This document shows positions 1 to 64,000 of a stretch of DNA of 64,000 bases, one piece after another (the stretch's first letter is position 1; each line of letters starts with the position of its first letter). This stretch comes from Achromobacter sp. AONIH1 (GTDB taxonomy: Bacteria > Pseudomonadota > Gammaproteobacteria > Burkholderiales > Burkholderiaceae_B): assembly GCF_002902905.1 (NCBI RefSeq), contig NZ_CP026124.1:4526001-4590000 (forward strand), read 5' to 3'. The position numbers and the translations under genes are program-made. The notes beneath the pieces are model-generated. The model made no database searches and was not told the origin of the DNA. It saw only the letters and a list, made by a program, of their open reading frames with translations.

Positions 1-169
1 GAAACTGCTGGGCGCGCTACGCCGGCGCTCGTCGTGGCGGGTCTCGCCGCCGCCCGAGCGCATCTCGCCGGTACCCGTGCGCCCCTTGTCGCACCAGGGC
101 TGAGCATCTCCACGCGGCGCTCGCCGATACGCGCCTTCTGCCCCTGACGGGCGTTCCATTGGGGCTGCC
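1..169. other. Left-edge stretch, no assignable gene
   Basis: A plus-strand frame is open from base 2 to a TGA at 101-103 and could be the last 33 codons of a gene that begins outside the window. Minus-strand frames are also open to the edge. None of the translations resembles a family I recognise, so no gene is called. Confidence 0.3.
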
Positions 170-171
170 CA

Positions 172-210
172 AAACAAAAACCCCGCGACGCAAGGGTGCG
201 TGGCGGGGTT
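172..210 (-). terminator. Rho-independent terminator of dps
   Basis: Read on the minus strand, AACCCCGC pairs with GCGGGGTT, with an inner ACGCA/TGCGT stem and a short loop, followed by TTTGTTTT. It lies about 30 bases after the dps stop codon. A strong stem plus a U-rich tail is the classic intrinsic terminator form. Confidence 0.85.
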
Positions 211-241
211 GATCGGCCGCGCTATCGCGGCTCGCGCTGAA

Positions 242-742
242 TCACTGCAGCAGGCTGCGCAGCATCCAGGCATTCTTCTCGTGCACGTCCAGGCGCTGCG
301 TCAGCAGATCGGCCGTGGGTTGATCATTGGCGGCGTCGGCTTTCTCGAAGGCGGCGCGCGCGGTCTTGGCGACCGACTCGTTGGCGCTGACCAGCAGGCG
401 CACCATTTCCAGCGCTTCCGGCACCGAGTCCGGCTCGGCGATCGACGACAGCTTGGCGTACTCGCGGTACGTGCCCGGCGCGTAGTGGCCCAGCGCCCGG
501 ATGCGCTCGGCGATGCTGTCCAGCGCGTTCCATTCCTCGGTGTACTGCGTCATGAACATCAGGTGCAGCGTATTGAACATTGGCCCCGTGACGTTCCAGT
601 GGAAGTTGTGCGTCATCAGGTACAGCGTGTACGAATCCGCAAGCAGCTTGGACAGCTCGCCCGCAACCGCGGCGCGATCCTTGTCGGAAATGCCGATGTT
701 GATGCGCGGAACACTGGTGGTCTTCTTGGAGGACTTGGCCAT
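242..742 (-). CDS. dps: DNA-protecting ferritin-like protein Dps
   Basis: Dps family mini-ferritin of 166 aa: oxidises and stores iron in a dodecameric shell and coats DNA under oxidative or stationary stress. The family signature is visible in the first helix (SYTLYLMTHNFHWNVTGP), which carries the His of the ferroxidase centre, followed by an Asp/Glu-rich stretch (EEWNALDSIAERIRALG). The N-terminus is short and basic (MAKSSKKTTS), as in DNA-binding Dps proteins. The start at 742 follows AGGAG at good spacing; an open extension to 808 lacks support. It lies just downstream of oxyR, the peroxide regulator, which fits joint action in peroxide defence. It has its own terminator. Confidence 0.93.
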   Translation of the reverse strand: MAKSSKKTTSVPRINIGISDKDRAAVAGELSKLLADSYTLYLMTHNFHWNVTGPMFNTLHLMFMTQYTEEWNALDSIAERIRALGHYAPGTYREYAKLSSIAEPDSVPEALEMVRLLVSANESVAKTARAAFEKADAANDQPTADLLTQRLDVHEKNAWMLRSLLQ

Positions 743-911
743 CGATGACTCCTGTTGAATGGACTGAGCAAGGATAACACTGCTGCTACGACAGACTTGG
801 GACCGCACGGCGGCTCAACATTGATGCGGCTCAAGCGATAACTGCTGCAATCAATGAACTGCGTGCTGCAACCGAACACCAGACGTCGCAGCCAGAAACT
901 GCAAGCGGGAT

Positions 912-983
912 GCCGCGGAGCCGGCTCCGCCGGTCCGTGGGCATGCCCCCTTGAGGGGGAGCGCGCGAGCGCTCGGGGGTGGG
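912..983 (-). repeat. Dispersed multi-hairpin intergenic repeat, copy 1
   Basis: Read on the minus strand it starts right after the oxyR stop with CCCACCCCCGAGCGC, then a CCCCCTCAAGGGGG hairpin and a CCGGCGGAGCCGG hairpin. The same sequence recurs near 18.0, 22.7, 49.0, 51.9 and 57.9 kb. It probably forms the 3' end of the oxyR transcript. Confidence 0.85.
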
Positions 984-1934
984 TCAATCTTGTTCTGCCG
1001 TGACCTCGCCCGCCAGCATCTGCACGCCCGGCAGCCCGCATTCATAGACGGCCTGCGCCAGCGCCTCGATCGCCGCGAGTCGCGGAAAGCTGCGGCGCCA
1101 GGCCAGCACCACGCGGCGTTCCGGCACCTGGCCCTCGAACGGCAAGTAACGCAGCAGGCTGTTCGAGGGAGGTTGCTCCGGCACAGCGGTCACCGGCAGC
1201 ACGGTGACGCCGATGCCCGCCGCCACCATGTGGCGGATCGTTTCCAGCGACGAGCCCTCGAAGGTGCGCTGGATGCCGTCGCTGGCCGCGGAAAAGCGCG
1301 ACAGCTCGGGACAGACCTCCAGCACCTGGTCGCGGAAGCAATGGCCGCTGCCCAGCAGCAGCATGGTCTGTTGCTTCAGGTCCTGCGCGTCGACGGCGGC
1401 CTGCTTCGCCAATTCATGGTCGTTCGGCACGGCCACCACGAAGGGTTCATCGTATAGCGGCTGCATGACCAGGCCGGCCTCCGGCAAAGGCAAGGCCATG
1501 ATGGCGCAATCGATCTCGCCCTGGCGCAGCAACTCGACCAGGCGCACGGTGAAGTTTTCCTGCAGTAGCAGCGGCATCTGCGGCGTGCGACGGATCTGCT
1601 CGGGCACCAGGCGCGGCAGCAGGTAGGGACCGATGGTATGGATCACGCCCACGCGCAGCGGCCCGGCCAGCGGATCGTGGCCCTGGCGCGCGATCTCCTT
1701 GATACTGGCGCTTTCCTCCAGCACCTTCTGCGCCTGCGCCACGATGCGCTGCCCGATCGGCGTCACGCCGACCTCGGCGCCGCCGCGTTCGAACAGGGTC
1801 ACGCCCAGCTCGTCCTCGAGCTTGCGGATGGCGACGGAAAGCGTGGGCTGACTGACGAAACAGGCCTCCGCAGCCCGACCAAAATGGCGCTCGCGTGCCA
1901 CCGCCACGATGTACTTGAGTTCGGTGAGAGTCAT
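984..1934 (-). CDS. oxyR: Hydrogen peroxide sensor/regulator OxyR
   Basis: LysR-family activator of 316 aa. It has an N-terminal winged helix-turn-helix (FGRAAEACFVSQPTLSVAIRKLE, residues about 18-40) and a periplasmic-binding-protein-like sensor domain. The two redox cysteines of OxyR are present in GHCFRDQVLEVC, nine residues apart, as in E. coli Cys199/Cys208, so peroxide sensing by disulfide formation is expected. It is third in a minus-strand run ridA-recG-oxyR, about 60 bases after recG, and lies upstream of dps, a likely target. A copy of the dispersed repeat begins immediately after its stop codon. Confidence 0.95.
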   Translation of the reverse strand: MTLTELKYIVAVARERHFGRAAEACFVSQPTLSVAIRKLEDELGVTLFERGGAEVGVTPIGQRIVAQAQKVLEESASIKEIARQGHDPLAGPLRVGVIHTIGPYLLPRLVPEQIRRTPQMPLLLQENFTVRLVELLRQGEIDCAIMALPLPEAGLVMQPLYDEPFVVAVPNDHELAKQAAVDAQDLKQQTMLLLGSGHCFRDQVLEVCPELSRFSAASDGIQRTFEGSSLETIRHMVAAGIGVTVLPVTAVPEQPPSNSLLRYLPFEGQVPERRVVLAWRRSFPRLAAIEALAQAVYECGLPGVQMLAGEVTAEQD

Positions 1935-1994
1935 ACGCCCCCCGGGTTATGCGGCGGCCAGCGGGCCGTCGGCGAAAAGTTTAGGGTGGTTCAT

Positions 1995-4085
1995 CTAGGT
2001 GCGCAGGAAGTCCTCGCGACCGCGCATCCAGCGCGCCAGGTGCGCCTGGACCACGTCGGGATGCTCGGCCCGCAGCCAGACCGCCGCGTCGCGCGCGTCC
2101 TCGGCGATGGCCGCGTCGGTCTCCAGGTCGGCGAAGCGCAGCAGCGCCATGCCGGACTGCCGCGTGCCCAGGAATTCCCCGGGGCCGCGCTGCTCCAGGT
2201 CGCGCCGGGCGATCTCAAAGCCGTCGGATGTCTCGAACATGGCGCGCAGGCGCTCGCGCGCGATCTGCGACAGCGGCGTCTGATAGAGCAGCACGCAGAC
2301 CGATTCGGCAGTGCCGCGCCCCACCCGCCCGCGCAGCTGGTGCAGCTGGGCCAGGCCGAAGCGCTCGGCGTGCTCGATCACCATCATCGACGCGTTGGGC
2401 ACGTCCACGCCCACCTCGATGACGGTGGTGGCCACCAGCAGGTCGACCTCTCCTTCGCGGAACGCCTGCATCACCGCCGCCTTCTCGGCCTGCGGCAGGC
2501 GGCCATGCACCAGGCCGATGCGCAGGTCCGGCAGATCGGCCCGCATGCCTTCGTAGGTATCGACGGCGGTCTGCAATTCCAGCGCCTCGCTTTCCTCGAC
2601 CAGCGGGCAGACCCAGTAGGCCTGACGGCCGGCGCGCGCCGCCTGGGCGATGTGCGCGATGACCTCCTCGCGGCGCGCGTCCGAAACCAGTTTGGTCACC
2701 ACCGGCGTGCGGCCGGGCGGCAGCTCGTCGATGACCGACACGTCGAGATCGGCGAAGAACGTCATGGCCAGCGTGCGCGGGATGGGCGTGGCGCTCATGT
2801 TGAGTTGGTGCGGCACGATGCGGCCGCGCACGGTTTCGCCCTTCTTGGTCAGCGCCAGGCGCTGGCCCACGCCGAAGCGATGCTGCTCGTCGACGATGGA
2901 CAGGCCCAGCCGGTGGAATTCGACATGGTCCTGGATCAGCGCCTGCGTGCCGACCACCAGCTGCACGCTGCCCTCGGCCACGGCGGCGGCGGCCTCGCGC
3001 CGCGCCTTGGCCGTCAGGCTGCCGGTCATCCAGGCGATGTTCACGCCCAGCGGCTGCAACCACGCGGCGAGCTTGCGGAAGTGCTGTTCGGCCAGGATTT
3101 CGGTGGGCGCCATCAACGCCACCTGGGCCCCGGCCGCGATGGCCTGGGCCGCGGCGATGGCCGCGACCACGGTCTTGCCGCTGCCCACGTCGCCCTGCAA
3201 CAGGCGATGCATCGGATACGGCTGCGCCACGTCCGCGGCGATTTCCCGCACAACGCGCTGCTGCGCGCCAGTCAACTTGAACGGCAGGGTTTCGTACAGC
3301 CGGGCCACCAGCCCGTCCGGCGCGTCGCTGGGCGGCAGCGGCGCGGCTTCCTTGACGCGCCGCGCGGCCCGGGCGGCGGCCAACGACAGTTGCTGCGCCA
3401 GCAGCTCGTCGAACTTGATGCGCCGCCATGCCGGGTGAACCCGTTCCAGCAGCGCCTGCTCCGACTCGCCCTGCGCCGGCGTGTGCAGCGCGCGGATGGC
3501 GGGCTCGAACAGCGGCAGCGCATAGCGCTCGCGCGCCACCGGCGGCAAGGTGTCGGACAGGTCGGCGCGATCCAGCGCCTGCGCGATGGCGCGGCGCAGC
3601 GTCAGCTGCGGCAGGCCTTCGGTGCTGGGATAGACGGGCGTGAGCGCGGTGGGCAGCGGCGCATCGGCGTTGACCATGCGCGGGTGCACCATCTCGCGGC
3701 CGAACAGGCCGCCGCGGACCTCGCCGCGCGCGCGCAGACGCTTGCCCACGGTCACCTGCTTCTGCTGGCTGGGGTAGAAATTCAGCCAGCGCAATTGCAG
3801 CTCACCGCTGTCGTCGGCCAGCGTGGCCGTCAGCTGACGCCTGGGGCGGTACAGGACCTCGGATTTGGTGATCTCGCCTTCGACCTGCGCGGAAAAGCCC
3901 GGCCGCAACGAGGCGATCGGAACCACGCGGGTCTCGTCTTCATAGCGCAGCGGCAAATGCAGCACGAAGTCTTCGGGCGACACCAGACCCAGATTGCGGA
4001 GCTTGCGCTCCGTATCCGTCAGCGGTTTGCCGGCGCCGCCCTTGGCAGCGCTCGCGCGCTTGGGTGCCGCTGCGGCGGCCGGCAT
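1995..4085 (-). CDS. recG: ATP-dependent DNA helicase RecG
   Basis: Superfamily 2 helicase of 696 aa that remodels stalled replication forks and Holliday junctions. Visible parts: N-terminal wedge/OB domain (LTDTERKLRNLGLVSPEDF, FSAQVEGEI), Walker A GDVGSGKT, Walker B DEQH, motif III MSATPIPRTLA, and the C-terminal helicase motif VGRGTAESVCVLLY followed by the RecG-specific ERLRAMFETSDGFEIARRDL block. Length is normal for the family. It sits between ridA (39 bases upstream) and oxyR (60 bases downstream) on the same strand, so the three may be cotranscribed. The N-terminal Ala/Lys-rich segment before residue 20 is less conserved and the exact start is less certain. Confidence 0.95.
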   Translation of the reverse strand: MPAAAAAPKRASAAKGGAGKPLTDTERKLRNLGLVSPEDFVLHLPLRYEDETRVVPIASLRPGFSAQVEGEITKSEVLYRPRRQLTATLADDSGELQLRWLNFYPSQQKQVTVGKRLRARGEVRGGLFGREMVHPRMVNADAPLPTALTPVYPSTEGLPQLTLRRAIAQALDRADLSDTLPPVARERYALPLFEPAIRALHTPAQGESEQALLERVHPAWRRIKFDELLAQQLSLAAARAARRVKEAAPLPPSDAPDGLVARLYETLPFKLTGAQQRVVREIAADVAQPYPMHRLLQGDVGSGKTVVAAIAAAQAIAAGAQVALMAPTEILAEQHFRKLAAWLQPLGVNIAWMTGSLTAKARREAAAAVAEGSVQLVVGTQALIQDHVEFHRLGLSIVDEQHRFGVGQRLALTKKGETVRGRIVPHQLNMSATPIPRTLAMTFFADLDVSVIDELPPGRTPVVTKLVSDARREEVIAHIAQAARAGRQAYWVCPLVEESEALELQTAVDTYEGMRADLPDLRIGLVHGRLPQAEKAAVMQAFREGEVDLLVATTVIEVGVDVPNASMMVIEHAERFGLAQLHQLRGRVGRGTAESVCVLLYQTPLSQIARERLRAMFETSDGFEIARRDLEQRGPGEFLGTRQSGMALLRFADLETDAAIAEDARDAAVWLRAEHPDVVQAHLARWMRGREDFLRT

Positions 4086-4124
4086 GGAGGAACGCGCCTC
4101 GGTAATGAAATGCCCCGGTGGTGC

Positions 4125-4511
4125 TTACAGGACCAGGATGGCCTCGACCTCGAACTGCGCGCCCTTGGGCAGGCTGGCCACGCCGATGGTGGAGCGCGCC
4201 GGGAAAGGCTGAGGAATGATCTCGGCCATGATGGCGTTGGCGGCCGCGAACTTGCCCAGGTCGGTCAGGAACAGGGTCAGCTTGACGACGTTGTCCAGCG
4301 TGCCGCCGGCCGCCTTGATGACTTCCTGCATGTTGGCGAACGCCTGGCGGACCTGGGCGTCGAAGTTCTCGGACACCAGATCGCCGGTGCCGGGCTCCAG
4401 GCCGATCTGGCCGGACAGATAGACCGTCTTGCCGCCGCTGACGGCGACCGCTTGCGAGTAAGGGCCGACGGCGGCGGGCGCGGCGTCGGTGTGGATGATT
4501 TGCTTGCTCAT
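4125..4511 (-). CDS. ridA: RidA family enamine/imine deaminase
   Basis: Small trimeric YjgF/YER057c/UK114 protein of 128 aa that hydrolyses reactive 2-aminoacrylate and other enamines/imines made by PLP enzymes. Family features: N-terminal AAPAAVGPYSQAV, central YLSGQIGL, and C-terminal PARSTIGVASLPKGAQFEVEA, whose Arg is the conserved substrate-binding arginine. A Ser occupies the position where E. coli RidA has a Cys two residues after that Arg. It starts after AAGGAT and is first of the run ridA-recG-oxyR. Confidence 0.93.
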   Translation of the reverse strand: MSKQIIHTDAAPAAVGPYSQAVAVSGGKTVYLSGQIGLEPGTGDLVSENFDAQVRQAFANMQEVIKAAGGTLDNVVKLTLFLTDLGKFAAANAIMAEIIPQPFPARSTIGVASLPKGAQFEVEAILVL

Positions 4512-4732
4512 GGGCGGAATCCTTGTAAGGTCGTACAGATGCTTGAACTATCGGATTTTAATCACCAATAGCATATTGCGAAAGCTCCGGCTTGCCGCCA
4601 CGGTGCGCGGCGGGTCCACCACTGAAGCGACGCGGCAAACGATGGCGGCAAGGCCGCGGCCCTGTCATGTTACCCACGCCGATGACAGCATGATGTACGG
4701 CCTGTGCCCGTCCCACAGGGCCTCCCGCCAGT

Positions 4733-5632
4733 CTATCCCTCTCCACCCAGCTCGACGCGCCGCTCCCGCAGCAGGTCATACAAGGCCTGCGCCGCCACCG
4801 ACAGGCTGCGCCCCTCGCGCCGCACCAAGTGCAGGGGCCGCGTCAGCGCGCGTCCGGCCAGCGGCACGATGCGCAAGTCCTCGCCGCCGAAATGGAACAA
4901 TGTCATCGCCGGCACCACCGACACGCCCAGCCCCGCCCTGACCAGGCCGGTCACAGTGGCCAGATGCTCCACCTCGAACACCGGCGGTGGCGCGGCCGCG
5001 CCTAATGCCACGTCCAGGTGCTTGCGCACGCTGCTGCCGCGCGCCAGCTGGATCAGCGGATAGCGCGCGATGTCGCGCAATCGCGCCTGCTCCACCTGAG
5101 CCAATGGATGATCGCCACGGCACACCAGGAAATAGCGGTCGGAGTATAGGAATTCGCTCGCCAGCTCGCTCATGTCCGGCCGCTCCGAGGCCACCGCGAA
5201 ATCCGCCTGCCCGCTGCGAACCATGTCCAGGCAGGGATCCAGCAGGGCGTCGCGCAGGTCGATCGAAATGCCGGGATGCCGCTCACGGAAGCCCGCCAGC
5301 AGGCCGGGCAGCCAGCCCGCCGCCAGCGACGGCAACGCGGCCAGCGTCACCCGGCCCCGGCGCCGCGCGGCGTGGTCGCGCAGATCATCCATGGCCAGTT
5401 CCATGTCGGCGAGCAGGCGGCGCGCCGAGGCCTCCAGCACGCGCCCTTCCGCCGTCAGCTCGACGTTGCGTGTGTCGCGGTCGAACAGGCGCAGGCCGGC
5501 GCTGTCTTCCAGCTGGCGGATCAGGGCGCTGAAGGCGGGCTGCGTCAGGTGACAGCGCTGCGCCGCCCGCGTGAAGTGCTTCTCGTCGGCCAGGGCCACG
5601 AAGGCGCGCAGCTGGCGGGCAGAGAGATTCAT
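4733..5632 (-). CDS. LysR-family regulator divergent from the AtuA-like operon
   Basis: LysR-type regulator of 299 aa with an N-terminal helix-turn-helix (FTRAAQRCHLTQPAFSALIRQLE, residues about 20-42) and a typical C-terminal effector-binding domain. It is divergent from the AtuA-like/Bug gene set with only 85 bases between the start codons, which in LysR families usually means that it regulates that operon and itself. An inverted repeat ATCCG-N14-CGGAT lies in the shared promoter region. The effector cannot be read from the sequence. Confidence 0.85.
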   Translation of the reverse strand: MNLSARQLRAFVALADEKHFTRAAQRCHLTQPAFSALIRQLEDSAGLRLFDRDTRNVELTAEGRVLEASARRLLADMELAMDDLRDHAARRRGRVTLAALPSLAAGWLPGLLAGFRERHPGISIDLRDALLDPCLDMVRSGQADFAVASERPDMSELASEFLYSDRYFLVCRGDHPLAQVEQARLRDIARYPLIQLARGSSVRKHLDVALGAAAPPPVFEVEHLATVTGLVRAGLGVSVVPAMTLFHFGGEDLRIVPLAGRALTRPLHLVRREGRSLSVAAQALYDLLRERRVELGGEG

Positions 5633-5651
5633 GGCTTTTCTCTATGAATTG

Positions 5652-5675
5652 ATCCGATATTTCTATTTTACGGAT
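5652..5675. promoter_or_regulatory. Inverted repeat, candidate LysR operator
   Basis: ATCCG and CGGAT arms are separated by an AT-rich centre and lie between divergent start codons at 5632 and 5718. The right arm overlaps the predicted -35 of the rightward promoter. The centre is typical of LysR sites in position and base content. Confidence 0.45.
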
Positions 5676-5695
5676 GACTGGACGCTGCCTATAGT
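5667..5695 (+). promoter_or_regulatory. Predicted sigma-70 promoter of the AtuA-like operon
   Basis: TTTACG (5667-5672) and TATAGT (5690-5695) are separated by 17 bases, just upstream of the start at 5718. The -35 matches four of six consensus bases and the -10 five of six. Confidence 0.5.
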
Positions 5696-5717
5696 GACCC
5701 CCAACCTGTGCCCGTCC

Positions 5718-7085
5718 ATGAACGCCATGCCCCGCTCTCCCCTTCATATCGGCTGCGCCTCCGGCTTCTCCGGCGACCGCAGCGACGGCGCGCCCGCCGT
5801 GGTGCGCACGCTGGCCGCGCGCGGCGGCGGCACGCTGATCTTCGAGACGCTGGCCGAACGCACCTTGGCGCTGGCGCAGCTGGCGCGCAACGAGGATCCG
5901 CGCCTTGGCTACGAGCCGCTGCTGGATGATCTGGTCGGCCCCGTGCTGGGCGACTGCCAGCGCCACGGCATCGCCATCGTCAGCAATTTCGGCGCGGCCA
6001 ACCCGCAGGGCGCGGCGCGGCGCATCGCGGAACTGGCCGCGCGGCAGGGCCTGGCCGCGCCGCGTATCGCGGTGGTGCACGGCGATGCGTTGGACGCGCC
6101 CGGGCAGCGCGACCTGCTGCGCCAACGGCTGGGCGGGGCGCTGGACGGCCTGGACGTGGTCAGCGCGACCGCCTACCTGGGCGCGGCCGAGATCGCCCAG
6201 GCGCTGGTCGCGGGCGCGCAGATCGTGGTCGCCGGCCGCGTGGCGGATCCTTCGTTGACGCTGGGACCGGCGCTGGCCCATTTCGGCTGGGACGCGGCCG
6301 ATTGGCCCCGTCTGGGACGCGCCACCATCGCCGGCCACATGCTGGAATGCGGCCTGCAGGTCACGGGCGGCTACTTCAGCGTGCCGGGCTTGAAGGACGT
6401 GCCCGATCTGCACCAAGCCGGCTTCCCCATCGCCGAGATCCAGTCCGATGGCGAGTTCGTCATCGGCAAGGCCGACGGCACCGGCGGCATGGTCGATGCC
6501 CGCACGGCCAAGGAACAGCTGCTGTACGAAGTCCACGATCCCGCCCGCTATCTGACGCCGGACGTGACCGCCGACCTGAGCCAGGCCCGCGTGGTCGAGC
6601 TGGGCGCCGACCGCGTGGCGGTGCAAGGCGTCACCGGTCATGCCCGTCCCGATGAACTGAAGGTCAACGTCTGCTATCGCGGCGGCTGGCTGGCCGAGGC
6701 GGAGATTTCCTACGCCGGCGTGCAGGCCGAAGCGCGTGCCCGGCAGGCGGCGGACATCGTGCGCCGGCGCCTGGGCGCGGCGCTGCGACTGCGCGCCGAT
6801 CTCATCGGCGTGGTCAGCGTGCTGGGCGACGACGGCGGCGACATGCTGGCCGGCTTGCCTGAAGGCCGGGCGCGCGACGTGCGCCTGCGCCTGGCCGCGA
6901 CGCACGCCGAGCGCGCCCAGGCCGAACGGCTGCTGCGCGAAGTGACCGCGCTCTACACCTGCGGCCCGGCCGGCGGCGGCGGCGTGCGCACCGCCCTGCG
7001 GCCGCGCCTGAACATGATGTCCTGCACCATCCCGCGCGACGCGGTGCGCGCCGGCTGGCGCTTCCTGGAGGAGATCCCGCAATGA
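5718..7085 (+). CDS. AtuA-like (DUF1446) acyclic terpene utilisation family protein
   Basis: A 455-aa member of the AtuA/DUF1446 family, named after the Pseudomonas gene for citronellol/geraniol breakdown; the biochemical reaction is not established. Recognisable features are the N-terminal IGCASGFSGDRSDGA motif, ILFET-like FETLAERTL, GAANPQGAARRI, and CGLQVTGGYF. It overlaps the next gene by ATGA, indicating translational coupling. No atu acyl-CoA carboxylase or dehydrogenase genes are nearby. Instead the partner genes are a small AtuA-associated protein and a Bug solute-binding protein, so the substrate may be a carboxylic acid. The start at 5718 was chosen over ATG 5727 and over an open extension to 5571. 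Confidence 0.8.
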   Translation: MNAMPRSPLHIGCASGFSGDRSDGAPAVVRTLAARGGGTLIFETLAERTLALAQLARNEDPRLGYEPLLDDLVGPVLGDCQRHGIAIVSNFGAANPQGAARRIAELAARQGLAAPRIAVVHGDALDAPGQRDLLRQRLGGALDGLDVVSATAYLGAAEIAQALVAGAQIVVAGRVADPSLTLGPALAHFGWDAADWPRLGRATIAGHMLECGLQVTGGYFSVPGLKDVPDLHQAGFPIAEIQSDGEFVIGKADGTGGMVDARTAKEQLLYEVHDPARYLTPDVTADLSQARVVELGADRVAVQGVTGHARPDELKVNVCYRGGWLAEAEISYAGVQAEARARQAADIVRRRLGAALRLRADLIGVVSVLGDDGGDMLAGLPEGRARDVRLRLAATHAERAQAERLLREVTALYTCGPAGGGGVRTALRPRLNMMSCTIPRDAVRAGWRFLEEIPQ

Positions 7086-7465
7086 GCGCCGACCTCGTCA
7101 GCGTGCCCCTGTATCGCCTCGGCCATGGCCGTTCGGGCGACAAGGGCGACATCTCGAACCTGAGCCTGATCGCCTGGGACCCGGAATGCTACGCGATCCT
7201 GGCCGCCCAGGTCAGCGAAGCCCGCGTGGCGGCCTGGTTCGCCAGCCGCCATCCGCGCCGCGTGGTCCGCTACCTGCTGCCCAGCCTGCACGCGATGAAC
7301 TTCGTGCTGGAAAACGCGCTGGATGGCGGCGTCAACGACGCGCTCAACCTGGACGCTCACGGCAAGAGCCTGTCCTTCCGATTGCTGGACATGACGGTGC
7401 AGGTCAGCCCCGCGCTGGCGGCCCGTCTGCCCGACATACCCGGCGACCGCCCGGCGGCCGCCTGA
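7082..7465 (+). CDS. Small AtuA-associated protein
   Basis: A 127-aa protein with the motif GHGRSGDKGDISNLSLIA near the N-terminus and LHAMNFVLENALDGG in the middle. This matches the domain found as the C-terminal half of some AtuA proteins and as a separate partner gene in others. Its start overlaps the end of the AtuA-like gene by four bases, so the two are probably made in equal amounts and form a complex. The function is not known beyond this association. Confidence 0.75.
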   Translation: MSADLVSVPLYRLGHGRSGDKGDISNLSLIAWDPECYAILAAQVSEARVAAWFASRHPRRVVRYLLPSLHAMNFVLENALDGGVNDALNLDAHGKSLSFRLLDMTVQVSPALAARLPDIPGDRPAAA

Positions 7466-7499
7466 TCCACCCTACAAGAACACACACAGGAGACACACG

Positions 7500-8465
7500 A
7501 TGCGCACGCCCCTTCGGAACCGGCTCGCCTTGCTGCTGGCAGCCGCCTTGCCGCTGGCCGCCTCGGCCCAGTCCTTCCCCGCCAAGCCCATCACCTTCAT
7601 CGTGCCCTTCGCGGCCGGCAGCGCCACCGACCAGATCGGGCGCGCCATCGGCCAGGGCGTCACGGAGCAGACCGGCCAGGCCGTGGTGATCGAGAACAAG
7701 CCCGGCGCCAGCGCCATGATCGGCGCGGCCGCCGCCGCGCGCGCCGCGCCCGACGGCTATACCGTGCTCATCACCACCAACACCACGCACGCCGCCAACC
7801 AGCATCTGTACAAGACGCTGACCTACCGGCCCGTCGAGGACTATGCGCCGCTGACGCTGCTGGGCAAGGGCGGCCAGATCATGGTGGTCAATCCGAATTC
7901 GGCGGCCAAGAGCGTCGGCGACTTTATCGCGCAGGCGCGCCAGTCGCCCGGCAAGCTCAGCTTCGGTAGCGGCAGCTCCAGCAGCCGCATCGCCGGCGAG
8001 CTGCTGCAACAGATGGCCAATGTGCAGCTGCTGCACGTACCCTACAAGAGCAATCCGCTGGCCGTCACGGATCTGCTGGGCGGCCAGATCGACATGATGA
8101 TCACCGACACCGCCACCGGCCTGCCCCAGGTCAAGTCCGGCAAGCTGCGCGCCCTGGGCGTCACGGGACTGGCCCGCTCGCCGTTGGCGCCCGAGGTGCC
8201 GACCATCGCGGAAGCCGGCGTGCCGGGCTATGAAATGGGTTATTGGTTCGCGGCCTACGCGCCGGCGGGCACGCCGCCGGACGTGGCCAGGCGCCTGAAC
8301 GAACTGCTGGTCAAGGCCACGCAAAGCGGGCCGGCCAAGCAGTTCTATGCGCAGACGGGCACCGCCCCCGCCAGCTCCACGCCCGAAGAGCTGGCCCGCT
8401 TCCAGCAGGCGGAAGCGGCGAAATGGGGAGACATCATCAAGAAGGCGGGGATCCAGCCCGAGTGA
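7500..8465 (+). CDS. Bug/TctC-family periplasmic solute-binding protein
   Basis: A 321-aa tripartite-tricarboxylate-transporter receptor. It has a Sec signal peptide (RLALLLAAALPLAASAQS, cleavage near residue 24) and the family blocks FPAKPITFIVPFAAGSATD, VVIENKPGA, and LHVPYKSNPLAVTDLLGGQID. It follows the AtuA pair by 34 bases with AGGAGA before the start, so it is the third gene of that operon. It most likely captures the carboxylate that this operon uses. No TctA/TctB membrane genes are present here, as is common for Bug proteins in Bordetella-type genomes. Confidence 0.88.
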   Translation: MRTPLRNRLALLLAAALPLAASAQSFPAKPITFIVPFAAGSATDQIGRAIGQGVTEQTGQAVVIENKPGASAMIGAAAAARAAPDGYTVLITTNTTHAANQHLYKTLTYRPVEDYAPLTLLGKGGQIMVVNPNSAAKSVGDFIAQARQSPGKLSFGSGSSSSRIAGELLQQMANVQLLHVPYKSNPLAVTDLLGGQIDMMITDTATGLPQVKSGKLRALGVTGLARSPLAPEVPTIAEAGVPGYEMGYWFAAYAPAGTPPDVARRLNELLVKATQSGPAKQFYAQTGTAPASSTPEELARFQQAEAAKWGDIIKKAGIQPE

Positions 8466-8546
8466 GCACGACGCGCCGGCATGCGCGGCGCCCGGTGCTC
8501 CGCGTACCGGCCGCGCGGCGTGGGTCGGATATACGCCGCGCCCAGC

Positions 8547-8576
8547 AAAAAGCCCATCGCATGCGATGGGCTTTTT
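8547..8576. terminator. Bidirectional terminator
   Basis: Perfect palindrome AAAAAGCCCATCGC / GCGATGGGCTTTTT with A- and T-tracts on both sides, between the convergent Bug gene and ferredoxin-NADP reductase gene. It can terminate transcription from both directions. Confidence 0.9.
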
Positions 8577-8619
8577 GTACTTCGGCGAACACGCTGTGCG
8601 GCGGGATCGGCGCGGCGCT

Positions 8620-9396
8620 TTATTTGTCGACGAACGCGCGTTCCACCACGTAGTCACCCGGCTGTCCCACACCCGGGGACACGGTGAAGCCGCGCGCGTC
8701 CAGCATGGCGCTGATGTCGGCCAGCATATGCGGGCTGCCGCAGATCATGGCGCGGTCGGTCTCGGGGTTGATCTGGGGAATGCCGATGTCCTGGCAGAGT
8801 TTGCCGTTTTCCAGCAGTTCGGTGATACGGCCCTGATTGCGGAAAGGCTCGCGCGTGACGGTCGGGTAATAGACCAGCTTGTCGCGCACGATCTCGCCAA
8901 AGAATTCGTTATTGGGCAGCTCGTTGCCGATGAAGTCGGCATAGGCCAGCTCGCTGACCCAGCGCACGCCGTGGACCAGGATGACCTTGTCGAAGCGTTC
9001 GTAGACGTCCGGATCCTTGATGATGCTCATGAAGGGCGCCAGGCCGGTGCCGGTGCCGAACAGGAACAGGTGCTTGCCGGGCTTGAGGTCGTCGACCACC
9101 AGCGTGCCGACGGGCTTGCGGCTGACCAGGATGGTGTCGCCTTCCTTCAGATGCTGCAGCCGCGACGTCAGCGGGCCGTTCTGCACCTTGATGCTCAGGA
9201 ACTCGAGGTTTTCTTCGTAGTTCGCGCTGGCGATGCTGTAGGCCCGCAGCAGCGGCTTGCCTTCGACTTCCAGGCCGATCATGACGAAGTGGCCGTTGTG
9301 GAACCGCAAGGCCGCGTCACGCGTGGTGGTGAAGGAGAACAGGGTGTCGTTCCAGTGGTGCACGCTCAGCACGCGCTCAGTATTGAAAGCAGCCAT
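8620..9396 (-). CDS. fpr: Ferredoxin/flavodoxin-NADP(+) reductase
   Basis: A 258-aa FNR of the bacterial subclass that moves electrons between NADPH and ferredoxin or flavodoxin. The FAD-binding motif RAYSIAS and the NADP-binding motif GTGTGLAP are present, as is CGSPHM near the C-terminus; the C-terminal end YVVERAFVDK is typical of the short bacterial enzyme. It is divergent from the iron transporter fbpABC across a region with two Fur-box-like sequences, which suggests iron-linked control. A bidirectional terminator follows it. Confidence 0.92.
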   Translation of the reverse strand: MAAFNTERVLSVHHWNDTLFSFTTTRDAALRFHNGHFVMIGLEVEGKPLLRAYSIASANYEENLEFLSIKVQNGPLTSRLQHLKEGDTILVSRKPVGTLVVDDLKPGKHLFLFGTGTGLAPFMSIIKDPDVYERFDKVILVHGVRWVSELAYADFIGNELPNNEFFGEIVRDKLVYYPTVTREPFRNQGRITELLENGKLCQDIGIPQINPETDRAMICGSPHMLADISAMLDARGFTVSPGVGQPGDYVVERAFVDK

Positions 9397-9545
9397 GTCG
9401 TATCAATTATGGGCGGTTCGGCGTTGCCGGGCTTGCGGCCCGTCCGCGCTCCGCGAGGATGGTTTCCGAGCCGCACTCAAAAGCTGGCAAGAGTGAAAAG
9501 GCGGCGGTCGGCATTAGGGTTGACCCTATTCTACAGGGTCTCGAT

Positions 9546-9564
9546 GATAATTGCTCTCATTATT
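9546..9564. promoter_or_regulatory. Fur-box-like site 1
   Basis: GATAATTGCTCTCATTATT matches 13 of 19 positions of the Fur consensus and keeps both outer half sites (GATAAT and CATTAT). It lies about 150 bases upstream of fpr and 200 upstream of fbpA. Confidence 0.55.
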
Positions 9565-9662
9565 CCGTAATACGCTTATGCCGTATTGATGGGGATCAAG
9601 CGCCGGTCACACCTCCTTACGCGCAGTTGAACGGTGGAAATCTTCCTGGTATCGTCGCACTT

Positions 9663-9681
9663 CCATTTGATAATCATTTTC
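9663..9681. promoter_or_regulatory. Fur-box-like site 2
   Basis: The central TGATAATCATT is identical to the core of the Fur consensus, 13 of 19 positions in all. It lies 87 bases upstream of the fbpA start in otherwise GC-rich DNA. Confidence 0.6.
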
Positions 9682-9767
9682 GTTATGCGGCCAGGCCATG
9701 TGCTCAGGCCGCAGGCACACCTCGCAGGAAGGCAGCCCTTCCCGCGCCCTCTTGCCGGAGTTGTTTC

Positions 9768-10811
9768 ATGTCCAAGCGTCCCCAACTGAATTCCCTGCTG
9801 CGCGTCCTGGCCCTGGCCGGCGCCGCCGCCTTCGCCGTGCAGGCCCAGGCCGCCGAGGAAGTCAGCCTCTACACCACCCGCGAGCCCAAGCTGATCCAAC
9901 CGCTGCTGGACGCCTTCACTAAGGAAAGCGGCATCAAGGTCAACACCGTCTTCGTCAAGGACGGCCTGCTCGAGCGGGTCAAGGCCGAAGGCGCCAAGTC
10001 GCCGGCCGACGTGCTGATGACCGTGGACATCGGCAACCTGCTGGACCTGGTCGACGGCGGCGTGACCCAGCCGGTCAAGTCCGAAACGCTGGAATCCGTC
10101 ATCCCCGCCAACCTGCGCGGCGCCGACGGCAAGTGGTACGCCCTGTCGCTGCGCGACCGCGTGCTGTACGTCGAAAAAGACCTGAAGCTGGAATCCTTCC
10201 GCTATGAAGACCTGGCCGATCCCAAGTGGAAGGGCAAGGTCTGCATCCGCTCCGGCCAGCACCCCTACAACACCGCGATGATCGCCTCCATGATCGCGCA
10301 CGACGGCGCCGAAGCCACCGAGAAATGGCTGCGCGGCGTGAAGGCCAACCTGGCCCGCAAGGCCGCCGGCGGCGACCGCGACGTGGCCCGCGACATCCTG
10401 GGCGGCATCTGCGACATCGGCCTGGCCAACGCCTACTACGTGGGCCACATGAAGAACGCCGAAGCCGGCACCGACGCCCGCAAGTGGGGCGACGCCATCA
10501 AGGTGATCCGTCCGACCTTCGCCAACGCCAAGAGCGGCGGCACGCACGTCAACGTCAGCGGCGCCGCCGTGGCCGCGCATGCGCCCAACAAGGCCAACGC
10601 CATTAAACTGCTGGATTACCTGGTGTCCGAGCCCGCCCAGGCGCTGTATGCCCAGGCCAACTATGAATACCCAGTGCGCAAGGGCGTGAAGCTCGACCCC
10701 GTGATCGCCAGCTTCGGCGAGCTCAAGATCGACCCGCTGCCCCTGACCGAAATCGCCAAGCATCGCAAGCAGGCCAGCGAGCTGGTCGACAAGGTCGGCT
10801 TCGACAACTGA
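9768..10811 (+). CDS. fbpA: Iron(III) ABC transporter periplasmic binding protein
   Basis: A 347-aa FbpA/FutA-type ferric-ion binding protein. It has a signal peptide ending in AVQAQA (about residue 28), then VSLYTTREPKLIQPLLDAFTKESGIKV, the family N-terminal block. The downstream ANAYYVGHM segment contains the adjacent tyrosines that coordinate Fe(III). It is followed by a matching permease and ATPase. The start at 9768 follows CGGAG; an in-frame extension to 9459 crosses the Fur region and is not credible. Expression is probably repressed by Fur with iron. Confidence 0.9.
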   Translation: MSKRPQLNSLLRVLALAGAAAFAVQAQAAEEVSLYTTREPKLIQPLLDAFTKESGIKVNTVFVKDGLLERVKAEGAKSPADVLMTVDIGNLLDLVDGGVTQPVKSETLESVIPANLRGADGKWYALSLRDRVLYVEKDLKLESFRYEDLADPKWKGKVCIRSGQHPYNTAMIASMIAHDGAEATEKWLRGVKANLARKAAGGDRDVARDILGGICDIGLANAYYVGHMKNAEAGTDARKWGDAIKVIRPTFANAKSGGTHVNVSGAAVAAHAPNKANAIKLLDYLVSEPAQALYAQANYEYPVRKGVKLDPVIASFGELKIDPLPLTEIAKHRKQASELVDKVGFDN

Positions 10812-10821
10812 TGCACGGTGG

Positions 10822-10918
10822 CCGCGCCCTCGGGCGCGGCTCCGGCGCGCGGTCCCGGCGGTCTCCAGGCCTGCCCTCGCCCGCCCCGGCTCCATGCCCG
10901 GCGGACGACGGCAGGCCT
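10822..10918 (+). repeat. Two hairpins in the fbpA-fbpB spacer
   Basis: CCGCGCCC/GGGCGCGG (10822-10839, two-base loop) and a perfect 9-bp inverted repeat AGGCCTGCC/GGCAGGCCT (10867-10875 and 10910-10918). Neither has a U-tract, so they more likely protect the fbpA 3' end or reduce fbpB expression than fully terminate. Confidence 0.55.
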
Positions 10919-10977
10919 TGCCGCTCAGGAAGCCGGACGCGCCGGACGCCAGAACTTGAAGCTATCGACGTACAAGC

Positions 10978-12648
10978 ATGCACACTGAATCCCTGTCCCG
11001 GCCGCTGCGGCTGCGCTGGACGGAACGCGGCGCCGGCTGGCTCGCCGGCGCCGCCCTGATTGCCCTGGCGGTGCTCGCGCCGCTGCTGACCCTGGGCTGG
11101 TGGGCGCTGGGCGGCGACCTGGCCCATTGGCAACACCTGGCCAGCTACGTGCTGCCCCAGGCGCTGGCCAACACCCTCATCCTGCTCGCCGGCGTGGGCG
11201 CGCTGGTGGCCCTGCTGGGCACCGGCTCGGCCTGGCTGGTGACCGCCTACGAGTTCCCCACGCGCCGCACGCTGACCTGGGCGCTGCTGCTGCCGCTGGC
11301 CGTGCCCACCTACATCATCGCCTTCGCCTACCTGGACCTGCTGCATCCCATCGGCCCCATCCAGACCGGCCTGCGCGCCATCCTGGGCTACGACAGCCCG
11401 CGCCAGTTCCGCCTGCCCGACCTGCGCTCGATCCAGGGCGCGATCTTCGTGCTGGGCTTCGTGCTGTATCCCTATGTGTACCTGAGCACGCGCGTGATGT
11501 TCATGACGCAGGCCGCCAGCCTGCTGGAAGCCGCGCGCAGCCTCGGCGCCGGCCGCGCCGGCGTGTTCTTCCGGGTGGCGCTGCCGCTGGCGCGTCCGGC
11601 CATCGTGGTCGGCATGAGCCTGGCCCTGCTGGAAACGCTGAACGATATCGGCGCCTCGGAATTCCTGGGCGTGCAGACGCTGACCGTCTCGGTCTACACC
11701 ACCTGGGTCACGCGTTCCGACCTGGCCGGCGCGGCCCAGATCGCGCTGACCATGCTGGCCATCGTCGTCGGCCTGATCCTGCTGGAACGGCATGGACGCA
11801 AGCGCCAGCGCTACGCCAACACCCAGCGCATGCGCCCGATGCAGCCGCGCCGCCTGCGCGGTCCGGCGGCGCTGGTCGCCGCGGCGCTGGGCTGGATTCC
11901 CGTGCTGCTGGGCTTCGTCGCCCCTGCGCTGTACCTGGTGGTGGAAACCTACAAGCGCCTGCATCTGGTCGGCGGCGTGTCGGGCCAGTTGCTGGTCGGG
12001 CTGCGCAATACGCTGACCGTGGCCTTCTGCGCAACCGTCGTCACCCTGCTGTGCGGCCTGACCGTCGCCTGGGCCGGACGCACGCTGCGCGAAAGCGCCG
12101 CCTTCAATCCCGGACGCGCCTGCGGCCGCGTCGCCAGCCTGGGCTACGCCGTGCCCGGCACGGTGCTCGCCATCGGGCTGCTCACGCCCTTCGTCTGGAT
12201 CGACACCGCCGTGGGCCGCCTGTTCGGCGGCGGCGGTCTATTGCTGATGGGCTCCATGGGCGCGCTGGTGTGCGCCTATGCGATCCGCTTCCTGGCTATC
12301 TCCACCGGCGCCATCGAAGCGGGCCTGGCCCGCATTCCGCCGTCGTTGGAACAGGCGTCGCGCATGCTGGGCGAGACGTCCGCCGGCACGCTGCGCCGCG
12401 TCCACTTGCCGCTGCTGCGCCCGGCCCTGGCGGCCAGCGCGCTGCTGGTGTTCGTAGACGCCATGAAGGAACTGCCCGCCACCCTGCTGCTGCGCCCGAT
12501 GAACTTCGACACGCTGGCCACCTGGCTGTACGCCGAGGCGGCCCGGGGCACCTACGAGGAAGGCGCGGTCGCCGCGCTGGCCATCGTGCTGGCGGGCCTG
12601 TTGCCCGTCATCCTGCTGGCGCGCACCAATCTGAAAATGGGACATTGA
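10978..12648 (+). CDS. fbpB: Iron(III) ABC transporter permease
   Basis: A 556-aa fused inner-membrane permease with two homologous halves of about six transmembrane segments each. Each half carries an EAA loop: EAARSLGAGRAGVFFRVALPLARPA and EQASRMLGETSAGTLRRVHLPLLRPA. This arrangement is typical of the FbpB/SfuB iron family. It lies between fbpA and fbpC. Its stop overlaps the likely fbpC start. The 166-base spacer after fbpA contains two strong hairpins that may set a lower dose of permease relative to binding protein. Confidence 0.9.
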   Translation: MHTESLSRPLRLRWTERGAGWLAGAALIALAVLAPLLTLGWWALGGDLAHWQHLASYVLPQALANTLILLAGVGALVALLGTGSAWLVTAYEFPTRRTLTWALLLPLAVPTYIIAFAYLDLLHPIGPIQTGLRAILGYDSPRQFRLPDLRSIQGAIFVLGFVLYPYVYLSTRVMFMTQAASLLEAARSLGAGRAGVFFRVALPLARPAIVVGMSLALLETLNDIGASEFLGVQTLTVSVYTTWVTRSDLAGAAQIALTMLAIVVGLILLERHGRKRQRYANTQRMRPMQPRRLRGPAALVAAALGWIPVLLGFVAPALYLVVETYKRLHLVGGVSGQLLVGLRNTLTVAFCATVVTLLCGLTVAWAGRTLRESAAFNPGRACGRVASLGYAVPGTVLAIGLLTPFVWIDTAVGRLFGGGGLLLMGSMGALVCAYAIRFLAISTGAIEAGLARIPPSLEQASRMLGETSAGTLRRVHLPLLRPALAASALLVFVDAMKELPATLLLRPMNFDTLATWLYAEAARGTYEEGAVAALAIVLAGLLPVILLARTNLKMGH

Positions 12649-13433
12649 ACATCTTGTCGTCCGATCTGCTCGAAATCGACCATATCTCGCTGGCCTACGA
12701 CACGCCCAAGGGCGTGCGCGACGTGGTGCGGGACCTGACGCTGTCGCTGCCCGCCGGCCACATCGGCTGCCTGCTGGGCGAATCCGGCTGCGGCAAGACC
12801 ACAGTGCTGCGCGCCATCGCCGGCTTCGAACCGCTGCGCGCCGGCCGCATCCTGCTGGACGGCACGGTCATCTCCACCCCGGACATGCAGGTCGCGCCCG
12901 AGTCGCGCCGGGTCGGCATGATGTTTCAGGACTACGCGCTGTTCCCGCACCTGACGGTGGCGCAGAACGTGGCTTTCGGCCTGCGCAGGCTGGACCGCGC
13001 GGCGCGCGCGCGGAGAGTCGAGGAAATGCTGGAACTGGTGGGGCTGAACCATGCCGCTGCCAGCTATCCGCACGAGATCTCCGGCGGCCAGCAGCAGCGC
13101 GTGGCGCTGGCCCGGGCGCTGGCGCCCTCGCCCGAGCTGCTGCTGCTGGACGAGCCTTTCTCCAACCTGGACGTGGACACGCGCGAGCGGCTGGCCTTCG
13201 AGGTGCGCGAGATCCTGAAGGCCACCGGCCACACCGCCATCCTGGTCACGCACAATCAGGCCGAGGCCTTCGCCATCGCCGACCGCATCGGCGTGATGAG
13301 CAAGGGCCGCATCGCGCAGTGGGACACGCCATACAACCTGCATCATCACCCGGCCGACGCCTTCGTGCGCGACTTCATCCGCAGCGAGGCGCTGGAAGAG
13401 CAGCGCGAGCAGGTCTTCGCGCGCGGCCGCTGA
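12645..13433 (+). CDS. fbpC: Iron(III) ABC transporter ATP-binding protein
   Basis: A 262-aa ABC ATPase with Walker A GESGCGKTT, Q-loop MMFQDYALFPHL, signature SGGQQQR, Walker B LLLLDEPFSNLD and switch His in LVTHNQAEA. No ATG lies near the start of homology; TTG at 12645, overlapping the fbpB stop as TTGA, or TTG at 12654 are the plausible starts. It energises uptake through FbpB. It is shorter than many FbpC proteins because it has only a minimal C-terminal domain after the nucleotide-binding domain. Confidence 0.9.
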   Translation: MNILSSDLLEIDHISLAYDTPKGVRDVVRDLTLSLPAGHIGCLLGESGCGKTTVLRAIAGFEPLRAGRILLDGTVISTPDMQVAPESRRVGMMFQDYALFPHLTVAQNVAFGLRRLDRAARARRVEEMLELVGLNHAAASYPHEISGGQQQRVALARALAPSPELLLLDEPFSNLDVDTRERLAFEVREILKATGHTAILVTHNQAEAFAIADRIGVMSKGRIAQWDTPYNLHHHPADAFVRDFIRSEALEEQREQVFARGR

Positions 13434-13440
13434 ACGCAAC

Positions 13441-13474
13441 GCGGGCGGCCAGGACCAGGGTCCGGGCCGCCCGC
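13441..13474. terminator. GC-rich hairpin after fbpC
   Basis: GCGGGCGGCC pairs with GGCCGCCCGC around a 14-base loop between convergent fbpC and the Bug gene. It lacks a T-tract, so terminator function is plausible but not proven. Confidence 0.45.
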
Positions 13475-13519
13475 GCGAACGGCGCGCCCATCCAGGCCGC
13501 CGTCACTTCCGTCCCGGCG

Positions 13520-14497
13520 TCAATCCGCCGACAGCTTCACCTTCTGCGACAAGGCCTTGAAGGCCTCGTGCTGGCTGCGCGTCAGCTTTTCCACCTCTTC
13601 CGGCGTCGAGCCATACGGCATGAAGCCCGCCTGCTCCAGCTTGATCTTGACCTCGGGCATGGCCAGCGCGGCCTGGAAGGCCTCGCTCAGGGTCTTGGTG
13701 ATCTCCGGCGGCATCTTGGCGGGACCATAGACCGCGAACCACGGATCGACCACGGCCGCGCCATAGCCCAGCTCGGCCAGCGTCGGCACGTCCGGTAGAG
13801 CCGGCGCGCGCTTGCTGCCGGTCACGGCCAGCGCGCGGACCTTGCCCGACTTGATATGCGGCAGCGAGGCCGGCAGGTTGTCGAACATGATGGGCAGATG
13901 GCCGCCCAGCAGATCGTTGATGCCTTGCGCGCTGCCCTTGTAGGGAATGTGCTGCATGCCGGCGCCGGTCAGCTGATCGAACATCACGCCCGCCAGATGC
14001 ATCGACGTGCCCGTTCCCGGCGTGCCGAACGCGGTGCCCGGATGCTGCTTGGCATAGGCGACCAGATCCTTGACGCTGTCGACCTTGATCGAGGGGCCGG
14101 TCTCCAGCACCACCGAGGACGCGCCCAGCATGCTGATGCCGGTGAAGTCCTTGGTCGGATCGAACGGCATCGACGGATAGACGAAGGGATTGAGCGCATT
14201 GGTGGAAATGGCGCCGAAGCCGATGGTGTAGCCGTCCGGCGCGGCCTTGGCCACGGCGTCCATGCCGATGTTGCCGCCCGCGCCCGGACGGTTCTCGACG
14301 ATGACGGGCTGGCCCAGTTTCTCCGCGACCTTCTGGCCCGCGGTGCGCGCCACCAGATCGGTGGTGCCGCCCGCGGTGTAGGGCACGATGAATACGATGG
14401 GCTTGGCCGGATAGCCGGCGGCCTGCGCGGCGGCCGCGCCGTGGACCAGCGCCAGCGCGGCCAGGCCGCGCAGCGCGCTCAAGGTAAAGCGTTGCAT
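13520..14497 (-). CDS. Orphan Bug/TctC-family solute-binding protein
   Basis: A 325-aa tripartite tricarboxylate receptor. Signal peptide ends at AAAAQAAG (about residue 27); family blocks are YPAKPIVFIVPYTAGGTTD, PVIVENRPGAGGNIG, HIPYKGSAQGINDLLGG and LPDVPTLAELG. The ligand is unknown; the pocket Asp/carboxylate contacts typical of the family are in the TAGGTTD loop. It stands alone between convergent fbpC and the divergent RtcB-PrfH region, with no membrane subunits nearby. Confidence 0.88.
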   Translation of the reverse strand: MQRFTLSALRGLAALALVHGAAAAQAAGYPAKPIVFIVPYTAGGTTDLVARTAGQKVAEKLGQPVIVENRPGAGGNIGMDAVAKAAPDGYTIGFGAISTNALNPFVYPSMPFDPTKDFTGISMLGASSVVLETGPSIKVDSVKDLVAYAKQHPGTAFGTPGTGTSMHLAGVMFDQLTGAGMQHIPYKGSAQGINDLLGGHLPIMFDNLPASLPHIKSGKVRALAVTGSKRAPALPDVPTLAELGYGAAVVDPWFAVYGPAKMPPEITKTLSEAFQAALAMPEVKIKLEQAGFMPYGSTPEEVEKLTRSQHEAFKALSQKVKLSAD

Positions 14498-14845
14498 GAT
14501 GTCTCCATCCCGTTGTTGTCTCGCGGCGATCGCGTTGTGCTCGATGCCGGAGGCGCATCATACTGCGCGGCGCCAGCCCTGGCCGCGCCGCGCGCACGCG
14601 CGCACTGTGGCGCAATTCATACGTATTGACGCGCATGAGGCCCTGGCTTGCCGCAACCGCGAGACAGGCCGCGAAGTTCAATGATAGAGTTGCGCTCTTT
14701 CCGGCCTGACGCCCGCGCAACGCCCCTTATCGGCGCCAACGAACGTCCGCCGAGGAAGCCGCGCCGCGCACGCCACCCACGCCACGTATGGCCATCCGCG
14801 CGACGTCCTCACCCCCATCAACCGAACTGCACAGGAGGAATCATC
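14498..14845. other. Intergenic stretch before the RtcB leader
   Basis: A gap of 348 bases divergent from the Bug gene. No convincing gene, terminator or consensus sigma-54 site was found. It should hold the promoters for the Bug gene (minus) and for the RtcB leader (plus), but none could be placed with confidence. Confidence 0.4.
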
Positions 14846-14896
14846 ATGCAACAACAACAGACTTCCCGCCTTGCAGGCCGCGTCCAGCCCGACTGA
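14846..14896 (+). CDS. Short ORF with strong ribosome binding site (16 aa)
   Basis: ATG at 14846 follows ACAGGAGGAATCATC, one of the strongest Shine-Dalgarno sequences in the window, and encodes MQQQQTSRLAGRVQPD before TGA. It is too small for a domain. Directly after it lies a CTTGCCG/CGGCAAG hairpin. It lies 224 bases upstream of rtcB on the same strand. It may be a leader peptide, or the remnant of a longer gene; there is no family match I can name. Confidence 0.4.
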   Translation: MQQQQTSRLAGRVQPD

Positions 14897-14902
14897 ATTC
14901 TT

Positions 14903-14925
14903 CTTGCCGCAGACTAGCCGGCAAG
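14903..14925 (+). promoter_or_regulatory. Hairpin after the short leader ORF
   Basis: CTTGCCG pairs with CGGCAAG around a nine-base loop just after the TGA of the 16-aa ORF. Its place between a well-translated short ORF and rtcB is that of an attenuator, though no U-tract follows. Confidence 0.35.
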
Positions 14926-14991
14926 ACATTCGCACTGCCCTGGTCCGGTCCTGCCATACAGGGTCTTTCATACGCATCACGCCCGCACGGC

Positions 14992-15006
14992 CACTGCCTG
15001 GCAGTG
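14992..15006. promoter_or_regulatory. Perfect 7-bp palindrome upstream of rtcB
   Basis: CACTGCC-T-GGCAGTG, a perfect inverted repeat with a one-base centre, 114 bases upstream of the rtcB start. Possible operator or RNA hairpin. Confidence 0.35.
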
Positions 15007-15119
15007 CGCCGCGATCGCCGCGTCCGCGCCATACGCCGCGCCGGTGAGCCGTGGCCGCGCCTTGCGGCACCGATGCCGATGGAAGCAAGCCCTTTCCAAG
15101 ACCTGATTATGGAAATTCC

Positions 15120-16256
15120 ATGGGCAATTGCATTCAAGCACTGTCCGAGCGCGTCACGCTGATCGCCTCGGACGACACCTGGATCGAAGGCAACGCGATC
15201 CAACAACTACACACGACCGCCAGGCTCGCCGGCATGCGCCGCGTCGCCGGCATGCCCGACCTGCATCCGGGTCGCGGCTATCCGGTGGGCGCCGCCTTCT
15301 TCTCCACCGGACGCCTGTACCCTGCCCTGATCGGCGGCGATATCGGCTGCGGCATGTCGCTATGGAGCACCGGCATCGACGCCCGCAAGGCCGCGACGGC
15401 CAAGCTGGAAAAGCGGCTCGGCGATATCGACGGACCGCTGGATGACTGCTGGCAGCCGCTGGTGGACGAGCTGGCGCCCGCCGATGTCGGCCATCGGCAG
15501 GCGCTGGGCACCATAGGCGGCGGCAACCACTTCGCCGAATTGCAGCGCATCGACACCGTCTGCGACCCGCAGGCGGTCGACGCGCTGGGGCTGGATCTGG
15601 ACCGACTCGTCCTGCTGGTCCACAGCGGGTCGCGTGGCCTGGGCCGCGCCATCCTGGAAGAGCATGTCCAGCGGCACGGCCACGACGGCCTTGCCGAAGA
15701 CAGCGCTGATTGCCAGGCCTACCTGGCCCGGCACGACGCCGCCCTGCGCTACGCCCAGGCCAACCGGCAGTTGGTCGCTCGCCGCATGCTGGACCGGCTC
15801 GGCACGGAAGGCGAACAGGTGCTGGACGTGCACCACAACCTGGTCACGCGCGCCGAGGTCCAGGGCGAACGGGGCTGGCTGCACCGCAAGGGCGCCACGC
15901 CGTCCGATGGCGGGCTGGTCGTGATCCCGGGCTCGCGCGGCGACTTCAGCTATCTGGTGGCGCCGGTTCCCAGCGCGGCCAGCCTGTACTCGCTGGCGCA
16001 TGGCGCGGGCCGCAAGTGGATGCGCAGCGAGTGCAAGGACCGGCTGTTCAAGCGCTACAGCCCCGCGCAACTCGCCAAGACCCGGCTGGGCAGCCACGTC
16101 ATCTGCGAGGACAAGCAGCTGATCTACGAAGAAGCGCCCGAAGCCTACAAGCCGGTGGACAGCATCATCGCCAGCCTGGAACAGGCCGGCCTGCTGACGG
16201 TGCTGGCCAAACTGCGCCCGGTGCTGACCTACAAGACCCGGGGAGGATGCTGCTGA
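15120..16256 (+). CDS. rtcB: RtcB-family RNA ligase, PrfH-associated type
   Basis: A 378-aa RNA ligase that joins 2',3'-cyclic phosphate (3'-phosphate) and 5'-OH ends with GTP and Mn2+. Signature blocks: [26 protein letters not shown] with the metal-binding Asp and Cys, [27 protein letters not shown], and [12 protein letters not shown], whose His is the guanylylated nucleophile. At 378 aa it is shorter than the roughly 408-aa E. coli RtcB, as in the RtcB2 type linked to PrfH. It ends in Cys-Cys. The start at 15120 follows TATGGAAATTCC; an extension to 15051 is less likely. It overlaps prfH, and no rtcA or rtcR gene is present. Confidence 0.92.
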
Positions 16257-16879
16257 TGATCCTGCTGCAACTATCCTCGGCCCAGGGGCCGGACGAGTGC
16301 TGCCTGGCGGTGGCCAAGGCGCTGGCGCGACTGTCGCGCGAAGCGCAGGCACGCTCGGTCGATGTGGACATAGTCGAAAGCGAAAGCGGCGGCAAGGCCG
16401 GCACTTACCGCTCCGTGCTGCTGAGCCTGGACGGCGACGGCGCGGCGTCGCTGGCGGCGAACTGGGAGGGCTCGATCCAATGGACCTGCCCCAGCCCTTA
16501 CCGTCCGTCCCATCCGCGCAAGAACTGGTTCATCGGCGTCTTGCGCTGCGAAGCGCCCGCGCCCAGCCTGGCCGCCGACATACGCTTTGAAACGACACGC
16601 TCGTCCGGACCTGGCGGCCAGCACGTCAACAAGACGGAATCCGCCGTGCGCGCCACGCACGTCGCCACCGGCATCAGCGTGAAGGTACAGACCGAGCGCA
16701 GCCAGCATGCCAACAAGCGCCTCGCCGTGCTGTTGATCGCGCATCGGCTGGCCAGCCACGAGCAGGCGCGGGACGCGGCGCAACGCGCCCGCCGCCGCCA
16801 ATTCCATCATGAGGTGGAGCGCGGCAGTCCAAAGCGGGTGTTCAAGGGCGCCGCCTTCGAGCCGGCCGACGGCGCGTAG
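16256..16879 (+). CDS. prfH: Peptide chain release factor homologue PrfH
   Basis: A 207-aa class I release factor homologue. It retains the GGQ peptidyl-tRNA hydrolysis loop ([18 protein letters not shown], about residue 125) and the following HHEV/RVFKG basic tail, but lacks the stop-codon recognition motifs of RF1/RF2 (PxT or SPF). PrfH-RtcB2 pairs are known to rescue ribosomes cut in the 16S decoding centre: PrfH frees the stalled peptide and RtcB reseals the rRNA. The start overlaps the rtcB stop (TGATG), with GGGAGG nine bases upstream; ATG 16247 sits too close to that site. The coupling implies one functional unit. Confidence 0.9.
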
Positions 16880-17003
16880 TCCGCGCCCAGGCGTCTTGCA
16901 CAGGCGTGAAACGGCCGGGACGCGAGTCACCGGCCGTTTTTTCAAAACGGTCAGCCCCTCTGCGGCAGGCGCACGCTGTACAGGGAAGCATCTCTCATGC
17001 CCG

Positions 17004-17909
17004 TCAGGCCTTGGGCGGCGGCAAGGGAATGAACTCCGTCTCATCGCCCGGCACCGTCTGGCCGAAACGATCGCGCTGCCAGTCCTCTTTGGCCTGCTCG
17101 ATGCGATCCTTGCTGCTGGACACGAAGTTCCACCAGAGGAAGCGGGGACCGTCCAGCGGTTCGCCGCCCAGCACCGCGTAGCGCGCATCGCTCACCGCGC
17201 GGATCTGCACCGGCCTGCCCGGCGCGAACACGACCAGGCGGCCGCTTTCGAACACCTGCCCCTCGACCTCGATCGAACCCGTGGCCAGATAGGCCGCGCG
17301 CTCTTCATGCTCGGCCGGCAGCACCAGGGTCGAGCCCGCGCGCATCTGGATATCCCCATAGAACAGCGGCGACAGCGTCTTGACGCTGGAAGTCTTGCCG
17401 AACAGCTCGCCGGCCACCACCTGGGCGCGCACGCCCTCGCCTTCCACCACCGGCTGCGCGTCCAGCCCGTAATGGACGAAACCGGGATCGGTCTCCTCGT
17501 GCTGCTTGGGCAGCCCCACCCAGATCTGCAGGCCACAGAGCCGCTGATCAGCCTGCCGGCTTTCGGGCGACGAGCGCTCCGAGTGCACGATGCCCCGGCC
17601 CGCCGTCATCCAGTTCACCTCGCCCGGCAGGATGGTCTGCGTATGCCCCGCGCCATCGCGATGCACCATCGACCCTTCGTACAGATATGTGACCGTGGAC
17701 AGCCCGATATGCGGATGCGGCCGCACATCGATGCCGCTGCCAGCCCTGAATTCGACCGGCCCCATATGATCCAGGAACACGAAAGGCCCGACGGTGCGCT
17801 TCTGCGCCGAAGGCAGCGCCCGCCGAACCTCGAATCCGCCCAGATCGCTGCTGCGCGGCACCACCACCGTTTCAATCTGGCTCGCGCCGTCATCAGACAA
17901 GGTCGTCAT
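17004..17909 (-). CDS. Pirin family protein (long form)
   Basis: A 301-aa bicupin of the pirin family. The metal-binding N-terminal cupin shows VRPHPHIGLSTVTYLYEGSM and AGRGIVHSE, giving the three-His/one-Glu ligand set; a second cupin domain occupies roughly residues 170-280. Some pirins act as quercetin 2,3-dioxygenases or as redox-sensing regulators; which applies here cannot be told. The start at 17909 (MTTLSDDG) has GGGAGAG at suitable spacing; ATG 17915 is an alternative. It is the second of two tandem pirins, separated by a copy of the dispersed repeat. Confidence 0.85.
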   Translation of the reverse strand: MTTLSDDGASQIETVVVPRSSDLGGFEVRRALPSAQKRTVGPFVFLDHMGPVEFRAGSGIDVRPHPHIGLSTVTYLYEGSMVHRDGAGHTQTILPGEVNWMTAGRGIVHSERSSPESRQADQRLCGLQIWVGLPKQHEETDPGFVHYGLDAQPVVEGEGVRAQVVAGELFGKTSSVKTLSPLFYGDIQMRAGSTLVLPAEHEERAAYLATGSIEVEGQVFESGRLVVFAPGRPVQIRAVSDARYAVLGGEPLDGPRFLWWNFVSSSKDRIEQAKEDWQRDRFGQTVPGDETEFIPLPPPKA

Positions 17910-18008
17910 GGTCATCTCTCCCATTTGAATCCTGCAACCACATTCCATCTTAGTAATACCCGACACCACACGCCACCCATCAACAGTGGCACGCCCTCCC
18001 CCCATCGG

Positions 18009-18077
18009 GGCCGCACGGATCCGGCTCTGCCGGTCCGTAGCGGCGCCCCTGGGGGAAGCGCGCAGCGCTCGGGGGGG
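18009..18077 (-). repeat. Dispersed multi-hairpin intergenic repeat, copy 2
   Basis: Begins within three bases of the upstream pirin stop (18081) and reads on the minus strand as CCCCCCGAGCGCTGCGCGC, then a shortened CCCCCAGGGGC hairpin and CCGGCAGAGCCGG. Same orientation relative to its gene as copies 1, 3, 5 and 6. Confidence 0.8.
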
Positions 18078-18080
18078 CCT

Positions 18081-18779
18081 CTACTTCAAGTCAAACACCA
18101 GCACTTCGGCGTCCTTGCCGTTCGACAGCTTCACGGCGACCTCATCGCTGAGCGCCAGCGCGTCGCCGGCCTTCAGCGTCTGGCCATTGGCGACGATCTC
18201 GCCCCGGGCCACGTGCACCCAGGCACGACGCCCCGCCGCCAGCGGCAGCTCGGCGCTTTCATCGCCGTCGAACAGGCCCGCATACAGCCGCGCGTCCTGA
18301 TGGATCTTCATCGAGCCCTCGGCGCCATCCGGCGACACCAGCGCCTGCAGGCGGCCGCGCTTCTGCGCATCGCTGAATTCACGCTCCTCGTACTCCGGCG
18401 CGATGCCGGCCACGTCAGGCTCGATCCAGATCTGCAGCAGATGCGTTTCGGCATCCGGCAGCGGGTTGAACTCCGAATGCAGCACACCCCGGCCCGCGCT
18501 CATGCGCTGCACGTTGCCCGGCCGGATGGTCGAGCCGCTGCCCATGCTGTCCTTGTGGGCGACGGCGCCGTCGAGCACATAGGTGATGATCTCCATGTCG
18601 CGGTGCCCATGGGTGCCGAAACCGCGACCCGCGGCGATGCGGTCATCGTTGATCACGCGCAGCGCGCCGAAGCCCATGTGCGCCGGATCGTAGTAGTTGG
18701 CGAAGGAAAAGGTGTGGAACGAGTCGAGCCAACCGTGGTTGGCGTGGCCCCGTTCGGCGCTGCGGCGGATGGTAAGCAT
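18081..18779 (-). CDS. yhhW: Pirin family protein, YhhW type
   Basis: A 232-aa pirin, the length of E. coli YhhW, which has quercetin 2,3-dioxygenase activity in vitro. The N-terminal cupin carries GTHGHRDMEIITYVLDG and SAGRGVLHSEFN, supplying the His/His/His/Glu metal ligands; the second cupin covers about residues 140-230. It starts after CAGGAGTCAGCC. It is divergent from a LysR regulator, 163 bases away, which is the likely controller. The 3' end abuts a dispersed repeat. Confidence 0.85.
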   Translation of the reverse strand: MLTIRRSAERGHANHGWLDSFHTFSFANYYDPAHMGFGALRVINDDRIAAGRGFGTHGHRDMEIITYVLDGAVAHKDSMGSGSTIRPGNVQRMSAGRGVLHSEFNPLPDAETHLLQIWIEPDVAGIAPEYEEREFSDAQKRGRLQALVSPDGAEGSMKIHQDARLYAGLFDGDESAELPLAAGRRAWVHVARGEIVANGQTLKAGDALALSDEVAVKLSNGKDAEVLVFDLK

Positions 18780-18941
18780 GGCTGACTCCTGTTTCAATAA
18801 AATGAATGGTTGTGACGTACCTTCTGGCGGGAATCGCCGTGCGGTTTCTGGCTGCACAACCGGCATGAGTGATATTCTGCGCCTGATGGCGGCCGGTTTT
18901 GTCGCCCGTTTTTGAAGACAACGTTCATAAATTTTGAATGC

Positions 18942-19874
18942 ATGGTCATGACCCCGCTCTCCCAGCCCATCACTCCCGAGCTGCTGACCCTGGTGGACGC
19001 CATCGCGCGCCACGGCAGCTTCGCCAAGGCCGCCCGCGAACAGGGCAAGGTACCCTCGGCCGTGACCTACGCCATCCGCAAGCTGGAGGACGGGCTGGAC
19101 GTGCTGCTATTCGACCGCAGCGGGCAGCGCGCACGGCTCACCCCGGCCGGCGAGGCGCTGCTGCGGGAAGGCCGCCACCTCCTGCAATCGCTCGACGACC
19201 TGGCCTGCCGCGTCAAGCGGATCGCCACGGGCTGGGAGGTGGAGCTGCGCATCGCCGTCAGCGCCGTGCTGCCCTGGCGCCCGCTGTATGACCTGATCGA
19301 GGAATTCCAGGCGCTGGGCAGTGCCACCGCGCTGCGTTTTTCCACCGAGGTGCTGAGCGGCAACTGGGACGCGCTGACCTCCGGCCGCGCCGATCTGGTC
19401 GTCGGCGCGGGCGCGGCCGGCGAGCCGACCGGTCCGTATCGCTCTCAGGCCATGGGCCAGGTGCAGTTCGCGTTCTGCGTGGCCGCCAGCCATCCGCTGG
19501 CGTCGCTGGACCGCCCGCTGGGCCCGGCCGATCTGAACCGCTATAGCTCGGTGGTGGTGGCCGATACCAGCCGCGGCCTGCCGCCGCAGACGCGCGGGAT
19601 CCTGTCGGAGCAGCCCGTGCTGGTCATGCCCACGATGCAGGCCAAGATTGACGCGCAGGTGCGCGGCCTGGGCTGCGGCTATCTGCCGGTGACGCTGGCC
19701 GCGCCGTATCTGGCGCAAGGCCTCCTGACGATCTGCGAGACGGAGGAAGGCATGCCCCTGACGGAGCATGTGGCCTACGCGTGGCGCGCGGAGCCGCCGG
19801 GCGAGGCATTGAAGTGGTGGCTGGAAAAGCTCAAGTCGCCCCGGCTGTGCGAAAGCCTGCTCGGGCTGGGTTGA
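18942..19874 (+). CDS. LysR-family regulator divergent from pirin
   Basis: A LysR regulator of about 310 aa with helix-turn-helix FAKAAREQGKVPSAVTYAIRKLE (residues 28-50) and a C-terminal sensor domain ending in VAYAWRAEPPGEALKWWLEKL. Several ATG codons (18912, 18942, 18948) could start it; no clear ribosome binding site decides, and 18942 or 18948 best fits the usual length. Related divergent LysR-pirin pairs suggest that it controls the pirin genes, but the inducer is unknown. Confidence 0.82.
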   Translation: MVMTPLSQPITPELLTLVDAIARHGSFAKAAREQGKVPSAVTYAIRKLEDGLDVLLFDRSGQRARLTPAGEALLREGRHLLQSLDDLACRVKRIATGWEVELRIAVSAVLPWRPLYDLIEEFQALGSATALRFSTEVLSGNWDALTSGRADLVVGAGAAGEPTGPYRSQAMGQVQFAFCVAASHPLASLDRPLGPADLNRYSSVVVADTSRGLPPQTRGILSEQPVLVMPTMQAKIDAQVRGLGCGYLPVTLAAPYLAQGLLTICETEEGMPLTEHVAYAWRAEPPGEALKWWLEKLKSPRLCESLLGLG

Positions 19875-19901
19875 AGGCGGGCGCGATGCCGCGCCCGTGC
19901 C

Positions 19902-21403
<1,502 letters not shown>

Positions 21404-21404
<1 letters not shown>

Positions 21405-22468
21405 CAGTGTGCGGGCTCCATCGGAAGGACCAGGCGGAACTCGGTGCGCCCGGGCCGGGATTCGAATTCGATGATGCCGCCGTGCTGCTGCACGAAGTCC
21501 TGAGCCAGGCTCAGGCCCAGTCCCGTGCCGCCGGCACGGGCTGTCACCAGCGGATGGAAAATGCGGTCGCGGATGTGCTCGGGCACGCCCGGACCGTTGT
21601 CAATGATCGAGAGCACCAGCGCCAGCCGGTGCTGCCGGTGCGCCAGCATGACCTGCCTCGCCACCCGCGTGCGCAGCGTCACCAGGCCATGCTCCACGCC
21701 GGCGTCCCTGGGACGCGCCACCAGTTCCTGCGCGGCGTTGCGGGCCACGTTCAGCACCGCCTGCATCAGCCGGGCCGCATCGCCCTTCAGGTCGGGCACG
21801 GAAGCGTCGTAGTCGCGCAGCAGCGTGATCTCGTCGCGAAACTCGGCCTGTATCAGCGCGCAGACGCGCTCGCAGATCTCGTGGATGTTCACCGGCCGCG
21901 CGTTCAGCGGCACGCGCTGCGGTCCGCTCAGGCGGTCCACCAGCGCCTGCAGGCGGTCGGCTTCGGAAATGATGACCTGGGTGTACTCGGCCAGCGCCGC
22001 GTTGGGCAACTCGGCCTCCAGCAACTGGGCGGCGCCGCGCAGGCCGCCCAGCGGATTCTTCACTTCATGCGCGAGATTGCGCAGCAATTCGCGGTGCGCC
22101 TCGATCTCCTCGACCAGGCGATGACTGCGATCGGCCAGCACGCGCTGCTCGATCTCGCGCGCCTCGATCAGCACGGGCCAGCGCTGGCCCGTCAGCCCGA
22201 CGGTCGTGACCGACACTTCCACCGATTCCATGGCGCGGCGCAGGAACGCCAGCTGCCTGACGTCGGCATAGCGGCCGCCGGCGGCGCGATCGATGGAGGA
22301 CTGTATGTGCTCGGGGCTGTCGAACAGCGTGGCGGCCGACTGCCCGCACAGCTGCTTGCGCGACCGCCCGAACAGATCCTCGGCGGCGGCATTGGCGTAT
22401 TCGATGTGGCCGCGCCCGTTCACCAGAAAAACGGACGTGGCGAGCAGGTCTAGAGCTTCTACATTCAT
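21404..22468 (-). CDS. ntrB: Nitrogen sensor histidine kinase NtrB
   Basis: A 354-aa soluble two-component kinase. An N-terminal PAS domain (VFLVNGRGHIEYANAAAEDLFG) is followed by the H-box RNLAHEVKNPLGG, N-box ARNAAQ, and ATP-binding boxes DNGPGVP and GGTGLGLSLAQ. It phosphorylates or dephosphorylates NtrC according to PII (GlnB) state. The start at 22468 (MNVEALD) is the usual NtrB N-terminus; it lacks a strong Shine-Dalgarno sequence. It overlaps ntrC (TGATG) and lies 251 bases downstream of glnA, with two hairpin structures in the gap. Confidence 0.95.
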
Positions 22469-22520
22469 CTCAGTTACCCATCGCGCTACGCGCCACCCGC
22501 AACGCAAGAAATCAACACAA

Positions 22521-22576
22521 CTCCATCCGGAGCGCGGCAAAGCCGGCCAGGCCGGCCCGCCGCAAACCCGATGGAG
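22521..22576. repeat. Large inverted-repeat structure between glnA and ntrB
   Basis: Nested stems: CTCCATC/GATGGAG outside, GCGGC/GCCGC in the middle, and a perfect GCCGGCC-A-GGCCGGC core. It has no U-tract. In the glnA-ntrB transcript it would form a strong hairpin that may dampen read-through from glnA into ntrBC. Confidence 0.5.
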
Positions 22577-22637
22577 ACAAACGACTCAAGGGAGGAGACA
22601 ACGCCACGACTCGGCAGAGCCCTCCCCACCCCAGGCA

Positions 22638-22713
22638 GCGCGGAGCCGGCTTTGCCGGTCCGCTGGCTGCGCCCCCTTGAGGGGGAAGCGCCGAAGGCGC
22701 TTCGGGGGTGGGC
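22638..22713 (-). repeat. Dispersed multi-hairpin intergenic repeat, copy 3
   Basis: Starts about six bases after the glnA stop (22720) and reads on the minus strand as CCCACCCCCGAAGCGCC, then CCCCCTCAAGGGGG, and CCGGCAAAGCCGG. Three hairpins in a row, as in the other full copies. Confidence 0.85.
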
Positions 22714-22719
22714 GTCACC

Positions 22720-24132
22720 TCATAGGCTGTAGTACATGTCGAACTCGATCGGGTGCGTCGTCATGCGCAGACGGTTCACATCGCCCATCTTCAGGTCGAT
22801 GTAGGCGTTGAGCATGTCGTTGCTGAACACGCCGCCACGGGTCAGGAACTCGCGGTCCTTGTCCAGGGCTTCCAGCGCTTCTTCCAGCGAGGCGCACACG
22901 GTCGGGATCTTGGCGTCTTCTTCCGGCGGCAGGTCGTACAGGTTCTTGTCGGCCGGATCGCCCGGGTGGATCTTGTTCTGCACGCCGTCCAGGCCGGCCA
23001 TCATCAGGGCCGAGAAGGCCAGGTACGGGTTGGCCAGGGGGTCCGGGAAGCGCGCCTCGACGCGGCGGCCCTTCGGGTTGCCGACGTAGGGGATACGGAT
23101 CGAGGCCGAGCGGTTGCGGGCCGAGTAGGCCAGCTTGACCGGGGCTTCGTAGTGCGGAACCAGGCGCTTGTACGAGTTGGTGCCCGGGTTGGTGATGGCG
23201 TTCAGCGCGCGGGCGTGCTTGATGATGCCGCCGATGTAGTACAGCGCGAAGTCCGACAGGCCGGCGTAGCCGTTGCCCGCGAACAGGTTCTGGCCGTCCT
23301 TCCAGATGGACTGGTGCACGTGCATGCCCGAACCGTTGTCGCCGACGATGGGCTTGGGCATGAAGGTGGCGGTCTTGCCGTAGGCGTGAGCCACGTTATG
23401 AATGATGTACTTGGTGATCTGCGTCCAGTCGGCGCGCTGCACCAGCGTGCTGAACTTGGTGCCGATTTCCAGCTGGCCGGCGCCCGCCACTTCGTGGTGG
23501 TGCACTTCGACCGGCACGCCCATCTGTTCCATCAGCAGGCACATTTCCGAACGCATGTCCTGGAACGAATCGACCGGGGGCACGGGGAAGTAGCCGCCCT
23601 TGACCGAGGGACGATGGCCGGTGTTGCCGCCTTCGAAGTCCAGGCCGGTGGACCAGGAGGCCTCTTCCGACTTGATCTTGACGAAGGTGCCCGACATGTC
23701 GGTGTTCCAGGTCACGCCGTCGAACACGAAGAATTCGGGTTCCGGACCGAAGTAGGCGGTATCGCCCAGGCCCGAGGACTTCAGGTAGGCTTCGGCGCGC
23801 TTGGCCAGCGAGCGCGGATCGCGGTCATAGCCCTTCAGGTCCGAAGGTTCGACCACGTCGCAGGACAGGATCAGCGTCGGCTCTTCGCGGAACGGATCCA
23901 TGTTGGCGGTGGACAGGTCGGGGATAAGCAGCATGTCCGAGGCTTCGATGCCCTTCCAGCCGGCGATCGACGAACCGTCGAAGGCTTGCCCGCTTTCCAG
24001 CTTGTCTTCATCGATCGCGCTCGTGGGCACGGACACGTGGTGCTCGCGGCCCACGGTGTCGGTAAAGCGGAAGTCGACGAATTTGACTTCGTTGTCGGCG
24101 ATCTGTTTCAGGACGTCTTTCGGGCTTGCCAT
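22720..24132 (-). CDS. glnA: Glutamine synthetase type I
   Basis: A 470-aa GSI-beta that makes glutamine from glutamate, ammonia and ATP. The beta-grasp N-terminus ([20 protein letters not shown]), metal/ammonia-site motif [12 protein letters not shown]-site block [20 protein letters not shown], and the adenylylation site Tyr in NLYDLPPEE are all present, so activity is expected to be controlled by GlnE adenylylation. A perfect sigma-54 promoter and an NtrC site lie upstream. It is followed by a dispersed repeat and then ntrB-ntrC. Confidence 0.97.
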
Positions 24133-24192
24133 GTCATCTCCATTAGATAAAAGGGTCGAGGGCGCTGCCGCTCGACTGGCATGAAAGAGGGA

Positions 24193-24208
24193 AGCAATAA
24201 GCGTGCCA
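24193..24208 (-). promoter_or_regulatory. Sigma-54 promoter of glnA
   Basis: On the minus strand TGGCACG-CTTA-TTGCT is an exact match to the -24/-12 consensus. It lies about 60 bases upstream of the glnA start codon. Confidence 0.92.
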
Positions 24209-24260
24209 GGTTTGGCCTCAGGGAATCCCCGGGGACAACGGCGAGTAAGAAGGAAAATGT

Positions 24261-24277
24261 AGCACCAATATGGTGCA
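24261..24277 (-). promoter_or_regulatory. NtrC binding site upstream of glnA
   Basis: TGCACCATATTGGTGCT contains the perfect GCACC-N5-GGTGC dyad of NtrC enhancers and lies about 65 bases upstream of the -24 element. A weaker partner (GCACC-N5-GGGGC) lies at about 24295-24310. Confidence 0.85.
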
Positions 24278-24303
24278 AAAGATGGGGCATGAACGCCCCA
24301 TCT
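24277..24303 (-). terminator. hemW terminator, overlapping the glnA enhancer region
   Basis: AGATGGGGC pairs with GCCCCATCT around a six-base loop; on the minus strand TTTT follows. It is 14 bases after the hemW stop and touches the NtrC site on its other side. The plus strand also has a T-tract (TTTTTT at 24310-24315). Confidence 0.75.
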
Positions 24304-24316
24304 TGGTGCTTTTTTG

Positions 24317-25534
24317 CTACAGGAACATTTCCTGCAGATCGTTCAGGAAGCGCCAGCCCAGGGAGGTCGCCTGCAGGCGGGTGGGATCGGCGTCCAGCAG
24401 GCCGCGTTTGGCCGCTGCCTCCAATTGGTGCGCGATGACGGCCAGCGACAGGCCGGTGCGCTCGCTGAACAGGGTCGCCGCCACGCCGTCCTTCAGGCGC
24501 AAGGCGTTCAGCATGAACTCGAAGGGCAGCTCGTCCGGCCCGACCTGTCGGCTTTCGGCCAGATGGCTGCCGTCGCGCGCGGCGGCGGCCTGCATCCAGG
24601 ATTCCGGGTTGCGCAGGCGCGCCTCGCGCACGATGCGATCATGGAAAGACAGCTTGCCATGCGCGCCCGGACCGATGCCCAGGTAGTCGCCGAATTCCCA
24701 GTAATTCAGGTTATGACGGCAACGCGCGCCCGACCGGGCGTAGGCGGACACCTCGTAGCGCGCCAGGCCCGCCGTGGCCAGCTCGGTTTCGACCAGGTCC
24801 TGCATGGCGGCGCTGGTATCGTCGTCCGGCAAATCCTCGGGCGGGAACTTGGCGAACACCGTGTTCGGCTCCATCGTCAGGTGATAGAGCGACAGATGCT
24901 CGGTGCCGAAGGCCAGCGCCTGGCGCAGATCGTCCGTACAGGCCGCCAGCGTCTGGCCCGGCAAGGCGAACATCAGGTCCAGGTTGACGCGCGACACGGC
25001 GCGCTGCGCCATCTCGATCGCGGCGCGGGCCTGGGCGGCGTCGTGGATGCGGCCCAGCTTCTTGAGCTGGACGTCATCGAAGCTCTGGATGCCCAGCGAA
25101 AAGCGCGTCACGCCGCTGGCGGCATAGTCCCGGAAGCGGCTGGCCTCGGCGGTGCCGGGGTTGGCTTCCATCGTGATCTCGGCGTCCGGCCACAGGTTCA
25201 GGCAGGCGCGCAACATCGCCAGCAGCTCGTCCAGCCCGGCGGCCGACAGCAGGCTGGGCGTACCGCCGCCGATGAACACCGACACGACCTGCCGGCCCCA
25301 GATGCCGGGCAGCGCCTGTTCCAGATCACTGCGCAGCGCGTCCAGGTAGGCGCGTTCCGGAATGCCCTCTCCCGGCGCGGCGTGCGAATTGAAGTCGCAG
25401 TACGGGCATTTGCGCACGCACCAGGGCACGTGCACATAGAGCGACAGTGGCGGCAGGCTGGTCAGGGCGGAGCCCGTCGCCAGGCGCGGGCGCGAAGCGC
25501 CCGATTCAGCGCGGATGGGAATGGTGATGGACAT
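24317..25534 (-). CDS. hemW: HemW heme chaperone (radical SAM)
   Basis: A 405-aa radical SAM protein, formerly annotated as oxygen-independent coproporphyrinogen oxidase-like; HemW binds and delivers heme. It carries the cluster motif [10 protein letters not shown], the [10 protein letters not shown] glycine motif, and the ITMEANPGT and SLGIQSFDD blocks. The start at 25534 (MSITIPIR) is the last ATG before homology. It follows rdgB by 35 bases and is probably cotranscribed. A terminator lies just downstream. Confidence 0.92.
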
Positions 25535-25569
25535 GCTGCGATGCGGATGCAGGAAGGGCGGCGCGCCGC

Positions 25570-26193
25570 TCAGGCCTGGTTGAGCTTGCCCAGCAGCTCG
25601 CGCAGCGCGCGGGCGCGGTGGCTGACGCTGTTCTTTTCGGCCGGGTCCAGCGAGGCGGCGGTCAGGCCCAGGTCGGGCAGGTAGAAATGCGGATCGTAGC
25701 CAAAGCCGTTGGCGCCCTCGGGCTGGTCGATGATCTCGCCATGCCAATGGCCTTCGCCGATGAGCGGACACGGATCGTTCTCGGCCCGCACCAGCGCCAG
25801 CACCGCCACGTACCAGGCGCGCCGGTCGGCCAGGCCGGCCAGCTTCTGGACCAGCAACGCGTTGTTGGCCAGGTCGGATTTCTCGCCGCCATGCATCTTG
25901 GCGTAGCGCGCCGAATACACGCCGGGCGCGCCCTGCAGCGCGGCCACGCACAGGCCGGAGTCGTCGGCCAGGGCCGGCAGCCCCGTCAGGCGGCTGGCGT
26001 GGCGGGCCTTGGCCAGCGCGTTCTCGATGAAGGTGACGTGCGGCTCTTCGGCCTCGGGCACGCCCAGCTCGCCCTGGGGCACCAGCTCCATGCCCAGCGG
26101 GGCGAACAAGGCGGAAAACTCACGCAGCTTGCCGGCATTGTTGGACGCCAGCACCGCGCGGCGCAGCGATTCGGGAATCTTGGGGGAAGTCAT
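25570..26193 (-). CDS. rdgB: dITP/XTP pyrophosphatase RdgB
   Basis: A 207-aa Ham1 family enzyme that hydrolyses non-canonical purine nucleotides (XTP, dITP, ITP) to monophosphates. Signatures are VLASNNAGKLREF (substrate loop), ENALAKARH, ALADDSGLCVAAL and GFGYDPHFYLPD, plus the C-terminal SHRARALREL. The start at 26193 (MTSPKIP) is used; the longer frame to 26358 covers sequence lacking family similarity. It has no clear ribosome binding site and a -10-like TACAAT only seven bases upstream, so a leaderless message is possible. rph, its usual neighbour, is 6.4 kb away. Confidence 0.93.
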   Translation of the reverse strand: MTSPKIPESLRRAVLASNNAGKLREFSALFAPLGMELVPQGELGVPEAEEPHVTFIENALAKARHASRLTGLPALADDSGLCVAALQGAPGVYSARYAKMHGGEKSDLANNALLVQKLAGLADRRAWYVAVLALVRAENDPCPLIGEGHWHGEIIDQPEGANGFGYDPHFYLPDLGLTAASLDPAEKNSVSHRARALRELLGKLNQA

Positions 26194-26209
26194 GGCGGCA
26201 TTGTAAGGG
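26192..26209 (-). promoter_or_regulatory. 18-bp element shared by rdgB and rph upstream regions
   Basis: CCCTTACAATGCCGCCAT is identical here and at 33411-33428. It includes a -10-like TACAAT. At rdgB it runs into the ATG start codon. Confidence 0.5.
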
Positions 26210-26363
26210 AGCCGGCCGCCGCCGCCCTGCCCGCCCCGGCGTGCCATGCCGCTGTTGCGCCAGCGCAGGAAGAATGATGAATATGGCAATCGCGCAACAA
26301 GACCGACATATTTTATTGTCACTATGGATAATCTTGTCACTGATCGTATCTGACGCACCGGCG

Positions 26364-28220
26364 ATGAACTCTCTTCACGCTTTGCCCCGGCCGGTTGCGG
26401 CCGGCGCTCCCCATTCCATTCCGGCAGTGGGGTCTGGTCACGCCAGTCTGGCCGGCATCTTGCGCGAACGCCTCCTGCAACCCCGCTTCCAACCCGTCAT
26501 CGACCTGGCCCAAAGCCGCATCTACGGCCATGAAAGCCTGATACGCGGCCCGTTGGACTCGGCGCTGCACTTTCCCGACGCCCTGTTTGCCGAGGCCCGC
26601 CGCCAGGGCCTGCATCCCCAGCTGGAACTGGCCAGCTTCCGCGCCGGCGCCCATGGCTTCCATGAAGCACGTGCCCAGGGCAAGCTGTTCCTGAACCTGT
26701 CCGGCTCCGCCCTGATCCATTACTGGACGCTGTGGGGCGACGAAATGCCGCTGCGGCTGCTCAAGGATTGCGCGCTCGAACCCACCAGCATCATCGTCGA
26801 GCTGACCGAGCAGGATCCTCTGTCCGAACACATGGCCGCGCTAGGCGGTGCCTTCGCCTGCCTGCGCGACTACGGCATGCGCATCGCGCTGGACGACTAC
26901 GGCGTGGGCAATTCCAACCTGCAGCTGTGGGCCGAGATGCAGCCCGATCTGGTCAAGATCGACCGCTACTTCTTCCGTGGCATCGGCCAGGACGACCGCA
27001 AGCAGAACATGGTGCGCGCCATCCTCAAGGTCGCCCAGCACCTGGGCACCGCCATCGTGGCCGAAGGCATCGAGACGGCCGAGGACCTGGCCGTGGTACG
27101 CGAGCTGGACATCCGCTACGCCCAGGGCTGGCTGCTGGGCCGCCCCGAAGAGGCGCTGCTGACCGAGCTGACGCAGCCGCTGCGCGATTCGCTGCGGGTG
27201 CGCACGCCCACGCCGCTGGCCCAACGCTCGGCGGGCGGCACCGCCGCCAGCCTGAAGGTCGAGGCGCCCGCCGCCCTGCTGGACAAGCACACCAATGACG
27301 ACGTGCACCGCCTGTTCATGGAACACAAGCACCTGCACGCCGTGGCCGTGATCGACGCCGACAACCGCCCGGTCGGCATCATCAACCGCCGCGATTTCTC
27401 CGAGCACTACGCGCAGCGCTACACGCGCGAGCTGTTCGGCCGGGACACCTGCTCCACCTTCATGAACGGCGAGCCGGTGCTGGTCGATCTGAACGTATCG
27501 ATCGACCAGCTCAGCCACGTACTGATCTCCGAAGACCAGCGCTACCTGATGGACGGGCTGATCATCACCCGCGACGGCCGCTACGACGGCCTGGCCACCG
27601 GCGAGACGCTGGTGCGCTCGGTCACCGAGATGCGCATCGAGGCCGCCCGCTACGCCAACCCGCTGACCTCGCTGCCCGGCAACATCCCCATCAGCCGGCA
27701 CATCGCCACCCTGCTGGACGACGCCGAGGACTTCACCGTCTGTTATGGCGACCTGAACAACTTCAAGCCCTTCAACGACGTCTATGGCTACTGGCGCGGC
27801 GACGACATGATCCTGCTGACCGCCGAGGTCATCAAGCGGCATTGCGATCCGCTGCGCGACTTCGTCGGTCATGTCGGCGGCGACGATTTCGTGGTGCTGC
27901 TGCGCAGCCCCGACTGGATGGAGCGGGTGCAGCGCATCATCGCCGAATTCAACGACCGTGCCGTGGACCTCTACGACGACGAAGGCCGCCGCAACGGCGG
28001 CATCGAGGCCGAGGACCGCTACGGCGTGCCGCGCTTCTTCCCCTTCGTGACCCTCGGCGTGGGCGCGCTGACGGTCACGCCTTCCCTATGCGAGCGCATC
28101 CGCCCGGAGGACATCGCGTCGGCCGCCGCGCACGTCAAGCACAAGGTCAAGCATGGGAACCTGTCGCTGGTGAGCGAGCGCTATGGCGGCGGATCCCTGG
28201 CGCAGCTCGCCGGCGGCTGA
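26364..28220 (+). CDS. EAL-CBS-GGDEF cyclic-di-GMP protein
   Basis: A soluble protein of about 618 aa with the order EAL (about residues 35-270), CBS pair (about 290-420), GGDEF (about 440-600). The EAL domain keeps catalytic positions: ESL in [33 protein letters not shown] and QGWLLG. The GGDEF loop is GGDDF, with [10 protein letters not shown] upstream. CBS domains usually bind adenine nucleotides, so it may couple energy state to c-di-GMP levels. The start at 26364 (MNSLHAL) is chosen over 26241-26283. Its 3' end overlaps the convergent chemoreceptor gene by 135 bases. Confidence 0.88.
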
Positions 28221-29807
28221 GGCCTGCCGCGCCTCGTCCTCGCCTTCGGCGATCTGGAACACCGCCACGGCGCGCCGCAGGGCCTGCGCCTGACTTTCCA
28301 GCGCGGCAGCCGCCGCCGCCGTCTGCTCGACCATGGCGGCGTTCTCCTGCGTGGAGCGCTCCACGTCGGCCACGGCCAGGTTGACCGAGGCGATGCCCGC
28401 GGCCTGCTCGGCCGTGGCGCTGGAGATCTCGGCCACGATCTGCGTCACGCGGTCCACCGACACCATCATGTCGCGCATCGTGTCGCCGGCCAGGCCCACC
28501 TGACGCACGCCGGCCTCGACCCGCGCCGCCGAATCGTCGATCAGGCCCTTGATTTCCTTGGCCGCCTGCGCGCTGCGCTGCGCCAGCGAACGCACCTCGC
28601 CCGCGACCACGGCGAAGCCCTTGCCCTGCTCGCCGGCGCGCGCTGCCTCGACCGCCGCGTTCAGCGCCAGGATATTGGTCTGGAAGGCGATGCTGTCGAC
28701 CACGCCCACGATCTCGCCGATGCGCCGCGCGCTGTCGGCGATGCCGCGCATGCTCTGCACCACTTCGTCGACCGCCTGGCCGCCGCGCTGGGCCAGTTGC
28801 GTGGCGCTCTGCGCCTGGCGGCTGGCCTGGTCGGCGTTGCCAGCGGTCAGCTGCACGGTGTGCGCCAGTTGCGTCATGTTGGCGGCGGCTTCCTGCAAGG
28901 AACCTGCCTGGCGCGCGGTGCGGTCGGACATGTCGGCGCCGCCCGCGGCGATCTCGCCCGAGCCGGTATGGATCTCCTCGACGCCGTGGCGCACCGAGGC
29001 CACCGCCTCGGTCAAGCCGGTCTGCATGCGGCGCATGGCCGAATACAGCACGCCGATCTCGTTGTCGCCACGCAGCGCGATCGCGCCGGTCAGGTCGCCG
29101 TCGGCGATGCGGTCGAAATGCGCGCCGGCCTCGTTCAGCGGGCGCAGGATGCCGCGCCGGAACGCCAGCCGGATCAGCACGGCCAGCAGCACCACCAGCC
29201 CCAGCACCACCGCCGCCACCAGGATGACCCTGGCCAGGGTATCGCTGGCGCCGGCCACCGCCGCCTCGCCGCGCTGGCGGGCATAGGCCTGGTAGGCCTC
29301 GGCCTGCCTGACGTAGGCGCTGCCGCTGCCCGGCAGCACCTTATCGACCAGGCGATTCACCTCGATGCCGTTCCAGCCCTGTATCGCCTTCTGCATGGGC
29401 GCCAGGGTCTGGTCGGCGAAGGCCGCATAGGCGGCCAGCATCTGGTCGAACAGCGGCGCGCCCTGCGCGCTGGCGTCCGGATTGGCGCGCAGCCGCGCCA
29501 GGCTGTCGGCGGCCTGCTTGAGCAGGGTCTCGGACTGCTTGAGCGAGGCATTGCGCGCCTCTTCCAGCCCGCCTTCCATCGCCGTCTTGGCATCGGTCAG
29601 CGCCGCGCGCGCCTGGAACAGCCGGCTGGTCATGTCGGCCAGGTCGCTGGCGCGCTCGATGCTGCCCTTGCCCAGCGCTTCAATATCGGCGCGATTGTCG
29701 CGCAGCACCGCGATGCCCGCGGCGGCGGCCGCCGCGAACAGCACCACGAACAAGGCCAGGATCGCCGACAAGGCCGTGGTGACTCTCAGATTCTTCCGCA
29801 TATTCAT
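28086..29807 (-). CDS. Methyl-accepting chemotaxis protein
   Basis: A 573-aa membrane chemoreceptor. It has two transmembrane helices (about residues 12-33 and 190-215) around a four-helix-bundle type periplasmic domain, then HAMP ([21 protein letters not shown]), and a signalling domain with the hairpin tip [37 protein letters not shown] region. It ends with an unusual 60-residue tail after the [10 protein letters not shown] segment; that tail is encoded opposite the 3' end of the c-di-GMP gene. No CheB/CheR tether pentapeptide (NWxxF) is seen. The ligand is unknown. The start at 29807 follows GATAGG. Confidence 0.9.
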
Positions 29808-29889
29808 CCTATCGCCCTGCCTCCAGGGCACATCGCGGATGATTATGCGGACGCAGTTTGGCAAATTCTTGACACAACCCGGCCCCTTG

Positions 29890-29909
29890 CATGACAAACC
29901 CTTGTCATG
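29890..29909. promoter_or_regulatory. Perfect 8-bp palindrome between chemoreceptor and acyl-CoA dehydrogenase
   Basis: CATGACAA-ACCC-TTGTCATG in a divergent 222-base gap. A TTGACA hexamer lies about 20 bases to its left on the plus strand. Candidate operator. Confidence 0.45.
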
Positions 29910-30029
29910 ATCGCGCGCTTAGGCGCGGAGCAAGGCCGTGTTAATGAATTGTGAATTGGCAGCCCCGGCGCCTTGCGGCACAGTCCATCCTGTACCGAAT
30001 TTCCATCCATCACGATCCAAGAAGCCCCC

Positions 30030-31190
30030 ATGCCCCAAGCCTCCCACGCCTACCAGGACATCCGCGAAGCCGTGCGCGACCTGTGTTCCCAGTTCCCCGG
30101 CGAGTACTTCCGCAAGATCGACGAAGAACGCGGCTATCCCGAGACATTCGTCCGCGCGCTGACCGAGGCCGGCTGGCTGGCCGCGCTGATCCCCCAGGAA
30201 TACGGCGGCTCCGGCCTGGGCCTGACCGAGGCCTCGGTCATCATGGAGGAAATCAACCGCAGCGGCGGCAATTCCGGCGCCTGCCACGGCCAGATGTACA
30301 ACATGGGCACGCTGCTGCGCCACGGCTCCGAGGCGCAGAAGCGCGAATACCTGCCGCGCATCGCCACCGGCGAGCTGCGCCTGCAGTCGATGGGCGTGAC
30401 CGAACCCACCACCGGCACCGACACCACCAAGATCAAGACCACCGCCGTGCGCCGAGGCGACCGCTACGTGATCAACGGCCAGAAGGTCTGGATCTCGCGC
30501 GTGCAGCACTCCGACCTGATGATCCTGCTGGCGCGCACCACGCCGCTGGATCAGGTGACGCGCAAGTCCGAGGGCATGTCGATCTTCCTGGTGGATCTGC
30601 ACCACGCGATCAAGCACGGCATGACGGTGCGCCCGATTCCCAACATGGTCAATCACGAGACCAACGAACTGTTCTTCGACAACCTGGAAATCCCGGTCGA
30701 AAACCTGATCGGCGAGGAAGGCAAGGGTTTCAAGTACATCCTGGACGGCCTGAACGCCGAGCGCACGCTGATCGCCGCCGAATGCATCGGCGACGGCTAC
30801 TGGTTCATCGACAAGGTCGCGGCCTACGCCAAGGAGCGCACCGTGTTCGGCCGCCCCATCGGTCAGAACCAGGGCGTGCAGTTTCCCATCGCGCGCGCCT
30901 ACGTCAACGTCGAGGCCGCCAACCTGATGCGCTTCGAAGCCTGCCGCCTGTTCGACGCCCACGAGCCCTGCGGCGCGCAGGCCAACATGGCCAAGCTGCT
31001 GGCCGCCGACGCATCCTGGGAAGCAGCCAACGCCTGCCTGCAGTTCCACGGCGGCTTCGGCTTCGCCAACGAATACGATGTGGAGCGCAAGTTCCGCGAG
31101 ACCCGTCTGTATCAGGTGGCGCCGATCTCCACCAACCTGATCCTGTCCTACGTGGCCGAACACATTCTGGGCCTGCCCCGCTCCTTCTGA
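30030..31190 (+). CDS. Acyl-CoA dehydrogenase
   Basis: A 386-aa flavoprotein that introduces a trans-2,3 double bond into an acyl-CoA and passes electrons to ETF. Family signatures: GVTEPTTGTDTTKIKTTAVR (FAD/substrate loop), IAAECIGDGYWFIDKVAAYAKERTVFG, and the C-terminal CLQFHGGFGFANEYDVERKFRE block. The acyl chain length cannot be read. The start at 30030 (MPQASHAY) is the first ATG consistent with family length. The next gene, an MmgE/PrpD protein, starts 2 bases after its stop, so the two are cotranscribed. Confidence 0.9.
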   Translation: MPQASHAYQDIREAVRDLCSQFPGEYFRKIDEERGYPETFVRALTEAGWLAALIPQEYGGSGLGLTEASVIMEEINRSGGNSGACHGQMYNMGTLLRHGSEAQKREYLPRIATGELRLQSMGVTEPTTGTDTTKIKTTAVRRGDRYVINGQKVWISRVQHSDLMILLARTTPLDQVTRKSEGMSIFLVDLHHAIKHGMTVRPIPNMVNHETNELFFDNLEIPVENLIGEEGKGFKYILDGLNAERTLIAAECIGDGYWFIDKVAAYAKERTVFGRPIGQNQGVQFPIARAYVNVEAANLMRFEACRLFDAHEPCGAQANMAKLLAADASWEAANACLQFHGGFGFANEYDVERKFRETRLYQVAPISTNLILSYVAEHILGLPRSF

Positions 31191-31192
31191 CG

Positions 31193-32563
31193 ATGACAAA
31201 CGCCTCCCACACCCCCCACCTGAGCGCCGAGCTGGCCGCCTTCGCGGCCGGGCTGCGCCACGAAGACATTCCCGCGCCGGTGCTGCGGCGCGCCGAGGAT
31301 CTGCTGCTGGACTGCCTGGCCTCCATCCTGGCCGGCGCCTCGGCGCCAGCGGTGCTGGCGATCGAGCGCTATGCCGCTGCCATGGGCCCGGCCGACGGCC
31401 CCAGCGAGGTGCTGATCACCCGCCGGCGCAGCACGCCGCTGTTCGCGGCCATGGTCAATGCCGCCGCCGCGCACGTGGTCGAGCAGGATGACGTGCACAA
31501 CGGCTCGGTGTTCCACCCCGCCGCCGTGGTGTTCCCTCCGGCGCTGGCCGTGGCCCAGGCGCTGGGGCGCTCGGGACGCGACCTGCTGACCGCCGCCGTG
31601 GCCGGCTACGAGGTCGGCATCCGCGTCGGCGAATTTCTCGGCCGTTCGCACTACAAGATCTTTCACACCACCGGCACCGCCGGCACCATCGCCGCCGCCG
31701 TCACCGTGGGTCGGCTGCTGAACCTGGACGCCGGGCAGATGCTGCACGCGCTGGGCTCGGCCGGCACCCAGGCGGCCGGGCTATGGGAATTCCTGCGCGA
31801 CGCCGCCGACTCCAAGCAGCTGCACACCGCCAAGGCCGCCGCCGACGGCCTGACCGCCGCCTACCTGGCGCGCGACGGCTTCACCGGCGCCCGCCACATC
31901 CTGGAAGGCCCCCAGGGCATGGCCGCGGGCATGTCGCGCGACGCCGATCCGTCCAAGCTGTGCGACCGGCTGGGCACGCGCTGGGCGTTGGCCGAAACCT
32001 CGTTCAAGTACCATGCCTCCTGCCGCCACACGCATCCGGCGGCCGACGCGCTGCAACAGGCGCTGCGCGAGCATGGACTGAGCCCGGACGATATCGAGCG
32101 CGTGGTCACGCACGTGCACCAGGGCGCGATCGACGTGCTGGGGCCGGTGACCGATCCGCGCACCGTGCATCAATCCAAGTTCTCGATGGGCACGGTGCTG
32201 GCGCTGGTTGCGCTGCAGGGCCGCGCCGGGCTGGCGGAATTCGACGCCGGACTGGACGATGAACGGGTGGCGGCGTTCCGCCAACGCGTCGTAATGGAGC
32301 TGGATCCCGAAGTGGACGCCGCCTACCCGCAGCGCTGGATCGGCAAGGTCACGGTCCATACCCGCGACGGGCGCCAGTTGCGCAGCCGCGTGGACGAACC
32401 CAAGGGCGATCCCGGCAACACGCTGTCCCGCGCCGAGATCGAAGACAAGACGCTGCGCCTGGGACGCTACGCCGACGCCGCCACGGAAGGCGAACTGCGC
32501 ACGCTGATCGACACGGTGTGGAGCCTTGAAAAGGCGCAGACCCTGGGGCAGCTGCTGGGTTGA
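31193..32563 (+). CDS. MmgE/PrpD family protein
   Basis: A 456-aa member of the family that includes 2-methylcitrate dehydratase (PrpD), cis-aconitate decarboxylase and iminodisuccinate epimerase. Visible blocks: LLLDCLASILAGAS, NAAAAHVVEQDDVHNGSVFHPAAVVFPPALA, TAAVAGYEVGIRVG, and the KYHASCRHTHPAADAL region with its conserved Cys/His. Substrate is uncertain: no prpB or prpC is present. Coupling to an acyl-CoA dehydrogenase suggests a role in a branched or dicarboxylic acid route. Confidence 0.85.
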   Translation: MTNASHTPHLSAELAAFAAGLRHEDIPAPVLRRAEDLLLDCLASILAGASAPAVLAIERYAAAMGPADGPSEVLITRRRSTPLFAAMVNAAAAHVVEQDDVHNGSVFHPAAVVFPPALAVAQALGRSGRDLLTAAVAGYEVGIRVGEFLGRSHYKIFHTTGTAGTIAAAVTVGRLLNLDAGQMLHALGSAGTQAAGLWEFLRDAADSKQLHTAKAAADGLTAAYLARDGFTGARHILEGPQGMAAGMSRDADPSKLCDRLGTRWALAETSFKYHASCRHTHPAADALQQALREHGLSPDDIERVVTHVHQGAIDVLGPVTDPRTVHQSKFSMGTVLALVALQGRAGLAEFDAGLDDERVAAFRQRVVMELDPEVDAAYPQRWIGKVTVHTRDGRQLRSRVDEPKGDPGNTLSRAEIEDKTLRLGRYADAATEGELRTLIDTVWSLEKAQTLGQLLG

Positions 32564-32648
32564 AGCCGGCGGGACGGCCCAGCCCGGAACGGGCCTGGGC
32601 TGTCGCGGACTGGCCACGCATCGCGCGCCAGCCCGCTCAAAGGTTGAG

Positions 32649-33386
32649 TCAGCCGGCCAGCGCGGCCCGCTGTGCCCGCACCAGCCCGGCGATGCCGCCC
32701 TCGGCCAGCTCCAGCATACGGTCCAGCTCTGCGCGGGTGAAGGTCGCGCCCTCGCCCGTGCCCTGCACTTCCACGAACGCGCCGCCGCCCGTCATGATGA
32801 CGTTGACGTCGGCGTCGCAGGCCGAATCTTCCTCGTAATCCAGGTCCAGCACCGGGCGGCCCTGCACCAGCCCCACGGACACCGCCGCCACCGCGTCGCG
32901 AATCGGGCTGGCGGCCAGGTCGCCGCGCTTCATCAGCAGCGCGATCGCATCGGACGCCGCCACCCAGGCGCCGGTGATGCTGGCGCAGCGCGTGCCGCCA
33001 TCGGCCTGCAGCACATCGCAGTCCAGGTGCAGCGTGCGCTCGCCCAGCGCGCGCATGTCGAACACCGCCCGCAGGCTGCGGCCGATCAGGCGCTGGATTT
33101 CCTGGGTGCGGCCGCTCTGCTTGCCGCGCGCGGCCTCGCGATCGCCGCGCGTGTGCGTGGCGCGCGGCAACATGCCGTATTCGGCCGTGACCCAGCCCTC
33201 GCCCTTGCCCTTGAGGAACGGCGGCACCTTCTCCAGCACGCTGGCCGTGCACAGCACATGGGTGTTGCCGGCCTTGACCAGCACGGAGCCTTCCGCATAG
33301 CGCGTGAAGCCGCGCTCCAGGCTGAAGGGGCGCAATTCGTCGACGGCGCGGCCGGACGGGCGGGCAATGGCGGGGGTTGTGGTCAC
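32649..33386 (-). CDS. rph: Ribonuclease PH
   Basis: A 245-aa phosphorolytic 3'-5' exoribonuclease that trims tRNA precursors. The RNase PH core is clear: [18 protein letters not shown] at the N-terminus, [32 protein letters not shown] (phosphate/RNA binding Arg), and the [17 protein letters not shown] and [15 protein letters not shown] blocks. It begins with GTG at 33386 after TTGGAGTCATC; no ATG precedes the homology. A frame running to 34571 is an artefact opposite yicC. It is divergent from yicC. Confidence 0.94.
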
Positions 33387-33410
33387 GATGACTCCAAGGC
33401 AAGAATTCAG

Positions 33411-33428
33411 ATGGCGGCATTGTAAGGG
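33411..33428 (-). promoter_or_regulatory. 18-bp element upstream of rph, identical to the one at rdgB
   Basis: CCCTTACAATGCCGCCAT, 25 bases upstream of the rph GTG start, containing TACAAT as a possible -10. No good -35 is seen. Confidence 0.5.
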
Positions 33429-33587
33429 CTTGCGTCCGGACGAAACCCGGCGCCCTGCCCGGTAACACCGCAAAATGCGGCGGCATGGAGTATCCTGCCG
33501 CGATATTGGCGCTCGCGCGCCCGCGAACGCCCTGTGCAGGCGGCCGCGACGCGCCATCCCTCCGGCAAAGAACAGGATAGACACACC

Positions 33588-34520
33588 ATGATCCGCAGCA
33601 TGACCGCCTTCGGCAACGCCAAGGCAGACCTGGAGCAAGGCACGCTGGCGCTCGAACTGCGCAGCGTCAACAGCCGCTTCCTCGACCTGTATTTCCGCCT
33701 GCCCGACGAGCTGCGCCATGTGGAAACGCCGCTGCGCGAACTGCTGACGGCGCAACTGGCGCGCGGCAAGGTCGAGATCCGCGTGTCCTTCACGCGCAAT
33801 GCCAGCGCCGACATGTCCCGGCTCGACCCGGCCTGGCTCGAGACGCTGTCCGAGCAGCTGCAGGCCGCGCGCCGCATCCTGCCCGACATCGCCTCGCCCC
33901 GCCTGGTGGAACTGTTCAACTGGCCTGGCCAGCGCGGCAACGACGCGCTCGATCCCCAGGTCTGGGGCGCCGCCTGCCTGCAGGCTGCCCAACAGGCGCT
34001 GACGCAGTTGCAGGAAGGCCGCGAGCGCGAAGGCCAGCGCCTGGCCGCGATGATGCGCGAGTGCGCCGACGGCGTGGGCCGCATCGTCGAGACCGTGGAA
34101 AGCCACCTGCCCCAATTGCTGGCCGAGCATCGCGAGAAGCTGGCCGCCAAACTGCGCGAGAGCGTGGAAACCGCCTTCCCCGGCGGCTTCAATCACATCT
34201 CGGGCGCCGAGCTGTCCGAACGGCTGGCCCAGGAAGCCAATCTGTTCGCGCTGCGCATCGACGTGGCCGAAGAGCTGTCGCGACTGCGCTCGCATCTGGA
34301 AGAACTGCGCCACCTGCTGGGCGACGGCGGCGGCAAGCCGGCGTCGGGCAAGAAGAACGCAGGCAGCGCCGGCAAGCGGCTGGATTTCCTGTTCCAGGAA
34401 ATGAACCGCGAAGCCAATACGCTGGGCTCCAAGGCCGGCAGCATGGACGTGACGCGCGCGGCCATGGATCTGAAGCTGCTGATCGAGCAGATGCGGGAAC
34501 AGGCGCAGAACATCGAGTAA
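33588..34520 (+). CDS. yicC: YicC family endoribonuclease
   Basis: A 310-aa YicC/YloC protein; the family has been shown to act as an endoribonuclease that affects small RNA turnover in E. coli. The N-terminal [33 protein letters not shown] block and the C-terminal [22 protein letters not shown] block are diagnostic. The start at 33588 follows AGGATAG. In related genomes yicC is usually next to gmk; here gmk is 20 kb away. Confidence 0.93.
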
Positions 34521-34576
34521 GGCGCGGCGGGTGGCGAGAACTGCCGCTCCTCCGGGCAGCGACGCATGCACACGGC

Positions 34577-34610
34577 AAAAAAATGCACCGAGGCATCACG
34601 CCCCGGTGCA
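34577..34610 (-). terminator. Terminator after the flavin amine oxidase gene
   Basis: On the minus strand TGCACCG...CGGTGCA forms a stem around a GC-rich loop and is followed by ATTTTTTT. It is placed about 75 bases beyond the stop at 34686. Confidence 0.8.
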
Positions 34611-34685
34611 CAAGGCCAGAAGAAAACCATCCCAAGCGATCGCCATGAGGCCGTGAGCGGCCTCGGGTTCAATGCAAACGGCGGA

Positions 34686-36500
34686 TCAAGACCGCACTAT
34701 GGGCTTGAGCGTATCCCAAGCATCAATCGGGCCGGGATTGCCAGTCTGGCTGCCGCCGCCAAACAGGACGGCGGCCTTGTGAACCGCATTGATCGCTGTG
34801 GTCACGGCCCCTTCGGCCCACCCTCCCGTCCACGACACATCGTCGCCCGCCAGGATGAATCCATACGGCGCATTGTCTTCAATGCCCTGCATGAATTGGG
34901 AGAATATCCTCCGCTGATATTCATACTGCCCAGGCAAATTCATCTTGAACGCGCCAAGATAATGGGGCTCATTTTCCCAACTCATTTTCGCGAAGGTATC
35001 CGAGCCTGCGTAAAAACCGCTGATGTCGGCCTTTGGATAGATGGATTCCAGCAGATTGGTGCACAGCGTTTCCGGGGCGGGAAGATGCCTCTGGAATTTG
35101 AGCGCATCGTCATTCCATGTATAGGAAAGGAACATTCCGCTGCCCCTGTAGGCGCCCAGGCTGGGGCCATAGTCCACCAGGTAGGTGCCCCGGGTCAGCC
35201 GGTCGGACAGGGTGACGCTCATTTTCCGCTTGCCGTCGACGGGATCGCGTTCCTCCCAGAACGGCGTCGTCGTCGACGCGAAGATCTTGGTCGACTGCAT
35301 GTAATGGGTATTCATCACCGCCTCCCACGTTCCCTCGGGCAGCAGCGGATTCATCTGCTCGAGGCTCGCGGCGCCATCGGCATAGCGCAGCTTGTCGAGC
35401 ACGCGCACATGGGGCGTGTAGACAACGCAGTCGAATTCCCGGCTGAACGCCTCCTGCGTACGCGTGTCGATGAACTTCACCGTGAAGCCACCGCCCGGCT
35501 TGGGCGCGATATGCCGGACTTCCTTGCAGAACGGATCGGGCATCGCCTGCCGGGTCAGCGTTTCCACGCTGGTACCCGCGGGCCAGTGCGCCACGTCATC
35601 GCCCAGCGTGCTCGCGGGCATGGACCACAAGCGCTCGGGCATGCTGGAGGCCCCGTCATAGGCCAGCCGGTGATCGGCGTCCAGGCCGCCATAGATGACG
35701 CGCAGCAGTTCCAGGATCGAGTTGGGGAAATCAGTGTTCCACCCGCCCGTTCCAAAACCGATCTGGCCGAACAGATTGATCTGCGCCTCGTCCCAGCCGG
35801 ACAGTTCCTGCAGGGCGAGAAGGAAGCTCTTGTCGTCCCAGGTTGCGCCGTTGTCGTCAACGATCTTGTTCCAGAGCGTTTTTATCTTGACGAGATCGAT
35901 GGAGCCTTCCGTCATGGCCGCTTCCATCTCGGCGAAATGGAAGGGCTCGCCGCCGAGAAAAGTCGTGAAGAATTCTTCTTCTATCTGGGCGTACTCAGGA
36001 GGCTTCGGAAAATCGTTGCCCGTGGCCTCGTAATAGACGGGTGGCTCGCCCAGGTAGTCGACAACGGTGCTGATCGCGGCTTCCGTCCCGGGGTTTGGAA
36101 AATCCCCCATATTGGCTTTCACGCCCACCTTTTCAAAATAATGAAAGAGCGCCTTGGCCGATACGGGAAATCGCATGCCTCCCAGTTCGCAGATAACCCC
36201 ATCGCCCGGGTTTCCCAGCTTCTTTGAATACAGGCGACCGCCAATGCGGTCGGATGCCTCCAGCACCACGGGATGCAGGCCCATGCGCATCAGTTCGTAG
36301 GCGCACACCATTCCGGATACTCCGGCGCCCACGACCAGGACCTGCTTGCCATAATGGGCATTGGCAACAGTGCACAGTGCGTTCCTGCCGGATCGGTCCA
36401 GGAACTTTCCATATTCAAAGGGAAAATCCGGGATGAGCGCGGTGACATCCGTGCTCCTTGCCCGAGGGGTTCTGAGGGTGCGCGCGGGTATGGAAGACAT
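34686..36500 (-). CDS. Flavin amine oxidase, tryptophan/phenylalanine 2-monooxygenase-like
   Basis: A 604-aa FAD monoamine-oxidase-family enzyme. It has the dinucleotide fold VLVVGAGVSGMVCAYELMRMG (about residue 54), EASDRIGGRLYS, and ELGGMRFPVSAKALFHYFEKVG, the last closely like IaaM-type tryptophan 2-monooxygenase and phenylalanine 2-monooxygenase. The C-terminal FAD motif is GWAEGAVTTAINAV. It would convert an aromatic amino acid to the amide or keto acid. It starts after AAGGAAAA. Base composition is visibly AT-richer than the neighbours, a sign of transfer. No adjacent IaaH hydrolase; an unrelated amidase lies 24 kb away. Confidence 0.82.
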   Translation of the reverse strand: MSSIPARTLRTPRARSTDVTALIPDFPFEYGKFLDRSGRNALCTVANAHYGKQVLVVGAGVSGMVCAYELMRMGLHPVVLEASDRIGGRLYSKKLGNPGDGVICELGGMRFPVSAKALFHYFEKVGVKANMGDFPNPGTEAAISTVVDYLGEPPVYYEATGNDFPKPPEYAQIEEEFFTTFLGGEPFHFAEMEAAMTEGSIDLVKIKTLWNKIVDDNGATWDDKSFLLALQELSGWDEAQINLFGQIGFGTGGWNTDFPNSILELLRVIYGGLDADHRLAYDGASSMPERLWSMPASTLGDDVAHWPAGTSVETLTRQAMPDPFCKEVRHIAPKPGGGFTVKFIDTRTQEAFSREFDCVVYTPHVRVLDKLRYADGAASLEQMNPLLPEGTWEAVMNTHYMQSTKIFASTTTPFWEERDPVDGKRKMSVTLSDRLTRGTYLVDYGPSLGAYRGSGMFLSYTWNDDALKFQRHLPAPETLCTNLLESIYPKADISGFYAGSDTFAKMSWENEPHYLGAFKMNLPGQYEYQRRIFSQFMQGIEDNAPYGFILAGDDVSWTGGWAEGAVTTAINAVHKAAVLFGGGSQTGNPGPIDAWDTLKPIVRS

Positions 36501-36769
36501 TGCATTTTCCTTGAGGTTGATAATGGCAGAACAGACGCCGGCATATCACCAGCGACCTGATCCTATGCTAGGTCCACACACCAGGAAAATGAATCTAAAA
36601 TGATTATTGATTATTCTGATAATAAAACATAAGCGCCGTTAGAATCATAATATCTAGGCGCATCAAATATTATATTCACGCACATCAATATGATTAACCA
36701 GGCCAAATCCGGTCCGGCAAGGAAATTGCCTGCTATCAAGCATGCCCCCCGGACCGGAAACCGGCGAGC
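36501..36769. other. AT-rich intergenic region
   Basis: 269 bases between the porin 3' end and the amine oxidase start. The stretch 36590-36700 is among the AT-richest in the window (TGATTATTGATTATTCTGAT). It should hold the promoter of the amine oxidase gene. No gene is seen. Confidence 0.5.
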
Positions 36770-37902
36770 TCAGAACCTGTGCCGCATGCCCACCACGGTC
36801 GAGACCTGGCTCCTGCCCGATGAGGGCAACAGCGTATAGATCTGCGCGAACTGCGCGTCGCCGGCCGCGCGCTGATAGATGCCCGTCACATACAGGTCCG
36901 TCCGCTTGCTCAGGAAATAGTCCGCGCCAATATTGATCTGATGCCATTTCGGACGGGTGTCCGACGGCGTGTACGCGCCCCAGGTGTAAATATAGGCAAG
37001 CCCGAGCAGCAGGCGCGGCGACAGGTTGTAGGTGGTCGACACTTCGGCGTTGTTCAGCCCCAGCCGGGTCCGGTCCAGTAGTCGAAGCGCACATGCGTAT
37101 AGAGCAGCGATACGCCCAGCGCGCCGAGCTTGTACGCGCCGCCCGCGCCGAAGATCCGCTGACGGTCCACGCCCGCGCCGCCGGGGCTCTTGACGAAGGG
37201 CGAGCTGAAGCCATAGTCCGCCACCACCGCCCCATCCTGGTTGGTGGGACTGTTGGGCGTGTTCACCACTTCATACATCGTGCCCAGCGACAGCCCTCCG
37301 CGCTGGTAATTCAGGCCCAGCGCGTAGGCATTGTTCGACTGCGACTGCGTCTGGCCGCCCAGGCTGTACATGCCCGAGACCTGCAACCCGTCGTACACGG
37401 GGCTTTTGTAGATCACCGTGTTGTTGACGCGGAAGGTATTGAACACGTTGTCGCTGTCGCCGATATGCGTGCCATAGGCCGCGAATTGCGTGGCGGACTC
37501 ATTGGGCCACAGTACGGCATTGGCCAGGTCGTACTGGCGTCCCAGCGTGATCGTGCCGTAGTCGTTCGACTGCAGGCCGACATAGACCTGGCGTCCGAAC
37601 ATCCGGCCATTCTGCGACGCGGTGCCGTTGGTCATGGAAAAACCGCTTTCCATCACGAAGACCGTCGACAGCCCGTCGCCCAGGTCTTCCACGCCGCGCA
37701 GTCCCCAGCGCGGCGTCTGCATGGGGCCGTTCACCGCCTTCACGCTGGAATTGCCGCCCTGATTGTTGGTGTAGGCGACGCCGGTGGACAGCAGGCCGTA
37801 CAGCGTGACATTGGAGTTCTCAGCATGCGCCGAGGCGCATGCCAGCGACGCGGCCGCGGCCGCGGCCGCGATGACGCTACGTTTCATGACTGCGAAAAAC
37901 AT
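36770..37902 (-). pseudogene. Outer membrane porin disrupted by a one-base deletion
   Basis: A Gram-negative general porin (OmpC/Omp32 type, about 377 aa if repaired). The signal peptide ends SLACASAHAE; mature part begins NSNVTLYGLLSTGV; the last residue is Phe (GMRHRF), required for outer-membrane assembly. The first frame runs from 37902 to a TGA near 37054, ending in VRFDYWTGPGWG. The same protein resumes in another frame as RLGLNNAEVSTTYNLSPRL. Restoring one base between 37078 and 37079 (TACCTG instead of TACTG) joins the two parts exactly. The start has AGGAGGAGA. It is either a recent pseudogene or a sequencing error. Confidence 0.85.
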
Positions 37903-38215
37903 GTGGGGTCTCCTCCTGGCATCTCTTGTTGGCGAGATTTGCGTGGATTGTCGGCTCAGGAAAGTCACCGCAGGAAGCATAGATTTTTGCCACGGCCACT
38001 CGAATATTTCGCGCACCCGGCGATCTGGCGCATGCCGCGCGACACGCGCCGGACCGCTGCGGAGCGCTCTAATTTCGGCATCGGCATTGCTCGAAAAACG
38101 GTTCTTGTCAGCGCACTGCCCGAAGGCCAGAATGCATTTCACAACGCATCGACCGGCACAGCCGGCACCCGCGCAAGGCCTGCGGCGGGCACATAAAACC
38201 AAGGAGACAAGGGCA
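37903..38215. other. Divergent region between porin and ABC importer
   Basis: 313 bases. It contains the strong ribosome binding sites of both divergent genes (AGGAGG for the porin, AAGGAGA for the ABC gene). The promoters could not be placed confidently and no other gene is seen. Confidence 0.4.
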
Positions 38216-39244
38216 ATGAAAGATCTGGATTTGAACGATCCCAAGCGGCGGCGCCTGATGCAGGCCTCGCTCGTGATGGGAGGACTGGGCGCCCTGCTAT
38301 CGGTACGTGCGGCCGCCGCCCAGCGCTCGGCGATCAGCATGCAGCTGGGCTGGGTTCCCGGCGGCGGGCAAGTGGGCGAAGTGGTGGCCAAGCGGCTGGG
38401 CTTCTATGAACGGGAAGGCATCGATCTCAAGATCGAGCCCGGCGGGCCCAATATCGATGGCGTGGCCATCGTGGCCTCGGGCCGTGGGCAGACCGGACAG
38501 GTCTCGTCCAGCCCATCGGTCATGCTGGCGGTGTCCGAGGGACTCCCGATCAAGTGCTTCGCCGTCGGCGTGCAGCGCCATCCCTACGCCTTCTTTTCGC
38601 TGGGCAAGAACCCGATCCGCAAGCCTCAGGACATGATCGGCAAGCGCATCGGCATACACGCAACCGGCATGGTGCTGCTCAAGGCCATGCTGGCCCGGCA
38701 CCAGATCCCCGAGAACCAGGTCAGCATCGTGCCGATCGGCTCGGACATGATGCCCCTGCTCAGCGGCCGCGTGGACGCCGTGGCCGGCTGGCAGACCAAC
38801 GTCTCGGCGCTCAAGGCGCTGGGCGCCGAGCGCGTCGATATGAGCCTGTGGGACTCCGGCGTGCGCCTGTATGCCCTGCCCTATTACGCGCACACGGACA
38901 CGTTGCGCGATCATCCCGACCTGTTGCAACGCTTCCTGCGCGCGACCGCCAGCGGCTGGCACCACGCCAACCGCAATCGCGACCAGGCGGTGGAACTGCT
39001 GGTCAAGGAATTTCCCAGCCTGAACCAGGCCGACGAGCGCGTCGCGATCGACGTATTCATGGAGTACGTCTTCAACGACGAGACCAAGGCCAAGGGCTGG
39101 GGCAACATGGATCCGGCGGTATGGCAGGAGCAGATCTCCGCCTATGCCCAGCTCGGGCAGTTCCGCGCCCGCACGCCCAAGGTCGAGGACATCATGACGC
39201 TCGACATCCTGCAGGCCACCCAATCCGCGCGACTGGCGGGGTAA
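38216..39244 (+). CDS. ABC transporter substrate-binding protein (NMT1/SsuA type)
   Basis: A 342-aa periplasmic binding protein of the NMT1/ThiY/SsuA group. The N-terminus has a twin-arginine-like leader (PKRRRLMQASLVMGGLGALLS) with likely cleavage after RAAAAQ. Family blocks: LGWVPGGGQVGEVVAKRLGFYEREGIDLKIEPGG and HATGMVLLKAMLARHQI. The ligand is not identifiable; family members bind sulfonates, pyrimidines, nitrate or riboflavin. It opens a coupled gene run with an ATPase and permease, then catabolic enzymes, so it likely imports their substrate. It starts after AAGGAGA. Confidence 0.87.
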   Translation: MKDLDLNDPKRRRLMQASLVMGGLGALLSVRAAAAQRSAISMQLGWVPGGGQVGEVVAKRLGFYEREGIDLKIEPGGPNIDGVAIVASGRGQTGQVSSSPSVMLAVSEGLPIKCFAVGVQRHPYAFFSLGKNPIRKPQDMIGKRIGIHATGMVLLKAMLARHQIPENQVSIVPIGSDMMPLLSGRVDAVAGWQTNVSALKALGAERVDMSLWDSGVRLYALPYYAHTDTLRDHPDLLQRFLRATASGWHHANRNRDQAVELLVKEFPSLNQADERVAIDVFMEYVFNDETKAKGWGNMDPAVWQEQISAYAQLGQFRARTPKVEDIMTLDILQATQSARLAG

Positions 39245-39247
39245 ACG

Positions 39248-40066
39248 ATGCAACAAGCGATTCAATCCCCATCCGCCAGGACGGGCGCCGCCGGCGCGCG
39301 CCCGGACCTGTCGATCAGCTGCCGCGACATCAATGTCCGGTTCTTCAGCGACCGGCGCAGCACGACCGCGATCGAGGGCCTGAGCCTGGATGTCCCCGCG
39401 GGCGAGTTCCTGACCCTGCTTGGTCCCTCCGGCTGTGGCAAATCCACGTTCCTGCGCGTGGTGGCCGACCTGGTGCAGCCCAGCCGCGGCGAGATCAAGG
39501 TGCTCAACGACGCCCCGTCCGCCGCGCGCGCCCGGCGCGACATCGGCTTCGTGTTCCAGGACGCGGCCCTGCTGCCCTGGCGCACCGCGCTGCAGAACGT
39601 CGAGCTGCCGCTGGAGGTTGCCAATGGCCGCTCGCGCGCCGGCAAGGCGACGCCGCGCGAACTGCTGGAACTGGTCGGACTGAAGGGCCGCGAGGACGCG
39701 TACCCGCATGAAATGTCCGGCGGCATGCGTCAGCGCGTGGCGATTGCCCGCGCGCTGGTGAGCGATCCGCGTGTGCTGCTGATGGACGAACCGTTCGGCG
39801 CGCTCGATGAGATCACGCGCGACCGCCTCAACGAGGAACTGCGCCGCGTCTGGCGCGAGATGGGGCTGACGATCCTGTTCGTCACGCACAGCATCCACGA
39901 AGCGGCCTTCCTGGGCCAGCGCGTGCTGCTGCTTGCCGCCAATCCCGGCCGGGTCAAGGAGATCGTGCCGGTGATGCTGCCGGAGCAACGCACCCTGGCC
40001 ACCCGCGACACGGCGGAATTCGTTCAACTGTCCGCGCATCTGCGGCGCGTTCTGGAGACCTGCTGA
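39248..40066 (+). CDS. ABC transporter ATP-binding protein
   Basis: A 272-aa ATPase of the SsuB/TauB/NrtD group. Walker A GPSGCGKST, Q-loop FVFQDAALLPWRTALQNV, signature MSGGMRQRVAIARAL, Walker B VLLMDEPFGALDE and switch VTHSIHEA are all present. The gene begins 3 bases after the binding-protein stop and its own stop overlaps the permease start (TGATG). Confidence 0.92.
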   Translation: MQQAIQSPSARTGAAGARPDLSISCRDINVRFFSDRRSTTAIEGLSLDVPAGEFLTLLGPSGCGKSTFLRVVADLVQPSRGEIKVLNDAPSAARARRDIGFVFQDAALLPWRTALQNVELPLEVANGRSRAGKATPRELLELVGLKGREDAYPHEMSGGMRQRVAIARALVSDPRVLLMDEPFGALDEITRDRLNEELRRVWREMGLTILFVTHSIHEAAFLGQRVLLLAANPGRVKEIVPVMLPEQRTLATRDTAEFVQLSAHLRRVLETC

Positions 40067-40905
40067 TGAGCGCGTCCGAAATGAAGCTGAATCTGGCCAA
40101 GCCCGGCGTTGACGCCGAGGCGGACGCCTACCGGGCCAGCCGTCGCCGCAGCCTCTGGCGTTCGCGCTCGCTGCCGGCGCTGGGTATCCTCGGCATCGTG
40201 GCCGCCTGGTGGGCGGTGGTGGCGATCTTCGACGTCAAGCCCTTCATCGCGCCCACGCCGGGCCTGGTGCTGCAAACGCTGTACGACAAGCGCGACATCC
40301 TGCTGCAGAACCTCATGCCGACCGCGCTCGAGGCCGCCGGGGGATTCCTGCTCGGCAATCTGCTGGCGGCGCTGCTGGCGACGGTGTTCGTGCACAGCAA
40401 GACGTTGCGGGAGATTTTCTATCCGGTCGCCGGCATGATCAATTCGATCCCGATCGTCGCCAAGGCGCCGATCCTGGTGCTGATCATGGGCAACGGCATC
40501 GAGCCCAAGATCACGATCGCCGCCATGGTGTGCTTCTTCCCCACGCTGGTGAACATGGTTCGCGGGCTGGAAGACGTCAACCCCCAGTCGCTGGAGCTGA
40601 TGCGCGTGCTGTCGGCCAGCAAGCGCGAGATCTTCTTCAAGCTGCGGCTGTACAACTCGCTGCCCTATCTCTTCTCGGCGCTGCGCATCGCCGCCTCCAT
40701 GTCGGTGATCGGCGCGGTGGTCGGCGAATGGATCGGGGCCACGGCAGGCGTGGGCGCCATGATCATCCAGGCCACCTACGCCTTCGATTCGGCCTTGCTG
40801 TATGCCGCGATCGTCCTGTGCGCGGCCTTGTCCGGCAGCTTCTTCCTAATCATCACCCTGGTGGAGCGCTGGCTCATCAAATGGAAGCCCGAGCAGTCGC
40901 ATTGA
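40066..40905 (+). CDS. ABC transporter permease
   Basis: A 279-aa inner-membrane permease of the BPD family with about six transmembrane segments. The EAA-type loop reads LELMRVLSASKREIFFKLRLYNSLPYLFSALR. The start overlaps the ATPase stop by one base. With the two preceding genes it forms a complete importer. A 168-base gap then leads to the flavoprotein gene on the same strand. Confidence 0.9.
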   Translation: MSASEMKLNLAKPGVDAEADAYRASRRRSLWRSRSLPALGILGIVAAWWAVVAIFDVKPFIAPTPGLVLQTLYDKRDILLQNLMPTALEAAGGFLLGNLLAALLATVFVHSKTLREIFYPVAGMINSIPIVAKAPILVLIMGNGIEPKITIAAMVCFFPTLVNMVRGLEDVNPQSLELMRVLSASKREIFFKLRLYNSLPYLFSALRIAASMSVIGAVVGEWIGATAGVGAMIIQATYAFDSALLYAAIVLCAALSGSFFLIITLVERWLIKWKPEQSH

Positions 40906-41073
40906 GCGGCATGTAGCGGCACGGCCCGACACCCCCAAACCCGCTGGACGCGGTCCCCGAAACGCTGGCATCCCTGGCCGGCGGGGATCGCCGCAGCCCA
41001 AGCGCACGCATCGATGGCGCGCGAAGGCCCAGTGATCGGCACACTTTTTCGGAACACAGCCTGGAGGATAGAC

Positions 41074-42459
41074 ATGACAAAGATCGGCGATTGGCTTGAA
41101 CGGCCCGCCCGCGACGCACGGGTCGCGGCGCAGGCGGACGTAGTGGTGGTGGGCGGCGGACCCGCCGGACTGTCCGCGGCCCTGGCGGCGGCGCGCAACG
41201 GCGCCCGGACCATTCTGCTGGAGCGCTACAACCATCTGGGCGGCCTGGCTTCCGGCGGCATGGTGCTGGTGCTGGACGACATGTGGGACAGCCATCTGCG
41301 CGAGATCTCGGTGCGCGGCAACTGCCTGGACATGATCGAGCGCATGGCGGCGATGGGGCTGGCGCGTTTCCCCCGCTCGGACGAATGGGGCGAGGATCCC
41401 GCTGCGTACCGGCGCTGGGGCCGCTGGGGCACCTTTGATTTCCATAGTCAGAAGACGCCCCACCCCATCTGCTTCGCCGCCGCCTTCGACCCGGACGCCT
41501 ACAAGCGCGTGGCGCTGGAAATGGTGCAACAGGCCGGCGTGCAGCTACGCCTGCATTCCTGGTTCTCGCAGGCCCTGGTCGACGGCGACCGGATCAAGGG
41601 CGTCATCTGCGAAACCAAGAACGGCAGCGAGGCGATCCTGGCGGACATGGTGATCGACGCCACCGGCGACCTGGACGTCGCCGCTTCTGCCGGCGCGCCG
41701 CACATCAGCGACAGCTACATCACCACCACCGTGTTCCGCCTGGGTGGCGTGGACACCGAGGCGGCCGAGCGCTACGAGCGCGAGGAACCAGAGGCCTATG
41801 CCGAGCTTGATCGCCAGATCAAGCGCGTGCTGGGCGGCTCTTGGGGCATCTGGTGGATGAAGACGCCCCTGCCCGGCGTGGTCTGGTGCAACTGCCCGCA
41901 CATGGCCGGCATCGACGGGCTCAAGGTCGAAGACCTGACGCGCGCGGAAATCGTGGGCCGCCAGCACATCCACGCGCTGGTCGACTTCGTGCGCGGCAAG
42001 CTGCCCGGCTTCGAGCGGTGCTTCGTCGTCGACGTGGCCCCGCAGACCGGCGTGCGCCAGACCCGCCTGCTGGAAGGCGAGTATGTGATGACCAAGGAAG
42101 ACGTGGTGCAGCGCGTGCGCTTCGACGACAGCATCGCGCGCGGTCGTGACTACTACTACCCGTTCCGCGCCCTGCTGCCCAGGCGGATCGAAAACCTGCT
42201 GGTGGCCGGCCGGCACTATTCGGCGACCTCGCAGGCGCAGAAGATATCCCGCGAGATCCCGCCGTGCATGGCGATGGGCGAAGCCGCCGGCACCGCCGCC
42301 GCGCTGGCGCTGAACGCGGGCGTGACCGCGCGCGATATCGACGTGCGCGTCTTGCAGAAAACGCTGCGCGCCCAGGGCGCCGATCCCGGCGACCAGACCG
42401 GCCCTAACGCCGACGTCCCGGCCCTGGCCGCCTACGTGCGCCAGGCCGAAACCGCATGA
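41074..42459 (+). CDS. FAD-dependent oxidoreductase
   Basis: A 461-aa flavoprotein of the FAD_oxidored (PF12831-like) group. The Rossmann motif is VVVVGGGPAGLSAALAAARNGARTILLE (about residues 22-49), followed by the GGLASGG loop typical of this group. Later blocks are DATGDLDVAASAGAP and VAGRHYSATSQAQ...GEAAGTAAALA near the C-terminus. The substrate is unknown. It starts after TGGAGGATAGAC. Its stop overlaps the CoA-transferase start (ATGA). A downstream ferredoxin in the same run may be its electron partner. Confidence 0.82.
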   Translation: MTKIGDWLERPARDARVAAQADVVVVGGGPAGLSAALAAARNGARTILLERYNHLGGLASGGMVLVLDDMWDSHLREISVRGNCLDMIERMAAMGLARFPRSDEWGEDPAAYRRWGRWGTFDFHSQKTPHPICFAAAFDPDAYKRVALEMVQQAGVQLRLHSWFSQALVDGDRIKGVICETKNGSEAILADMVIDATGDLDVAASAGAPHISDSYITTTVFRLGGVDTEAAERYEREEPEAYAELDRQIKRVLGGSWGIWWMKTPLPGVVWCNCPHMAGIDGLKVEDLTRAEIVGRQHIHALVDFVRGKLPGFERCFVVDVAPQTGVRQTRLLEGEYVMTKEDVVQRVRFDDSIARGRDYYYPFRALLPRRIENLLVAGRHYSATSQAQKISREIPPCMAMGEAAGTAAALALNAGVTARDIDVRVLQKTLRAQGADPGDQTGPNADVPALAAYVRQAETA

Positions 42460-43646
42460 GCATCATGGAGAACCGCGATATGCAACAAGACCTGCCGCTG
42501 AGCGGCGTGCGCGTGATCGATTTCACCCAGGTGATGATGGGGCCGGTCTGCACGCAGACGCTGGGCGACTACGGCGCCGACGTCATCAAGATCGAGCGCA
42601 AGGGCGCGGGCGATCTCAGCCGCTCCACCTTCGAACCCGTGGCCGGCGCCGACAACCCGATCTTCTGCAGCCTGAACCGGAACAAGCGCAGCGTGGCGCT
42701 GGATCTGCGCGATCCGACGCACATGGCCCAGGTGAAGGCGCTGATCGCCGGCGCCGACGTCGTCGTCAACAACTTCCGCGCCGGCGTCATGGAGCGCATG
42801 GGCCTGGGCTACGACGATTGCAAGGCGCTCAACCCGCGCGTCATCTACGCGGTCGGCACCGGCTATGGCGAAACCGGCCCCTACGCATTCAAGGGCGGCC
42901 AGGACGTGCTGGCCCAGGCGATATCCGGCGTGATGGCGCGGCGCTCGGACGCATCGGTGCCTGTCTCGGTCTACCCGACGGCGCTGGCGGACTATTCGGC
43001 TGGCATGCACATGGTGCAAGGCATCCTGCTGGCGTTGCTGCACCGCGCGCGTACCGGCCAGGGCCAGAAGATCAGCGTGTCCCTGTACAACTCCATGCTG
43101 GCGATGCAGATGCAGGAAGCCGCCATGATCCTGATGGCCGATTCCGAGGTCAACTGGGCGGCCATGCCCCTGTGCGGCGTGTACGACACCCGCACGGGGC
43201 CGCTGGTGATGGTGGGCGCCTTCAAGCCCAATCCGCTGCGCGACATCTGCGCGGCGCTGGAAATCGACGACCTGTCGGCCGATCCGCGCTATTGCGACCT
43301 GACGCAGCAGTTCAAGAACAAGGCGGCGCTGCAGGCCATCTTCCGCGAGCGCTACGCCGGCAATACCCGCGAGCACTGGCTGGCGCGGCTGGAGGCGGTC
43401 GACATCCTCTGCTCGCCCGTGCGGGATCTGCGCGAAGCGCTGGTCGACCCGCAGACGCTGCACAACCAGATGCTGATCGAGGGCGACGGCGAAGGCCAGC
43501 GCGTGCGCTTCATCAACAGCCCGATCACGATGTCCAGCGCGCGGGTCAGCCTGCGCCGCGCGCCGCCCAGGCTCGGGCAGCATAACGAGGACGTGCTGCG
43601 CGAGCTGGCGCAAGGTCCGGACACCCCCGCCAAGGAGGCGCCATGA
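42456..43646 (+). CDS. CaiB/BaiF (family III) CoA-transferase
   Basis: A 396-aa CoA-transferase that moves CoA between carboxylic acids through an aspartyl intermediate. Family blocks: LPLSGVRVIDFTQVMMGP, LGDYGADVIKIE, FCSLNRNKRSVALDLR, and TALADYSAGMHMVQGILLAL, the Asp of which is the expected nucleophile. The start at 42456 overlaps the upstream stop; ATG 42480 has a good GGAGAA site and may be the true start. It probably activates the compound used by the neighbouring hydratase. Confidence 0.88.
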   Translation: MSIMENRDMQQDLPLSGVRVIDFTQVMMGPVCTQTLGDYGADVIKIERKGAGDLSRSTFEPVAGADNPIFCSLNRNKRSVALDLRDPTHMAQVKALIAGADVVVNNFRAGVMERMGLGYDDCKALNPRVIYAVGTGYGETGPYAFKGGQDVLAQAISGVMARRSDASVPVSVYPTALADYSAGMHMVQGILLALLHRARTGQGQKISVSLYNSMLAMQMQEAAMILMADSEVNWAAMPLCGVYDTRTGPLVMVGAFKPNPLRDICAALEIDDLSADPRYCDLTQQFKNKAALQAIFRERYAGNTREHWLARLEAVDILCSPVRDLREALVDPQTLHNQMLIEGDGEGQRVRFINSPITMSSARVSLRRAPPRLGQHNEDVLRELAQGPDTPAKEAP

Positions 43647-44416
43647 GCGTGCATCTGCGAATCGAGAACCATGTCGCCACGGTGACGCTGGCGCGGCCCG
43701 ACGTGCTCAACGCCGTCGACCTCGCCACCGAGGCCGCGCTGCAACGCATCTGGACCGAGATCGAGGGCCGCGACGACGTCCGCGTGGTCGTGCTCACCGG
43801 CGAAGGCGAGCGCGCCTTCTGCGTGGGCGCGGACCTGAAGAACCCCACCACCACCGGGCTGGAATACTGGGGCGCGGCGCGCCCTGGCGGCTTCGGCGGC
43901 ATCGCGTTGCGCGAGACCCTGAACGTGCCGGTCGTGGCCCGGGTCAACGGTTTCGCGCTGGGCGGCGGCTTCGAGATGGTGCTGGGCTGCGACATCGTGG
44001 TGGCCTGCGAGGAAGCCAGTTTCGGCCTGCCGGAGGCGCTGGTGGGCCGCATGCCGCTGGACGGCGGCATGACGCTGCTGCAGCGGCAGATTCCCTACCG
44101 CAAGGCGATGGCGATGCTGCTGACAGGTCGCCGAATCCCGGCGCGCGAGGCCGCCGAACTCGGCCTGATCAACGAAGTGGTCCCGCGCGCCGGCCTGGAC
44201 GAGGCGGTGCAACGATGGGTCGACGCCCTGCTGGCCTGCGCCCCGCTGTCGCAGCAGGCCATCAAGCAGGTGGTGCGCAAGACCGGCACCCTGTCGCCCG
44301 CCGACGCCCAGGCGCTGCGCCTGCCGGCGCTGGTCGCGGCCCTGCAATCCGAGGACGCGCACGAAGGCGTGCTCGCGTTCCAGCAGAAGCGCAAACCACA
44401 ATGGCGGGGAAGATAA
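43643..44416 (+). CDS. Enoyl-CoA hydratase/isomerase
   Basis: A 257-aa crotonase-fold enzyme. The oxyanion-hole segment FCVGADLKN and the block NGFALGGGFEMVLGCDIVVA contain one conserved Glu; a second Glu is in FGLPEALVGRMPLDGG, so both hydratase carboxylates appear present. Start and stop are coupled to the CoA-transferase and ferredoxin by overlaps of four bases and one base. It probably hydrates or isomerises the CoA ester made by the CaiB-type enzyme. Confidence 0.9.
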   Translation: MSVHLRIENHVATVTLARPDVLNAVDLATEAALQRIWTEIEGRDDVRVVVLTGEGERAFCVGADLKNPTTTGLEYWGAARPGGFGGIALRETLNVPVVARVNGFALGGGFEMVLGCDIVVACEEASFGLPEALVGRMPLDGGMTLLQRQIPYRKAMAMLLTGRRIPAREAAELGLINEVVPRAGLDEAVQRWVDALLACAPLSQQAIKQVVRKTGTLSPADAQALRLPALVAALQSEDAHEGVLAFQQKRKPQWRGR

Positions 44417-44745
44417 TGACCTACGTGATCGCTTCCGGCTGCATCGACGTCAAGGACCGCGCCTGCGTCAAATGCTGCCCCGTCGACTGCATCTACGAGG
44501 GCGGGCGCACGCTGTACATCCATCCGGACGAGTGCATCAGCTGCGGCATCTGCGTGTCCGTCTGTCCGACCGAAGCGATCCACGACGCCCAGGAGCTGCC
44601 GCCTCACGAAGCCGTGTTCGCGGCGGTCAACCGGGAGTTCTTCGGACCGGACGTAAGCGGCCTGGGTTCGCCCGGCGGCGCGGACGGCGTGCAGCCCTCG
44701 GCCTGCGACCATCCCATGGTCGCGGCCTATCCGGCGCGCGGGTAG
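44416..44745 (+). CDS. Two-cluster bacterial ferredoxin
   Basis: A 109-aa ferredoxin of the 7Fe/8Fe type. The N-terminal pattern CIDVKDRACVKCCPVDCIY carries the first set of cysteines and CISCGICVSVCPTEAI the second, complete CxxCxxxC-P set. An extended C-terminal tail (about 45 residues) is typical of the 7Fe group. It is the last gene in the coupled run, starting in the hydratase stop codon (TAATG). It is a likely electron carrier for the flavoprotein three genes upstream. A long inverted repeat begins at the base after its stop. Confidence 0.9.
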   Translation: MTYVIASGCIDVKDRACVKCCPVDCIYEGGRTLYIHPDECISCGICVSVCPTEAIHDAQELPPHEAVFAAVNREFFGPDVSGLGSPGGADGVQPSACDHPMVAAYPARG

Positions 44746-44799
44746 CTAGTGTGTCGTCCCGTAGTTTCGTGCGGGCGTATCCGCGGGACGGCACACTAG
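44746..44799. repeat. 16-bp inverted repeat between ferredoxin and LysR genes
   Basis: CTAGTGTGTCGTCCCG (44746-44761) pairs with CGGGACGGCACACTAG (44784-44799), with only one non-Watson-Crick pair (T-G). The loop is 22 bases. It starts right after the ferredoxin TAG and ends 69 bases before the LysR start. It has no T-tract. Confidence 0.8.
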
Positions 44800-44868
44800 G
44801 GCCAATGCTAGTGCCGGCGCGCCCGGGATCGCGGGCAGAATCCCGGGATTGCAACCAGAAGACTCTCC

Positions 44869-45783
44869 ATGCACGCCAGCGTCCTGAAGTACTTTGTCGA
44901 AGTCGCCCGTTGCGGATCGATCCGCAAGGCCGCGCAGAACCTCTATGTCGCCTCCAGCGCGGTGAACCGGCAGATCCTCAAGCTGGAAGCCGAGATGGGC
45001 ACCGATCTGTTCGACCGCCTGCCCAACGGCATACGCCTGAACGCGGCCGGCGAGCGCATGCTGCAGCATATCCGCGCGACCCTCAACGATTTCCACCTGA
45101 TGCGCGGCGAGCTGGACGAGCTGAAGGACGAACGCACGGGCCACGTATCGGTTGCAGCGATGGATTCGCTGTTCGTCGACCTGCTGCCCGCGGCTGTCGA
45201 GGAGTTCTCGGGACAGTACCCCGCCGTCACGTATGCCATCACCGCCGTCACGCCCTGGGATGTGGCGTCCAAGGTGCTCAGCGGCGAGTACGACGTGGGC
45301 ATCACCTTCATTTCCAAGCTGCCGGCCGGCCTCGACGTGATGACCCAGGTCGCGCTGCCGCCTGGCGTGGTGATGGCATCCTCGCATCCGCTGGCCAGGA
45401 AGGACGTCGTGAGCTTTGCCGACTGCCGCAGCCATGCCTTCCTGCGGCTGGAGGGACGCTTTCCCATGCAGGGAGGCGTGTCGCCGAAGTTCTCCGAATT
45501 CTGGGATCTGCTGACCCCCAGCGTGACCTGCAACTCCACCTTGCTGCTCAAGCGCCTGATCGTCACCGGACGCGGCATTTCCTTTTTCTCGAAGCTGGCG
45601 TTCCTGGAGGAAATCTCCAGCGGCGAAGTGGTGTGGCGTCCCATCGAGGAGCCCAATATCAACGCCCTGACCGTCGGCATCGTCGTGCCGAGCCAGCGGC
45701 CGCTATCCAAGGTGACGCTGGAATTCGCCCGCGGCGTCGCCCAACGCATCAAGCGCCTGGAGCTATCGCTGCTCGATGCCTGA
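44869..45783 (+). CDS. LysR-family regulator of the catabolic cluster
   Basis: A 304-aa LysR regulator with helix-turn-helix SIRKAAQNLYVASSAVNRQILKLE (residues 17-40) and a sensor domain. It lies on the same strand as the flanking enzymes, 123 bases after the ferredoxin, and the aldehyde dehydrogenase follows 69 bases later. Position suggests control of the cluster; the inducer is unknown. Confidence 0.85.
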   Translation: MHASVLKYFVEVARCGSIRKAAQNLYVASSAVNRQILKLEAEMGTDLFDRLPNGIRLNAAGERMLQHIRATLNDFHLMRGELDELKDERTGHVSVAAMDSLFVDLLPAAVEEFSGQYPAVTYAITAVTPWDVASKVLSGEYDVGITFISKLPAGLDVMTQVALPPGVVMASSHPLARKDVVSFADCRSHAFLRLEGRFPMQGGVSPKFSEFWDLLTPSVTCNSTLLLKRLIVTGRGISFFSKLAFLEEISSGEVVWRPIEEPNINALTVGIVVPSQRPLSKVTLEFARGVAQRIKRLELSLLDA

Positions 45784-45852
45784 ATGGCGGCCCTTGAAGA
45801 CAGCCGCCCTGCTCCGTCCACAACCCCATCTCACTCTACCCACATTGATCCC

Positions 45853-47283
45853 ATGAAACCGAACTTCATTGCCGGCCAGTGGCTGGATAGCGCGGCCAGC
45901 GTCGCCAACATCAATCCTTCCGACACGCGCGACACGATCGATCATTATGCCCAGGCCGACGCCGGCATGGCCGAAGCCGCGATCGCCGCCGCGCACGAAG
46001 CCAAGGCGGCATGGGGCTTCTGCAGCCCGCAGGCCCGCGCGGATGCCCTGGATCGCATCGGCGCCGAAATCCTCGCGCGCCGCGAAGAGCTGGGCCGGCT
46101 GCTGTCTCGGGAAGAAGGCAAGACGCTGCCCGAAGGCATCGGCGAAGTCACGCGCGCCGGCTACATCTTCAAGTTCTACGCCGGCGAAGCCCTGCGCCAG
46201 CGCGGCGACAAGCTGGCCTCGGTCAGGCCTGGCATAGAGATCGACGTGACGCGCGAACCCGTGGGCACGGTCGGCATCATCGCGCCCTGGAACTTTCCGA
46301 TCGCCATTCCCGCCTGGAAAATCGCGCCCGCGCTGGCCTATGGCAATACGGTCGTGTTCAAGCCCGCCGAACTGGTGCCGGGCTGCGCCTGGGTGCTGGC
46401 CGAGATCATCAGCCGCGCCGGCCTGCCGGCAGGCGTCTTCAACCTGGTGATGGGTCGCGGCTCGCAGGTGGGTCAGGCGCTGCTGGACGACCGCCGCATC
46501 GACGCCATCTCCTTCACCGGTTCGGTCGCCACGGGCCGGCGCGTGGCGCAGGCCGCCGCGCAACGCATGGCCAAGGCCCAGCTGGAAATGGGTGGCAAGA
46601 ATCCGATGGTGGTGCTGGACGACGCCGACCTGGACGTCGCCGTCGAGTGCGCGGTGCAAAGCGCGTTCTATTCCACCGGACAACGCTGCACGGCATCGAG
46701 CCGGATCATCGTCGAGCAAGGCGTCTACGCGCGCTTCCTGCAGAAGTTGCGGGACCGCGCGGCCTCGCTCAGGATCGGCCACGCGCTGGAAGCCGGAACC
46801 GACATCGGCCCCGTCGCCAGCCGCGACCAACTGGAACAGAACCTGCGCTACGTGGACATCGGCAGGCAGGAAGGCGCGCGGTTGCTGTGCGGCGGCGGCG
46901 AGCTGCAACTCGGCACGCCGGGCCACTACATGGCGCCCGCCATCTTCGCGGACTGCGACAACGCCATGCGCATCTGCCGCGAGGAAATCTTCGGGCCGGT
47001 CGCGGCGGTCATGCCGGCACGCGACTACGAACACGCGCTGGCCCTTGCCAACGACACGGAATTCGGCCTTGCCAGCGGCATCTGTTCGACGTCCCTGAAG
47101 CACGTGCAGCACTTCAAGCGGCATGCGCAGGCCGGCATGGTGATGGTGAACGTGCCGACCGCCGGTGTGGACTACCACGTGCCCTTCGGCGGCCGGAAGG
47201 GATCCAGCCTCGGTTCGCGCGAGCAAGGCAGCCACGCGATCGAGTTCTACACCACGGTGAAGACCGCCTACGTGGCGGGCTGA
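45853..47283 (+). CDS. NAD(P)-dependent aldehyde dehydrogenase, KGSADH-like
   Basis: A 476-aa aldehyde dehydrogenase. Catalytic residues are visible: Asn in PWNFP, Glu in LEMGGKNP, Cys in STGQRCTASSR, and the nucleotide loop SFTGSVATGRRV. The C-terminal HVPFGGRKGSSLGSREQG resembles alpha-ketoglutarate semialdehyde dehydrogenases, but the substrate remains an inference. The start at 45853 (MKPNFIAG) matches family N-termini; ATG 45784 directly after the LysR stop is an alternative. It ends the plus-strand run and faces the LysP-like gene. Confidence 0.88.
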   Translation: MKPNFIAGQWLDSAASVANINPSDTRDTIDHYAQADAGMAEAAIAAAHEAKAAWGFCSPQARADALDRIGAEILARREELGRLLSREEGKTLPEGIGEVTRAGYIFKFYAGEALRQRGDKLASVRPGIEIDVTREPVGTVGIIAPWNFPIAIPAWKIAPALAYGNTVVFKPAELVPGCAWVLAEIISRAGLPAGVFNLVMGRGSQVGQALLDDRRIDAISFTGSVATGRRVAQAAAQRMAKAQLEMGGKNPMVVLDDADLDVAVECAVQSAFYSTGQRCTASSRIIVEQGVYARFLQKLRDRAASLRIGHALEAGTDIGPVASRDQLEQNLRYVDIGRQEGARLLCGGGELQLGTPGHYMAPAIFADCDNAMRICREEIFGPVAAVMPARDYEHALALANDTEFGLASGICSTSLKHVQHFKRHAQAGMVMVNVPTAGVDYHVPFGGRKGSSLGSREQGSHAIEFYTTVKTAYVAG

Positions 47284-47298
47284 GAGCTTGCCGCGATG

Positions 47299-47328
47299 CC
47301 GGCGCCCTCCCCGCCGGGACGGCGCCGG
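47299..47328. terminator. GC hairpin between convergent genes
   Basis: CCGGCGCC/GGCGCCGG, a perfect 8-bp stem with a 14-base loop, between the aldehyde dehydrogenase and permease stops. No T-tract; a weak or bidirectional terminator is plausible. Confidence 0.45.
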
Positions 47329-47338
47329 TGCTTGCTGA

Positions 47339-48895
47339 TCAGCGCGTTTCCGTCACCGCGCCGCCGCGCAGCGCCGTATCCAGGTACTCGCTGCGCGCCC
47401 GCGCATCCGGAAAGCGCATGTCGCGGTAACTGACGAAGCGCGAACCGCGCACCAGGCGATAGCCCAGCCAGATCAGCAGGAACAGCGGAATGCCGACATA
47501 CGTGGCCACCACGCCGCCCCAGTCGATGCGGTCCTGCAGGAAGGCCTGGTAGTTCTGCCCCAGCGTGATGATCAGGCACAAGGCGAAGGCGAAGATCGGG
47601 CCGAACGGGAAGAACGGCGACACATAGGGCAGGTCCGCCAGGTTGCGGCCCTGCGCCACATAGCCTCGCCGGAAGCGGTAGTGGCTGATGGCGATGCCCA
47701 GCCAGGCGATGAAGCCCGTCATGCCCGAGGTGTTCAGCAGCCAGACGTAGACGGCCTTGGGGCTGAAGATGAAGCTGAAGAAGCACAGCGCCGCGACCAC
47801 GGTCGTGGCCACCAGCGCCCACAGCGGCACGCCGTTGCCGGTCACGCGACCGAACACCGCGGGCGCCTTGCCGTCGCGCGCCAGGCTGTACAGCATGCGA
47901 GTAGCGGCGTACATGCCGGAGTTGCCGGCCGACAGCACCGAGGTCAGCACCACCGCGTTCATGACCGAGGCGGCCGCCAGCAGGCCGGCGCGCTCGAAGA
48001 TCAGCGCGAAGGGGCTGACGCTGACGTCGGTGACTTCGGTGCGCAGCAGCTGCGGATCGGTATAGGGAATGAGCAGGCCGATGACCAGGATGGCCATCAC
48101 GTAGAACAGCAGGATGCGCCAGAACACCTGGCGCACCGCGCGCGGCAGGTTGCGCGCGGGATCCTTGGATTCGCCGGCCGCGATGCCGATGAGTTCGGTG
48201 CCCTGGAAGGAAAAGCCCACCACCATGGCCACGCCGATCAGCGCCGCGAAACCGCCCGCGAACGGCGCGTCGCCCACGGTCCAGTTGGCCAGGCCGCCGG
48301 TCTCGCCGCCGCGGATGATGCCAAGCAGCATCATCACGCCCATGACCACGAAGGCCAGCACCGCGACCACCTTGATCAGCGCGAACCAGAACTCGGCCTC
48401 GCCGAAGCCGCGCGCGGACAAGGCATTGAGCCCGAAGGTGATCGCCAGGAACAGCGCGCTCCAGTACACGCCTGGAATGTCGGGGAACCAGTAGGCCATC
48501 ACCAGCTGCGCGGCCACCAGATCCACCGCCACCGTGACGGCCCAGTTGTACCAATAGTTCCAGCCCAGCGCGAAACCGAAGCCTTCTTCGACGTAGCGCG
48601 CGCCATAGGTCGAGAACGAGCCGGAAACCGGCATGGCCGCGGCCAGCTCGCCCAGGCTGGTCATCAGGAAATAGACCATGATGCCGATCAGCGCGTAGCC
48701 CAGCAGCGCGCCCCCGGGGCCGGCCTGGGCCACGGTCGCGCCCGATGCCACGAACAGGCCGGTGCCGATCGAGCCGCCGACAGCGATCATGGTCAGGTGG
48801 CGCGCGGACAGGGCGCGGCGCAGGCCGGAGGGGCTTTCGCCTCCGGTCACGGCCTTGCCGGCGGCGCGGGATTCATCGTGTTCCGATGGTGCCAA
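47339..48895 (-). CDS. lysP: Amino acid permease, LysP-like
   Basis: A 518-aa APC-superfamily permease with about 12 transmembrane segments. The start of TM1 (MIAVGGSIGTGLFVASGATV) and blocks such as VYFLMTSLGELAAAMPVSGSF, EEGFGFALGWNYWYNWAVTVAVDLVAAQLVM and GFGEAEFWFALIKV are very close to E. coli LysP, the proton-coupled lysine permease. The best start is TTG at 48895 after AAGGAAC; the longer ATG frame runs back into a dispersed repeat and is unlikely. Its role in the flanking catabolic region is unclear. Confidence 0.85.
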   Translation of the reverse strand: MAPSEHDESRAAGKAVTGGESPSGLRRALSARHLTMIAVGGSIGTGLFVASGATVAQAGPGGALLGYALIGIMVYFLMTSLGELAAAMPVSGSFSTYGARYVEEGFGFALGWNYWYNWAVTVAVDLVAAQLVMAYWFPDIPGVYWSALFLAITFGLNALSARGFGEAEFWFALIKVVAVLAFVVMGVMMLLGIIRGGETGGLANWTVGDAPFAGGFAALIGVAMVVGFSFQGTELIGIAAGESKDPARNLPRAVRQVFWRILLFYVMAILVIGLLIPYTDPQLLRTEVTDVSVSPFALIFERAGLLAAASVMNAVVLTSVLSAGNSGMYAATRMLYSLARDGKAPAVFGRVTGNGVPLWALVATTVVAALCFFSFIFSPKAVYVWLLNTSGMTGFIAWLGIAISHYRFRRGYVAQGRNLADLPYVSPFFPFGPIFAFALCLIITLGQNYQAFLQDRIDWGGVVATYVGIPLFLLIWLGYRLVRGSRFVSYRDMRFPDARARSEYLDTALRGGAVTETR

Positions 48896-48998
48896 AGTGC
48901 GTTCCTTATGGGATCTGGAAGGAGCCTGGGAAATGCCGCGGGATAGGCCGCCGGCGCCCCGGGTATCCGAGCAACGCGCGAGCATAGCAAAAAATGGG

Positions 48999-49102
48999 CC
49001 CACCCCCGAGCGCTTGCGCGCTCCCCCCTCAAGGGGGCGCCACAGCGGACCGGCAAAGCCGGCTCCGCGTGGCCCCGCTTGGGAAGGCCGTGCCAAGCGG
49101 GG
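48999..49102 (+). repeat. Dispersed multi-hairpin intergenic repeat, copy 4 (extended)
   Basis: Reads on the plus strand CCCACCCCCGAGCGC, CCCCCCTCAAGGGGG, CCGGCAAAGCCGG, then an extra perfect 10-bp stem CCCCGCTTGG/CCAAGCGGGG (49073-49082 and 49093-49102). This is the only copy not next to a stop codon in its own orientation; it lies between the permease 5' end and the amn 3' end. Confidence 0.85.
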
Positions 49103-49178
49103 GGCGGCGGCGCGGATGTGATCGGGGTAGCCCTGTCGCGGCCGCGCTGCCGCGATAACAGATTTGTAGCAGGAAGCC

Positions 49179-49218
49179 CCCTGTCCCTATATTGCAGATA
49201 AATCAACGAGGGACAGGG
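49179..49218 (-). terminator. Hairpin after amn
   Basis: CCCTGTCCCT and AGGGACAGGG form a perfect 10-bp stem around a 20-base AT-rich loop, 27 bases beyond the amn stop. No T-tract follows. It may stabilise or end the amn transcript. Confidence 0.45.
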
Positions 49219-49244
49219 AGGCGATGCCCGGACCGCCGTGCCGG

Positions 49245-50753
49245 CTATTGGAAGGCGGTTTCCATGAAGGTCCGCAGCTTGCGGGAGTGCAGGCGCTCCG
49301 GCGGCATGCCGCGCAGGCGTTCGAGGGCGCGGATGCCGATTTCCAGGTGCTGGTTGACCTGGCGGCGGTAGAAGGCGCTGGCCATGCCGGGCAGCTTCAG
49401 CTCGCCGTGCAGCGGCTTGTCCGACACGCACAGCAAGGTGCCGTAGGGCACGCGGAAACGGAAGCCGTTGGCGGCGATGGTGGCGGATTCCATGTCCAGG
49501 GCGATGGCGCGTGACTGGGCGAAGCGTTCGACCAGTTCGACGTGGTCGCGCAGCTCCCAGTTGCGGTTGTCGATGGTGGCCACGGTGCCCGTGCGCATGA
49601 TGCGCTTCAGGTCCCAGCCCGACAGGCCGGCCACCTCTTCCACCGCCTGCTCCAGCGCCACTTGCACCTCGGCCAGCGCCGGTACCGGCACCCAGGTCGG
49701 CAGGTCGGCGTCCAGCACGTGATCCTCGCGCACATAACCGTGCGCGAGCACGTAGTCGCCCAGGCGCTGGGAATCGCGCAGACCGGCGCAGTGGCCCAGC
49801 ATCAGCCAGGCGTGTGGGCGCAGCACGGCGATGTGGTCGGTGATGGTCTTGGCGTTGGACGGGCCCACCCCGATATTGACCAGGGTGATACCGGAATGGT
49901 CGCCGCGCACCAGGTGATAAGCCGGCATCTGTGGCAGCCGCGGCAGCTCGCCCGCCTCGGCCGGGCCGCTTTCGCCGCGCCGGGTGATGCGGTTGCCGGG
50001 TTCCACCAGCATCTCGTAATCCTGGTTGCCGCTGGCCATCAGGGCGCGAGCGCGGGCGCAGAACTCGTCGACGTAGAACTGGTAGTTCGTGAACAGCACG
50101 AAGTTCTGGAAATGCGTGGGCGCGGTCGACGTGTAGTGCTGCAGCCGGTGCAGCGAGTAGTCCACGCGCTGCGCGGTGAAGGGCGCCAGCGGCTTGGGCT
50201 CGCCGTCCTTGCCGCGCCAGGAACCGTTGACGATGGCGTCGTCGGTCACGGCCAGGTCGGGCACGTCGAACAGGTCGCGCAGCGGGCGCTTGAGCGCTTC
50301 CAGGTGCTCGCCCTCGACGTAGGCGCCTTCCGGGAAGGCGAAATGCAGGGGAATGGGCGAGTCCGACTCGCCCACCTCGACCGCCACGCGGTGGTTCTGC
50401 AGCAGCAATCCGACCTGCTCGATCAGGTAGTCGCGGAACAGCGCCGGCTGGGTGATCGTGGTCTGGTAGATGCCCGGTTCGGCCACGTGGCCATAGGACA
50501 GGCGCGTGTCGATGGGATCGTAGGTCTCGACACGGATGCGGATGGCCGGATAATAGGCCCGGGCCCGCGACTTGTCGCCTTCCCGGGCGCCGGCGTCCTC
50601 GAGCACCTCTCGGAAGACCGCGCGCAGGAAGGCGGTATTGCGGCTGTAGATCTCTTCGAGCCGGTCGACCGCGGCAACCGCGTCCTGGAAGGGTTCGAAA
50701 GGCAAGGCGTCGGGCCGGTTCATGGAGGATTCGGGGTGGACTGCATTCATCAT
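49245..50753 (-). CDS. amn: AMP nucleosidase
   Basis: A 502-aa enzyme that cleaves AMP to adenine and ribose 5-phosphate. The N-terminal regulatory domain includes RVETYDPIDTRLSYGHV; the C-terminal nucleoside-phosphorylase-like domain has VNIGVGPSNAKTITDHIAVLRPHAWLMLGHCAGL, and MESATIAANGFRFRVPYGTLLCVSDKPLHGE carrying the Glu and Asp of the nucleoside site. The start at 50753 follows GGAGTAAAAGCGCA. It is monocistronic and divergent from an NlpC/P60 gene. Confidence 0.93.
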   Translation of the reverse strand: MMNAVHPESSMNRPDALPFEPFQDAVAAVDRLEEIYSRNTAFLRAVFREVLEDAGAREGDKSRARAYYPAIRIRVETYDPIDTRLSYGHVAEPGIYQTTITQPALFRDYLIEQVGLLLQNHRVAVEVGESDSPIPLHFAFPEGAYVEGEHLEALKRPLRDLFDVPDLAVTDDAIVNGSWRGKDGEPKPLAPFTAQRVDYSLHRLQHYTSTAPTHFQNFVLFTNYQFYVDEFCARARALMASGNQDYEMLVEPGNRITRRGESGPAEAGELPRLPQMPAYHLVRGDHSGITLVNIGVGPSNAKTITDHIAVLRPHAWLMLGHCAGLRDSQRLGDYVLAHGYVREDHVLDADLPTWVPVPALAEVQVALEQAVEEVAGLSGWDLKRIMRTGTVATIDNRNWELRDHVELVERFAQSRAIALDMESATIAANGFRFRVPYGTLLCVSDKPLHGELKLPGMASAFYRRQVNQHLEIGIRALERLRGMPPERLHSRKLRTFMETAFQ

Positions 50754-51152
50754 TGCGCTTTTACTCCGCTTTCTTATCTGTTTTATGTCGGCCTTGCGGC
50801 GCCGCCGCATGCGGCATGCGCGGCACCGGGCTGATGCATTGATTATGCATGAGCCGCGCGTGCATGAACGGTCATCGCGGCCACGGTCGCCCGCAAGGGG
50901 CGCATGGAACCCATCGCGCCCGATTCCGGGCGGCCGGCCTCGGCCCGTTACGCTTTATTCTGCGAATGACGTAACAATGGCCCGATCGGGATGCTGCATT
51001 GCACGACAAATGTAATGAAACTTTATTCCATTACAATAGTGCTGCAGCGCCGGTGAGGACCGCCCGGCGCTGCGCCCTTTCCGCCGGCTTGCCAGGGTGC
51101 CGCAACCCCTGGCCAAGCCATGCCGCCCACTCCGATTTCCTGAAGTGACGCA
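50754..51152. promoter_or_regulatory. Divergent amn/nlpC intergenic region
   Basis: 399 bases without a convincing gene. Near its right part it holds the inverted repeat TGTAATG-N11-CATTACA (51011-51035), which overlaps a -10-like TACAAT. The AT-rich patch 50990-51040 is the likely promoter region for the NlpC gene. Confidence 0.45.
51011..51035. promoter_or_regulatory. TGTAATG/CATTACA inverted repeat
   Basis: Perfect 7-bp arms 11 bases apart, next to a TACAAT hexamer, about 118 bases upstream of the NlpC/P60 start. Candidate operator; no regulator in the window is an obvious match. Confidence 0.4.
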
Positions 51153-51755
51153 ATGACGCCGCCTACGCGAAAAGACCGAACCGCCCCTCCCCGCCTTGCC
51201 TGCCTGCTGTCCGTCCCCCTTCTGGCGCTGACCCTGTCCTGGATCCCCGGCGCCGCCCAGGCCTCGCTGTCCACCACCACCCAGGCCCGCGCCAGCCTCA
51301 ATGGCCTGCGCCTGGCGCAGGAACCCACCGTCCCCACCCTGCGCGAACGCGTCGTGCAAGCCGGCCTGGAAGCCATCGGCACCCCCTATGCGTGGGGCGG
51401 CGACGACGCCTCCGAGGGCTTCGACTGCAGCGGCCTGGTCCTGCATGTCTTTCGCGAAATCGCCGGCCTGGAACTGCCCCGCACCGCGCGCCAGCAGCGC
51501 ACCGAGGGCGAAGCCATCAAGAACAAGCAGAACCTGCGTCCCGGCGACCTGGTGTTCTTCGCCACCCGGGGCCGAGGCGTCACCTCGCACGTGGGGATCT
51601 ACATCGGCCAGAACAAGTTCGTGCACGCCCCGCGCCGTGGCGCCAAGGTGCGCGTGGACGAAATGAAGAATCCGTACTGGACCAAGCGCTACGTCGGCGC
51701 CCGTCGCTATCTGGAACCGGCTCCCGGCCAGATGCTCGCCCAGGCTGAGCGCTAA
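51153..51755 (+). CDS. NlpC/P60 family cell-wall peptidase
   Basis: A 200-aa exported cysteine peptidase expected to cut peptidoglycan stem peptides. A signal sequence (LACLLSVPLLALTLSWIPGAAQA) is followed by an NlpC/P60 domain at about residues 65-185: FDCSGLVLHVFRE with the catalytic Cys, RPGDLVFF, HVGIYIGQNKFVHAP with the catalytic His. No lipobox Cys is seen at the cleavage site, so it is probably soluble periplasmic rather than a lipoprotein. It is monocistronic. Confidence 0.88.
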   Translation: MTPPTRKDRTAPPRLACLLSVPLLALTLSWIPGAAQASLSTTTQARASLNGLRLAQEPTVPTLRERVVQAGLEAIGTPYAWGGDDASEGFDCSGLVLHVFREIAGLELPRTARQQRTEGEAIKNKQNLRPGDLVFFATRGRGVTSHVGIYIGQNKFVHAPRRGAKVRVDEMKNPYWTKRYVGARRYLEPAPGQMLAQAER

Positions 51756-51763
51756 AAGAGCCC

Positions 51764-51785
51764 CCCCAAGCGCGTAGGCTTGGGG
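51764..51785 (+). terminator. Hairpin terminator after the NlpC gene
   Basis: CCCCAAGC/GCTTGGGG with a six-base loop, nine bases after the stop, followed by CAATCGAATT. A second perfect stem TGGCGCC/GGCGCCA lies at 51801-51820. Confidence 0.6.
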
Positions 51786-51830
51786 CAATCGAATTGCTCA
51801 TGGCGCCAGAGCAGGCGCCACGCCAGCCGG

Positions 51831-51907
51831 GCCGCGCGGATCCGGCTTTGCCGGTCCGCAGCGGCGCCCCCCCTTGAGGGGGGAAGCGCGCAGCGCTTCG
51901 GGGGGTG
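51831..51907 (-). repeat. Dispersed multi-hairpin intergenic repeat, copy 5
   Basis: On the minus strand it begins about ten bases after the short-chain dehydrogenase stop with CACCCCCCGAAGCGCTGCG, then CCCCCCTCAAGGGGGG and CCGGCAAAGCCGG. It lies between two convergent genes. Confidence 0.85.
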
Positions 51908-51917
51908 AGCCTCCCCC

Positions 51918-52688
51918 CTAGCCGCGGCCCACGAAGGGCATGTTGGTGGCCATGATGGTCATGAACTGCACGTTGGCGTCCAGCGGCAGGCGCGCCATCG
52001 CGGCCACGGCCTGCGCGACGTGGGCCACGTCCATGCGCGGCTCCACCTTGGTGCTGCCGTCGGCCTGCAGGATGCCAGCGGCCATGCGCTCGGTCATGTC
52101 GGTCGCCGCGTTGCCGATGTCGATCTGGCCGCAGGCGATGCCATAGGGCCGGCAATCCAGCGAAATCGACTTGGTCAGGCCGGTCACCGCGTGCTTGGTG
52201 GCCGTGTAGGCGATGGAGAACGGCCGCGGCGCATGCGCCGAGATCGAGCCGTTGTTGATGATGCGGCCGCCGCGCGGCGTCTGCGACTTCATGACCCGGA
52301 TCGCGGCCTGCGCGCACAGGAACATGCCAGTCAGGTTGGTGTTCACCACATCGCGCCAGACGTCGACCGACAATTCCTCGATCGGCACCGCGGGCGCGCC
52401 GCGTCCGGCATTGTTGAAGAGCACATCCAGGCGCCCATACTCACGCTGCGCCGCGTCGAACAGATCCCGCACCGCATGCTCGTCGGACACATCCGTCGGC
52501 ATCACCAGCGCGCGCACGCCGTCTTCGCCCGCCGCCGTGCGCGTTTCCTCAAGCAGTTCGCGGCGCCGACCCGCCAGCACCACGCGGTAACCCTGAGCCA
52601 GGAATTCCAGCGCCACCGCCCGGCCTATGCCCGTGCCCGCTCCGGTCACCAGGGCCACGCGCTGCGCGTCGATCTCGTTCGTATGCAT
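51918..52688 (-). CDS. Short-chain dehydrogenase/reductase
   Basis: A 256-aa NAD(P)-dependent SDR. Cofactor motif TGAGTGIG, structural NNAG, catalytic Ser in NNGSISAH, and YTATK with the catalytic Tyr and Lys are present. An Arg-rich segment after the second beta strand (AGRRRELL) favours NADP(H). The substrate is unknown. The start at 52688 follows AAGGAGAGTCCG. It is monocistronic between convergent NlpC and divergent tsdB. Confidence 0.88.
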
Positions 52689-52912
52689 CGGACTCTCCTT
52701 CTTGTCGATGGGCGAAATCCTACCCCAAGGCCATGGCGCGCGCTGCAAGCGAACGTACCAGCGCGGTTTCACCGTCTTTCGGGTTGGAATCGAGCCGCAG
52801 GCATAGCCTGACCCCCCTCAAGCGCCTGCCAGCGCGATGATCTGTCACAAGTTTCTTTATAATTTGTGGAAATTTGCTTATTACAAAAATCAGCATTGAA
52901 CGGAGAAGCTCC

Positions 52913-53632
52913 ATGCCTAGACGGTCCCTCACCGTGGCACGACGCCGGGCCTGCGCCCTGGCGCTGGGCGCCCTGCTCGCGGCGCCGGCCTGTACGCTCG
53001 GCGCGCCCGACGGCGCCCAGATCAGCACCCAGGGCGCCAATGGCGCGCCCGCCTGTGTCACCTGCCACGGCGCCAAGGGTGAAGGCAATCCCTCCGCCGG
53101 TTTCCCGAGATTGGCCGGCCTGGGCGCCAAGTACCTGGCCGAACAGCTGGACGCCATGGCCGATGGAGGACGTGTCAGTCCGATCATGAAAGCCACGGCC
53201 CAGGCGCTCGATCCCGCCCAGCGCCAGGCCGTCGCCGCTTACTACGCCTCCCTGCCCGCGCCGCTGGATACGGACAAGCTCGCCGCGACCGCGATGGGCC
53301 GTGCCGCGCCGGCCGACACTGGCGCCTGGCTGGCCACCCGAGGCGCCTGGGACAAGAATGTCCCCGCCTGCAACCAATGCCATGGTCCCGGCGGCATCGG
53401 CGTCGGCGACAACTTCCCCGCGCTGGCGGGCCAGTCGGCTGCCTACATTTCCGGGCAGTTGCGCGCCTGGCGCCAGGGCCAGCGCCCGCCCGGCCCGCTG
53501 GGCCTGATGCCCGCCGTGGCCACCCGCCTGACCGACGCCGAGATCGATGCCGTGTCGGCCTACTACGCCGGCCTGCCCCAGGCCGCCGAGCAACTGGCCG
53601 CGCAAGCCGCCGCACCGGGAGCCAAGCAATGA
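52913..53632 (+). CDS. tsdB: Diheme cytochrome c4-type protein, TsdB-like
   Basis: A 239-aa periplasmic diheme cytochrome. A signal peptide (ALALGALLAAPACTLGA) precedes two cytochrome c domains with heme motifs CVTCH and CNQCH, each followed by the c4-type FPRLAGLGAKYLAEQL or FPALAGQSAAYISGQL block. Its start follows CGGAGAA. It overlaps tsdA by four bases (ATGA), the layout in which TsdB serves as electron acceptor of thiosulfate dehydrogenase. Confidence 0.85.
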   Translation: MPRRSLTVARRRACALALGALLAAPACTLGAPDGAQISTQGANGAPACVTCHGAKGEGNPSAGFPRLAGLGAKYLAEQLDAMADGGRVSPIMKATAQALDPAQRQAVAAYYASLPAPLDTDKLAATAMGRAAPADTGAWLATRGAWDKNVPACNQCHGPGGIGVGDNFPALAGQSAAYISGQLRAWRQGQRPPGPLGLMPAVATRLTDAEIDAVSAYYAGLPQAAEQLAAQAAAPGAKQ

Positions 53633-54552
53633 ACCCGCGCCTTACCCGCTTGCCCGGCGCCTGGCTCGCCGCCGCCCTCGCCCTGTCGATGTCCGCCACC
53701 GCGCTGGCCGCCGAGCCGCGCCCCAGCTTCACGCCGCCGTCGGCCGCTTCCTTGCCCGACACCGAGTTCGGCAAGATCGTGCGCCAGGGCGAGCAGATCT
53801 TCCTGCACACGCCCCAGGCCGCCGGCAAGTTCGTCGGCAATGACCTGAATTGCAGCAGCTGCCACCTCGACGCCGGCCGCCGCCCGGACTCGGCGCCGAT
53901 GTGGGCCGCCTATGTGCTGTATCCCGCGTACCGAGCCAAGAACGGTCACGTCAATACGCTGGCCGAGCGCCTGCAGGGCTGTTTCCGCTACAGCATGAAC
54001 GGCAAGCCGCCCGCCGCCGACGATCCCGTGCTGACCGCGTTGCAGACCTATATGTTCTGGCTGGCCAGCAAGGCGCCGACCGGCGTGACGCTGGAAGGCC
54101 AGGGCTACCGCAAGCTGCCCGCGCCGGCGCAGAAGGCCGACTACCTGCGTGGCGAAAAGGTTTACGCCCAGTACTGCGCCGTGTGCCATGGCGCTGAAGG
54201 CCAGGGCCAGAAGAACGGCAAGCACTGGGTCTTCCCCGCCTTATGGGGGGCGGACTCGTTCAACTGGGGCGCGGGCATGCACCAGATCGGCAACGCGGCC
54301 GGCTTCATCAAGGCCAACATGCCGCTGGGACAGGCCGGCATGCTGAGCGACCAGGAAGCGTGGGACGTGGCCTATTTCATGAACGCCCACGAACGACCGC
54401 AGGATCCGCGCTACGCAGAGTCGGTGGCCGCGACCCGCGCCAAGTACCACGACTCCGACGATTCGCTCTACGGCATCGAGGTCAACGGCCATCTGCTGGG
54501 CAGCGATTCCCCCGCGCCCGGCGGCAAGCTGTTGCAGGCGGCCAAGCCCTGA
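53629..54552 (+). CDS. tsdA: Thiosulfate dehydrogenase TsdA (diheme cytochrome c)
   Basis: A 307-aa periplasmic enzyme that couples two thiosulfates to tetrathionate, with or without net tetrathionate reduction. Signal peptide ends TALAAE. Heme motifs are CSSCH and CAVCH. The TsdA-specific block [15 protein letters not shown] carries the Cys that is the unusual axial ligand of the active-site heme, and [29 protein letters not shown] is also diagnostic. With the TsdB-like gene it would feed electrons from thiosulfate to the respiratory chain. Confidence 0.87.
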
Positions 54553-54569
54553 ACCGCTGAAAACGCGGC

Positions 54570-54595
54570 GCGGCAGCGGGTTTCGCCCCTGCCGC
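54570..54595 (+). terminator. GC hairpin after tsdA
   Basis: GCGGCAG/CTGCCGC with an inner GGG/CCC stem, about 18 bases after the tsdA stop and 55 before gmk. No T-tract directly follows; weak terminator. Confidence 0.4.
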
Positions 54596-54649
54596 ACCGC
54601 GCGATTTGTTATTCTTGCGGTCTCGGCATCACACGCTCGTCATCTATTC

Positions 54650-55282
54650 ATGCACGCCAATTCCGGAAACGTCTTCATGGTCGTCGCGCCCAGCGGCGCG
54701 GGCAAATCCAGCCTGGTCAGGGCCCTGCTCCAGCAAGACCCTTCCATCCTGCTCTCGGTTTCCTGCACCACGCGCGCGCCGCGTCCCGGCGAAGAAGACG
54801 GTCGCGAATATCGCTTCGTGGCGGTCGACGATTTCAAGCGCATGCGCGACGATCAGGCCCTGCTGGAATGGGCCGAGGTGCATGGCAATTTCTACGGCAC
54901 GCCCCGCGACCGCATCGACGCCGCCACCCGCGAAGGACGCGATGTGCTGCTCGAGATCGACTGGCAGGGCGCGCGCCAGGTCAAGCAGCGCTTTCCGGGC
55001 GCCATCGGCATTTTCATCCTGCCGCCGTCGATCGAGGAACTCGAAGCCCGGCTCAAGGCGCGCGGCCAGGACGAGCCGCAAGTCATCGCGCGCCGGCTCA
55101 TGGCGGCGGGCGGTGAAATCGCGCACGCTCCGGAATGCGAATATGTTATTATTAATCAAGAATTTAGCGTAGCCCTGTCGGAACTGACCCAAATCGTCAG
55201 CGCCGCGCGGCTGCGCTTTTCGTCTCAGGCCGCCCGCCACGCTCCGCTGTTCGCGCAGCTCGGCATCCCGGCGGCGCACTGA
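54650..55282 (+). CDS. gmk: Guanylate kinase
   Basis: A 210-aa kinase that phosphorylates GMP to GDP. P-loop APSGAGKSS, the GMP-binding [19 protein letters not shown] block, the [13 protein letters not shown] and [13 protein letters not shown] segments are as in the family. It is followed 44 bases later by rpoZ and then spoT, the standard operon order. GTP metabolism links it to the ppGpp enzyme downstream. Confidence 0.96.
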
Positions 55283-55326
55283 AACGCAAGCATTTCCTCC
55301 TATTTCCATCAGCACCAGGTGTCCTA

Positions 55327-55530
55327 ATGGCTCGCATTACCGTCGAAGACTGTCTGAACCAGATCCCCAACCGTTTCAAGCTCACGCTGGCCGCGACCTA
55401 CCGCGCCCGCGAGCTGGCGCAGGGCCATGCCCCGCGCCTGGACAGCAAAGACAAGCCCACGGTCACTGCGCTGCGCGAAATCGCGGGCGGCCTCACCGGC
55501 GTGGAAATGCTCCGCAAAGTTCCGACCTGA
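55327..55530 (+). CDS. rpoZ: RNA polymerase omega subunit
   Basis: A 67-aa omega subunit: [17 protein letters not shown] is the conserved N-terminus, and the ARELAQG and ALREIAGG segments follow. It aids RNA polymerase assembly and forms part of a ppGpp site. It lies between gmk and spoT, as in most proteobacteria. Confidence 0.96.
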
Positions 55531-55552
55531 TTCTCTCCGGGGGGCGGCACGC

Positions 55553-57847
55553 ATGGCTTTTCCCGGGCTGAAGTACGCTTCATCAGGTCTGCTTGCCGCC
55601 CTGCGCGCCGGCTCCCGTTTGGGACGGCGCACGGGCAAGAAAGACAAGACCCCGCCTCCACCGCCTTCCGTCGCCGCCCAGGAGGCGGCCGACGCGACGG
55701 CATCGCCCGTCGCCTCCCTGGCGCCGCTGACCGAAATCATCGGCAGCTATCTCGACAAGAAAGATGTAGAACGCGTGCGCGAAGCCTACCGCTTCGCCGA
55801 TCAGGCGCATCTGGGCCAATTCCGCGCGAGCGGCTCGCCCTACATCTCTCACCCCATCGCCGTCACTGAAATCTGCGCGGGCTGGAAGCTCGATGTCAAC
55901 GCCCTGTCGGCCGCGCTGCTGCACGACGTGATGGAAGACCAGGGCGTCACCAAGACGGAACTCGCCGAGAAGTTCGGCCCCGAGGTCGCCGAGCTGGTCG
56001 ACGGCCTGTCCAAGCTCGACCGCCTGGACTTCGCCACCAAGGCCGAACAGCAGGCCGAGAGCTTCCGCAAGATGCTGCTGGCGATGGCGCGCGACGTGCG
56101 CGTCATCCTGATCAAGCTGGCCGACCGGCTGCACAATATGCGCACGCTGGACGCGGTCAACCCCGAAAAGCGCCGCCGCATCGCGCGCGAGACGCTGGAC
56201 ATCTATGCCCCCATCGCGCACCGGCTGGGCCTGAACCTGCTGTTCCGCGAACTGCAGGACCTGTGCTTCGCGGCCATGCACCCGAACCGCTACCAGGTGC
56301 TGTACAAGGCCGTGCTGGCCGCGCGAGGCAACCGCCGCGAGGTCATCAGCAAGATCGCCGATTCGGTGCGCGCCGCCCTGCCCGCCGCCGGCATCGAGGC
56401 CGAGGTCACTGGCCGCGAGAAGACCCTGTTCGGCATCTACCGCAAGATGGTCGACCAGAAAAAATCCTTCTCGGACGTGCTGGACATCTACGGTTTCCGA
56501 GTCATCGTCCACACCCTGCCCGAGTGCTATCTGGCGCTGGGCACGCTGCACCAGCTGTATCGCCCGGTGCCCGGCAAGTTCAAGGACTACATCGCCATTC
56601 CCAAGGTAAACGGCTACCAGTCGCTGCACACCACGCTGGTCGGCCCCTACGGCACGCCGGTGGAATTCCAGTTCCGCACCCGCGACATGCACCATGTGGC
56701 CGAGGAAGGCGTGGCCTCGCACTGGCTGTACAAGGGCGCCGACCTGACCCTCAACGACCTGCAGAAGCGCACTCACCAGTGGCTGCAATCGCTGCTGGAC
56801 ATCCAAAGCCAGACCGGCGATTCCGGCGAGTTCCTGGAGCACGTCAAGGTCGACCTGTTCCCCGACGCCGTCTATGTGTTCACCCCGCGCGGCAAGATCA
56901 TCTCGCTGCCGCGCGGCGCCACGCCGGTGGACTTCGCCTACGCGATTCACACCGACATCGGCAACCAGGCCGTGGCCGCCAAGGTCAACGGCGAGTTCGT
57001 GCCGCTGCGCACCGAAATGAGCAGCGGCGACACGGTGGAAATCGTCACCTCGCCGGCCTCGCGCCCCAACGCGCAGTGGCTGAACTACGTGCGCACCGGA
57101 CGCGCGCGCTCCGAGATCCGCCACTACCTGCGCACCGTCAAATACGAGGAATCGGTCGCCTTCGGCGAGCGCCTGCTGGGCCAGGCCATGCAGGAACTGC
57201 ACATGCCGCTGCCCGCCACCGACGATCCCGCCTGGCAGAAGCTGGCGCGCAGCACCGGCGCCAGCTCGCGCGAGGAAATCCTGGCCGACATCGGCCTGGG
57301 CAAGCGCCTGGCCGCCGTGGTCGCGCGCCGCTTCGCGCCCGAGCACCAGCTGGTCGCCACCACCGCCGCCGCGGTGGACGAGCTGACCTCGGCCCGCAGC
57401 GCGCCCATCCTGATCCAGGGCAACGAAGGCCAGGCGGTGCAGCTCGCGCCCTGCTGCGGCCCCCTGCCCGGCGACCCCATCATCGCCGGCATGCGCATGG
57501 GCCACGGTCTGGTCGTGCACACCGCCGACTGCCCGGTGGCCATGCGCCAGCGCCTGCGCGAACCGGAACGCTGGATCAATGTGGGCTGGGACACGCACAC
57601 GGCCAAGCACCTCGCCACCCGCCTGGACATCGTCACGCGCAACGAGCGCGGCGTGCTGGGCCGGCTGGCCGCCGAGGTCACGGCCGCCGACGCCAACATC
57701 GTCCACGTCACGATGCACGACGACGCGGTTGCCACGGTGTCGCTGCACCTGACCATCCAGGTCGACAGCCGCAAGCACCTGGCCCAGGTGATCCGCGCCA
57801 TCCGCCACGTGCCGCAGGTGCAGAAGATCGTCCGAGTGAAAGGGTGA
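55553..57847 (+). CDS. spoT: Bifunctional (p)ppGpp synthetase/hydrolase SpoT
   Basis: A 764-aa RelA/SpoT homologue. Domains in order: HD hydrolase (SPYISHPIAVTEIC...LLHDVMED, about residues 90-200), synthetase (GREKTLFGIYRKM...DIYGFRVIV...NGYQSLHTTLVGP, about 280-400), TGS (DLFPDAVYVFTPRGKIISLPRGATPVDFAY, about 440-500), and a C-terminal ACT domain (VLGRLAAEVTAADANIVHV). The intact HD and ED residues (HDVMED) support hydrolase function. The start at 55553 follows GGGGGGC. A dispersed repeat begins at the base after its stop. Confidence 0.95.
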   Translation: MAFPGLKYASSGLLAALRAGSRLGRRTGKKDKTPPPPPSVAAQEAADATASPVASLAPLTEIIGSYLDKKDVERVREAYRFADQAHLGQFRASGSPYISHPIAVTEICAGWKLDVNALSAALLHDVMEDQGVTKTELAEKFGPEVAELVDGLSKLDRLDFATKAEQQAESFRKMLLAMARDVRVILIKLADRLHNMRTLDAVNPEKRRRIARETLDIYAPIAHRLGLNLLFRELQDLCFAAMHPNRYQVLYKAVLAARGNRREVISKIADSVRAALPAAGIEAEVTGREKTLFGIYRKMVDQKKSFSDVLDIYGFRVIVHTLPECYLALGTLHQLYRPVPGKFKDYIAIPKVNGYQSLHTTLVGPYGTPVEFQFRTRDMHHVAEEGVASHWLYKGADLTLNDLQKRTHQWLQSLLDIQSQTGDSGEFLEHVKVDLFPDAVYVFTPRGKIISLPRGATPVDFAYAIHTDIGNQAVAAKVNGEFVPLRTEMSSGDTVEIVTSPASRPNAQWLNYVRTGRARSEIRHYLRTVKYEESVAFGERLLGQAMQELHMPLPATDDPAWQKLARSTGASSREEILADIGLGKRLAAVVARRFAPEHQLVATTAAAVDELTSARSAPILIQGNEGQAVQLAPCCGPLPGDPIIAGMRMGHGLVVHTADCPVAMRQRLREPERWINVGWDTHTAKHLATRLDIVTRNERGVLGRLAAEVTAADANIVHVTMHDDAVATVSLHLTIQVDSRKHLAQVIRAIRHVPQVQKIVRVKG

Positions 57848-57921
57848 CCCACCCCCGAAGCGCTGCGCGCTTCCCCCTCAAGGAGGCATGTCTACGGACC
57901 GGCGGAGCCGGATCCGTGACA
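57848..57921 (+). repeat. Dispersed multi-hairpin intergenic repeat, copy 6
   Basis: Begins at the base after the spoT stop: CCCACCCCCGAAGCGCTGCG, then CCCCCTCAAGGAGG, then CCGGCGGAGCCGG. The first hairpin GAAGCGC-TGC-GCGCTTC is the cleanest of all copies. Confidence 0.85.
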
Positions 57922-58008
57922 TCCCGATTTGGGGGCACCTGTTCTTGCGGCGGTCTGTTTTCTATTGCCCACAGATTCCTGTAGTTGCCCCCCTGCCTGC
58001 CCCGCTGT

Positions 58009-59478
58009 TCAGACGGGGCTGGTCTCGCGGCGCAGTACCTGGCCTGTACGGGCGGGTAGCGTCTGGTGGCCGTCCCAGGTCTGGCTGCCGTTGAGCCATA
58101 CGCCTTCGATGCCCTCGCTGACCTGTATCGGATCTTCGAAAGTGGCGCGGTCCTGGATGCGGTCCGGGTCGAACAGGACCAGGTCGGCGTGGCAGCCGGT
58201 TTCTATGCGACCGCGGTCCTGCAGGCCGTATTGTTGCGCGGCCTGGCCGGTCATCTTGTGGATGGCCTGTTCCAGCGTCATCAGGCCGGACTCGCGCACC
58301 ATCTTTGCCAGGATGTGCGGGAAGGTGCCCCACTGGCGCGGATGCGGGCGCGGATCGAACGGCAGGCCGTCGGAGCCGAACAGGGTCAGCGGGTAGCGGG
58401 CGATGCGTTCCACGTCGCCCGGGTCCATCACGAAATAGATCGCGGCGGCCGGCTTCAATTTTTCCAGCAGGCCGGCCTCGTCCAGGCCCAGCGTGGCCAT
58501 CAATTCGTGAAAGTCGCGCCCGCCGGCTTCCGGATAGCCCTTGGACCAGGTGATCATGGTGCGCGACGACTGGCCGACGCGGTCCAGCCGCAGCATGGTG
58601 GACGTGGCCGGATAGGGGTGACAGTCCAGGCATAGCGGCTGCGAGCGCGCGGCCTCGGCCAGTATTGCCAGCGTCTGCTCGGACCGCCCGAAATTGCGCT
58701 TGCCAGCGACCTTGTGATGCGAGAACACCACCATGCAATCCAGCGCGCGCCCGACCCGCAGGGCTTCCTCGATGGATGCGACGATATCGTCCGTCTCATC
58801 ACGCAGATGGGTGGAGTAGATGCCGCCCAGCCGTTTCAGCGGCTCGCAGACCGCGATGATCTCCGCCTCGGAGGCCGCCGCCGCGGGCGGATAGAAGGTG
58901 CCGGTGGACACGCCGAACGCACCCGCGCGCAGCGCCAGTTCCACTTCGGCGCGCATGGCCTCGATTTCCTGCGGCGTAGCCGCCCCCGACACGTCCCGCA
59001 TGGCGCGGACCCGCAGCGTGGAATGCCCCACCAGCGGCGCCACGTTGACGTTGGCGGGCTGGTCCCGCAGCGCGTCCAGCCATGCGCCGAAGGTCTCGAA
59101 GCGGAACAGCGCCGGTGGCCCCATCAGGTCCAGCGGCTGCGGCGGATCGGCGTGGACCAGCGGTGCGACGCTGATGCCGCAATTGCCGGTCACCACGGTC
59201 GTGATTCCCTGCGACACCTTGGGCTTCATGTGCGGATGCACCAGCAGGTAGCCGTCGTCATGGGTATGGGTATCGATGAAGCCCGGCGCGAGCACGCGCC
59301 CGTCCGCCTCGATGATGCGATCAGCGCGCCAGCCTGCCAGCTCGCCCACCGCCACGATCCTGCCGCCGGCGACCGCCACGTCCGCGCGGCGTCGCGATGC
59401 GCCGGTTCCGTCGACCACCGTGGCGCGCCGGAACAACAGCTCTGCCTCCGCTCGCTGGCCTGCCCTCTTGTTTTCCAT
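58009..59478 (-). CDS. N-acyl-D-amino-acid deacylase family amidohydrolase
   Basis: A 489-aa metal-dependent hydrolase of the D-aminoacylase group that removes an acyl group from an N-acyl-D-amino acid or a related compound. Metal and family motifs are APGFIDTHTHDD, the conserved Cys in TTVVTGNCGISVAP, YSTHLRDE, VVFSHHKVAGK and LFGSDGLPF. It is divergent from the RpiR-family regulator, which probably controls it. The exact acyl and amino acid are not readable. Confidence 0.85.
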   Translation of the reverse strand: MENKRAGQRAEAELLFRRATVVDGTGASRRRADVAVAGGRIVAVGELAGWRADRIIEADGRVLAPGFIDTHTHDDGYLLVHPHMKPKVSQGITTVVTGNCGISVAPLVHADPPQPLDLMGPPALFRFETFGAWLDALRDQPANVNVAPLVGHSTLRVRAMRDVSGAATPQEIEAMRAEVELALRAGAFGVSTGTFYPPAAAASEAEIIAVCEPLKRLGGIYSTHLRDETDDIVASIEEALRVGRALDCMVVFSHHKVAGKRNFGRSEQTLAILAEAARSQPLCLDCHPYPATSTMLRLDRVGQSSRTMITWSKGYPEAGGRDFHELMATLGLDEAGLLEKLKPAAAIYFVMDPGDVERIARYPLTLFGSDGLPFDPRPHPRQWGTFPHILAKMVRESGLMTLEQAIHKMTGQAAQQYGLQDRGRIETGCHADLVLFDPDRIQDRATFEDPIQVSEGIEGVWLNGSQTWDGHQTLPARTGQVLRRETSPV

Positions 59479-59596
59479 GCTTACCTCCCTTCATTGCGTC
59501 GCCGCGCTCGCGGCGACCCTTCACGCTTGCGCGCCGCTACAGCGCGATCCTAGAACATCTCGCCCCGCCACAACACGGGAGGCCGGGCCTATGCAA

Positions 59597-59607
59597 CAAT
59601 CGTTTCA
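59597..59607 (-). promoter_or_regulatory. TGAAACGATTG motif, candidate RpiR site
   Basis: TGAAACGATTG on the minus strand lies in the divergent gap before the RpiR gene. It resembles two TGAAAC-led motifs upstream of the MFS gene at 63493-63504 and 63522-63537. Confidence 0.3.
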
Positions 59608-59630
59608 CGCTCAATCCCGCCAGCCAGACC

Positions 59631-60527
59631 ATGCCGCCATCGCCCGCCACGCCGCCCCACTCCCTGGACGCCCTGCTCGCCGCGCTGCGCGAGCAGTTCG
59701 GCGAGCTCAGCGCCCAGCTGCAAAGCGGCGCGCGCCATCTGCTCGACCACCCCAGCGAAGTGCCGCTGCTGTCGATGCGCAAGATCGCGGCGGACGCCGG
59801 CGTGCAGCCGGCCACGCTGGTGCGCCTGGCGCAGCATCTGGGCTATGACGGCTGGCAAAGCCTGCGGCTGGTCTTCGTCGAGGCCCTCCGTGGCGGTCCG
59901 CAGCCCTATGCGCAACGCGCACAAAGGCTGGTGCGTGAAAGCGGCTCCGACCGGATGCTGGAAACCATGTTGCAGGCGCAGCACCGCAACCTGGAGCAGA
60001 CCGGCGCCGCCAACGCCAAGGCGCTGGCGCAGGCGGCCGCCATCCTGGCCGGCGCCAGCACCGTTCACGTGGCCGGCTTCCGCTCCAGCTACCCGATCGC
60101 CTTCGGCTTTCACTATCTGTACCGTCTGTTCCGCGATTCCGTGCACCTGGTACGCGGCGACGCCGGCACGCTGGAAATGGACCTGCGGGCCCTGAAGCCG
60201 GACGATGCGGTGCTCATGACCAGTTTCGCGCCCTACTCCCAGGAAATCGTCCGCGTCGCCGAGGCCGCGCGCCGCGCCGGCAGCAAGGTCATCGCGCTGA
60301 GCGACAGCGTGGCCGCGCCGATCGCGCTGAAGGCCGACTGCACGCTGGTGTTCTCGGTGGACAGCCCATCTTTCTTCCCGTCGATCAGCGCCGGCATGGC
60401 CCTGGTGGAAGCGCTGGTGCAGCAACTGCTGGCGCAGGAGGGCAAGGGGGCGATCAAGACCCTGAAACAGGCGGAAGAACAGCTGCACCGCAGCGGCGCC
60501 TACCTGCCGTCCGCCGGCCGAGGCTGA
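59631..60527 (+). CDS. MurR/RpiR-family regulator with SIS domain
   Basis: A 298-aa regulator with an N-terminal RpiR helix-turn-helix (LLSMRKIAADAGVQPATLVRLAQHLGYDGWQSLR, about residues 40-75) and a C-terminal SIS domain (ASTVHVAGFRSSYPIAFGF; VLMTSFAPYSQEIVRVAEAA), usual for sensing phosphosugars or related ligands. It lies between the D-aminoacylase-like gene (divergent) and the amidase operon (convergent), whose 3' end it overlaps by 28 bases. It is the likely regulator of both. Confidence 0.85.
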   Translation: MPPSPATPPHSLDALLAALREQFGELSAQLQSGARHLLDHPSEVPLLSMRKIAADAGVQPATLVRLAQHLGYDGWQSLRLVFVEALRGGPQPYAQRAQRLVRESGSDRMLETMLQAQHRNLEQTGAANAKALAQAAAILAGASTVHVAGFRSSYPIAFGFHYLYRLFRDSVHLVRGDAGTLEMDLRALKPDDAVLMTSFAPYSQEIVRVAEAARRAGSKVIALSDSVAAPIALKADCTLVFSVDSPSFFPSISAGMALVEALVQQLLAQEGKGAIKTLKQAEEQLHRSGAYLPSAGRG

Positions 60528-61867
60528 GCGGGAAAACCGCACACGCCCTCCTCTTCCAGGCGCATGGCCGCGGCCAGGCCTGGAGCCTCGCCCCCAGGCG
60601 GACCGATCAGCTGCACGCCCAGGGGCATGTCCGCGCCCGGCACGGCCACCGGCGCCGCGACGACGGGCAGGCCCGCCAGCGACACCGGCCGCGTCATATG
60701 CCCGGCGTCCGCGCGCGGCGCATAGATGCGCCCCTGCTCGCCGACCAGACGTTCGGCGCCGACTGGCGGCGCGGCATACGGCGTGGCGCAAGTCAGCAGC
60801 AGGTCCACGTCCTGGAACAGGGTCTGCATACGCGCGCGCCAGACCCGCCGCCAGGCCTGCGCGGTACGGTACCAATCGTCCGGCAAGGCAAGGCCGGCCA
60901 ACATCCGCTGCCTGACCATCGCGCTATAGCCGGCATGACGCCCGGCAAATCCATGCCGCAGATGATTGCGCGCGACCTCGTAGGCGGAAATGATGCTGGC
61001 CGCGTCGCGCGCGCGGTCCACATCCGGCAGGTCTATCATGCGCGCGGACGTGAACGCTGCCGCCACGCGCAGCACCGCGTTCCAGGCTTGCGGCTCGGCA
61101 TGCTCCGCGAAGCCGGCCCGTAGCACTCCAATCCGCAGTCGGCCATGACCACTGACCAGCGCATCCGACGCCCCGCCGCGCAATGCCCGCCAAGCCAGGG
61201 CGAGGCTGCCGGCGTCCGCCGCCATCGGCCCCGCCGCATCCAGGCTTTCCGCATAAGGAAAACAACCTTGCGTGGACAGGCGGCCAGTGCCCGGACGCAA
61301 GCCCCAGATGCCGCAGAAAGCAGCCGGCGCGCGAATCGAGCCATTGGTGTCGGAGCCCAGGCCCAGCGGGACCACGCCGGCCGCAATCGCGGCGGCCGTG
61401 CCCGCCGATGAGCCGCCCGTGATCCTCGAAGGATCCCAGGGATTGCGCACCGCGCCGCCGATCACATTCTCTCCCGTCGCGCCGCAGGCATACTCGTCCA
61501 TATGCGTCAGGCCGATGGGCACCGCGCCGGCGTCCAGCAAGGCCCGCAGCACGGCCGCGTCCCGCGCGGCGGGCGCGTCCGCCTGCCGTGGCGCCGCGCC
61601 GGCCAGCGTGGGATGGCCGCGCAGGTCGAACAGGTTCTTGGCCACGAACGGCACCCCGGCCAGCGCCGGCATGGCCAGGCCAGCGGCCAGCCGGCGGTCC
61701 AGCGCGCGCGCCGCCGCCAGCGCCTCGGTCTCCAGCACGCGTGAGAACACATTGAAGCGCTGCGCCGCCATTGCCCGCGCCAGGCAATCCTCCGCGATCT
61801 GTACGGCGCTGCGCCTGCCGCTCAAGAACGCATCGCGGATCGCCGCCGCGCTACGTTCAGACGCCAT
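60500..61867 (-). CDS. Amidase, AtzE-like
   Basis: A 455-aa amidase-signature enzyme. The catalytic triad is visible: Lys in VPFVAKNLFD, the cis-Ser in GGSSAGTAAA, and the nucleophile Ser in GLGSDTNGSIRAPAA. The AtzE (carboxybiuret hydrolase) group is suggested by its small partner gene, which is AtzG/DUF4089-like and overlaps its start by 11 bases. No other cyanuric acid genes are present, so the true substrate may be another small amide. The start at 61867 (MASERSAA) is chosen over 61975. Confidence 0.85.
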   Translation of the reverse strand: MASERSAAAIRDAFLSGRRSAVQIAEDCLARAMAAQRFNVFSRVLETEALAAARALDRRLAAGLAMPALAGVPFVAKNLFDLRGHPTLAGAAPRQADAPAARDAAVLRALLDAGAVPIGLTHMDEYACGATGENVIGGAVRNPWDPSRITGGSSAGTAAAIAAGVVPLGLGSDTNGSIRAPAAFCGIWGLRPGTGRLSTQGCFPYAESLDAAGPMAADAGSLALAWRALRGGASDALVSGHGRLRIGVLRAGFAEHAEPQAWNAVLRVAAAFTSARMIDLPDVDRARDAASIISAYEVARNHLRHGFAGRHAGYSAMVRQRMLAGLALPDDWYRTAQAWRRVWRARMQTLFQDVDLLLTCATPYAAPPVGAERLVGEQGRIYAPRADAGHMTRPVSLAGLPVVAAPVAVPGADMPLGVQLIGPPGGEAPGLAAAMRLEEEGVCGFPAQPRPADGR

Positions 61868-62072
61868 GCTTGTCGCCCTCCCTGGCGTCGACGCGCGCCG
61901 ATTCCGCCAGGGCCTGTTCCAGCGCCAGGACCATGCGCCCCATGTTGCGCACCAGATCGGCCGCCGCCCCGGCATCCTCGGCGGACACCGCGCCCTCCAG
62001 GCCGCGCAGCACGATTTCCACCCTGGCCTGCGGGTCCGACGACGGCTGCGAATCCGTCAGGACCGGCGTCAT
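61857..62072 (-). CDS. AtzG-like small subunit (DUF4089)
   Basis: A 71-aa protein with a helical core (RVEIVLRGLEGAVSAEDAGA...NMGRMVLALEQALAES), like AtzG/DUF4089 proteins that form a complex with AtzE-type amidases and are needed for their stability. It overlaps the amidase start and the MFS gene end, so all three are coupled. Short length lowers certainty. Confidence 0.75.
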   Translation of the reverse strand: MTPVLTDSQPSSDPQARVEIVLRGLEGAVSAEDAGAAADLVRNMGRMVLALEQALAESARVDAREGDKHGV

Positions 62073-63412
62073 CGCACCGCCCCCGCCGCCATCAGGCGCT
62101 TCGGGATCGCAAGAATCAGCAGGGCCGCCGCCAGCATGAGCGCGGCCAGCACCAGCACCGCGATCGAGATGCTGCCGGTCCATTGCTTGACGCCGCCCAT
62201 CAGCACCGGGCCGATCAGCCCGGCCAGGCTGGCGGCGCTATTGATCAGGGCGATGCCGCCGGCCGCGGCGCTGCCGGCCAGGATGCGGCCCGGCAGCCCC
62301 CAGAACATGGCCAGCGTGGCCATCAGGCCGGACACGCCGACGGTCAGGAACACCATCGCCGCCACCGTATTGTGCGGGAACAGCGTGCTGGCCCACATGC
62401 CCGCGGCCGCCACCAGCATCGGTATCGCGGTGTGCAGCCGGCGCTCGCCGCTGCGCTCGGCGTGCGCGGCATTGCGGTTCATCACGACGCAGGCCACGCC
62501 GTAGGGAATCGCCGTCAGGAAGGCGATCTCCAGCGGCGACTGCATGCCGGTCGACTGGATGATGGTGGGCAGCCAGAACACCAGCCCGTAGTTGCCGATA
62601 TTGAACAACAGGCAGATGGCCATCAGCATCCACAGGATCGGATTCTTCAGCGCGTCCACGAGACGGCTGCTCTTGCGCGCGTTCTCGGCCGACAGCGCGC
62701 CGCTGACGGCGGCCGCTTCCTCCGGCGTCAGCCACGCGGCGGACTGCGGCGATTCCGGCAGCATGCGCAGCACCAGCAGCCCCAGCAGGATCGCGGGCAA
62801 GGCTTCCAGCAGGAACATCCATTGCCAGCCTTGCAGGCCATGCAGGTCATGCGTGCCCGTCATCAGCGCGCCCGAAATCGGCCCGCCCAGCACCATGCCC
62901 AGCGGCATGGCCAGGAACAGGATGGACATGATGCGCGCCTGGCGATCCGCCGGATACCATTTGTTCAGGTACATGACGGCGGCCGGGAAGAACCCCGCCT
63001 CGGTGACGCCGAGCAGGAAACGCGCCACATAGAACTCGGTGGGGGTCGTCACCAGCATGGTGCCCGCCGACACCAGGCCCCACAGGATCATGATGGCCGC
63101 CATGCAGCGCCGCATGCCCAGCTTGTAGATCAACAGGCTGCTGGGCACCTGGCACAACATGTAGCCCCAGAAGAAGATCCCTGCGCCGATGCCGTAGACC
63201 ACGTCGCTCAAGCCCAGCGCCTGCTGCATCTGCAGCTTGGCGAAGCCGACGTTGACGCGATCCAGGTAGCTGAAGAAGTAGCAGAGAACGATGAACGGCA
63301 CGATGCGCCGCGTCACCTTGGCGTAGGCGGACGCCGCCCGTTCCGCGCTGGCCGGCGCGGCCGCGCCCATGCCCATGCTCCCTGCTTGCCCCGCGTTGCT
63401 GGCGATGCTCAT
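62069..63412 (-). CDS. MFS transporter, anion:cation symporter family
   Basis: A 447-aa major facilitator with about 12 transmembrane segments. The ACS-family TM1-TM2 region reads VLCYFFSYLDRVNVGFAKLQMQQALGLSD, followed by GMLYCQ-like WGYMLCQVPSSLLIYKLGMRR, typical of organic anion importers. Starts after AAAGGAG at 63412. It leads the operon with the AtzG-like and amidase genes, so it probably imports the amide or acid that they use. Confidence 0.9.
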   Translation of the reverse strand: MSIASNAGQAGSMGMGAAAPASAERAASAYAKVTRRIVPFIVLCYFFSYLDRVNVGFAKLQMQQALGLSDVVYGIGAGIFFWGYMLCQVPSSLLIYKLGMRRCMAAIMILWGLVSAGTMLVTTPTEFYVARFLLGVTEAGFFPAAVMYLNKWYPADRQARIMSILFLAMPLGMVLGGPISGALMTGTHDLHGLQGWQWMFLLEALPAILLGLLVLRMLPESPQSAAWLTPEEAAAVSGALSAENARKSSRLVDALKNPILWMLMAICLLFNIGNYGLVFWLPTIIQSTGMQSPLEIAFLTAIPYGVACVVMNRNAAHAERSGERRLHTAIPMLVAAAGMWASTLFPHNTVAAMVFLTVGVSGLMATLAMFWGLPGRILAGSAAAGGIALINSAASLAGLIGPVLMGGVKQWTGSISIAVLVLAALMLAAALLILAIPKRLMAAGAVR

Positions 63413-63650
63413 GTCACGCTCCTTTCCCCATAGACAGCCATGCGCGTGCATCCGATAGCCGCGTCGTGGTCAGGAACGCATCGTAGGATTTATGAAACGT
63501 TTGATCTATAGGTGGATACCATGAAACATACGATTCAAAAATAAACGAACGGGCTAGCGGTCCGCCGCGCCGGATCGCGAGCCTGCAAGAACAGCCAGGG
63601 CGAACAGCCCGAGAGGATGGCCGGAACCACCCTTCTTGCGAGCCTGAATG
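63413..63650. promoter_or_regulatory. MFS upstream region with repeated TGAAAC motifs
   Basis: The gap before the next terminator contains TGAAACGTTTGA (63493-63504) and TGAAACATACGATTCA (63522-63537), 29 bases apart. The first has a perfect AAACGTTT core, the second TGAA...TTCA ends. No gene is seen. Confidence 0.4.
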
Positions 63651-63677
63651 AAAAAGAGCGGACGATGTCCGCTCTTT
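63651..63677 (-). terminator. Terminator of the amino acid ABC ATPase gene
   Basis: AAAGAGCGGAC-GAT-GTCCGCTCTTT is a perfect 11-bp stem; on the minus strand it is followed by TTTTT. It lies 45 bases beyond the ATPase stop. Confidence 0.9.
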
Positions 63678-63721
63678 CAGGTCTGCCGCCGCCAGCGCGG
63701 GCCGGCGTCCGGCAGCAATGC

Positions 63722-64000
63722 TCAGGCCACGTGCTGCAGGAAATCCCGCAGGCGCTGGCTGGGCGGATTGCCCAGCAGCTCCGTGGGCGGACCGTCATGG
63801 GCCACCTTGCCGCCGTCGATGAAGATCAGCCGGCTGCCGACCTTGCGGGCGAACTCCATCTCGTGGGTCACGACCACCATGGTCATGCCCTCCTCGGCCA
63901 GGTCCTTCATGACCTTCAGCACTTCGTGCCGCAGCTCCGGATCCAGCGCCGAGGTCGGCTCGTCGAACAGCATCAGCTTGGGCTTGATCGCCAATGCGCG
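63722..64000 (-). CDS. Polar amino acid ABC transporter ATP-binding protein (3' part)
   Basis: Only the last 92 codons are in the window; the gene continues past the right edge. Visible are Walker B KLMLFDEPTSALDPEL, the switch VVVTHEMEFARKV, and the C-terminal IDGGKVAHDGPPTELLGNPPSQRLRDFLQHV of GlnQ/HisP/ArtP-type ATPases. It ends with a strong terminator. Confidence 0.9.
   Translation of the reverse strand, partial: RALAIKPKLMLFDEPTSALDPELRHEVLKVMKDLAEEGMTMVVVTHEMEFARKVGSRLIFIDGGKVAHDGPPTELLGNPPSQRLRDFLQHVA

Follow-up and report, generated by a model that had tools for sequence, protein, structure and literature searches.

Two adjoining genes on the forward strand of the window (the 64,000-nucleotide stretch of Achromobacter sp. 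AONIH1 DNA that was analysed) encode an RNA ligase and a release factor homologue. The first gene, rtcB2, occupies positions 15120 to 16256 (378 amino acids, ATG start, TGA at 16254-16256) and its product belongs to the RtcB2 / PRK09588 family. It lies directly 5' of prfH, which occupies positions 16256 to 16879 and encodes a peptide chain release factor H of 207 amino acids. The prfH start codon (ATG, 16256-16258) shares one base with the rtcB2 stop codon in a TGATG overlap at 16254-16258, and an earlier note on this DNA had placed both the pair and its overlap exactly. The RtcB2 protein scored 588 bits against NCBIfam TIGR03073 (cut-off 271.8) and the PrfH protein 313 bits against TIGR03072 (cut-off 166.65). 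In the PDB, PrfH matched best to 7sa4_8 (273.7 bits), whose chain name is Peptide chain release factor H.

The AONIH1 genome encodes three RtcB proteins, but it gave a single TIGR03073 match at E up to 1e-60. The window protein shares 66% identity with a P. aeruginosa-like homologue and 56% with the RtcB2 of one E. coli record, versus 32% and 35% with its own two paralogues. On these family scores and identities it was assigned to RtcB2 rather than RtcB1, in agreement with the earlier note. Nine checked RtcB residues (including C77, N136, H137, H168, H239 and H294) are identical in 84 of 84 other RtcB2 proteins (80 fetched loci plus L139, L146, L148 and L150), and the same nine are also kept in both RtcB paralogues of the AONIH1 genome. 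We take these conserved residues to be the metal- and GMP-binding ones. PrfH retains its GGQ motif, as the note had stated; the codon-recognition motif that it described as lacking is, however, changed rather than absent, since GP stands where GG is expected and SPYR at the 'anticodon'. This combination corresponds to the RFH signature described in the available portions of PMC1586002. Among the 79 PrfH matches of the other loci, GGQ was found in 78, GP in 77 and SxYR/K in 67.

Judged from its sequence, the window pair is an ordinary, good member of the known RtcB2-PrfH module, and the predicted role of its two products is to release ribosomes cleaved in the decoding centre and seal them again. 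The available text of PMC9223846 reports that the E. coli pair protects from colicin E3 and describes both peptide release from, and re-ligation of, colicin-E3-cut ribosomes. That protection and the two family scores, each above its cut-off, support the ribosome repair role proposed in the earlier note. The E. coli (ATCC 25922) operon resembles the window pair in both protein families, gene order and coupled start, although it belongs to another species, with the RtcB2 identity of 56% to one E. coli record given above. The note had also suggested a defence against toxins or contact-dependent inhibition. None of the 43 genomes of the genus matched the colicin-E3-type nuclease domain PF09000; the control genomes also gave no match, so this result is no evidence of absence.

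Genomic setting and distribution of the pair

No rtcA or rtcR adjoins the pair among the ORFs at 9000-24000, and to this extent the isolation described in the earlier note holds. The genome nevertheless carries both genes in a classic RNA repair cluster (rtcR, Ro60-like, rtcB, rlaP and rtcA) at L005:5000-11797 (G000:C1:3787001-3805000), about 745 kb from the pair. An RtcR-controlled rtcBA operon of this kind shares with the window locus an RtcB-family ligase and RNA repair, but differs in its RtcB1, its sigma-54 regulator RtcR and its rtcA. The third RtcB-family protein of the genome (472 amino acids, L006:8561-9979) has ABC-transporter-like frames on both sides within 18 kb.

The distribution of PrfH is sporadic. 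Matches above the cut-off were obtained in 10 of 81 genomes, comprising 9 of 43 in the genus (AONIH1 included), 0 of 6 others in the family and 1 of 32 in the order, and of 398 genomes surveyed across the phylum, 11 (AONIH1 among them) had an RtcB2 above its cut-off. In the 80 fetched loci, prfH succeeds rtcB2 in 79, and the 80th is cut by the contig end. In seven of the eight testable carriers within the genus (the window included) the pair sits at the same place, between the ABC transporter / tctC side and a pirin gene; in L043 it is located elsewhere, and the stretch of L016 is too short to tell. Inspection of 11 of the 34 non-carriers of the genus demonstrated that tctC adjoins the pirin gene in five, that no tctC is present there in three and that other genes are found in three, with no leader (see below), rtcB2 or prfH found in any of these 11 stretches. 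At the rtcB2-prfH site, L155, L158 and L164 carry other small gene sets near the pirin gene (an alpha/beta hydrolase, a short-chain dehydrogenase, a LysR regulator). A defence hot spot was considered for this site and dropped, because ten ORFs taken from it in three relatives gave ordinary families (hydrolase, dehydrogenase, LysR) or none.

The leader reading frame upstream of rtcB2

A leader ORF of 16 codons, MQQQQTSRLAGRVQPD, is located on the forward strand at positions 14846 to 14896, behind a Shine-Dalgarno sequence AGGAGG at 14833-14838. An equivalent precedes rtcB2 in 84 of 84 loci of our main set, which covers beta- and gammaproteobacteria and consists of the best 80 of 108 confirmed RtcB2 matches together with the window, L037, L039 and L042. 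A leader was defined as an ATG-initiated ORF of 10 to 22 codons within 350 nt of rtcB2. The length limits and extra Shine-Dalgarno patterns were chosen after viewing the data, and identical ones were used for the controls, in which 50 dinucleotide shuffles gave a mean of 1.6 (maximum 5) of 84 and the other gene starts of the same loci gave 6 of 269. The first scan had detected a Shine-Dalgarno-led short ORF in 79 of 80 loci, and the remaining one (L112) has such an ORF behind AAGGGGG. The leaders end 62 to 286 nt before rtcB2.

The eight other carriers of the genus encode leader peptides such as MQKQTSRLAGRA, MQNTMQQQTSHAAGRV, MQQQTSAVAGRV and similar. A separate sample of the phylum, not fully independent of the main set because L127 is by its length the record of L065, contained a leader in six of nine testable genomes other than AONIH1. 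Of the other three, L135 has a doubtful one and none was found in L132 or L134; L133 is cut and was left out of the nine. The E. coli, Proteus and Klebsiella-plasmid copies of the pair carry the leader, and none was seen at an alphaproteobacterial copy (L149). The Klebsiella copy (L148) lies on an IncC conjugative plasmid of Klebsiella pneumoniae, where rtcB2-prfH with its own leader adjoins sul1. An RtcB2-like protein was detected by tblastn in 28 records of the plasmid collection, 8 of them from Klebsiella. The E. coli copies also came from that collection; L126, used as a near-identity query against E. coli genomes, gave no match.

The only conserved part of the leader ORF is a short RNA segment, designated B (GCAGGCCG, positions 14873 to 14880, forward strand), which typically reads GCAGG after TTT or CTT. 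Its first base falls on codon position 2 in 52 rows, where it is read as L-C-R, and on codon position 1 in 32, where it is read as A-G, and 53 distinct leader peptides occur among the 84 loci. With two reading frames for B and such varied peptides, it is the RNA segment and not the peptide that is conserved, and a conserved arrest peptide was rejected on the same grounds. The start of B lies 22-43 nt downstream of the ATG and precedes the stop codon's last base by 11-24 nt, so a ribosome at the stop codon would cover it.

The window leader resembles the PA5471.1 type in being a Shine-Dalgarno-led ORF within the range of 12-20 codons that lies 5' of rtcB2 and has the B motif near its end. The available text of PMC3516279 and PMC13041342 describes PA5471.1 as a peptide of 13 residues, encoded about 250 bp upstream of PA5471, with glutamine and phenylalanine at codons 3 and 4. 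In the Pseudomonas-type locus L139 the leader, MIQFSTLCRLRLA, has 13 codons with Q3 and F4 and lies 254 nt 5' of rtcB2. This length, residue pair and distance fit the published PA5471.1. The PA5471.1-armZ-PA5470 arrangement, as represented by L139, therefore resembles the window locus in its short leader before an RtcB2 and PrfH pair and in having the same B motif. It differs in having been studied as an efflux regulator, with a structural model that is transcriptional in the published portions covered.

Covarying segments between the leader and rtcB2

All of the following segments lie on the forward strand. Segment A (CTGCACAGG, 14827 to 14835, with the whole element reaching 14838) overlaps the leader Shine-Dalgarno AGGAGG, and B lies within the leader ORF. 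Between B and C a local hairpin, TCTTGCCG...CGGCAAGA, is predicted at 14902 to 14926 and is present in the minimum-energy fold. Segment C (CGGTCCTGC, 14946 to 14954) pairs with B around one bulged base, and segment C' (CCATACAGGGTCTT, 14954 to 14967) pairs with D (AAGACCTGATTATGG, 15098 to 15112) at the rtcB2 ribosome-binding region. In the window the B:C helix consists of GCAGG:CCTGC plus CCG:CGG around the bulge and is present in the minimum-energy fold of 14828-15130. Taken overall, the fold of that region is not exceptional (z -1.59), since 8 of 100 shuffles were equally low. By sequence, the helix of C and D (14954-14967 with 15098-15112) would hide the rtcB2 ribosome-binding site.

The pairing of B with C is supported by covariation. 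Over the 84 rows, seven of seven positions are paired in 53, six in 29 and five in two. Of 161 positions in the 23 distinct combinations, 149 pair, compared with 137.9 upon permutation, and 1 of 20,000 permutations reached as high a value. Eleven of the 84 C anchors were placed by hand, and without these rows the result (116 of 126 versus 109.8; 31 of 20,000) is still better than permuted, but less so. With a single row drawn from each genus or group (20 draws over 27 groups), none of 40,000 permutations was as high. Examples of the compensated pairs are GCAGGTC:GGCCTGC, GCGGGTC:GGCCCGC, GCAGAGC:GCTCTGC and TCAGGCC:GGCCTGA. The second helix behaves similarly, with C':D partners such as GCCAATTC:GAATTGGT, GCCAATAC:GTATTGGT, GCCATTTC:GGAATGGC and CCGTTC:GAACGG. 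The mean C:D duplex energy is -9.6 to -10.0, against -7.1 to -7.5 for swapped partners, and 0 of 200 genus swaps were as good in each of 10 draws.

Both helices were also examined in a plain MAFFT alignment of 30 loci that was not fitted to structure. Ten of the 14 pairs are changed on both sides, a number reached by 0 of 500 shuffles, and 78.8% of cells are paired, versus 26-51% when the registers are slid by 1-3 columns. The A:B duplex energy beats all 200 genus-swapped sets in each of five draws, and A:B covariation is weak, its count of pairs changed on both sides being equalled or exceeded in 142 of 500 shuffles. In most clades B:C and C:D share no more than one or a few bases, and with so small an overlap their mutual exclusivity is weak. 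The clearest mutually exclusive version was observed in Undibacterium (L106, L108, L115 and L121), whose leaders have 20 codons and whose C is largely common to B and D. By eye, B:C and C:D are present in the E. coli records L146 and L147 (neither from ATCC 25922), which also have the leader. In L147 and L117, also by eye, a stretch CAACTTGAAGTATGACGAGTC lies between C and D, both of which are intact, as would result from the insertion of a short repeat. In the P. aeruginosa-like L139 the spacer is long and C:D, by eye, matches less well than in the other Pseudomonas rows, and its control level may differ from that of other leaders.

A model, R1, was built from the 30-locus alignment without any Achromobacter row. 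A search of the 6.65-Mb AONIH1 genome with R1 gave one match at E up to 0.01, at window positions 14827-14974 (34.4 bits, E 6.8e-5), and none, even at E up to 1, at L005 and L006, which hold the other two RtcB genes. Across 274 genomes it returned the window locus and two weak matches with E values of 0.0046 and 0.0068, roughly the number expected by chance in so many genomes, and no RtcB2 was present in the 1.7 and 3.2 kb examined around them. R1 misses some leader-bearing loci, such as L090 and L106. Rfam 15 at the gathering score gave no match in the window and three in 10 other loci, none of them at the leader.

A proposed attenuator and its alternatives

Translational attenuators of the ermC type combine a short leader ORF, alternative pairings, a hidden start of the main gene and a stalled ribosome as the trigger. 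The window locus has the short leader ORF and, by sequence, a helix over the start region of the main gene, and the switch between alternative pairings and the stalled-ribosome trigger are proposed for it. It differs in showing no sign of an arrest peptide, with conservation confined to an RNA segment, and in that it would control a repair module rather than a methylase. Our main reading, to which we give a probability of about two in three, is that rtcB2-prfH, the predicted decoding-centre repair pair, is under a 16-codon erm-like attenuator that raises expression upon ribosome stalling. When ribosomes finish the leader, B would be covered, C would pair with D and translation of rtcB2 would stay low. 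A ribosome stalled in the first leader codons would leave B free; B:C would then form, C:D would be weakened and rtcB2-prfH would be translated. PrfH would clear the dead ribosome before RtcB2 re-ligates the 16S rRNA, in steps published for E. coli, and the cut ribosomes themselves would be the inducing signal. We infer this route from an early stall through B:C to a freed rtcB2 start. The leader, which the earlier note overlooked, points to general ribosome stalling as the trigger.

Folding calculations were used to evaluate the direction of the switch. At equilibrium, the rtcB2 start had a mean unpairedness of 0.448 without a ribosome, 0.460 when a ribosome occupied codon 3 and 0.452 when it occupied the last codon. 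Early and late ribosomes thus did not differ; the early value was the higher one in 47 of 84 rows, and shuffled spacers behaved similarly. After this null result we carried out a further, post hoc test, which bears more directly on initiation and considers the cost of opening the rtcB2 start. This cost was 12.1 kcal/mol for a ribosome at the last leader codon and 9.2 for one at codon 3. A late ribosome raised it by more than 0.5 in 65 of 84 rows and lowered it by more than that margin in 15; of the 27 groups, 17 were up and 8 down by more than 0.3. Six shuffled-spacer draws gave means of -0.2 to -0.7. The effect in the window itself is small (9.57 early, 10.68 late), and the largest predicted group effect, 9.0 kcal/mol, belongs to the Undibacterium leaders. 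Taken with the null accessibility, the opening cost in 65 of 84 rows supports the direction of the switch, but not strongly, and the switch may act on translation, transcription or both.

The unchanged equilibrium accessibility also suits a different explanation, transcription attenuation or Rho-dependent termination as for PA5471.1, in which leader translation would end the transcript, stalling would cause read-through and C:D would be secondary. The model published for P. aeruginosa is indeed transcriptional in the available portions of PMC13041342 and PMC12057347, and such control of the window pair is possible, if doubtful. Consensus promoter and terminator scans of the window leader region gave nothing, however, with no terminator-like site in 14500-15140 (the window alone was scanned). 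The C:D helix moreover sits on the rtcB2 ribosome-binding region, and in the regions inspected D almost reaches the start codon with no T-run behind it. That RtcB2 in the genus acts mainly as ArmZ does, with anti-repressor activity towards a MexZ-like repressor of an RND pump and not as a repair ligase, is unlikely. The window protein is 66% identical to its P. aeruginosa-like counterpart and resembles it in a C-terminal stretch, and Achromobacter xylosoxidans has a close MexXY homologue (available text of PMC3516279). Both points are compatible with such a role, but the nine ligase residues are kept in 84 of 84 RtcB2 proteins, prfH follows rtcB2 in 79 of the 80 fetched loci (the other being cut by the contig end), and the E. 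coli pair gives resistance to colicin E3 (PMC9223846, portions covered). Quite improbable is a plain RtcB2-PrfH module whose leader has no regulatory role or merely raises translation via re-initiation, as proposed for leader genes in the available part of PMC4833913, for the protein pair is ordinary by family scores but the leaders end 62 to 286 nt 5' of rtcB2, B, C and D covary, and the P. aeruginosa leader is regulatory in the published work covered.

In the published portions covered, P. aeruginosa is the one organism for which induction by ribosome stalling on such a leader is described. Ribosome-targeting drugs induce armZ there through PA5471.1, with PA5470 on the same message, and ArmZ rises in PA5471.1 mutants whose leader translation ends or stalls early, as the attenuator model would also expect. 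The available text of PMC12057347 describes ArmZ as an RtcB-like RNA ligase, names PA5470 as prfH and regards leader-peptide control of an anti-repressor as seemingly unique to MexXY. A rise of prfH under tobramycin in P. aeruginosa biofilm is cited in the covered part of PMC13159725, and prfH appears in a table of the tobramycin section in that of PMC8120321. For E. coli, ykfJ is reported as inducible by 4-azaleucine (PMC3516279, available text). Hit 98 among the candidate RNA switches of a 2015 computational screen (PMC4448311, in the portions available) is a stretch whose centre lies 102 nt upstream of the E. coli prfH-ykfJ operon. Outside Pseudomonas, this hit is the closest earlier lead to the element. 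The words 'leader' and 'upstream' are absent from the main text of PMC9223846 as available, and PMC1586002 and PMC6514570 describe the operon with no leader mentioned in the portions covered. Our literature search, whose scope did not include Morita 2009 (the PA5471.1 paper) or Burroughs and Aravind 2016, found no paper extending a PA5471.1-type leader to RtcB2-PrfH generally. Among the matches listed outside the P. aeruginosa efflux field, none concerned RtcB2-PrfH induction save the uncharacterised E. coli screen entry.

The new part would thus be the leader attenuator, a widespread cis element tying ribosome repair to stalling, of which PA5471.1 would be the one studied case. It offers an RNA element without an Rfam 15 match, and its conservation and covariation provide a concrete, reporter-testable answer to how RtcB2-PrfH is turned on. 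We suggest tentatively, and at somewhat under even odds, that beta- and gammaproteobacteria share a ribosome-damage sensor built into the mRNA, in which cut or drug-stalled ribosomes in the first leader codons would switch on their own repair and the antibiotic induction of MexXY would be a later efflux rewiring. The leader joins two literatures, those of ribosome repair after colicin E3 and of aminoglycoside-inducible efflux, and if this suggestion is true, MexXY induction would gain an evolutionary origin.
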